Origin: Candidatus Baltobacteraceae bacterium
GTDB taxonomy: Bacteria > Vulcanimicrobiota > Vulcanimicrobiia > Vulcanimicrobiales > Vulcanimicrobiaceae
Direction of reading: 5' to 3'
DNA length: 32,110 nucleotides
Assembly (NCBI GenBank): GCA_036489885.1
Contig: DASXEW010000002.1
Coordinates: forward strand, 1 to 32,110
The translations under genes and the position numbers were made by a program. The notes under the pieces were generated by a model. That model ran no database searches, was not told the DNA's origin, and saw only the letters and a program-made list of their open reading frames with translations. Shown here in pieces: positions 1 through 32,110 of the stretch; position 1 is the stretch's first letter, and every line of letters begins with the position of its first letter.

Positions 1-135
1 CGGCGGGTCGGAGACCCACAGACTTATGCGCTACTGCACTGTTCAGTTTTCAAGGAACAAACCCTAACACCAGACCCACCTCGGGCCGGATCACTGACCG
101 CACCGATCAGGCGTGGCGTCAGAGTCACGACGAAC
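1..135 (-). other. Probable rRNA-operon leader running off the left edge
   Basis: Read on the minus strand, this stretch lies downstream of a good sigma-70-type promoter and carries a boxA-like element at 39-60. It also has a small hairpin at 5-17 (GGGTC, 3-nt loop, GACCC) before the window ends. No protein-coding frame is apparent. Leaders with boxA are typical of bacterial rRNA operons, so a 16S gene, or less likely another rRNA, is expected just beyond the edge. The rRNA gene itself is not visible, so this is inference. Confidence 0.55.
39..60 (-). promoter_or_regulatory. boxA-like antitermination element
   Basis: The minus strand reads TTGTTCCTTGAAAACTGAAC. This closely matches the TGYTCYTTGAAAACTGAACA form seen in rRNA leaders and 16S-23S spacers of Firmicutes and relatives, where NusB/NusE bind to prevent premature termination. 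The match is visible directly; the function is inferred from the motif and from the promoter upstream. Confidence 0.65.
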
Positions 136-164
136 AGAATACACCTCGGCCGCAATGAAGTCAA
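136..164 (-). promoter_or_regulatory. Sigma-70-type promoter, probably for an rRNA operon
   Basis: The minus strand has a -35 box TTGACT (164-159), exactly 17 bases of spacer, and a -10 box TATTCT (141-136). Transcription would run left into the boxA-containing leader. Upstream of the -35, at 184-217, lie three TGTGG-containing repeats. Both the near-consensus boxes and the context support a strong promoter. Confidence 0.6.
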
Positions 165-285
165 TTCGTCGGCGATGGAATTCTGTGGAAGCGATCTGTG
201 GATGCCCTGTGGGGAAATCGCGTTTCCCGGCCCCCGATTCTGCTTCTTCCTTATATAGAACGCCGGAGGGAAGCTAGGCGTCTCG

Positions 286-1860
286 CTAGCCGACCTTCCT
301 TGAGATTGCCTTGGCCTGTAAGAAGAGCAAGAGATAGTCGTAGCCCCCTGCCTTCGAGTCGGTCCCGCTCATGTTGAACCCGCCGAAGGGGTGCCCCCCG
401 ACCATTGCGCCGGTGGACTTCCTATTAAGGTAGAGGTTCCCGACGAAGAACTCGCCTGTGGCTCGTTCCAGCTTCTTCTCATCTTTTGAATAAACGCTCC
501 CGGTCAGGCCGAATTCGGTGTTGTTCGCGATCTCGAGGGCGTCGTCAAAATCCCGGGCCTTGATCACAGCGAGGACCGGACCGAAGATCTCTTCCTGGGC
601 GATCTTGGCCGTAGGAGCTACGTCGGCGATCATGGTCGGGGGGACATAGTAGCCCCCGTCGTTTTCGATCGGGTCGCCGCCGGCGAGCAGCCGGCCCTCT
701 CGTCTGCCGATCTCGACGTAGCCAAGGATGGACTTCTGTGCGCCCTCGTTGATTACCGGACCCATGTACGTCTCCGGCCGGGCCGGATCGCCCGTGGCAA
801 TCGTCCCGATCCGCTTGCGTAACCGCTCGACGAACTCGTCGTAGACCGGGGCCTCGACGATTGCGCGCGAGCACGCCGAACACTTCTGACCCTGGAACCC
901 GTAAGCCGAGACCGCGACGCCCTCGACGGCCTCCTCCAAATCAGCGTCTGCCGCGACGACGATCGAGTCCTTACCGCCCATCTCCGCGATGACGCGTTTG
1001 ATCCATTTTTGGCCGGGCTGCGTTTTCGCGGCGAGCTCGTTGATGTGCAAGCCGACTTCTTTGCTTCCGGTGAACGCGATGAAACGCGTCTTCGGATGCG
1101 CGACCAGCGCGTCGCCGATCGTACGTCCCGAGCCAGGAACGAAATTGACGACGCCCGGCGGCAAACCAACTTCGTGCAAGAGATCGACGAACACCGCGGC
1201 GATAACCGCCGCGTCGCTCGACGGTTTGAGCACAACTGTGTTGCCGGTGACAATTGCCGCCGTCGTCATTCCCGCCATAATTGCGAATGCGAAATTCCAC
1301 GGCGGTATGGCGATTCCGACGCCAAGTGGAATATAGCGCAGCACGTTCTGTTCACCGCTGATCGGAACGAGCGCCGGCGGCTTGTCATACCGCAATGCTT
1401 CGCGTCCGTAGAATTCCATGAAATCAATTGCTTCGGCCGTGTCCGCATCGGCTTCAGGCCAGCTCTTTCCGACTTCGAGTACGAGCAACGCATTGAAGTC
1501 ATCGCGACGCTGACGCACGAGATCGGCAGCGCGAAACAAGATTTCGGCGCGCTCTCGTGCGCTCGTATCTTTCCACGTCGCAAAGCGGCGGAACGCTGCT
1601 TCGACGGCTGCGCTCGCTTCGTCGAGCGATGCTGAGGCCACCTCACCGACTACTTGAGCCGGATGCGCCGGATTGATCGATCGAATCGTCGCCGGCGTCG
1701 AGATTTTCTTGCCGTCGATGACGAGCGGATAGCGGGTCCCGAGATGCTGTTTTGCACGCGCGAGCGCGGCCTCGAGTGATGCTCGATCCTTCGGATCTTT
1801 GAAATCACGGATCGCTTCGTTTTCGAAGGGGCCAACGGCCCGGACTGCAGTCGTCGTCAT
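286..1860 (-). CDS. pruA: L-glutamate gamma-semialdehyde dehydrogenase
   Basis: NAD(P)-dependent aldehyde dehydrogenase that oxidises glutamate-5-semialdehyde (P5C) to glutamate, the second step of proline and arginine catabolism in the cytoplasm. The 524-aa product matches the stand-alone RocA/PruA2 type and lacks a proline dehydrogenase domain. Visible motifs are the PPWNFAF oxyanion-site Asn (N189), FTGSKEVG (from residue 263), the general-base Glu in EMGGKDS (E293) and the catalytic Cys in GQKCSACS (C327). I chose the ATG at 1860 because AAGGAGGG lies 5 nt upstream; the frame is open further upstream but that part is Arg-rich and unlike the family. It is divergent from lhgO across about 65 bp. 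A weak inverted repeat (260-264/277-281) follows the TAG stop. Confidence 0.93.
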   Translation of the reverse strand: MTTTAVRAVGPFENEAIRDFKDPKDRASLEAALARAKQHLGTRYPLVIDGKKISTPATIRSINPAHPAQVVGEVASASLDEASAAVEAAFRRFATWKDTSARERAEILFRAADLVRQRRDDFNALLVLEVGKSWPEADADTAEAIDFMEFYGREALRYDKPPALVPISGEQNVLRYIPLGVGIAIPPWNFAFAIMAGMTTAAIVTGNTVVLKPSSDAAVIAAVFVDLLHEVGLPPGVVNFVPGSGRTIGDALVAHPKTRFIAFTGSKEVGLHINELAAKTQPGQKWIKRVIAEMGGKDSIVVAADADLEEAVEGVAVSAYGFQGQKCSACSRAIVEAPVYDEFVERLRKRIGTIATGDPARPETYMGPVINEGAQKSILGYVEIGRREGRLLAGGDPIENDGGYYVPPTMIADVAPTAKIAQEEIFGPVLAVIKARDFDDALEIANNTEFGLTGSVYSKDEKKLERATGEFFVGNLYLNRKSTGAMVGGHPFGGFNMSGTDSKAGGYDYLLLFLQAKAISRKVG

Positions 1861-1925
1861 ATGCGCCCTCCTTCTACCCACACGGGCAAAGTGCTCTGCG
1901 TCCAGTGCGGAGAAACGCCGCCTTC

Positions 1926-3152
1926 GTGAAGTACGATGTAGCCGTCGTCGGCGGCGGGATCGTCGGGCTGGCAACGTCCCGCGAACTGCTCCGGCGCTTC
2001 CCCGGCCTGCGCCTCGCCAATGTCGAGAAGGAAGCCGACTGGCACCGTCACCAGAGCGGTCACAACAGCGGCGTGATCCATTCCGGGATCTACTACAAGC
2101 CCGGCTCGCTCAAAGCAAAGCTGTGCGTCGAGGGGCGGCGCCTACTGTGGCGTTATTGCGACGAGCGTGGAATTCCGTACAAGGGCATCGGTAAACTGAT
2201 CCTCGCGACGGAAGAAAACGAGATCCCGCGCTTGATGGATCTCTTCGAGCGCGGCAAGCAAAACGACGTCGAAAATCTCGAACTGCTCGATGCGGCACAG
2301 ATCAATGAACGCGAGCCGCACGCACGGGGGGTGCGCGCGATCTTCTCGCCGGTCACCGGCATCGTCGATTATCGTGTCGTCGCGCACGCGTATGCCGACG
2401 ACGTCCGTGCGATGGGTGGCGAATTATTTCTCTCGCGCGAAGTCACCGGTGTGTCGCGCCGCAATGGAACGACGGTCCTCGAGTCACCGGCCGGTGAGAT
2501 CGAGGCCGGCGCGGCAATCACGTGCGCCGGACTCTATTCCGACAAACTCGCACGAATGACAGGCGGCGCGCGCGATCCCAAGATCGTCCCGTTCCGCGGC
2601 GACTATCTTATCCTGCGCCCCGAGAAACGCTATCTCGTCAAAGGCAACATCTATCCGGTTCCCGATCCTGCCTTTCCGTTTCTCGGCGTACACTTCACAC
2701 CACGCATGGACGGTGAGGTCTGGCTCGGTCCGAACGCCGTTCTCGCATTTGCGCGCGAAGGCTATCGCTTCTCGGATATCAACCCCAGAGAGCTGATCGA
2801 TGCCGTCGCATATCCGGGTTTCCTAAAGCTCGCGATGAAGTTCTGGCAAACCGGCGCCGGCGAGATGTACCGCGATTTGAATCGGACGGCATACGTGAAA
2901 GCACTGCAACGCTACATCCCTGAGCTCGTGCCCCAAGATTGCTTGCCGGGTCCCTCCGGTGTTCGCGCGCAGGCCATGAGCGCCGACGGTTCGCTCATCG
3001 ACGATTTCGTGTTCGACGGCGCCGAAGGAATCGTACACGTGCGCAATGCCCCCTCACCCGGCGCTACCTCGTCACTCGCAATCGCACGGTACGTCGCCGA
3101 CGAAGCCGAGCGGCGTTTCAATCTCTCCTCGCCGACAAAGATACCAACATGA
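1926..3152 (+). CDS. lhgO: L-2-hydroxyglutarate oxidase / dehydrogenase (FAD)
   Basis: FAD-dependent oxidase of the DAO superfamily that converts L-2-hydroxyglutarate to 2-oxoglutarate, a metabolite-repair or lysine/glutarate catabolism step. The N-terminal dinucleotide-binding motif VVGGGIVGLATS is followed by the LhgO signature HQSGHNSGVIHSGIYY and KPGSLKAKLC. Later segments (PFRGDY, FLGVHFT, GPNAVLAF, GVRAQA, LIDDFVF) also match the family. Length (408 aa) is normal. The GTG at 1926 gives the usual start just before the FAD motif, with GGAG at 1909-1912; an upstream in-frame GTG at 1905 is possible but has no clear ribosome-binding site. The stop overlaps the next gene as ATGA, suggesting coupled translation. 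Confidence 0.9.
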   Translation: MKYDVAVVGGGIVGLATSRELLRRFPGLRLANVEKEADWHRHQSGHNSGVIHSGIYYKPGSLKAKLCVEGRRLLWRYCDERGIPYKGIGKLILATEENEIPRLMDLFERGKQNDVENLELLDAAQINEREPHARGVRAIFSPVTGIVDYRVVAHAYADDVRAMGGELFLSREVTGVSRRNGTTVLESPAGEIEAGAAITCAGLYSDKLARMTGGARDPKIVPFRGDYLILRPEKRYLVKGNIYPVPDPAFPFLGVHFTPRMDGEVWLGPNAVLAFAREGYRFSDINPRELIDAVAYPGFLKLAMKFWQTGAGEMYRDLNRTAYVKALQRYIPELVPQDCLPGPSGVRAQAMSADGSLIDDFVFDGAEGIVHVRNAPSPGATSSLAIARYVADEAERRFNLSSPTKIPT

Positions 3153-3979
3153 ATCTTTTCGTAGAAGCCGACTGGCTTGCCGCGCACCTTAGTGATCCGG
3201 ACATCGTCATCGTCGATACGCGCAGCACGCCGCACGGTGCGCCGGGCCAAGTTCTCGAAAGCGGACGCGACCAATACGCCAAGGGCCACATCCCGGGCGC
3301 GATTTTCCTCGACTATGCCGAAGATCTGCACGATCTCGCTACGCCGTATGCGGCACGCGTCGCACCACCGGAGCGTTTTGCGGAAGTCGTCGGGAAAGCC
3401 GGCATCGGGGACCGCACGCGCGTCATCGCGTACGACGAAGGCAACGTTTCCTATGCGGCACGCATGGTCTGGATGCTTCGCTACTACGGACATGACGATG
3501 CATCGATCTTGGCCGGCGGGATTCGCGATTGGCTTGCGGCCGGTCAAGCGCTCGTGCGCGACGTACCCACGCTTGCACCGCAAGCCTTTACACCCAAAGT
3601 GCGGCCCGAATTGCGCGCCAGCAAAGACGAGGTGCTCTCCGTCGCACACGGCCCGAGCGAGGCTCAGCTGATCGAGACGCAGCGCGACGGAACGTACGCA
3701 ATGCGCGACGTCGACATCAAAGGCGCACGCCGGCTTTCGGGTTCGGCGCTGCTCGAAGACGCACGCGGCGGAAGGATTGCGTCAGCGCAGCGCTTGCAAG
3801 AGCTAACGCGCGGCCTCGATCCCAACAAGCGCACGATCGTATCGTGCGGAAGCGGCGTCGCCGCATCCGGTTCGTATCTGGCGCTACTCGAAGCCGGTTT
3901 TACGGATGTGGCAGTCTACGATGGCTCCTGGATGGAGTGGAGCCACGACAAGCTTCCGACCGTTCCGAAGAAGAGCTAG
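3149..3979 (+). CDS. sseA: Tandem-rhodanese sulfurtransferase, mercaptopyruvate-type
   Basis: Two-domain rhodanese that moves sulfane sulfur to thiol acceptors or cyanide. The 276-aa product has an inactive N-terminal rhodanese domain (VDTRS near the start, then GHIPGA) and a C-terminal domain with the active-site loop CGSGVAAS. The catalytic residue is Cys233. A CGSGV loop is typical of 3-mercaptopyruvate sulfurtransferases, whereas thiosulfate enzymes usually have CRxG, so the mercaptopyruvate type is preferred. The ATG at 3149 overlaps the lhgO stop by 4 nt, so the two genes form an operon. It converges on trpA with only 3 nt between the stop codons. Confidence 0.85.
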   Translation: MNLFVEADWLAAHLSDPDIVIVDTRSTPHGAPGQVLESGRDQYAKGHIPGAIFLDYAEDLHDLATPYAARVAPPERFAEVVGKAGIGDRTRVIAYDEGNVSYAARMVWMLRYYGHDDASILAGGIRDWLAAGQALVRDVPTLAPQAFTPKVRPELRASKDEVLSVAHGPSEAQLIETQRDGTYAMRDVDIKGARRLSGSALLEDARGGRIASAQRLQELTRGLDPNKRTIVSCGSGVAASGSYLALLEAGFTDVAVYDGSWMEWSHDKLPTVPKKS

Positions 3980-3984
3980 CTTCT
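3969..3984. other. Short inverted repeat at convergent stop codons
   Basis: AGAAG, six bases and CTTCT form a 5-bp inverted repeat spanning the sulfurtransferase stop and the trpA stop. No T-run follows on either strand, so it would be a weak bidirectional terminator at best. Confidence 0.25.
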
Positions 3985-4801
3985 AAGTCGCGCTCGCGGC
4001 AGCCGCCGGCGCGCGCTTGCAGGCGAGACGTAACAAACGCACCAGCCGTGTCGCAGCAGCCGCAGCATTGGGTGCACCTTTTGCGGAGGCGTACGCGTCA
4101 ACGATTGCACTGCCCACGATCACGCCGTCCGCGTAATCGCGAACTGCGACGATGTGCGGGGCTTTACTGATTCCGAAGCCTGCTGCGATCGGGCGTCCCG
4201 TCATCTTGCGCAGCTTCTCCAACTGTGCGCGCACCGCGCTCGTATCGGGCGCGTCCTTCGCACCCGTGACGCCGAGCCGCGAGACCAGATACGTAAACCC
4301 TTCGCTATCGCTCGCGATCTTGCGCATCCGTTCGTCCGGAGTGGTTGGTGAAACGAGCATCGGCATGATAAGGCCGTTCTTGCGGATAACTTCGCGAATC
4401 GGATCGAGTTCTTCGAGCGGAACGTCGGGAATGATCACGCCCACCGCGCCGTAACGTTTCGCGCCCATTGCGAACTTCTCGAGGCCATATTGCAGGATCG
4501 GATTTATATACGTGAAGAGCAGGACCGGAGCTTTTGTCTGTCCGACGAGGCGCATTACACCGTCGATAGTCGCTCCGGACGCGATCGCGCGCTGACTGCC
4601 GGCGGCGATCGTCGGACCGTCCGCAAGCGGATCTCCGTACGGAATCCCGAGCTCGACGATGTCAACGCCGGCTTCGACGACCGCGTCGATGACGGCGCGG
4701 CTCGTTTCCATGTCGGGATCGCCTGCGACGACATAACCGATCAGCGCGCAGCGGTCGTCCTTCTTTGCCTTTGCGAAAGCCTCGTCGAGTGCAGTTGCCA
4801 T
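3983..4801 (-). CDS. trpA: Tryptophan synthase alpha chain
   Basis: Alpha subunit of tryptophan synthase. It cleaves indole-3-glycerol phosphate to indole and glyceraldehyde-3-phosphate and passes indole to TrpB. The 272-aa TIM barrel shows the family motif VELGIPYGDPLADGPT with the catalytic pair Glu50 and Asp61 (Glu49/Asp60 in Salmonella). The conserved GFGIS and GSAIVDAY phosphate-site segments come later. The C-terminus ends in a short Ala/Lys-rich tail. Its ATG shares one base with the trpB stop (TAATG). It is the last gene of the trp operon. Confidence 0.96.
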   Translation of the reverse strand: MATALDEAFAKAKKDDRCALIGYVVAGDPDMETSRAVIDAVVEAGVDIVELGIPYGDPLADGPTIAAGSQRAIASGATIDGVMRLVGQTKAPVLLFTYINPILQYGLEKFAMGAKRYGAVGVIIPDVPLEELDPIREVIRKNGLIMPMLVSPTTPDERMRKIASDSEGFTYLVSRLGVTGAKDAPDTSAVRAQLEKLRKMTGRPIAAGFGISKAPHIVAVRDYADGVIVGSAIVDAYASAKGAPNAAAAATRLVRLLRLACKRAPAAAASAT

Positions 4802-6009
4802 TACGCGGGCACCGCTTCCGTGAACATCGCTTCAGCTTCGGCTTTTTCGATTTGCGTGACGTCTTTGTCACCACGTCCGCTCAAGTTGACCACGATCAGC
4901 GCCTCCTCGCCCCGTTCCTTTGCAAGCTTCTCTGCGTACGCAAGCGCGTGCGCCGATTCGAGCGCCGGAATGATTCCCTCCATGCTCGCGCACGCTTTGA
5001 ACGCAGCAATTGCCTCTGCGTCCGTGACGGCGACGTACTTTGCGCGACCGCTGTCTTTCAAAAACGCATGCTCGGGACCGACGCCCGGATAGTCTAAACC
5101 CGCGCTGACCGAATGCGTCGGCCGCACCTGGCCCTCGTTCGTTTGAAGCAAATACGAGCGCGACCCATGCAGCACGCCGATCGAGCCGGCCGCGAGTGCA
5201 GCCGCGTTCTCGGGCGTATTTAGTCCCTTACCGGCGGCCTCGACGCCCCACAAGTTCACGTTGCGGTCGTCAATGAATGCCGTGAAGATTCCCATCGCAT
5301 TACTGCCGCCACCGACGCAGGCTATGATGTCGCTCGGCAGGCGGCCGAACTTGCCTTGACATTGGACGCGCACTTCATCGCCGATGATGCGTTGAAATTC
5401 GCGAACCATGAACGGATACGGGTGCGCACCGACGACGCTTCCGATCACGTAGAAGGTGTCATCGCATTGTGATGCCCAGACGCGAAACGCTTCGTTCGTT
5501 GCATCTTTGAGCGTCTGAGTCCCACCCGTTACTTCATGAACCGTTGCGCCTAAGAGACGCATCACGTAAACATTGAGCGCTTGTCGCTCGACGTCGACGG
5601 CTCCCATGTAGACGTCGACGGGAAGGCCCAGCTTCGCGCCGATCGTCGCAACCGCAACGCCGTGTTGTCCGGCTCCCGTTTCTGCGATCAAGTGCGTCTT
5701 GCCCATGCGCTTCGCCAGAAGCGCTTGCCCGATCGTGTTATTGACTTTGTGCGCGCCGGTGTGATTGAGATCTTCGCGCTTGAAGACGATCGTAGCGGAG
5801 CGCGGTTGCGCGAAACGCTTTGCAGTCGTTATTGGTGACGGTCTCCCGACGTACTCGCTGAGTAGTCCGTGAAACTCATCCCAAAACGACGGATCGGCAA
5901 ATGCTTCCGACATTGCGGCTTCGACGTCCGCGAGCGGTTTGACGAGAACTTCGGGCACCCATCGTCCACCGAATTCGCCGAAGTATCCGCGCTCGTCAGG
6001 CTTGTGCAT
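4801..6009 (-). CDS. trpB: Tryptophan synthase beta chain
   Basis: PLP enzyme that condenses indole with L-serine to form tryptophan. The 402-aa product begins with the usual [10 protein letters not shown] segment. It carries the PLP lysine in HTGAHKVNN (Lys88), the catalytic Glu in AETGAGQHG and the phosphate-binding loop GGGSNAMG. Length is normal for the TrpB1 type that pairs with TrpA. Its ATG lies inside the end of trpF (14-nt overlap), and its stop overlaps trpA. Confidence 0.97.
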
Positions 6010-6628
6010 CTGCCTCCCTCACCGCGCGTACGAACGCGCGAACCTTTGTTTCATCTTTCCGGCCGCCGGTTTCGACCCCGGACCTAACGTCAACCGCATT
6101 CGGCCTCAACAGCCGAACGCATTCGCCGACGTTTTCGGCCGTAAGGCCGCCTGAAACTGCAAAGAAAGCGGGCTTTGACGCCTGGACGAGGTCTGACCAA
6201 GCAAGTGTGACCCCGGTCCCACCGCGTTTGTTCGGATGCCACGCGTCAAAAAGCGGAATCCCACGGATGTATTCGCCGGCGCGTGCAAACTGCCGGGCGT
6301 CTCCCTCAGGCCCCCCGAGGTGCAGTGCTTTTAGGTACACCGAATTTGCGAGGCGTTCACAAAGCGCGGGCGGCTCCTCGCCACTAAACTGAAGCCGAAT
6401 TCCCGGAATCGCCGTCTGAGCTTCTCGTACAACCGCCTCGCTCGGATCGACGAACACGCCGAAGATCGCAGCGAACGGCGGGAGACGCGAAGCGACGCGG
6501 GCGGCGACGTCGATTGAGACTTGCCGATCGCTCGGGGCGAAAATGAATCCGATCGCGTCGGCACCGGCGTCGAGCGCCAGCGCGGCATCGTCATAGGATG
6601 CACAGCCGCAGATCTTGATGCGTGTCAG
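5996..6628 (-). CDS. trpF: Phosphoribosylanthranilate isomerase, apparent CTG start
   Basis: Isomerises N-(5-phosphoribosyl)anthranilate to CdRP, the third step of the tryptophan pathway. The conserved N-terminal strand IKICGC, with catalytic Cys7, is encoded upstream of the first GTG (6457). No ATG, GTG or TTG lies in frame between 6457 and the end of trpC. The best start is therefore CTG at 6628-6626, which overlaps the trpC stop as CTGA, the same geometry as the ATGA and GTGA junctions elsewhere here. That gives 210 aa, the normal length. The general acid is Asp128 in PLFDAW, followed by the phosphate-site GGTGVTLAW. Starting at 6457 would delete 57 essential residues. Confidence 0.85.
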
Positions 6629-7428
6629 TGGAGTGCCGGGACCGCCTTGATTCCACCGATGAGCTCGGCCGGATCGGCCGCACGCATCAGCGTTTCACCG
6701 ATCAAGAATCCTCGCGCTCCGGCGGCGATCAGCTGGCGCGTATCTTCGGCTGAATTAATGCCGCTTTCGCTGATCGCGAGAACGCCCGCAGGCACGTGCG
6801 GCAGTAACTCCTCCGCTACAGCAAGATTCGTTTCGAACGTCCGTAGGTCACGCGTGTTGATGCCAAGCAGCGTCGCGCCGGCCGAGAGCGACCGCTCCAG
6901 CTCGCGCTCGTCGTGAATCTCGACGAGCACGTCCATCTGCCAGCGGTGCGCTTCACGCATGAGCATCGCAAGCGTCGCATCGTCGATTCCGGAGACGATT
7001 GCGAGAATTGCATCGGCACCATATGCCGCGGATTGCGCCACTTGATAAGGATCATTCAAGAAATCTTTGCGCAGGATCGGAAGCGCAGCCGCATCGCGAG
7101 CCTGATCGAGGTATGCGAGGTCGCCGAGAAAGTGATCCGTTTCGGTGAGCACGCTGATGGCATCGGCGCCCGCTTTTGCGTAACGCTCTGAGACGGCAGC
7201 AGGATCGAGATCGCGAACGATCAGACCGCGGGAGGGCGAGGCACGCTTGATCTCTGCGACGATCGCAGGTCCTCGTGAACGCTCGAGCGCACCGCGAAAC
7301 GAACGCCGTGCATGCATGCGCGATTCCGCGCGCGCCTCGACGCGCTCCAGCGGTTCGGCTTTGCGTTCTCGTTCGAGAACGGCAGCCTTCGACGCGTAAA
7401 GCTTGGCAAGAATATCGGTGTTGGTCAT
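6625..7428 (-). CDS. trpC: Indole-3-glycerol phosphate synthase
   Basis: Converts CdRP to indole-3-glycerol phosphate in tryptophan synthesis. The 267-aa TIM barrel shows IVAEIKRASPSRG with catalytic Lys61, then LRKDFLNDPYQ, EIHDERELE, GINTRDLRTFE and the SESGI segment before the C-terminal phosphate site. It is a stand-alone enzyme, not fused to TrpF as in E. coli. The ATG directly abuts the trpD TAG stop, and the TGA stop overlaps the trpF CTG. Confidence 0.96.
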   Translation of the reverse strand: MTNTDILAKLYASKAAVLERERKAEPLERVEARAESRMHARRSFRGALERSRGPAIVAEIKRASPSRGLIVRDLDPAAVSERYAKAGADAISVLTETDHFLGDLAYLDQARDAAALPILRKDFLNDPYQVAQSAAYGADAILAIVSGIDDATLAMLMREAHRWQMDVLVEIHDERELERSLSAGATLLGINTRDLRTFETNLAVAEELLPHVPAGVLAISESGINSAEDTRQLIAAGARGFLIGETLMRAADPAELIGGIKAVPALH

Positions 7429-8448
7429 CTATGCAAACTCCATTTGTGGACGGCTACGAAGCGCGTCCAACGCTCGAAGAGCATTCCCCTCAGAGATAGT
7501 GTTACGGGCAAGAACCAGACCCTCGTCAATCGAACCGGCACGCCCCGCAACGACGAATCCGAGCGCCGCGTTCAGGCAGACGACGTCAGACCTCGGGGAG
7601 AGCTCGCCCCCGAGAATCGCCAGCAGCGCTTGGGCGTTTGCGCGCGCATCGCCGCCGCGTAACTGCTCGAGCGAGGCGGAAACGCCGTAGTCGCCTGGGA
7701 TCAGCATCCACTCGCGCGCTCCGGCGCTATCGAATTGATACACCCGCGTCGGCACATCGCCCGCAATCTCGTCCAAACCGTTAGTCCCGTGGACGATTGC
7801 CCCGGCTGCTGAGCCCAATTCACGCAGCGCTTCGCCAAAGAGCGCTACCCAGTGCTCGACCGGGACACCGATCACCTGACGCTTCGCGCGCGCGGGGTTC
7901 GTGAGCGGCCCAAGCATGTTGAAAATCGTTCTTACTCGGAGCTCGCTGCGGATGGGGCCGATTGCCCGCATGGCCGGATGGTAGTGTTGCGCAAAAAGAA
8001 ATGCGACGTTGTGCTCCTTGAGCTGCCGGGCGGCTTCTTCGGGTGAAGCGCCGATGTGGACGCCGACGGCTTCCAAGACGTCCGCGCTCCCGCAACTGCT
8101 CGACGTTGCCCGGTTCCCATGTTTTGCCACGCGAAGTCCGGCGCCGGCCAAGATGAAGGCCACTGCAGTCGAGATGTTGATGGTGCCCGCCGCATCGCCG
8201 CCGGTTCCGCAGACGTCGACCACGTCCAGATCGTGCGGCACCTGTAAGCTGCGTGCGCGCATTGCGCGTGCTGCGCCGACGATCTCGGATACGGATTCAC
8301 CTTTGGTCGCGAGCGCCGCAACGAATGCGGACGCCTGTACCGCCGTGATCTTCTCGTCCATGATTGCGCCGAAGATCTCGGTCATTTGCTCGGCACTCAG
8401 ATCCTCGTGCCGGATGACTTGCCGCAGCAGCTCGCTGAAATTCCTCAC
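7429..8448 (-). CDS. trpD: Anthranilate phosphoribosyltransferase
   Basis: Transfers phosphoribose from PRPP to anthranilate, the second dedicated step of tryptophan synthesis. The 339-aa product has the PRPP-binding loop VCGTGGD (residues 79-85), the NIST motif, and the KHGNR...CGSADVLEA segment from residue 109 that contacts anthranilate and PRPP. The GTG start at 8448 is chosen because it gives the canonical N-terminus (RNFSELLRQV) and overlaps the trpG stop as GTGA. The frame is open for 60 codons upstream but there it lies within trpG. It is not fused to TrpG. Confidence 0.95.
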   Translation of the reverse strand: MRNFSELLRQVIRHEDLSAEQMTEIFGAIMDEKITAVQASAFVAALATKGESVSEIVGAARAMRARSLQVPHDLDVVDVCGTGGDAAGTINISTAVAFILAGAGLRVAKHGNRATSSSCGSADVLEAVGVHIGASPEEAARQLKEHNVAFLFAQHYHPAMRAIGPIRSELRVRTIFNMLGPLTNPARAKRQVIGVPVEHWVALFGEALRELGSAAGAIVHGTNGLDEIAGDVPTRVYQFDSAGAREWMLIPGDYGVSASLEQLRGGDARANAQALLAILGGELSPRSDVVCLNAALGFVVAGRAGSIDEGLVLARNTISEGNALRALDALRSRPQMEFA

Positions 8449-9023
8449 TTGGATGCGAGCCGCATGAAGTTCCGCGCCAGTTGCTCGCCGTGCTCCGTCA
8501 GCACCGACTCGGGATGAAACTGCACGCCATAAATCGGCAGCTCGCGATGCGCGACACCTTGAATCACGCCATCCTCGCTGGTTGCGAGCGTCCGCAAGGA
8601 GGGCGGGAACGATTGTGGCGTGACGCATAGCGAGTGATACCGCGTGGCGCCGAATGGCGAAGGAAGTCCGTCGAAGATCGCCGTTCCATCGTGAGCAATC
8701 GCCGAAACCTTACCGTGCATGAGCCGCGGCGCATGGTCGACGACCCCACCGAAAACGACTCCGATCGCTTGCGCGCCGAGACACACCCCGAGAATAGGGT
8801 GCGCATCGTGTGCAGCGCTGCGAATCAACGTGCACGTTACACCGGCATCTTCCGGCCGCCCCGGGCCCGGCCCAAACACGGTCGCATCGTAGGCGCGCAT
8901 CTTCGATTCGTCGAGCGTGGGGTCGTCGTTGCGCAGCACATCGACGTTCGCGCCCGCCTTCCCGAAGAGATGCGAAAGATTATATGTGAACGAGTCATAG
9001 TTATCGACCAGTAGAATGCGCAT
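8445..9023 (-). CDS. trpG: Anthranilate synthase glutamine amidotransferase subunit
   Basis: Class I glutamine amidotransferase supplying ammonia to TrpE for anthranilate formation; in some bacteria the same protein also serves PabB. The 192-aa product starts LLVDNYDSFTYNL and has the oxyanion GPGPGRPEDAG loop. The nucleophile is Cys81 in GVCLGAQ, and the His170/Glu172 pair lies in VQFHPESVLTEHG. The ATG at 9023 overlaps the trpE stop as TAATG; the open frame upstream lies within trpE. I see no separate pabB/pabA pair here. Confidence 0.95.
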   Translation of the reverse strand: MRILLVDNYDSFTYNLSHLFGKAGANVDVLRNDDPTLDESKMRAYDATVFGPGPGRPEDAGVTCTLIRSAAHDAHPILGVCLGAQAIGVVFGGVVDHAPRLMHGKVSAIAHDGTAIFDGLPSPFGATRYHSLCVTPQSFPPSLRTLATSEDGVIQGVAHRELPIYGVQFHPESVLTEHGEQLARNFMRLASK

Positions 9024-10435
9024 TACAATCCTAAAACGTTGCGCACGATCGCCGTTTTGTGGAGAATCTCGGCGTATTCGGCTTCGGGCTCGCTGTCGGC
9101 AACGATTCCGGCCGACGCTTGCCAATATGCGCGCCCATTCGAGACGGCGACGCAGCGCAGAACGATACAGGAATCCATGTCGCCATCAAAATCGATATGT
9201 GCGACGCTCCCGGCATAGAAGCCGCGCGCCACAGGTTCGAGCTCGTCGATCAGCTGCATCGCGCGAATCTTGGGAGCACCGGTAACGGTCCCAGCCGGGA
9301 AGGCCGCCGCAAAGAGATCGAGCGCATCTTTATCGGGTCGTAGCCGGCCGACCACGTTCGAGACGATATGCATCACGTGCGAGTAGCGCTCGATGATCAT
9401 CAATTCGTCGACGTGCACCGTGCCCGTTGCGGAAACCGCGCCCAAATCGTTGCGGCCGAGATCGACGAGCATGACGTGTTCCGCGCGTTCTTTTTCATTC
9501 GCGAGCAGCTCGACAGCGATTGCGTTATCGCCGGCCGCGTCCTCACCCCGCGAACGCGTTCCGGCCAGGGGGCGAAGCCGTGCCTTATCACCATCGAGGC
9601 GCACCAAAAACTCCGGCGAAGCGCCGAAGATCGTCCAGTCGTTCGTCTCGATGAAGAACATGTACGGTGACGGATTTCGCGCCCGAATCTGCCGGTAGAA
9701 ATCGAACGCGCTGCCTCCGGAAATCTCCGCACTAAAGCGGATTCCGACTTGCAGCTGGTACGCGTCCCCTTCGTAGATGTATTCTTTGGCGCGCGCGACC
9801 CGCTCCACAAATTCCGTCTTGGAGAGCGATTGCTTTACGGTGCCCTTTGCACCCACGCCGGCCGGCGTCGACGGTTTTGCTTCAAGCAGACGAGCAACGT
9901 AAGCGTCAAGGCGTGCGCCGACTGCGGCGCGTTCGCGTTCTTCCGTAGCCAAACCAACGAACGTCGTCTTGTGCGTAAAGTGGTCGAAAATCACCCACGT
10001 CCCCGGAATGAGAACGAGTGCATCCTGGAACGGCAAATCGGCGGGAGGTCTCGGACCGATACGTTCGAGCGAACGTGCTGCATCGTACGAGAACACGCAC
10101 ACCGCCGCGCCCGGGAACGGTACGTCCGGGGCGTTCATCTTATAGCGGCCGATCATGTCTCGGATCTCAGTCAGAAGATTGGCTGCGCCGTCGAACGAGC
10201 GCGCCTCGAGATAGTCCAGGCCTATCAACGAAAAGCGCGAGATGCGTTCGCTTCCTTCGACGCTCTCCAATAGACACGAACGCCCCGGTTGGGCCAGGGC
10301 GATGTACGCGGAGATCGGCGTGATCGTATCGGCGACCAGCTCGCGCGTGACGGGGTAGAGACTGAGTGTTTCGGCCTGAAGCCGGATGCGATTACTCCCT
10401 GACGAGTTCGAGTATCGCGAGTTCGGCGGCGTCAC
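9023..10435 (-). CDS. trpE: Anthranilate synthase component I
   Basis: Chorismate-using subunit that makes anthranilate with TrpG. The N-terminal Trp-feedback region contains LLESVEGSERISRFSLIG. The C-terminal catalytic domain shows LRPLAGTRSRG, LLANEKERAEHVMLVDLGRN, PAGTVTGAPKIRAMQ and ASAGIVADSEP. The start is uncertain. Conserved sequence begins at about YPVTRELVADTITPISAY, yet no ATG, GTG or TTG lies just before it. The nearest canonical start upstream is the GTG at 10435, inside rplQ, giving 470 aa. A near-cognate ATC at 10387 has a better-placed AGGGAG. Starting at the downstream TTG would remove conserved sequence. Confidence 0.9.
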   Translation of the reverse strand: MTPPNSRYSNSSGSNRIRLQAETLSLYPVTRELVADTITPISAYIALAQPGRSCLLESVEGSERISRFSLIGLDYLEARSFDGAANLLTEIRDMIGRYKMNAPDVPFPGAAVCVFSYDAARSLERIGPRPPADLPFQDALVLIPGTWVIFDHFTHKTTFVGLATEERERAAVGARLDAYVARLLEAKPSTPAGVGAKGTVKQSLSKTEFVERVARAKEYIYEGDAYQLQVGIRFSAEISGGSAFDFYRQIRARNPSPYMFFIETNDWTIFGASPEFLVRLDGDKARLRPLAGTRSRGEDAAGDNAIAVELLANEKERAEHVMLVDLGRNDLGAVSATGTVHVDELMIIERYSHVMHIVSNVVGRLRPDKDALDLFAAAFPAGTVTGAPKIRAMQLIDELEPVARGFYAGSVAHIDFDGDMDSCIVLRCVAVSNGRAYWQASAGIVADSEPEAEYAEILHKTAIVRNVLGL

Positions 10436-10748
10436 CGGGGCGGACTCGCGTTTTGGTGATACGCGTGTAGCCGCCCGGCCGATCTTTGAGCGATGGTGCG
10501 ATCTGATCGCAGAGTTTCTTGGTGACGCGAGGATCGAGCAAGTACGCCGCAACCAATCGACGCGAATGCAGATCGCCTCGACGCGCCTGTGTGATCAGGC
10601 GATCGACGATCTTCGAGGTTTCCTTGGCTTTGATCGTTGTCGTCTCGATCTTTTCATGGAGAAAGAACGACGTCGCTAGGTTGCGGAGCAGAGCCTTACG
10701 ATGTCCGTCGGTCCGCGAGAGACGTTTGTTTGCAATTTGGTGCGGCAT
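10392..10748 (-). CDS. rplQ: 50S ribosomal protein L17
   Basis: Large-subunit protein L17 of 118 aa, near the exit tunnel. The N-terminus MPHQIANKRLSRTDGHRKAL and the central FLHEKIETTTIKAKE segment are diagnostic. It follows rpoA after an 18-nt gap, the normal end of the alpha operon. Unusually, trpE begins within or immediately after it, with no terminator visible between. Confidence 0.97.
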   Translation of the reverse strand: MPHQIANKRLSRTDGHRKALLRNLATSFFLHEKIETTTIKAKETSKIVDRLITQARRGDLHSRRLVAAYLLDPRVTKKLCDQIAPSLKDRPGGYTRITKTRVRPGDAAELAILELVRE

Positions 10749-10766
10749 TACGGGTTTTGCTCGTCG

Positions 10767-11699
10767 CTACGATTGACGCAGCGACAGACCCCTTTCATCG
10801 AGCACGGCTTTGATCTCGTCGAGAGACTTCTTGCCGAAGTTGCGCATCTTGATGATCTCGTCCTCGGTCATATCGAGCAGCTCCGACACCTTCGAGATGC
10901 CGGCCCGCTTGAGACAGTTGAACGAGCGAACAGAGAGGTTGAGCGTCTCAACCGGGATATCCCATTCCGAAGCCGGAGCCGTCGCAACGGGTTTCTCTTC
11001 GGTGGAGAAATCCACGAAGAGCTGCATCTGATCGGTGAGCGTCTGAGCCGCGGCGGTTAGGGCGTCGTCCGGTGTGATCGATCCGTTGGTCTCGACCTCG
11101 AGCGTGAGACGATCAAAATCAACTGACTGACCAACGCGCGTGTCGTCGACCGTGAAATTCACTTTGCGGATCGGCGAGAAGATCGAATCCATCGGAATGA
11201 GCCCGATCATGTGCTCGACGTTACGCTGGCGATCGGCCGTGACGTAGCCGCGATGTTTCTCAATACCGATTTCCATCGAGAGCTTGGCGTCGCGTTTGGT
11301 CAGCGTCGCGATGTGATATTCGGGCTGCAAGATCTCGACATCGGCGTCAGGCGTGATGTCGCCCGCAGTGACTTCGCGGCTGCCCGAAACGGAAAGCGTG
11401 AGTACTTTCGGCGTATCGGCGTTCAGCTTGATCGGCAGACCCTTGAGATTGAGAAGCAGATTGGTCGTGTCTTCAACGACGCCCGGAATCGTCGAGAACT
11501 CATGCAATACGCCGTCGATCTTGACGTACGTGACGGCCGTACCCGGGATCGACGATAGCAGAATCCGGCGAAGCGCGTTGCCGAGCGTAATGCCAAAGCC
11601 ACGCTCGAGCGGTTCGATAACGAACTTTGCGTAGTTGTCCCGCCGCTCGCGAATCTCGATCTGCGCGCTTTGCGGGGTCTCTAAAACGGTCATGGTCAT
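10767..11699 (-). CDS. rpoA: RNA polymerase alpha subunit
   Basis: Assembly platform of RNA polymerase. The N-terminal domain has FVIEPLERGFGITLGNALRR and LLSSIPGTAV. The C-terminal domain (roughly residues 245-310), which binds UP elements and activators, has the helix-hairpin-helix segment SVRSFNCLKRAGI and RNFGKKSLDEIK. Length is 310 aa, standard. Two ATGs in frame (11699 and 11693) are possible starts; AAAGGA lies farther upstream. It follows rpsD after 88 nt in which I see no further gene. Confidence 0.97.
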   Translation of the reverse strand: MTMTVLETPQSAQIEIRERRDNYAKFVIEPLERGFGITLGNALRRILLSSIPGTAVTYVKIDGVLHEFSTIPGVVEDTTNLLLNLKGLPIKLNADTPKVLTLSVSGSREVTAGDITPDADVEILQPEYHIATLTKRDAKLSMEIGIEKHRGYVTADRQRNVEHMIGLIPMDSIFSPIRKVNFTVDDTRVGQSVDFDRLTLEVETNGSITPDDALTAAAQTLTDQMQLFVDFSTEEKPVATAPASEWDIPVETLNLSVRSFNCLKRAGISKVSELLDMTEDEIIKMRNFGKKSLDEIKAVLDERGLSLRQS

Positions 11700-11787
11700 G
11701 GGGTGGTGCGGTGTCCTTTGTTGCCGCTTGCGTTATCCGCCGATCCCCCAGGGTTCGACGATCGGACGTCTAGCGGCGGAGTCTCGC

Positions 11788-12444
11788 CTAGCGAGAGTAG
11801 TATTCTACGATGAGTTGCTCGTCGACGGGAGTGTCGATTTGCTCTCGTGAGGGGAGCGAGAGGACCTTTGCGGTCAGATCCGCCTCGTTCAGTTCGAGCC
11901 ATTCCGGATGCCGGCGGTTGCGCGCGGCCTCGGCATTGGCTTGGAAAACGGTCGAGTTCTTCGAACGCTCGGCAATCGTGATCACGTCACCCGCACGGAG
12001 CACGTACGATGCGACGTTGACGCGGCGGCCGTTGACGAGGAAGTGGCGGTGCGTCACGAGCTGACGCGCCTGCGCGCGCGACGATGCGAGGTTCAAACGG
12101 TAGACGACGTTGTCGAGCCGCCGCTCGAGCAGCTGAAGAAACGTGCGCCCGGTTTGTCCGGGTACGCGTGCTGCCTCGCGGAAGTAGTTCTCGAACTGCC
12201 GCTCGTGCACGCCATAGTACTTGCGCATCTTCTGTTTCTCACGCAGCTGACGGCCATACTCGGAGATCTTCTGACGCGTTTTGCCCTGCGTCTTCTGCCC
12301 CGGTGCGGTTCCGCGGCGTTCGACCGCGCACTTTTTAGACAAACACCGATCGCCCTTGAGGAACAGCTTGATTTTTTCACCGGTTTTGCTCGCCGACGTT
12401 TCGCGGCGGCAAATGCGGCAGACGGGACCTGTATATCGTGCCAT
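11788..12444 (-). CDS. rpsD: 30S ribosomal protein S4, zinc form
   Basis: Primary 16S-binding protein of 218 aa, also a translational repressor of the alpha operon in several bacteria. The N-terminus holds a zinc knuckle with Cys9, Cys12, Cys34 and Cys39 (CRICRR...RCLSKKC), which marks the C-plus form. The S4 RNA-binding domain follows ([28 protein letters not shown]). It lies between rpsK (9-nt gap) and rpoA. Confidence 0.97.
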
Positions 12445-12453
12445 CTTCCGCTC

Positions 12454-12849
12454 CTACACCCGTCGCCGTTTCGGTGGACGGCAACCGTTGTGTGGAATCG
12501 GCGTGACGTCTTTGATCAACGTGATCTCCAGACCAGCGGCCTGCAGCGAACGAATCGCGGCTTCGCGGCCTGCGCCCGGACCTTTGACGTACACTTCGCA
12601 CGACTTCATCCCGTGCTCCATCGCCTTACGCGCGACTGCTTCTGCAGCCATCTGCGCGGCGAACGGCGTCGATTTCTTCGAGCCTTTGAAACCAAGGTTT
12701 CCGGCTGACGCCCACGAGATTGTGTTGCCTAAGTTATCGGTGATGGTAACCAGCGTATTGTTGAAGGATGCGTGAATGTGCGCAACGCCGTTTACGACGT
12801 TTTTAAATTCGCGCTTCTTGCGCGTCTTCTGTTGTTTCTTGACTGCCAA
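12454..12849 (-). CDS. rpsK: 30S ribosomal protein S11
   Basis: Small-subunit platform protein of 131 aa. Recognised by [39 protein letters not shown] and the C-terminal [18 protein letters not shown]. The start codon is TTG at 12849 with GGAG 8 nt upstream. It would normally follow rpsM directly; here the two are separated by about 5.4 kb, and rpsK has its own leader of about 190 nt and a candidate promoter. Confidence 0.97.
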
Positions 12850-13043
12850 GTCGAGACTCCGTATTTATCCTGCCCCGGACGAAAACGAGCCGAGGTGTCG
12901 TCGCCTCGACCGAACACGCCTGACGGAGGCCGCTCGATCTGATACGCGATCCACTCGGCGAAAGCGGACCGGTTCTCTGCGCCCGGACGTGCCGCGGGCG
13001 GTCGCAAAGACACTGCCGGCCGCCCGAAGGCAGCCAACGTCGA
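12850..13043 (-). other. Structured 5' leader of the rpsK-rpsD-rpoA-rplQ-trp operon
   Basis: This is the non-coding stretch between the candidate promoter and rpsK. It can form a hairpin at 13019-13034 on the minus-strand RNA, with arms GCUGCC/GGCGGC, one G-U pair and a UUCG tetraloop. A second hairpin is at 12891-12908 (CGAGG/CCTCG). Open frames across it look non-coding. S4 or S11 autoregulation of such leaders is known in other bacteria, so a regulatory role is plausible but inferred. Confidence 0.4.
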
Positions 13044-13073
13044 AGTCTAACAAACGGCCCCGAGGCCTGTCAA
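13044..13073 (-). promoter_or_regulatory. Candidate promoter of the rpsK (alpha) operon
   Basis: The minus strand has a perfect -35 TTGACA (13073-13068), an 18-nt spacer and a -10 TAGACT (13049-13044). It lies just upstream of the rpsK leader and only 15 bp from the end of the insertion sequence. It would let the alpha and trp genes be transcribed independently of rpsM, from which they are now separated. Confidence 0.5.
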
Positions 13074-13080
13074 TCGGGAA

Positions 13081-13088
13081 GCTAGTGC
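13081..13088. repeat. Target-site duplication, left copy
   Basis: GCTAGTGC stands directly outside the left terminal repeat and is repeated exactly at 15363-15370. Eight base pairs is the duplication size known for IS1595-family elements. Confidence 0.95.
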
Positions 13089-13122
13089 GGGTGTGAATCA
13101 CTTGACGCAAGTGGCGTCGAAT

Positions 13123-13139
13123 CCTGTCCTCGTGACAGG
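13123..13139. other. Subterminal hairpin in the insertion sequence
   Basis: CCTGTC, a 5-nt loop and GACAGG form a perfect 6-bp inverted repeat 34 bp inside the left end. It may shield internal genes from outside transcription or take part in transposase binding; only the repeat itself is seen. Confidence 0.4.
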
Positions 13140-13150
13140 GCGGCGCGGCC

Positions 13151-13280
13151 ATGACCGAGCGGGGCCATCCCTTCGGCTGGCCGCCGATCTACCCGACTCA
13201 GGCGCAGTTCGAGGCGCTCGCGCCCGAGTGGCGAGAGAAGCTACGGACCGACTACGAGGCTGAGAAGGCTACTTATGTAT
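13151..13280 (+). CDS. Possible short passenger frame, extent uncertain
   Basis: An ATG at 13151 opens a plus-strand frame whose first roughly 40 codons look protein-coding: GC-rich third positions and an ordinary composition (IYPTQAQFEALAPEWREKLR). The frame stays open to 14056, but beyond about 13270 it runs antisense to two better candidates on the minus strand (a 59-aa frame and the HNH gene) and loses its coding look. It could be a remnant of a longer gene. I recognise no family. The coordinates mark only the plausible part. Confidence 0.25.
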
Positions 13281-13448
13281 CGTCAGTGCTTCAGCCAATT
13301 CTTCAAGAGTGCGGTGAAGCTCTGGGTGTGTTACGCCCGGAATCGGCGGTAGCTGAAGAACCTGGGTCTGGGCAATTACAAACAGAAGCTTCTCAATTCG
13401 AAGTAGATGCTCGTGCATCCACTTTTCAAGTTCCGGAACCTGTGCCAT
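13269..13448 (-). CDS. Small hypothetical passenger protein (59 aa)
   Basis: A 59-residue product with an amphipathic, helix-rich look (EKWMHEHLLRIEKLL, HRTLEELAEALT) and a PPIPGV linker. The ATG at 13448 has GGGAGGG about 6 nt upstream, one of the best ribosome-binding sites in the element; an upstream ATG at 13469 lacks one. It is divergent from the 50-aa frame at 13485. The function is unknown. The good site and protein-like composition are the only evidence. Confidence 0.45.
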   Translation of the reverse strand: MAQVPELEKWMHEHLLRIEKLLFVIAQTQVLQLPPIPGVTHPELHRTLEELAEALTIHK

Positions 13449-13484
13449 GCGAGTCCCTCCCGGAACCATGTTACAATGCCGAGC

Positions 13485-13637
13485 ATGAAGAGGGCACTGG
13501 AGCCGCTGATTCCCCTCGAACAGTTCAAGAAGTTAGTCGAGAAGATCGCGCATGTCCCGCGCTCAGTGATAGAGCGGGACAGTTCCAAGACGAAGCCCGA
13601 GCGCAAGAGCGGGCGAAAGAAGCGCGATTCGAGCTAG
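13485..13637 (+). CDS. Small basic passenger protein (50 aa)
   Basis: Short frame with a protein-like core (LEPLIPLEQFKKLVEKIA) followed by a Lys/Arg-rich tail (KPERKSGRKKRD), suggesting nucleic-acid contact. I have an impression of similar small proteins beside transposases but cannot verify it. A TACAAT box at 13472-13477 lies 7 nt before the ATG, a spacing that would give a leaderless transcript. An upstream ATG at 13476 is also in frame. The 3' end overlaps the end of the HNH-like gene by 4 bp in convergent orientation. Confidence 0.4.
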   Translation: MKRALEPLIPLEQFKKLVEKIAHVPRSVIERDSSKTKPERKSGRKKRDSS

Positions 13638-14362
13638 CTCCAGATCGCGCTGGAGAAAGCGGCGAACATCCCTTCGATTCCGCCGACCTCGTTGATCGAC
13701 TCGGAAGGCCAAATAACGTCGCGGGGTTGGACGGGCCAGACCTGCAAGGCTCTCTCGGCAGCGGCGTCATTCATCACGGACGGGTACTGCCGCCTTCGGC
13801 CGATGAACATTTCCATTCCGAGATAGAGCGCGCCAATCGCGAAATGAACGTGTTGGATGCCGACGGTTTGGCTGTAACCGATGAACCGCTCCTTATATTC
13901 GAAAATGTGCTCAGCTTTATGCCTCGCGCCGATCAGAACGTAAACATTGCTCGACGGTTGTTTTCGTTTGTAGAAGTCACGATAGTACGATTCTGGTATG
14001 AAATTCTCGGATGGGTGAAGGTGTTGGCATACCATTGCGGTCTTCACCGCCCATGACGCAACCGTAAGCTGATCAGCATATCCCATTTTAATTCCGACAT
14101 GTTCGGCATTTAGCATCGGACGTAAAATCTTGCCTGCGCTCACTTCAAGCCGACTCATCCAGCCATTATTGCAACTAGCGCAAAAGAATTTGACCTTGTG
14201 TACAAGCGGTTTTCCGCCGTGGGACCAGGCGAGTTTTTCATCCTTTTCAAAGTCCAATATGGCCACGCCACGCTTGGAGCGAAACTCGTTGCGAACCCAC
14301 TTTGCAAAGACGTGCTCGTTCGTAACTTTGTCTTTGCCACAGAACGCGCAGGAGCGCGCCAT
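13634..14362 (-). CDS. HNH-like zinc-finger passenger protein
   Basis: A 242-aa product whose N-terminal part has an HNH-like layout: CAFCGK (Cys5, Cys8), then TNEHVFAKW (Glu16-His17), then FFCASCNNGWMS (Cys61, Cys64, Asn65, Asn66). Paired Cys residues around EH and CNN resemble treble-clef HNH endonucleases, but a full catalytic His-Asn-His set is not certain. The C-terminal two thirds are unrecognised. The ATG follows the transposase stop after a single base (TAA C ATG), so the two are co-translated. IS1595 relatives are known to carry passenger genes; a role in transposition, homing or host defence is speculation. Confidence 0.7.
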   Translation of the reverse strand: MARSCAFCGKDKVTNEHVFAKWVRNEFRSKRGVAILDFEKDEKLAWSHGGKPLVHKVKFFCASCNNGWMSRLEVSAGKILRPMLNAEHVGIKMGYADQLTVASWAVKTAMVCQHLHPSENFIPESYYRDFYKRKQPSSNVYVLIGARHKAEHIFEYKERFIGYSQTVGIQHVHFAIGALYLGMEMFIGRRRQYPSVMNDAAAERALQVWPVQPRDVIWPSESINEVGGIEGMFAAFSSAIWS

Positions 14363-14363
14363 G

Positions 14364-15314
14364 TTATTTCTTGCTCGTCAGCGCCTTGTACGTCAGCCGC
14401 TTTTGATCCGAACCCTTGACCGCTTTCGCAAAACGCGGGCCGTCAGTATTCTCGCGCTCGTCAAACCGAAACACTTGCTCAGCGAGATACCGATCAAGAT
14501 GACGCGGGTTAACGTGCGTATACGTTCCGCCAATCGTGCGCTTGAGCACCGCCCAGAAGCATTCGATATTGTTCGTATGGACGTTACCGCGAACGTACTC
14601 GCGCAGTGTGTGATTGACCGACGAGTGTTGCACGAAATACTCGTTAATATGGACGTACGCGTTCGCGGAATCGGTATAGACCGTCGCGTCTTTATCAATG
14701 CTGTCGCGCAGTTTCGGAAGCAGCGTCTTTTGCTGCGCGTTGGGGATGACCCAAGCGCGAACGCGACCCTTGCGCTCGACCATTCCGAGGACCATCGTCT
14801 TTGCGTCCCGATGCTGCTTCGCAGTCATCTCGCGGCGCTGTTTGTTGGACTTGGTTTCCCAGCGTTGGCCGATGTAGGCTTCGTCAACCTCGACCGTCCC
14901 CGAAAGCGGGGTATCGAACGATTCGTGCGTCATCGCAAGGCGAATGCGTTGCAGCATGAACCATGCGGTCCGCTGCGTGACCTTAAGCGCCCGTCCGAGT
15001 TCGTGGGACGAGATTCCGTTACGGTTGCTCGCAAGGAGCCAGAAGGCCGGGAGCCACTTGTCGAAGCCAATCGGCGAGTCCTCAAAAACGGTCCCGACCT
15101 TGGCCGTGAACGACCGTTTGCACTCGTTGCAGTACCACCGGCGATAAGCCGCCATGTAGGCCACGTCCGCCGATCCGCACCCAGTACGCGGGCAGGCCAC
15201 GCCGTTTGGCCACCGGAGCTGAACGAAGAAGTCGTGGGCGACCTGGGTGTCCGCAAACTGGCGGACCGCTTCGATCATGGTCTCGGGGACTGGCTGCTCC
15301 GGTCGCTTGTCCAT
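14364..15314 (-). CDS. IS1595-family (ISXO2-like) transposase
   Basis: A 316-aa transposase. The N-terminal zinc ribbon has Cys41, Cys46, Cys62 and Cys65 (ACPRTGC...WYCNEC). An HTH-like segment follows (ISSHELGRALKVTQRTAWFML). The catalytic domain shows EVDEAYIG (Asp144), YTDSANAY (Asp215) and NNIECFWAVLKR (Asn249, Lys258), the DDNK/E arrangement of the IS1595 family. Length is normal and no frameshift is visible, so the element is probably active. It starts 48 bp inside the right terminal repeat. Confidence 0.95.
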   Translation of the reverse strand: MDKRPEQPVPETMIEAVRQFADTQVAHDFFVQLRWPNGVACPRTGCGSADVAYMAAYRRWYCNECKRSFTAKVGTVFEDSPIGFDKWLPAFWLLASNRNGISSHELGRALKVTQRTAWFMLQRIRLAMTHESFDTPLSGTVEVDEAYIGQRWETKSNKQRREMTAKQHRDAKTMVLGMVERKGRVRAWVIPNAQQKTLLPKLRDSIDKDATVYTDSANAYVHINEYFVQHSSVNHTLREYVRGNVHTNNIECFWAVLKRTIGGTYTHVNPRHLDRYLAEQVFRFDERENTDGPRFAKAVKGSDQKRLTYKALTSKK

Positions 15315-15362
15315 GACCCAAGCATACCTAACCAGGCTACTTTAGTCAAGTGATTCACACCC

Positions 15363-15370
15363 GCTAGTGC
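15363..15370. repeat. Target-site duplication, right copy
   Basis: GCTAGTGC is identical to 13081-13088. On the minus strand it contains the TAG stop of the adjacent 108-aa gene, so insertion duplicated the stop codon and left that protein intact. Confidence 0.95.
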
Positions 15371-15690
15371 ATCCCCGAGGTGAACGGGTTCGCGGGGGCA
15401 TTAGCGCTCGGCGCGATCACCGGCTGCGGCTGCGAACCGGACTGTGCTTGGGATTGGTCCGTGGACACGGGCTGCGGCGTCACCGCGGGTGCCGCGGAGG
15501 TCTGGCTCCCTCCCCCGGCGCCGTATATACCCTCGGAATCGACCGGCTGACCCGGCGTCGCCTGCGCGACAGGCGCGCCGGCCACGACGCCTCCGCCGGA
15601 GTTCGCGTACGCCGAGATCACCATTATAAAGACGGCGACTGCGATCACCCCGCTGATGATCGAGATAAGCCCCAGCCCACGGTTAGACAT
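15364..15690 (-). CDS. Small membrane-anchored protein with Pro/Ser/Gln-rich tail
   Basis: A 108-aa protein of unknown function. Residues about 6-28 form one hydrophobic helix (LGLISIISGVIAVAVFIMVI). A low-complexity tail rich in Gly, Ala, Pro, Gln and Ser follows and ends NPFTSGMH. The topology is likely a short cytoplasmic end with an extracytoplasmic tail. It follows a second, similarly built gene after 68 nt, where a GGGGC/GCCCC hairpin lies (15707-15721 region). The IS inserted exactly at its stop codon. Confidence 0.7.
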   Translation of the reverse strand: MSNRGLGLISIISGVIAVAVFIMVISAYANSGGGVVAGAPVAQATPGQPVDSEGIYGAGGGSQTSAAPAVTPQPVSTDQSQAQSGSQPQPVIAPSANAPANPFTSGMH

Positions 15691-15758
15691 CGAGTGCTAG
15701 AATTGTCCAACGGGGGCTCTTGGCCCCTGGGGCACAGGTCGGCGCACGCTTGGAAGCT

Positions 15759-16541
15759 TTAGTGCCCCGAACCGCCGCTACCCGCGCTGGCACCGGTTCC
15801 AGCAGACCCGGTCGATCCCGTACCGCTCGCTGCACCGCTCGTCGTCGAACCACCCGTCGTCGCGCTACCGTTTGTGGCGCTACCGTTTGTGGCGCTGCCG
15901 TTCGTAGCACTACCGTTGGTCGATGCGCCGTTTGCGCCCGTGCCGGCATTGCTAGTTGTGCCGGCCGCATTGTTCGTCGTGGCGCCATTCGTTGTATTGG
16001 TCGTCGGCGCATTGTTCGTTGTGTTGGCGCCGCTTGTGTTGGCGCCGCTTGTGTTGGCGCCGCTCGTGTTCGTGCCGTTTGTCGTTGTCGTTGTCGTTGT
16101 CGTCGAAGCTGCTCCGCCGGAGCCGCCCGCCGCGGTATTTGTCGAATTGCTCGCGCCGCTACCGGTCGGGCCTTGTGCGCCCGAGGTGTCGCTTCCGCCG
16201 GCGTTTGTCGTCGCGCTGGTATTGCTCGTCGTAGCGCCGCTTCCGCCGCCGCCGGAATTATCGCTACCGGTTGTCGTCGTTGTGCTTCCGCCGGTATTCG
16301 TTGCGTTGCCGTTCGCCGCATACGGAAGCGCGGCGGAACCCGCATTCTCACCACTGCGCCACGCAACCATCATCAATAAAACGATGACGATCGCGACGCC
16401 CGCAACAAGCGCATAGAACTCACGTCCTGTCCATCGCGTGACGGGATTTTCGAGCTGCCCTTTTTTGGCATCCATCTGCGCGAGCCAGTTCTTGAAACGC
16501 GTGAGCGGTCCGGGGTTGGCGGGTCCAGTTGCAGTAGCCAT
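15759..16541 (-). CDS. Membrane-anchored Thr/Ser/Gly/Asn-rich repeat protein
   Basis: A 260-aa protein of unknown function. The basic N-terminal part (about 45 aa) precedes one hydrophobic helix (FYALVAGVAIVIVLLMMVAW). The remaining 190 residues are almost only Thr, Ser, Gly, Asn and Ala, with tandem five-residue repeats NTSGA and GSATN. This looks like an extended, probably exported or surface linker. It lies 39 nt after the acyl-CoA-dehydrogenase-like gene on the same strand. Thr/Ser-rich tails can be glycosylated, but nothing here proves it. Confidence 0.7.
   Translation of the reverse strand: MATATGPANPGPLTRFKNWLAQMDAKKGQLENPVTRWTGREFYALVAGVAIVIVLLMMVAWRSGENAGSAALPYAANGNATNTGGSTTTTTGSDNSGGGGSGATTSNTSATTNAGGSDTSGAQGPTGSGASNSTNTAAGGSGGAASTTTTTTTTNGTNTSGANTSGANTSGANTTNNAPTTNTTNGATTNNAAGTTSNAGTGANGASTNGSATNGSATNGSATNGSATTGGSTTSGAASGTGSTGSAGTGASAGSGGSGH
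15864..15925. repeat. 15-bp tandem repeat encoding GSATN units
   Basis: About four copies of a 15-bp unit (CTACCGTTTGTGGCG and variants on the plus strand) encode successive GSATN pentapeptides on the minus strand. Being a multiple of three, copy-number change would lengthen or shorten the tail without frameshift. Confidence 0.7.
16021..16070. repeat. 15-bp tandem repeat encoding NTSGA units
   Basis: Three near-identical copies of GTGTTGGCGCCGCTT plus a partial copy encode NTSGA pentapeptides on the minus strand. The copies are nearly perfect, suggesting recent duplication or slippage. Confidence 0.75.
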
Positions 16542-16580
16542 ATCCCTGCGAGTGTACCCGCACTCCCTTACTCCCTATTC

Positions 16581-17756
16581 CTATCCCAGGCTGTGATCGC
16601 CGTAACCATCCCGCGTCTGCGGCAGCCGCCGACCCAATATCCGTGAGGCGATCTGCGTCCGAAGTACCTGCGCCGTGCCGCCCGAAATCGTGAACATGCG
16701 TGCATCGCGAAGCATGCGTTCGAGCGGCCGGTCCCTTGAGTACCCGGCAGCCCCAAAGATCTGAAGTGCATCACTCGTTACGCGAAATGCGGTATCGGCC
16801 GCCAGTACTTTTGCGCGCGCCGTCTGAGCTACATCCGGAAATTCACTTTTGTCGCCATCGCGCGCGGCCTCGTGGATGAGAGCACGCGATGCAGCGAGCC
16901 CGATCGAAGCATCAGCCAACATCCACTGCAAGCCTTGAAATTCAGCGATCGGCCGGCCGAATTGTTTGCGTTCCTTCGCGTATGCTATTGCAAGCTCGTA
17001 TGCGCCCTGCGCGATACCGAGGGCGACCGCGGCTGCGCCCAATCGCTGTGCGTTGTACGCTTGCATCAAGCGTGCAAATCCGCGGCGAATTCCTTCGGGC
17101 GGGAGCAGCAGCATGTCTTCATGGACTTCGAGGTCTTCGAAGATTAGCTCGCGTTCCGGAATCCCGCGGACGCCCAGCGCCGGCTCGCGTTTTCCAAAAC
17201 GCATCCCCTTCGGCGCGCCTTCGCCTTCCGCTGCATCGGCACGAACCGTTATGAATCCACCGATGCCTTGATCGACGCCGTTTTCGAACACGCGCGCGAA
17301 AATCACGTGCAGGCGTGAGACTCCCCCGCCTGTTATCCAATGTTTGCGTCCATTGATAACGTACGCCGAACCGCGACGGTCTGCGCGCGTCGTCATTTCG
17401 GAAGCTGCACTGCCGGCTTCCGGTTCCGTGATGCAAATCGCCGGCTTATCCCCGGAAAGGACGAGCTCCGCTGCCAACTTCTTTTGGGCTTCGGTCCCGT
17501 AGCGCATGATCGCGCCAATTGCACCAACATTCGACTCAACCATGATGCGTCCGGTCGCACCGCACGCTTTTGCGAGCTCTTCGATCGCGGTAACGAGCTC
17601 GAGGTATGACGCGCCTCTTCCACCGTACGCAACCGGTATCGTCATCCCCATGAGGCCTGCATCGCGAAGCGCATGAACCGCATACCACGGATAGCGCTCG
17701 GTTCGATCCGTCTCGGCAGCGTGCACCGCTACCAATGCGACGACATCAGAAATCAA
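16581..17756 (-). CDS. Acyl-CoA dehydrogenase-fold enzyme, 3-sulfinopropanoyl-CoA desulfinase-like
   Basis: A 391-aa flavoprotein of the acyl-CoA dehydrogenase superfamily, seen in ICITEPEAGS, HWITGGGVSRLH, RKQFGRPIAEFQGLQW and LQIFGAAGYSRDRPLER. The usual C-terminal catalytic Glu (EGT) is Gly here (ISGGTAQ, residues 357-363), and the alternative Glu of the long-chain and isovaleryl types is Gln237 in YNAQRLG. This pattern, with Arg70 in ATGRI, matches my recollection of the Advenella desulfinase (AcdDPN7), which releases sulfite from 3-sulfinopropanoyl-CoA to give propanoyl-CoA. TRADRRGS, RTQIASRIL and LPQTRDGY also resemble it. The start is TTG, overlapping the VOC gene stop (TTGA). The N-terminus is about 14 aa shorter than I expect for the family. 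Confidence 0.75.
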   Translation of the reverse strand: MISDVVALVAVHAAETDRTERYPWYAVHALRDAGLMGMTIPVAYGGRGASYLELVTAIEELAKACGATGRIMVESNVGAIGAIMRYGTEAQKKLAAELVLSGDKPAICITEPEAGSAASEMTTRADRRGSAYVINGRKHWITGGGVSRLHVIFARVFENGVDQGIGGFITVRADAAEGEGAPKGMRFGKREPALGVRGIPERELIFEDLEVHEDMLLLPPEGIRRGFARLMQAYNAQRLGAAAVALGIAQGAYELAIAYAKERKQFGRPIAEFQGLQWMLADASIGLAASRALIHEAARDGDKSEFPDVAQTARAKVLAADTAFRVTSDALQIFGAAGYSRDRPLERMLRDARMFTISGGTAQVLRTQIASRILGRRLPQTRDGYGDHSLG

Positions 17757-18220
17757 GCTCCGAATGCGCCCTTCGCTTCGATCACGTCGCCGATGTCTTC
17801 GCGCACTGCGACGGCATCGTCGGGAGTGCGGCGATACGCGATCTCGAGCGGATTCCCGCTCGGGTCTTTGAAAAAGACCGCGTAATAGCGTTCATCCGAA
17901 TACGGGATCTCGGGGCCTTCGATCCCCTCACCGCCTGCGCGCTCGACGATCTTGGCAAGACGGTCGACGTCGGCCGCGGTTTCCGCGCTGAAGCAGATCC
18001 GGCTTTCGTTGGGCAGATGCAGCGGATCTTCGTGCAAGCCGAAAAAACGGCGTGAGCCGCCCTGACGGTGCGGCTCGTAATATTCGGCGCCACCCTCAAA
18101 CGACTTGATCTCGATCAAGCCGAGCTCGGGCATGAGGACGTCGTAGAAGCCGCGGGCGCTCGCGAGATCGCGAACCCGTGCATCGATGTGATCGTACCCG
18201 GCGAAGCCTTTCGAAGGCAT
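17753..18220 (-). CDS. VOC (glyoxalase/bleomycin-resistance) family protein
   Basis: A 155-aa vicinal-oxygen-chelate protein with two beta-alpha-beta-beta-beta modules. Likely metal ligands are His11 in YDHIDARV and Glu126 in DPSGNPLEIAYR; RFFGLHED and RYYAVFFKDP are typical surrounding strands. The substrate is unknown: family members include glyoxalases, dioxygenases, epimerases and resistance proteins. It starts 18 nt after rpsM, so it is co-transcribed with ribosomal genes, and it overlaps the desulfinase-like gene by 4 nt. The coupling suggests the pair act together. Confidence 0.8.
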   Translation of the reverse strand: MPSKGFAGYDHIDARVRDLASARGFYDVLMPELGLIEIKSFEGGAEYYEPHRQGGSRRFFGLHEDPLHLPNESRICFSAETAADVDRLAKIVERAGGEGIEGPEIPYSDERYYAVFFKDPSGNPLEIAYRRTPDDAVAVREDIGDVIEAKGAFGA

Positions 18221-18238
18221 CCGCTCGGGTTCGCCGCC

Positions 18239-18643
18239 CTACTTCTTGGGTCCGGTCGCTGCTCCGGCAGCTGCCTTCTTGCGGCCGCCGACGGTCTTCT
18301 TCGGACCTTTGCGCGTGCGTGCATTGGTCTTCGTGCGTTGTCCGCGAACCGGGAGTCCGCGGCGATGCCGCAGCCCGCGATAGCTTCCGATATCCGCCAG
18401 CCGTTTGATATTGGCGGACAAGTCGCGACGCAGGTCGCCTTCGACTTTGATGCCGAGCGCTTCGATTTCATCGCGCAGCTTACGCTCGTCGGCCTCGGTC
18501 AGGTCCTTCACGCGCGTGTCGGGATTGACCCCGGCGGCCTTGAGGATTCGTTTTGCTGTCGGCAATCCGATCCCATAGATATAGGTCAAGCCGATTTCGA
18601 CGCGCTTGTCGCGGGGCAGATCGACGCCTTCAATACGAGCCAT
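18239..18643 (-). CDS. rpsM: 30S ribosomal protein S13
   Basis: Head protein of the small subunit, 134 aa. Recognised by [32 protein letters not shown] and the C-terminal [18 protein letters not shown] with a basic tail. The tail is slightly longer than usual ([16 protein letters not shown]). The ATG overlaps the rpmJ stop as TAATG. The expected next gene, rpsK, is displaced by about 5.4 kb. Confidence 0.97.
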
Positions 18644-18759
18644 TAGCCTTGCACCTGCTTATGCTTGGGGTTTGCCGTGCAAATCACGCGCACTTTGCCT
18701 TCGCGGCGAATGACCTTGCACTTCTCACAAATACGTTTAACGCTTGGTCTTACTTTCAT
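18643..18759 (-). CDS. rpmJ: 50S ribosomal protein L36, zinc form
   Basis: A 38-aa protein, [14 protein letters not shown] at the start, with zinc ligands Cys11, Cys14, Cys27 and His33. It is the C-plus form of L36. GGAG lies about 10 nt before the ATG. It overlaps the rpsM start by one base and follows infA after a 145-nt gap. Confidence 0.95.
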
Positions 18760-18904
18760 TATAAAGGTGCTCCGCTCCAAGCTCCGCACCCCCGAAAGCC
18801 AGGCCTCTTCATCGTTACGAAAAGGCTAGATGCCCCGAGGGGGGCCTGAAGATCTATAGTGCTGATTGCCAAGAAACGACAATCCCGCTTGGGTCTAAAG
18901 AGTT
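18760..18904 (-). other. infA-rpmJ intergenic region with GC hairpin
   Basis: This 145-nt gap is unusual in a cluster where most genes overlap. It holds a perfect GCCCC/GGGGC hairpin with a 4-nt loop (18832-18845), followed on the minus strand by AGCCTTTT. That could be a weak terminator or attenuator. A poor promoter-like pair (TTGTCG, 18 nt, TATAGA) lies upstream. No gene is seen. Confidence 0.35.
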
Positions 18905-19146
18905 TCATTTGTACCTATAGGTGATGCGGTCATGGGTCAGGTCATACGGGGAGAGTTCGACGAGGACGCGGTCGCCGGGGAGTATGCGGATGAAATTCAT
19001 ACGGATCTTACCGGAAACATGGGCTCCACGATCGTCCCCTCGACTTCGATCGCGTCTTCCTTCGGGGTCGCGGTCGCCGCCTCGCGCGCTTCGTTCCTCC
19101 GGCGCCGGTCCGGTCTGCCGCCACCACGCCGGTGACCGCGTGCCAT
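18905..19146 (-). pseudogene. infA: Translation initiation factor IF-1, internal deletion and frameshift
   Basis: The ATG at 19146 overlaps the map stop (TAATG) and opens a frame with an Arg-rich extension of about 28 residues, then the true IF-1 beginning [14 protein letters not shown]. After that the frame runs to a premature TGA. The IF-1 C-terminal half ([33 protein letters not shown]) is intact in another frame and ends at 18905. The middle segment, normally about 18 codons (around MFRVELENGHKVLAH), is missing, and the net loss is not a multiple of three. IF-1 is normally essential, so this is either a real pseudogene with a second copy elsewhere or an assembly error. Confidence 0.85.
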
Positions 19147-19949
19147 TACGCGGCAACCTCCTGCTCCGGGCGATACTTCTCGACGTCTTTGTGTTCGTAG
19201 ACGTCGCGAAGTGTCAGGATGCGCGGTCCACTCTCCGTTAGCGCAATCGTGTGCTCAAAATGCGCGGCAAGCTTTCCGTCTTCGGTCACGACGGTCCATT
19301 TGTCGTCCAGCGTACGCACCTGCCAGGTTCCTTGGGTGATCATCGGCTCAATTGCAAGAACGAGACCGCGCCGTAGCTCGATTCCCGTTCCGGATTTCCC
19401 GTAGTTCGGGACTTGCGGTTCCTCGTGCATCTTCGTGCCGATGCCGTGCCCGACGAGCTCGCGCACGACGCCGTAGCCATTCTGCTCGGCATGCCGTTGC
19501 ACGGCAGAACCGATATCGCCGAGCCGGTTACCAATCTGCATCTGTTCGATCGCGAGCATCAAGCATTCGCGCGTCACGTCCAAGAGACGCGCCGCTTCTT
19601 CCGAGACCGTTCCTATAGCCACGGTAACGGCGCTGTCGCTGACGTAACCCTCGAGCGTCGTTCCGATATCGATCGAAAGCAGATCGCCGTCTTTTAGTAC
19701 GTAGGTCCCCGGGATGCCGTGCACAACCTGGTCGTTCACGGACGTGCAGATCGAGGCCGGATACCCGTTGTAGCCTTTGAACGTCGGTATCCCGCCCATC
19801 GAGCAAATCGATTCTTCCGCAATGCGGTCAAGCTCATCCGTCGAGATGCCCGGTCCGGCAGCTTCAATGAGACGCGCAAGCGTTTTCGCGGTTATCTTAC
19901 CGCTCTTGCGCATCAACTCGATCTCACGTTCCGATTTAATCGTAATCAT
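19146..19949 (-). CDS. map: Methionine aminopeptidase, type I
   Basis: Removes the initiator methionine from nascent proteins. The 267-aa pita-bread enzyme shows all five metal ligands: Asp94 (SIDIGT), Asp105 (YVSDSAVT), His168 (GHGIG), Glu201 (AIEPM) and Glu232 (FEHTI). The substrate-binding His77 is in QVVHGIP. A Ser replaces the usual Gly before Asp105. The N-terminus begins [17 protein letters not shown], normal for the type. It overlaps adk (ATGA) and infA (TAATG). Confidence 0.96.
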
Positions 19950-20518
19950 TGCTTAACCGGAGGCGGTGCGGCAATTGCGTCGCTGATCAGTTTGGCTACA
20001 TCCTCGATGGATAAGCCTGCCGGGATATACCTGATCAACCCGGGCGGATAGTGCTTCTCGTAATAATCGAGAAGGGGTGCTGTCTGCTTGTGATAGACGG
20101 CCAAACGATTCGCAATAGTTTCGGGCAAGTCGTCATTACGACCGCGCTGGAGCATGCGCTCGGTTACAACAGCGTTGTCGACGTTTGTAAATATCACCAG
20201 CAGTGGATAACCCCGGCCGTGCCCCGTTAAAAGATTCGTTAAGGCATCAGCCTGCGCTTGTGTACGTGGGAAACCATCGAACAAGAGGTTGCCGCCCTTA
20301 CGGAGCTCTTGCTCGACAATCCCGATGACGACATTATCGGGGACAAGGTCGCCGCGACTAATGTACGCCTGAGCAGCCGCGCCGAGCTCCGTTCCCTCTG
20401 TAAGATGCTTTCGAAGAAGATCACCCGTCGATATCGATCGAAAATCTTGGCGTTCCTCGAGGATCTTAGCTTGCGTTCCCTTGCCGGCACCAGGAGGTCC
20501 CAAGAAAATCACGTCCAC
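19946..20518 (-). CDS. adk: Adenylate kinase, short form
   Basis: Interconverts ATP and AMP with two ADP. The 190-aa product has the P-loop GPPGAGKGTQ, ISTGDLLR (AMP site), LLFDGFPRTQAQ and RGRNDDLPETIANRL. The LID is reduced to a short loop, without the zinc-type insertion, as in actinobacterial and cyanobacterial enzymes. It lies between secY and map, the standard spc-operon position, after a 172-nt gap. Confidence 0.96.
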   Translation of the reverse strand: MDVIFLGPPGAGKGTQAKILEERQDFRSISTGDLLRKHLTEGTELGAAAQAYISRGDLVPDNVVIGIVEQELRKGGNLLFDGFPRTQAQADALTNLLTGHGRGYPLLVIFTNVDNAVVTERMLQRGRNDDLPETIANRLAVYHKQTAPLLDYYEKHYPPGLIRYIPAGLSIEDVAKLISDAIAAPPPVKQ

Positions 20519-20690
20519 GCGAAGTCGTCCGAGAAGGCGGCGATGCGATGACGTTTCCCGAGCGGGTGTCTGAACGAAGCGCGAAGCCCGGAAGGCGGGA
20601 GCGCGAGAGAAGCAAGTGAGCGTTTTGCTACGGAGGGGAAAACGCGAACGTCCCGCGAGGGGAACGCCGTCGTATCACCGCCTGAGCAGA
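20519..20690 (-). other. secY-adk intergenic region with inverted repeat
   Basis: No convincing frame is seen in these 172 nt. A perfect 7-bp inverted repeat, GCGTTTT/AAAACGC with a 12-nt loop, spans 20620-20645. It may be an attenuator or processing site. The gap stands out because neighbouring genes overlap. Confidence 0.35.
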
Positions 20691-21980
20691 TCATCGCTTT
20701 ATGAATCCGCGGTAGTCGCGCATTGCGAGACGCGCTTCGATCTGCGTCATCGTGTCGAGCGCAACGCCGACGACGATCAAGAGCGACGTGGAGCCGAGAT
20801 AAAACGTCGTCACACCGAGACCGCGCTGCATTGTCGAGGGCAAGATTGCCAACAGACCCAGATAAAATGCCGAGACGGTCGTGATCCGCAAGAGAATCCT
20901 GTTGATGTAGTCGACGGTCGGCTGACCCGGACGGATGCCCGGAATGAACGACCCGTTCTTCTTCAGATTGTCCGCGATGTCGCGCGTGTTGACGACGATC
21001 GCACTATAGAAGAACGTGAACATCACGACCAACACGAAATAGACGGCATTATAAAGAAACGAGTTCGGGCTGAACCAGGTGTTCAGGAAGCTCGAGACCG
21101 CGGCACCCGGCCCGGTTTGCGTCGTTCCAAGCCATGAGAGCGCCTGCTGCGGCAGCAGCAAGATCGAGATCGCGAAGATGATCGAGATGACCCCGGCGTT
21201 GTTCAGACGCAGCGGAATATAGGATGAACGGCCGGCGTACATCTTGCGACCCACGACGCGGCGCGCTTGCTGAACGGGAATTCGGCGTTGGCCTTGATAC
21301 ATGAACACGATTGAGACGATCGTAATTACCGCGATCGCGATATAGAGGCCGAGGCCAAACCAATTGAAGCCTTGCTTTTCGCCGACTTGAATCGTTTGAC
21401 TCAAGTACGTCGGGTAACGTAGAACGATACCGACGAAAATGATCAGCGAGACGCCGTTACCGATGCCTTTGTCGGTAATCTGCTCGCCGAGCCACATCAG
21501 GAACAGCGTCCCCGCGACGAGCGTGACGATCACAAACAGCGTAAATTGCAGGCTGGTATCGTAGAACACGCCAGAACGGCCCATCGCGATCGACATCGTC
21601 GTTCCTTGAACGATCGCAAGCACGATCGTCAACCAGCGCGTATAGCGGCTGATCTTCTTGCGGCCTTCCTCGCCACCGCGCTTGGCCATTTCTTCGAGCT
21701 GCGGAAGCACGACGGTCATCAGCTGCATGATGATCGACGCGTTGATGTACGGCGTGATCCCCATGGCGATGATCGAGAGCCGCTGCAATGCGCCGCCCGA
21801 GAGAAAGCCTAGGAAGTTGTAAAACGTCCCCTGCGAGAGCAGCTGTTGCCAGCGCGGGACGTTGACCCCCGGGATCTGAACGTGGATCGCGTAAACGAAG
21901 AGCCCGAACGCCAAGAAGACGAACCCGATTCTGTTCCGGATATCGGGAACCGTCCAAGCCGCGCGCAGATTGTCGAGCAA
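20691..21980 (-). CDS. secY: Preprotein translocase subunit SecY
   Basis: Channel-forming subunit of the Sec translocon, 429 aa with about ten membrane helices. Diagnostic segments are IPGVNVPRW, FSGG-like FLSGGALQRLSI, MGITPYINASIIMQL, the basic cytoplasmic loop GQRRIPVQQARR and the C-terminal GGTSLL-equivalent LGSTSLLIVVGV. The start is TTG at 21980 with AGGAG 5 nt upstream, giving MLDNLRAAWTVPDIRNR. It is followed by adk and map as in other spc operons. Confidence 0.97.
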   Translation of the reverse strand: MLDNLRAAWTVPDIRNRIGFVFLAFGLFVYAIHVQIPGVNVPRWQQLLSQGTFYNFLGFLSGGALQRLSIIAMGITPYINASIIMQLMTVVLPQLEEMAKRGGEEGRKKISRYTRWLTIVLAIVQGTTMSIAMGRSGVFYDTSLQFTLFVIVTLVAGTLFLMWLGEQITDKGIGNGVSLIIFVGIVLRYPTYLSQTIQVGEKQGFNWFGLGLYIAIAVITIVSIVFMYQGQRRIPVQQARRVVGRKMYAGRSSYIPLRLNNAGVISIIFAISILLLPQQALSWLGTTQTGPGAAVSSFLNTWFSPNSFLYNAVYFVLVVMFTFFYSAIVVNTRDIADNLKKNGSFIPGIRPGQPTVDYINRILLRITTVSAFYLGLLAILPSTMQRGLGVTTFYLGSTSLLIVVGVALDTMTQIEARLAMRDYRGFIKR

Positions 21981-21988
21981 CGAGGCTC

Positions 21989-22603
21989 CTATTCCTCGAA
22001 GCGCGCGCCCGCAGCGCTCAGCGCTTCGCGCGCGCTGCCTGAAAACTCCACGTCGCGGAACACGAGACCCTTCGGCAGCGTCTTGCCTTCACGCGTACCG
22101 CCGAGAATCTTGATCCCGTCGCGGACTTGCTTCACTTTGCCAGCCGATGCGAGTGTTTGCGGATTGATCTCGAGCGAAGCATCCCAATCCGCGAGCTCCC
22201 ACAAGTTGACGACCGCGACGTGCGTGCGAAAGTGTCCGATGTCGCGCGCCTTTTGCGAGACGCCGAGCTTCTGCGGCAAGCGGCGCGCAAACGGCGTCTG
22301 TCCGCCTTCGAATGCGGGACCCTTGCCGCCGCCTGAGCGAACGGTCTGTCCTTTGCCGCCTTCACCACCGGTTTTCACCATTCCGGAACCGTGACCGCGG
22401 CCGATGCGCACGCGTCCTGGCCGTGAGCCTTTATTGGGACGCACTTTCGAAAGCGTCATCAGGTTGGCACTAACTTCGAGATTAACGTCGGCGGCGACGC
22501 GTGCAGGCTTGGCAGCGGCGGCACGTTTCGGCGTTGCGGCTTTCGATGATCCAGCCTTTGCTCCAGTCTTCTTCGCCGAGGACGTTTTCTTCGCGGCCGG
22601 CAT
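21989..22603 (-). CDS. rplO: 50S ribosomal protein L15 with Lys/Ala-rich N-terminal extension
   Basis: Large-subunit protein L15. The core begins near residue 49 (MTLSKVRPNKGSRPGRVRIG) and shows GRGHGSG, GGKGPAFEGGQTPFARRLP. The first 48 residues are a histone-H1-like Lys/Ala-rich extension (SSAKKTGAKAGSSKAA). The long start at 22603 is preferred because it overlaps the rpsE stop as TAATG, the rule in this cluster. Total 204 aa against a usual 145-150. rpmD (L30), normally just upstream, is absent. Confidence 0.93.
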   Translation of the reverse strand: MPAAKKTSSAKKTGAKAGSSKAATPKRAAAAKPARVAADVNLEVSANLMTLSKVRPNKGSRPGRVRIGRGHGSGMVKTGGEGGKGQTVRSGGGKGPAFEGGQTPFARRLPQKLGVSQKARDIGHFRTHVAVVNLWELADWDASLEINPQTLASAGKVKQVRDGIKILGGTREGKTLPKGLVFRDVEFSGSAREALSAAGARFEE

Positions 22604-23109
22604 TAGGCTATGACCTCCGAGACATCTTTACCGCGCAAACGTGCAACGCGTTCCGCCGTCTTGAGCGAACGCAGGGCTTCGACTGTCGCGTAAACGACGT
22701 TGATCGGGTTGGGAGAGCCGAGCGACTTGGTGAGGATGTCGTGAATCCCGGCGAGCTCGAGCACCGCGCGCATCGCACCACCGGCAATAACGCCGGTTCC
22801 CGGCGCTGCCGGCTTGAGCAGTACGCGACCGGCACCGACTTGCATCGTGACCGCATGCGGAATCGTGCGTTCGACCATCGGAACGGCGATCAAGGCTTTC
22901 TTTGCGCCTTCGACACCCTTGCGAATAGCTTCGGGAACTTCGCCGGCTTTGCCGATTGCGAATCCGACACGGCCCTTGCGATCGCCGACGACGACCAGCG
23001 CGCTGAAGCTGAAGCGCTTACCGCCCTTGACGACTTTCGCAACGCGATTGACGCGAACGACCGTTTCTTCGAAGCCGCCGCTATCGCGCTCTCTACCTCT
23101 CGAATGCAT
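22603..23109 (-). CDS. rpsE: 30S ribosomal protein S5
   Basis: Small-subunit fidelity protein, 168 aa. Recognised by [39 protein letters not shown], and [20 protein letters not shown]. The ATG directly abuts the rplR TAA, and the stop overlaps rplO. Confidence 0.97.
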
Positions 23110-23472
23110 TTAGAACTCCAACCCTGCTTCGCGCGCAGCTTCCGCCAACGCAGCAACTCGACCGTGATACTGGCGGCCGCCGGTGTCGAACACGACGGAC
23201 GTAATTCCTTGACCCTTCGCCTTGGCGGCGATCTCGCTCCCGATCCGCTTCGCGGCTTCGAGATTCGTCTTCGATTTCAGATCGGAGGCGATGCTCTTTT
23301 CGCGTGTCGAGCTGGACGCGAGCGTGTGACCGTTCGCATCGTCGACGAGGACAGCGTAAATATGGTGCAGCGTGCGCTGAACTTGTAGTCGCGGACGCTG
23401 CGCCGTACCGGTCACCTTGCGGCGCAGACGGACGTGCCGCTTGCGCAGTGAATCGGCTCTTGAACCCGGCAT
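23110..23472 (-). CDS. rplR: 50S ribosomal protein L18
   Basis: 5S rRNA-binding protein of 120 aa. Recognised by [29 protein letters not shown], and the C-terminal [20 protein letters not shown]. The family usually has FDRGGxxYHGRV; here Thr replaces Arg. It overlaps the rplF stop as TAATG. Confidence 0.97.
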
Positions 23473-24020
23473 TACTTCTTCGCTCCCTTAGCGGCTTTGC
23501 CGAGCTTCTTGCGCACGACTTCGCCTTCGTACCGGATACCTTTGCCTTTGTACGGCTCGGGCGGACGAAGCTCGCGAATCTCCGCGGCAACTTGGCCGAC
23601 GAGCTGCTTGTCGATCCCGTCGACGTGAACTCTCGTCGTACCCTCGACCGCGAACGAGATGCCCTTGGGCGCCTTGAACGCGATCGGGTGCGAATAGCCG
23701 AGCGTGAAATTCAGATTCTCGCCGGCCTTGGCAACACGATAACCGACGCCTTGAATCTCGAGGCTCTTGCGAAAGCCCTTCGTGACGCCCTCGAGCATGT
23801 TTGCTACGAGAGTCCGCGTCAAGCCGTGCGCCGCACGCGCGATGCGCTGATCGTTCTTGCGGGAGACGATGACTTTTCCGTCTACGAGCTTGACCTCGAC
23901 GACCGTCAGCAGCGATTGCGTCAACTCGCCTTTCGGACCGCGCACGATGACGCGTGAATCGGCGACCTCGACGTTCACTTTCTCGGGGACGGGAAGCGGA
24001 AGTTTTCCAATTCGACTCAT
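23472..24020 (-). CDS. rplF: 50S ribosomal protein L6
   Basis: Large-subunit protein at the base of the L7/L12 stalk, 182 aa, with two duplicated L6 domains. Recognised by MSRIGKLPLPVPEKVNVEV, VRGPKGELTQ, GYRVAKAGENLNFTLGYSHP and the C-terminal RPPEPYKGKGIRYEGEVVRK. It starts 7 nt after rpsH ends. Confidence 0.97.
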   Translation of the reverse strand: MSRIGKLPLPVPEKVNVEVADSRVIVRGPKGELTQSLLTVVEVKLVDGKVIVSRKNDQRIARAAHGLTRTLVANMLEGVTKGFRKSLEIQGVGYRVAKAGENLNFTLGYSHPIAFKAPKGISFAVEGTTRVHVDGIDKQLVGQVAAEIRELRPPEPYKGKGIRYEGEVVRKKLGKAAKGAKK

Positions 24021-24027
24021 GACTTGA

Positions 24028-24429
24028 TTACCACACGTACGCCAGGACCTCGCCGCCGAGGCCGGCGGTCTTGGCCTGCTTTCCTGAGAGAATGCCTTTG
24101 CTCGTCGAAATAATCACGATACCGAGCCCGCCGAGCACACGCGGAATTTCGGTCTTGCCGGCATAGACGCGCAAACCCGGACGGCTGATGCGACGCAAGC
24201 CGGTGATTACTTTCTCGCGCTCCGGTCCGTACTTGAGCCTCACGCGCAGCACGCCTTGGGGCCCTTCGCTGTGCATGGCGTAGTCGGAGATAAAGCCTTC
24301 GCTCTTGAGGATCTCCAAAATCGCGCGCTTCATCCGCGAAGCCGGAATGTCGACCGTTTCGTGATTGGCGGTGTTCGCGTTGCGGATGCGTGTCAGCAGA
24401 TCGGCGATCGGATCGGTGATGACTGCCAT
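24028..24429 (-). CDS. rpsH: 30S ribosomal protein S8
   Basis: 16S-binding protein of 133 aa, in several bacteria the repressor of the spc operon. The start at 24429 gives the standard [20 protein letters not shown]; an open frame upstream overlaps rpsN and is not family-like. The C-terminal [20 protein letters not shown] and GEVLAYVW are diagnostic. It lies 4 nt after rpsN. Confidence 0.96.
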
Positions 24430-24433
24430 AACC

Positions 24434-24619
24434 CTACCAGCTCGCTTTCGTGATGCCGGGGATATAGCCGCGGTGCGCATTTTCACGGAAGCAGATCCGG
24501 CACAGACCGAATTTACGATAATAGCCGCGCGAACGGCCGCAAGCCAGGCACCGATTGTGCACGCGAACCTTGAACTTCTGCGGTCGTTTTGATTTCTCGA
24601 TAAGCGAGGTCTTAGCCAT
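24434..24619 (-). CDS. rpsN: 30S ribosomal protein S14 type Z
   Basis: A 61-aa zinc-binding S14. The ligands are Cys24, Cys27, Cys40 and Cys43 (CLACGR...CRICFR). The short type Z form is typical of Gram-positive and related lineages, in contrast to the long zinc-free form of many Proteobacteria. Its ATG overlaps the rplE stop as TGATG. Confidence 0.97.
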
Positions 24620-25167
24620 CAGCGTCCCTTCTGCAGCGGAAGTCCCATCGCGGTGAGGAACTCCGTTGCTTCTTCGTCGGTACTCGCGCTCGTGACGATC
24701 ACGATATCCATGCCGCGAGCTTTGTCGACTTTGTCGAAATTGATCTCCGGAAACACGAGCTGCTCGCGCAGACCCATGTTGTAGTTGCCGCGGCCGTCGA
24801 ACGACTTGCGCGAAAGACCGCGAAAGTCGCGGATACGCGGCAGCACGATGTTGAAAAGCTTGTCGAGGAACACATACATCCGCTCGCCGCGGAGCGTGAC
24901 CTTCGCGCCGATCTTCATGCCTTGACGCAGCTTGAAGTTCGCGATCGACTTCTTGGCGGTCGTGTTGATCGCTTTTTGTCCCGTGATCGTTTGCAGATCG
25001 GCGACAGCCGCGTCGAGCGCTTTCGAATTGACGATCGCGTCCGAGACCGACATGTTGACGACGACCTTTTGCAAGCGCGGAACCTGCATCGCATTCGTGT
25101 AACCGAAGCGCTCCACCAGCGTCTTGCGAACTTCTTTCTCGTAACGTTCTCTGAGTCGCGCGGCCAT
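24619..25167 (-). CDS. rplE: 50S ribosomal protein L5
   Basis: 5S rRNA-binding protein of 182 aa. Recognised by [50 protein letters not shown] and [20 protein letters not shown]. Its ATG abuts the rplX TAA. Confidence 0.97.
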
Positions 25168-25503
25168 TTAGCGCCCCTTCCCCGGTACGAGCAGCGTCTC
25201 ACCGCTGCGCGCGCTGACGCGTACGCGCCCTTCGGCTGACTGCGCACGGCGAACGCGCGTCGGCGCGCTTGTCTTCGGATCGATGACCATCAGCGCCGAA
25301 ATCGGAACGGGTGCCTCTTTTTCGAAGATGCCGGCCTGACGGGATCCGCCCACGCCTTGCTTGGTGTGTCGCTTGACGACGTTGATGCCCTCGACCAGTG
25401 CCGCATTACGCTTGGGGTACACGGTCTTCACGACGCCGCGCTTGCCTTTTTCTTTGCCGCGACGCAGCACAACAGTGTCGCCTTTGACGATGCCGATTGC
25501 CAT
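25168..25503 (-). CDS. rplX: 50S ribosomal protein L24
   Basis: Assembly-initiating protein of 111 aa with a KOW motif ([20 protein letters not shown]) and the NVVKRHTKQ segment. The ATG at 25503 overlaps the rplN stop as TAATG and gives the standard N-terminus; upstream open sequence belongs to rplN. Confidence 0.96.
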
Positions 25504-25880
25504 TACAGCACCTCCGGCGCGAGCGAGGCTATCTTGAGGAAGCCGCGGTCGCGCAGCTCGCGGCACACGGGCCCGAACACGCGCGTCCCGCGAGGATCCA
25601 AATTGTCTTTCTCGCCGCGCAAAATGACGCAGGCGTTCTCATCGAAGCGGATCGTCGATCCGTCCGAGCGGCGCAAGGGCTGCGCGGTACGAACGATCAC
25701 GGCCTTGACTACTTGACCCTTCTTGACGGCAGCACCCGGGATGGCGCTCTTCACGGTTCCGACGACGACGTCCCCAACCGATGCATAAGGGTGACGGCTT
25801 CCGCCCGAGATGTGAATGCACAGAATCTCGCGCGCGCCCGAATTGTCGGCGACACGCAGGCGCGTTTCTTGCTGAATCAC
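25503..25880 (-). CDS. rplN: 50S ribosomal protein L14
   Basis: Large-subunit protein of 125 aa at a subunit bridge. The GTG at 25880 gives the canonical [20 protein letters not shown] and overlaps the rpsQ stop as [26 protein letters not shown] and [20 protein letters not shown] confirm the family. Confidence 0.97.
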
Positions 25881-26143
25881 CGTGCGCGCTCCACGATCTC
25901 GATCAAGCGCCAACGCTTTTCTTTCGAGAGCGTACGGCATTCTTGGATTCGCACAACGTCGCCGATCTTGGCGTCGTTGCTCTCGTCGTGGGCCTTGAAT
26001 TTTGTCGACTTGCGAACGACTTTGCCATAGATCCCGTGCGCTGCCCGCGTCTCGCTGACCACGACGATCGTCTTGCTCATCTTGTCCGAAACGACGCGTC
26101 CCTGTTTGATACGTCGCCGGTTTAGACGCTTAGGCTGCTCCAT
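25877..26143 (-). CDS. rpsQ: 30S ribosomal protein S17
   Basis: 16S-binding protein of 88 aa. Recognised by [35 protein letters not shown] and [17 protein letters not shown]. The ATG at 26143 is chosen because AAAGGGAG lies 3 nt upstream; an ATG at 26161 has no such site. It overlaps the end of rpmC by 14 nt. Confidence 0.95.
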
Positions 26144-26357
26144 GGGCTCCCTTTGCTTCATTGATTCGTTTTTCGTTGATCAGCGTTTGAATGCGCGCGT
26201 AGGTACGTCGAATCTCGCGAATCTTGCTCAGATCCGAGAGATGTCCGGTGCGAAGCTGGAAGCGCAGATTGAACAGCTCTTCCTTCGTTTCGCGCGCCTT
26301 CGTTTGAAGTTCGGAGATCGTCAGATCTCGCATCGCTCTCCAATCGCTCTTCTTCAT
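26130..26357 (-). CDS. rpmC: 50S ribosomal protein L29
   Basis: Exit-tunnel-rim protein of 75 aa. Recognised by [20 protein letters not shown] and [20 protein letters not shown]. The ATG overlaps the rplP stop as ATGA. A short Ala/Gly tail follows the usual end. Confidence 0.96.
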
Positions 26358-26779
26358 ACCGTCACCGCCTCGTCGGTGCGCGCCACGATTTTGGTTGCAA
26401 TCGGGAGCTTGGCCGCGGCCAGCTGCAGTGCACGGCGCCCCGTTGCTGCATCGACGCCGGCAAGCTCGAACAGAATCCGGCCGGGACGCACGACCGCAAC
26501 CCAGCCCTCCGGATTACCTTTGCCCGAGCCCATGCGAACTTCGGCCGGCTTTTTCGTCACCGGTTTATCGGGAAACACTTTGATCCAGACTTTTCCGCCG
26601 CGCTTGATGTGACGCGTGAGCGCAACACGTGCAGCTTCAATCTGACGATTCGTCATCCAGCACGGCTCGAGCGCTTTGAGCCCCCAATCACCGAACGTCA
26701 GCGTGTTGCCGGTTTGCGCTTTTCCGCTCATGCGTCCGCGCTGAACTTTGCGCCATTTGACGCGCTTAGGAGTCAGCAT
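26354..26779 (-). CDS. rplP: 50S ribosomal protein L16
   Basis: Large-subunit protein of 141 aa near the A site. Recognised by [50 protein letters not shown] and [18 protein letters not shown]. It starts inside the end of the elongated rpsC (14-nt overlap). Confidence 0.97.
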
Positions 26780-27803
26780 TCGTGCCTCGTTCCGCTTCGT
26801 CGGTCGCGGCTTCGCTCGCGACGTGTTGCACGGACGTTTGATCCGTCACGCCCTGCCCATGTTCTGCTGAGGGCGTGTGCGTCTCACCGCCGCCGTGCGC
26901 ACCGGTTGAATGGAAGTCTTCGGCCGCAGGCGGACCGTCTTCAACGGATGCGAGCGACGACGAATCAGCTTGCGCGACTTCGAAAGCGCGCTCCATCTCG
27001 GCTGCGAGCGGAGCGTCGGCCGCCGGATCGATCGCGTCACTACCAAACTCGTCGGGTGTGTCCGCCGTGCGTTCGGACGGACGGCGATCACGCCGTCCGC
27101 GTCCGCCGCGGTCGCGGCGCAGTCCGCCGCGCTCTGCGCGGTCGTTTCGTTCCGGACGCGCTTCAGCGCGCGGCTGTTCCGGAAGCACCTCGCCTTTATA
27201 GATCCAAACCTTGACGCCGATACGTCCAAACGTCGTAAAAGCCTCAACGTGCGCGTAGTCGATGTCCGCGCGCAGCGTATGTAGAGGAACCTTTCCGTCA
27301 AAGTTGCGCTCGGTACGCGCAATTTCCGCGCCGCCCAGGCGGCCCGAGACCTGGACTTTGATTCCGCGCGCGCCGGCTTTCATGGTGCGCATGATCGCCT
27401 GCTTCATCGCTCTGCGAAACGCGATGCGCTTCTCGAGCTGGTCGACGATGTTTTGTCCCACCAAACGTGAGTCGAGTTCGGGATGTTTGATCTCGCCGAC
27501 GTTGACCTGGACTTGCTTCTTCGTCAGGCGCTCGAGATTCTTACGAATCTCTTCGATGCCGACGCCGCGCTTGCCGATGATGATACCGGGCTTTGCGGTG
27601 TGCACGATGACACGCGTCTGATTGGCGCGACGCTCGATCTCGACGCGGCTGATCGCGGCGGCCCGCGTCATCCGGCCGAAGTATTTTCGAATCGCGGCAT
27701 CTTCATGCAGCCACGCGCGATAGTTCTTTTTCTCGAACCACCGGCTGTCCCACGTCCGCGTAATCCCCAGGCGCAGCCCGACGGGATGAATTTTCTGACC
27801 CAT
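26766..27803 (-). CDS. rpsC: 30S ribosomal protein S3 with long C-terminal extension
   Basis: mRNA-entry protein S3. The core (residues 1-208) has [18 protein letters not shown], the KH loop [10 protein letters not shown] (71-80) and [17 protein letters not shown]. Beyond this lies an extension of about 137 residues: first Arg/Asp-rich ([17 protein letters not shown]), then acidic and Ala/Ser-rich, with no recognisable domain. Total 345 aa against a usual 210-280. The tail is probably disordered. Its ATG overlaps the rplV stop as TAATG. Confidence 0.96.
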
Positions 27804-28324
27804 TATGCGTTGGCTTTCTTACGGGATGCGGCGCGCTTTTTGGGCGCGGACTTCTTCTTGCTGCCGCTCGATGCTGAGGCGGCGGCTGCCGCGCGTCGCG
27901 GCTTCTGCGAAGTGCTGATGACCGCCGCGCCGCCCCTGCGGCGTGCGGATTGCGCGGGACGCTCACCCACGACGATCGTCACATGCGACATGCGGCGGCG
28001 TTTGAACGCGGCGCGGCCCTGCGCGCGCGGATCGATGCGTTTGGTGAAGCGGCCGCCCGGGCCACCGTCAACCATGATCCGGCGCACGTACAAATCGTCG
28101 CCTGACATGTTGTGATTGTTCTCGGCGTTTGCTGCGGCGCTGCGAAGCAGCTTCTCGATCGGGGCGGATGCAAATACGCCCGAGAAACGCAGCAGCACGA
28201 GCGCTTCTTTGACGCTCTTCCCTCGAATTGCATCGGCGACGCGACGGAGCTTGCGCGGACCCATCCGCGCGAAGCGCAAATGCGCCACGGCTTCGGTGCG
28301 GTCGGTTGCGGGTGTAGCGCTCAT
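27803..28324 (-). CDS. rplV: 50S ribosomal protein L22 with basic C-terminal tail
   Basis: Exit-tunnel protein L22. The core has [40 protein letters not shown] and [15 protein letters not shown]. From about residue 122 a Lys/Ala/Arg-rich tail of about 50 aa continues ([18 protein letters not shown]). Total 173 aa against a usual 110-120. It overlaps rpsS (ATGA) and rpsC (TAATG). Confidence 0.96.
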
Positions 28325-28605
28325 GGCTTCACCGCGGTTTTCTCACCGGCACCACCGTGCGCGCGGAAGATACGCGTCGGCGCAAACTCGCCCAGCTTGT
28401 GTCCGACCATGTTCTCGGTGACGAACACCGGAATGTGCGTCTTTCCGTTGTGGACGGAGATCGTATGGCCGACCATCGTTGGAATGATCGTCGAAGCTCG
28501 CGACCAAGTGCGAATCACGCGCTTCTCGCGAGCCGCATTCAGCTTCTCGACCTTCGCAACCAAGTGGTCCGCAACGTACGGACCCTTCTTTAGAGAACGA
28601 CTCAC
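28321..28605 (-). CDS. rpsS: 30S ribosomal protein S19
   Basis: Head protein of 94 aa. Recognised by [40 protein letters not shown] and [17 protein letters not shown]. It follows rplB after one base. Confidence 0.97.
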
Positions 28606-28606
28606 G

Positions 28607-29431
28607 CTACTTGCTCCGCCTCCGAACGATCATCTTGTTGGTGCGCTTGTTGCGGCGCGTCTTTTTGCCCATCGTCATCTGGCCCCAAGGCGTCGTCGGC
28701 GGACGGCCCGACGTCGAGCGCGCTTCACCGCCACCATGTGGATGGTCGACGGGATTCATTGCGATGCCGCGCACGTGCGGACGTTTTCCACGGTGCCGCT
28801 GACGGCCGGCGGAGCCGATGATCTCGTTTTCGTGCTCGACATTGCCGAGCTGACCGATCGTCGCACGGCAAAGCATGGCAATCTTGCGGACTTCACCCGA
28901 CGGCATGCGCACCTGCGCGTACTCGCCTTCCTTTGCCATCAGCTGTGCAGCGCCACCGGCGGTACGCACCAGCTTGCCGCCCTGTCCGGGCCGCAGCTCG
29001 ACGTTGTGCACGACCGTGCCTTCCGGAATGTTCGCAAGCGGAAGCGCATTGCCGATCTTGATGTCCGCCTTCGGACCCGACTCGACGACATCGCCGACTT
29101 TGATTCCGGCCGGCGCTAAGATGTAGCGCTTCTCGCCATCACGGTAGTTCAAGAGCGCGATGTGCGCCGAGCGGTTCGGATCGTATTCGATCGCGGCAAC
29201 TTTGGCCGGGATCGCGTCCTTCGCGCGCTTGAAGTCGATGATGCGGTACTGACGGCGCGTTCCGCCGCCTCGATGACGCGTGGTTATGTGACCGTTGAAG
29301 TTGCGGCCCGAGTTCTTCTTGCGAACCTCGATCAGCGAACGCTCCGGATCTTTCTTGCTGAGATCCGAAAAATCGAGTACGGTCTTGAAGCGTCGCGCGG
29401 GGCTGGTCGGCTTGAATTTCTTAACTGGCAT
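28607..29431 (-). CDS. rplB: 50S ribosomal protein L2
   Basis: Peptidyl-transferase-centre protein of 274 aa. Recognised by [40 protein letters not shown], and [18 protein letters not shown], which holds the conserved functional His. It starts 3 nt after rplW. Confidence 0.98.
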
Positions 29432-29434
29432 CTT

Positions 29435-29743
29435 CTATTGCTCGAAGTAGTTGACGCCGCCCAGCTCTATTTTTTGTCCGGGCGCGATAGTGATGATGGC
29501 CTTTTTCCAATTGGCTGTACGGCCTTCGGTCCGCACGCCGCGGCGCGCGAACGACTTGTGCTTGCCGCCGACCGCGATCGTGTTCACCTTGCGAACGGTC
29601 ACGCCGAAGATCTCCTCAACGGCTTTGCGGATCTGCGTCTTGGTTGCGTGCGGATGCACTTCAAAGGAATATTGTTGCGACACCGTCCCCGACATCGATT
29701 TTTCGGTGATGAGCGGCGCGATGATGACGTCTCTTGCGAGCAT
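29435..29743 (-). CDS. rplW: 50S ribosomal protein L23
   Basis: Exit-site protein of 102 aa, docking point for trigger factor and SRP. Recognised by DVIIAPLITEKSM, FEVHPHATKTQIRKAVEEIF and VRKVNTIAVGGK. The ATG at 29743 overlaps the rplD stop as TGATG; the open frame upstream lies within rplD. Confidence 0.96.
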   Translation of the reverse strand: MLARDVIIAPLITEKSMSGTVSQQYSFEVHPHATKTQIRKAVEEIFGVTVRKVNTIAVGGKHKSFARRGVRTEGRTANWKKAIITIAPGQKIELGGVNYFEQ

Positions 29744-30375
29744 CACTCGACTCCCCCGAGCGCCGCGCTCAACTTCTCGTACGCGGCTTGGGTGAAGATC
29801 AATCGCGCGCATCCGATCACGTCGGTGACGTCGAGCGATCCGGAATGCGTGATGCCGAGCTTGCGCAGGTTCGCACCGGCGCGCTGCAAACGCGCACCGA
29901 CATTTTGCTCGTGCTGTTCGAAAACGACCAGCGTACGGGGACCGGTCTTCGCCGCTTTTGCCGTACCGAAGAGCAGAATGGCTAAGTCCGCCGTCTTGTC
30001 CGTGGTCAGGGCTGCGGGATCGAGTATCGAGACCGCGGCGTTCTTGAAACGATCGGCAAGCGCGGCTGCGAGTGCGAGCCGGCGTTCTTTCTTGTTGAGG
30101 TCGGTTTCGAACGAACGCGGTTGCGGTCCGAAGACGACACCACCGTGACGCCACTGCGGCGAGCGAATCGAGCCTTGGCGCGCGCGTCCGGTACCTTTTT
30201 GACGCCACGGTTTGCGTCCGCCACCGCGGACCTCGTCGCGTTTCTTGGTCGACGCCGTTCCCGCCCGAATGTTGGCTTGCTCGCGGAAAATGGCGCGGAA
30301 AATCGAGTTACCTTTATATGCGAGGCTCTCATCGAGGAGCGCCTTCGGCGTTTTTGCGGCTGTGAGTGCGGCCAT
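29743..30375 (-). CDS. rplD: 50S ribosomal protein L4
   Basis: Tunnel protein of 210 aa that in E. coli also regulates the S10 operon. Recognised by TKKRDEVRGGGRKPWRQKGT, GRARQGSIRSPQWRHGGVVF and the C-terminal GCARLIFTQAAYEKLSAAL. Its ATG overlaps the rplC stop as TAATG. Confidence 0.97.
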   Translation of the reverse strand: MAALTAAKTPKALLDESLAYKGNSIFRAIFREQANIRAGTASTKKRDEVRGGGRKPWRQKGTGRARQGSIRSPQWRHGGVVFGPQPRSFETDLNKKERRLALAAALADRFKNAAVSILDPAALTTDKTADLAILLFGTAKAAKTGPRTLVVFEQHEQNVGARLQRAGANLRKLGITHSGSLDVTDVIGCARLIFTQAAYEKLSAALGGVE

Positions 30376-30995
30376 TAGCGTTTCACCGTTTGGGTTACGA
30401 CGACGACGCCGTTGATCGGTCCGGGGACCGCTCCACGGACGAGCAGCAAATTGCGTTCGGTGTCGGCGCGGACGATCTCGATATTTTGGGTCGTCGTGGT
30501 ATCGACACCGAAGTGTCCGGGACGATGGCTGCCGCGCACGGTGTGCCCGGCGTTGGTGTCACCGTTCGAGGCCGGCTGACGGTGGATCATCGAGCCGTGG
30601 CTCGCTCCGCCACCACTGAAGTTCCAGCGCTTGATACCGCCGGAGAAACCGTGGCCTTTTGACACGCCGATGATGTCGACGCGATCGCCGGCCGCAAAGC
30701 CGTCGACGGTTATGGTCTGACCGACCTCTGCGCCGTCGATATTGGTGCGAAACTCGCGCACCACGCGGCGCGGCTCGACGCCGTTCTTCTTGAAGTGTCC
30801 TTCGAGAGCGCGCGTGAGCGAGCGCTTGCGAATATTCCCAAAGCCGAGCGCGACGGCATCGTAACCGTCATGCTCTTTCGTCTTACGCTGCACGATCGTG
30901 CACGGACCGGCTTCGATGACGGTAACACCAACTGAACGGCCGTCCTCGGTGAACACGCTCGTCATGCCTACTTTTCGTCCGATGATGTTTTTCAC
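30375..30995 (-). CDS. rplC: 50S ribosomal protein L3
   Basis: Early-assembly protein of 206 aa and first gene of this S10 cluster. Recognised by IIGRKVGMTSVFTEDG, SKGHGFSGGIKRWNFSGGGA and SHGSMIHRQPAS. The start is GTG at 30995, with AGAAGCGGAA a few bases upstream. rpsJ, usually the first gene of the operon, is not upstream; the promoter and leader are directly adjacent. Confidence 0.97.
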   Translation of the reverse strand: MKNIIGRKVGMTSVFTEDGRSVGVTVIEAGPCTIVQRKTKEHDGYDAVALGFGNIRKRSLTRALEGHFKKNGVEPRRVVREFRTNIDGAEVGQTITVDGFAAGDRVDIIGVSKGHGFSGGIKRWNFSGGGASHGSMIHRQPASNGDTNAGHTVRGSHRPGHFGVDTTTTQNIEIVRADTERNLLLVRGAVPGPINGVVVVTQTVKR

Positions 30996-31048
30996 AAAAT
31001 TCCGCTTCTCAAGACCACGGTGCCTGGCGTTTCCTTATTATCTTTTAA

Positions 31049-31075
31049 TCGCCAACGCAAAGAAAGCGCTGGCGA
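31049..31075 (-). promoter_or_regulatory. Leader hairpin of the S10 operon
   Basis: Between the promoter and rplC, the minus-strand RNA can form a 10-bp stem UCGCCAGCGC/GCGUUGGCGA with a 7-nt UUUCUUU loop and one G-U pair. The same repeat in plus-strand RNA would contain an A-C mismatch, so the fold suits the rplC leader. L4 or another ribosomal protein might act here; that is inference. Confidence 0.5.
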
Positions 31076-31094
31076 CCTGGACCGCAACCGTAGC

Positions 31095-31123
31095 AGTATA
31101 CCGGAGCGTCCCCTGAGGGTCAA
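31095..31123 (-). promoter_or_regulatory. Sigma-70-type promoter of the S10-spc operon
   Basis: The minus strand has TTGACC (31123-31118), a 17-nt spacer and TATACT (31100-31095), giving a leader of about 93 nt before rplC. Both boxes are one mismatch from consensus and correctly spaced. Confidence 0.7.
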
Positions 31124-31179
31124 GCGCGACAAATACCAGGTTTAACCCCATCTTAGAAGGCGGGTACAGCGTCCCTATC

Positions 31180-31593
31180 ATGTTCGAGCTGGAATTGGAT
31201 GCCTGCGATGCCAAGGCCGGGCGGCGAGCCCGGACTGCCCTGGTTGCGTACCTTGCGCGTGAGGCGACCGGTAAGACGGCGCCCGACGGCGTCGTCGAGA
31301 CGATCTTTACCGAGCTGGTTGCGAACGTTTGCAAGCATGCCGGCCACTGGGCTAAAACCTCGGTGACCTGGCGAAGCGACGGCAAGCCGGTGCTCGTCGT
31401 CCAGGATAAGGGCCCGGGCTTCGATATCTCCTTGTGGCAACAACCGGGCGAATTCTCGGAAGGCGGACGCGGGCTGCTCATCGCGAGCGCCTTGGCCGAG
31501 GACTTTTCCGTGCATCCGGAGATCCTCGGCAAAGGATGCTGCATCGAGGCCGTTCTTCCAGCCAGCCGGCTATCGCCGGACGAAGCCGCCTGA
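31180..31593 (+). CDS. RsbW/SpoIIAB-like serine-protein kinase ATPase
   Basis: A 137-aa GHKL-type ATPase domain. The N box is FTELVANVCKHAGH (Glu and Asn for Mg-ATP), the G1 box DKGPGFD and the G2 box GRGLLIAS. Such stand-alone HATPase_c_2 proteins phosphorylate STAS-domain anti-sigma antagonists or bind sigma factors in partner-switching stress control. No sigma factor or STAS gene lies in view, so the partner is unknown. No strong ribosome-binding site precedes the ATG at 31180. It is divergent from the S10 promoter and 4 nt upstream of the nicotinamidase gene. Confidence 0.85.
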   Translation: MFELELDACDAKAGRRARTALVAYLAREATGKTAPDGVVETIFTELVANVCKHAGHWAKTSVTWRSDGKPVLVVQDKGPGFDISLWQQPGEFSEGGRGLLIASALAEDFSVHPEILGKGCCIEAVLPASRLSPDEAA

Positions 31594-31597
31594 AGTC

Positions 31598-32110
31598 ATG
31601 AGCGTCGGCGCGCACGACGCGCTGATCGTCGTTGACATACAAAATGACTTTCTCCCAGGCGGGAGCCTCGCGGTCGGCGATGGCGCTCGCGTGATCGCGC
31701 CGATCAACGCGATGATGCCGAAGTTCCCCGCCGTCTACGCAACGCGCGATTGGCATCCACGCGAGCATCGCTTCTTCCGACGCTACGGCGGACCGTGGCC
31801 CGACCATTGTATCGCGGGGACGCGAGGCGCCGAGTTCGATGAACGACTCGCGCGTCGATACGTCGACGTCGTGATCTCGAAAGGCATCGATCCGCAAACG
31901 GATGGCTACTCCGGCTTCGCAGCCACGGCGCTCGAAGAGGATTTGCGCGCACGCGGCGTCGAGCGCGTCTTCGTGTGCGGACTTGCAACCGATTATTGCG
32001 TCAAGGCGACGGCGCTTGATGCCAGGCACGCCGGATTCGAGACATTCGTTATTAGCGATGCGATCGCGGCCGTCAACGTTAGCCCCGGTGACGAAGCGGC
32101 GGCGATCGAC
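31598..32110 (+). CDS. pncA: Nicotinamidase / pyrazinamidase, 3' end cut by window
   Basis: Hydrolyses nicotinamide to nicotinate in NAD salvage. The visible 171 residues belong to the isochorismatase-like hydrolase fold. The catalytic triad is Asp13 (VVDIQNDFLPGGSL), Lys95 (ISKGID) and Cys134 (GLATDYCVKATAL). Metal ligands are Asp51 and His53 (TRDWHP), with further histidines at His57 and His70. The ATG follows the ATPase gene after 4 nt, so the two are probably co-transcribed. The reading frame is open at the right edge. Confidence 0.93.
   Translation, partial: MSVGAHDALIVVDIQNDFLPGGSLAVGDGARVIAPINAMMPKFPAVYATRDWHPREHRFFRRYGGPWPDHCIAGTRGAEFDERLARRYVDVVISKGIDPQTDGYSGFAATALEEDLRARGVERVFVCGLATDYCVKATALDARHAGFETFVISDAIAAVNVSPGDEAAAID

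Follow-up and report, generated by a model that had tools for sequence, protein, structure and literature searches.

Transporter ISs have been said to blur the line that divides insertion sequences from transposons. In the IS1595 family, which has seven named groups, they were reportedly described, as tIS, by Siguier et al. in 2009, with the ISNha5 and ISNwi1 groups. Other mobile DNAs offer points of comparison: the IS231-MIC231 modular elements, which have an IS4-type transposase, combine IS ends with interchangeable internal modules, and Tn7-like elements are far larger and multi-gene. Three publications cover the IS1595 family, tIS and their passenger genes (PMC8101967, PMC11891212, PMC3129680), and the first of these places an N-terminal zinc ribbon in all IS1595 groups except IS1016.

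Here we follow up a preliminary description of a 32,110-bp stretch of DNA from a Candidatus Baltobacteraceae bacterium (the window), in which an intact IS1595 element had been placed between the end of one gene and the promoter of the rpsK operon. Our analysis makes it very likely that the whole element is an intact cut-and-paste IS1595 transporter IS, consisting of a transposase, a modular cargo and a convergent small gene, and cleanly inserted by the rpsK operon.

Results

The element and its insertion site

A search for terminal repeats and an 8-bp duplication around the transposase of the window returned one candidate pair only, which delimits an IS1595-family element of 2274 bp (13089..15362, transposase sense on the minus strand). 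The repeat GGGTGTGAATCACTTGAC is identical at 18/18 positions between the transposase end (15345..15362, minus strand) and the distal end (13089..13106, plus strand). Exact copies of the target-site duplication GCTAGTGC flank the element on the rpsK side (13081..13088) and on the side of the upstream gene (15363..15370), so that both the perfect 18-bp repeats and the exact 8-bp duplication were recovered as first described. In a chance control, repeats of at least 13/18 with a duplication of at least 7/8 were found in 23 of 46 real pairings versus 3 of 46 decoy pairings, the decoys being of the same terminal-repeat family as the real ones; the pair in the window, at 18/18 and 8/8, is well beyond the decoy level.

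The upstream gene encodes 108 aa (15364..15690, minus strand), and its frame ends in a TAG within GCTAGTGC, which bears out the claim that the duplication keeps this stop codon. On the other side, the TTGACA box of the rpsK operon starts at 13073 (minus strand), and therefore 15 bases separate it from the end of the element (8 of duplication plus 7), the distance given before. The element entered the gap that separates the −35 box of the rpsK-rpsD-rpoA-rplQ-trp operon from the end of the 108-aa gene, with a duplication of 8 bp; as a result, the 108-aa gene, the gene on the rpsK side and the core promoter all survive. The insertion as observed is true and, by itself, ordinary, and provides an example of an element settling beside an essential operon without breaking it. 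Farther upstream (15759-16541, minus strand) lies a gene for a 260-aa protein with a membrane-like stretch followed by a long low-complexity Gly/Ser/Thr/Asn repeat tail, which had no Pfam match.

The check that had been proposed, a relative with an empty site, succeeded within the same genus. Genome G001 aligns at 82% through the joined flanks (locus L003; query positions 4-1108, with the junction at 1080), and a homologue of the 108-aa gene at this site ends in NPFTTGISTR, its stop codon lying within TTGACA. No IS1595 transposase was found in G001, a genome that is 80% complete. Because G001 is only this complete and 83% identical in matched DNA, the comparison shows the insertion and leaves the event undated. 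Of the "recent event" in the preliminary description, the insertion thus stands and the date does not, since the intact repeats are all that speaks for "recent". Its own genome (3.48 Mb, 4 contigs, 95.9% complete) holds the element once, which rules out a multi-copy IS there; as it is single-copy, we can only infer its activity.

Possible consequences for the rpsK operon

The promoter next to the element, TTGACA-N18-TAGACT (13044..13073, minus strand), is conserved. Of 28 usable leaders (the window and 27 relatives, with L016 and L023 left out as too short or as having rpsK misplaced), 23 have a TTGACn-N17/18-TAnnnT sequence no more than 330 bp from rpsK, compared with a mean of 0.05 and at most 2 in shuffled leaders. 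On these counts the promoter call is sound and the promoter, as proposed, is real. The genes downstream were confirmed as rpsK, rpsD, rpoA, rplQ and trpE/G/D/C/B, and trpF and trpA were read by eye. The alpha operon is split (3983-12849 and 18239-18643), with rpsM (18239-18643) several genes upstream of rpsK, and a whole trp operon follows rplQ.

The element had also been thought to replace any UP element, and here our results differ. The duplication keeps the native positions −36 to −50, and in the relatives the 21 bp that precede the −35 box are not A+T-rich, with a mean A+T content of 0.35 versus 0.35 for the rest of the leader. As this segment shows no A+T signal, we rejected the idea that the IS removed an UP element, and the regulatory claim is for this reason only partly supported. 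One could still argue that a plain IS insertion retunes the operon, either by removing an upstream activating sequence or by supplying read-through from the transposase and HNH genes, and so alters rpoA and trp expression. The 15-bp distance fits such an effect, as do the co-orientation of transposase and cargo with rpsK, the lack of a minus-strand terminator-like site between 13089 and 13634, and the empty allele, where the upstream gene abuts the rpsK promoter. However, the restored −36 to −50 segment, the relatives that lack A+T enrichment and the intact rpsK core promoter and leader all weigh against retuning, which we consider improbable. In the empty allele the 108-aa gene reaches almost to the rpsK −35 box, and the effect of the insertion on the operon is probably small, mainly a loss of read-through from this gene; a change in rpoA or trp expression is possible but unsupported.

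The rpsK leader has a feature of its own. Just before rpsK (12862-12911, minus strand) we observed a conserved GTCGAGGCGACGACA, a hairpin and AGGATAAA. Of 60 related genomes, 32 contain the 15-mer of this element, in a single copy apart from G021, which has two. The 5-bp stem of the hairpin is present in 21/26 leaders versus 10% of shuffles, and includes compensatory stems such as CCGCT/AGCGG, CTGCG/CGCAG and CCGGC/GCCGG. An Rfam scan of the window, the leader element included, gave no match. This element is possibly a ribosomal-protein autoregulatory leader.

Transposase and cargo of the element in the window

The transposase is intact and has 316 aa with a zinc ribbon and a DDE domain (14364..15314, minus strand). 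It matches the catalytic-domain model DDE_Tnp_IS1595 (PF12762) over its whole length (1.5e-42, 1-153/153), the N-terminal Zn_ribbon_IS1595 (PF12760; 9e-9) and the NCBIfam model transpos_IS1595 (NF033547; 1.2e-56, 192 bits with a cutoff of 75). As expected of IS1595, an 8-bp duplication on both sides accompanies terminal inverted repeats that match at 18/18. A promoter-like sequence for the transposase, TTGACT-N17-TATGCT (15321..15349, minus strand), takes its −35 box from the TTGAC of the terminal repeat, an arrangement that recurs in most sister elements: the majority of those that could be delimited have TTGAC at repeat position 14 and a −10-like hexamer 17 nt later. With repeats, duplication and full transposase all recovered from the sequence, an intact IS1595-family element is indeed located where it had been placed. 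The label "IS1595 element" holds for the family and fails for a plain IS, because the cargo gene, and with it a conserved small gene that converges on it, had been missed.

The cargo gene (13634..14362, minus strand) begins 1 bp after the transposase stop and encodes 242 aa. The protein has paired CxxC, EH and CxxCN motifs, which we take to be an HNH nuclease signature, and residues C5, C8, E16, H17, C61, C64 and N65 are invariant in 4 relatives. It scored 18.2 bits against PF14279 (HNH_5), below the cutoff of 27.5, and a PDB search gave weak sequence matches only, to unrelated enzymes. The AlphaFold model was of no use (pLDDT 36), and comparison with defence families gave no match. Clear relatives were found in 2 of 148 other phylum genomes (G095 and G012), with weak matches in 3 more, and a phage and plasmid search yielded only distant matches of less than 60% identity. 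The relative in G095 sits inside a sister element. The one in G012 adjoins a DNA methyltransferase-like gene (read by eye), with no element found there; at this locus (L069, 2650-4989) the HNH gene follows about 9 bp after its neighbor, outside any detected element. Given the HNH motif, the methyltransferase-like neighbor in G012 and the toxin-like cargo in some sister elements, our leading but tentative suggestion is that the cargo may be a nuclease that acts in defence or helps the element to persist.

The HNH-type gene at 13634-14362 lies between the terminal repeats and is replaceable in sister elements, as in a tIS, and would presumably be dispensable for transposition. Because the element carries this cargo inside its repeats, along with a small convergent gene that is conserved, we classify it as a transporter IS and reject the plain-IS reading. 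On the strand of the small gene there is also a coding stretch beginning HPFGWPP (13151..13484, plus strand), with dN 0.46 and dS 2.03 against the copy in L089 over 74 codons. Its frame stays open to 14056, and a single 301-aa gene spanning 13151-14056 was rejected: the second half is antisense to the cargo, and coding constraint is confined to the first part.

Sister elements and their cargo

Relatives of the transposase at E≤1e-30 were found in 32 of 149 phylum genomes. A scan of the genome collection yielded 23 loci, of which several belong to other phyla and some duplicate the same places; the duplicate loci L088, L090 and L126 (equal to L070, L072 and L089) were removed before counting. 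We examined 58 distinct transposase places, of which 23 were delimited by repeats plus duplication, 21 of these from Eremiobacterota. The other 35 were undelimited owing to contig ends, decay or other boundaries, and the delimited set excludes places with repeats of 12/18 or less as well as L106, which has 13/18 with 7/8 and lacks the family motif. All 23 delimited elements have 0.9-2.9 kb behind the transposase hit, and none is transposase-only. One further delimited element, L084, carries a D12 methyltransferase.

The cargo of the delimited elements is diverse, comprising HNH-type genes (the window and L068), a SocA/Panacea antitoxin (L129, L130), a PIN protein (L136), a ClpP-like SDH protease domain (L128.1) and a family we leave unnamed, with HNxRxxLD and DKHR motifs read by eye (L075, L077, L078, L089). 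This family recurs in the undelimited L072, L128.0 and L140, and had no Pfam match where scanned (L077 was outside the scan). Other undelimited elements carry DUF3800 (L079), NYN (L144), dCTP-deaminase-like (L133) and methyltransferase (L083) genes. Pfam matches above cutoff were obtained for 4 of 13 scanned cargo proteins from the 23 delimited elements (5/14 with L084), and 9 sister-element cargo proteins gave none above cutoff. PADLOC matched 2 of 8 cargo proteins, a methyltransferase and one weak candidate, both from undelimited elements, and a "defence-rich" cargo is a lead and not a count. A HEPN-like label for one cargo family was dropped, the R-x4-H motif being absent in several members.

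Two further observations concern the sister elements. L082, L134, L135 and L137 form a sub-clade where no small gene was detected and the target site is palindromic, unlike that of the window's group; the duplications are ACAACTGT in L135 and L137 and ACAGATGT in L082, and in L134, which is undelimited, ACAGTTGT and ACAACTGT border repeat-like sequences, at two places. G092 (L128, 1-9600) has a pair of adjacent, related IS1595 elements that differ in cargo, and the terminal repeat of one can be seen in the flank of its neighbor.

Exchange of cargo between elements

The clearest case comes from two elements of one genus (g24), L068 and L128.0. Their DNA is 89% identical over element positions 1-965, the transposase end; the cargo then shows no blastn similarity, and identity returns at 85% in the small gene and 92% at the far end. 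The cargo of L068 is the HNH gene, and that of L128.0 a member of the unnamed HNxRxxLD/DKHR family. L128.0 is undelimited, being at a contig end. Because the two elements are alike up to the end of the transposase and again from the small gene onward, with unrelated cargo between, we conclude that the cargo was exchanged as a module. Each joint recurs in another lineage: the window and L068 share 67% identity across 1.8 kb that takes in HNH, and L128.0 and L075 share 73% across 1.8 kb that takes in the unnamed cargo. On the transposase tree, from which loci with partial transposases or no clean transposase frame were left out, the window, L070 and L089 form one 99/99 group with three cargo types.

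Could this diversity instead have arisen by ancient vertical divergence and separate captures of genes, without elements exchanging cargo? HNH and similar cargo families do occur outside elements, as at L069 beside the DNA methyltransferase-like gene. Yet a transposase that is 89% identical with other cargo, similarity that resumes on the far side, and joints each found twice in different transposase lineages leave independent capture very improbable. Exchange as a module would probably run by recombination within the conserved transposase end and the small-gene end. Near-identical engines with different cargo are a natural series that makes passenger gain and swap in simple ISs directly testable.

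A convergent small gene

The small gene in the window, beginning MKRALEPLIPLEQFKKLVEKI (13485..13637, plus strand; alternative start at 13476), converges on the cargo, and its TAG shares the word CTAG with the cargo stop. We first found such genes in 8 elements; the protein is 44-58 aa, with (M)KKPLEPLIPLxxxKxVxxIxxVPK and a basic tail, and we refer to it as PLIPL. A profile built from these 8 gave 25 matches at E<0.01 in the set that we examined, counting the original 8, and for 16 matches E was below 1e-7. In the strong set the gene and the transposase lie on opposite strands, with the exception of L076, where they share a strand. Across the phylum there are 24 matches in 20 of 149 genomes: 18 adjoin an IS1595 transposase or its fragment and 6 have no transposase nearby. 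The gene was not found in the fetched elements of other phyla, nor on plasmids (one query), and there was no match in NCBIfam (8 members) or Pfam (1 member).

An extended −10 box, TGTTACAAT (13469..13477, plus strand), ends 7 nt before the ATG at 13485. TGnTAnnnT was read by eye 6-8 nt before the small-gene start in 13 of 15 cases, against a background of 17 among 1977 ATG/GTG codons in the same elements, the 13 small-gene cases included. The usual spacing between a −10 box and the transcription start is 7 nt, so the transcript would begin at the start codon, and on this sequence pattern the gene is probably leaderless. In 5 pairs its dN/dS is 0.40-0.53. AlphaFold predicts two helices (mean pLDDT 69, pTM 0.30).

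The gene might be an antitoxin or immunity gene for the cargo and not a part of the transposition module. It is convergent with and adjacent to the cargo, the two stops overlap in one 4-nt YTAR word in 7 of 12 placeable elements with both cargo families represented, and several cargos resemble toxin-antitoxin proteins (Panacea antitoxin, PIN, NYN). Against this, the small gene stays with the transposase while the cargo changes (L068 versus L128.0), it occurs beside at least 4 unrelated cargo types, and it clusters on the transposase tree, with 4 changes versus 15 when shuffled, all of which makes an antitoxin unlikely. Because the gene follows the transposase tree and not the cargo, we prefer a transposition accessory or regulator, although this is a guess from sequence patterns.

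Discussion

In the arrangement that the sequence shows, the transposase has a promoter-like sequence whose −35 box is in the terminal repeat, the cargo comes directly behind, and the convergent PLIPL gene, close to the far end, has an extended −10 box of its own; sister elements keep transposase and small gene while holding unrelated cargo. We speculate that the Eremiobacterota IS1595 elements may be a cassette-exchange system, in which a fixed transposase and a fixed leaderless PLIPL partner frame a single slot for toxin- or nuclease-like cargo swapped by recombination. As part of the same speculation, for which we claim less than an even chance, the slot would be bounded by the transposase stop and the shared 4-nt palindromic stop, and PLIPL would be a new dedicated transposition partner. 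If so, elements of 2-4 kb would be minimal shuttles of defence genes. As far as our searches show, PLIPL is a conserved gene that has not been described before as a part of such an element; titles and abstract openings in the open-licence PMC literature contained no report of the small gene or of IS1595 cargo exchange.

How do these elements compare with known systems? They share interchangeable internal modules with the IS231-MIC231 elements, which have no known link to the PLIPL gene. Tn3-family transposons (PMC7157771) are alike in holding toxin-antitoxin(-like) passengers inside the transposition module, but have another transposase family and mechanism, whereas the elements here have a single compact slot in which the cargo changes. 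Transposons of the Tn7-like kind that carry defence cargo are likewise mobile carriers of diverse genes, defence among them (PMC8649781); the elements here are 2-4 kb with one or two cargo genes. The nearest counterpart is the IS1595 tIS, with which the element in the window shares a zinc-ribbon IS1595 transposase, an 8-bp duplication and a passenger unrelated to transposition. Judged by the passages on tIS in the three publications cited above, it is set apart by its HNH-type cargo, by the conserved small gene that runs convergent to it and has an extended −10 box, and by the swap of cargo between near-identical transposases.
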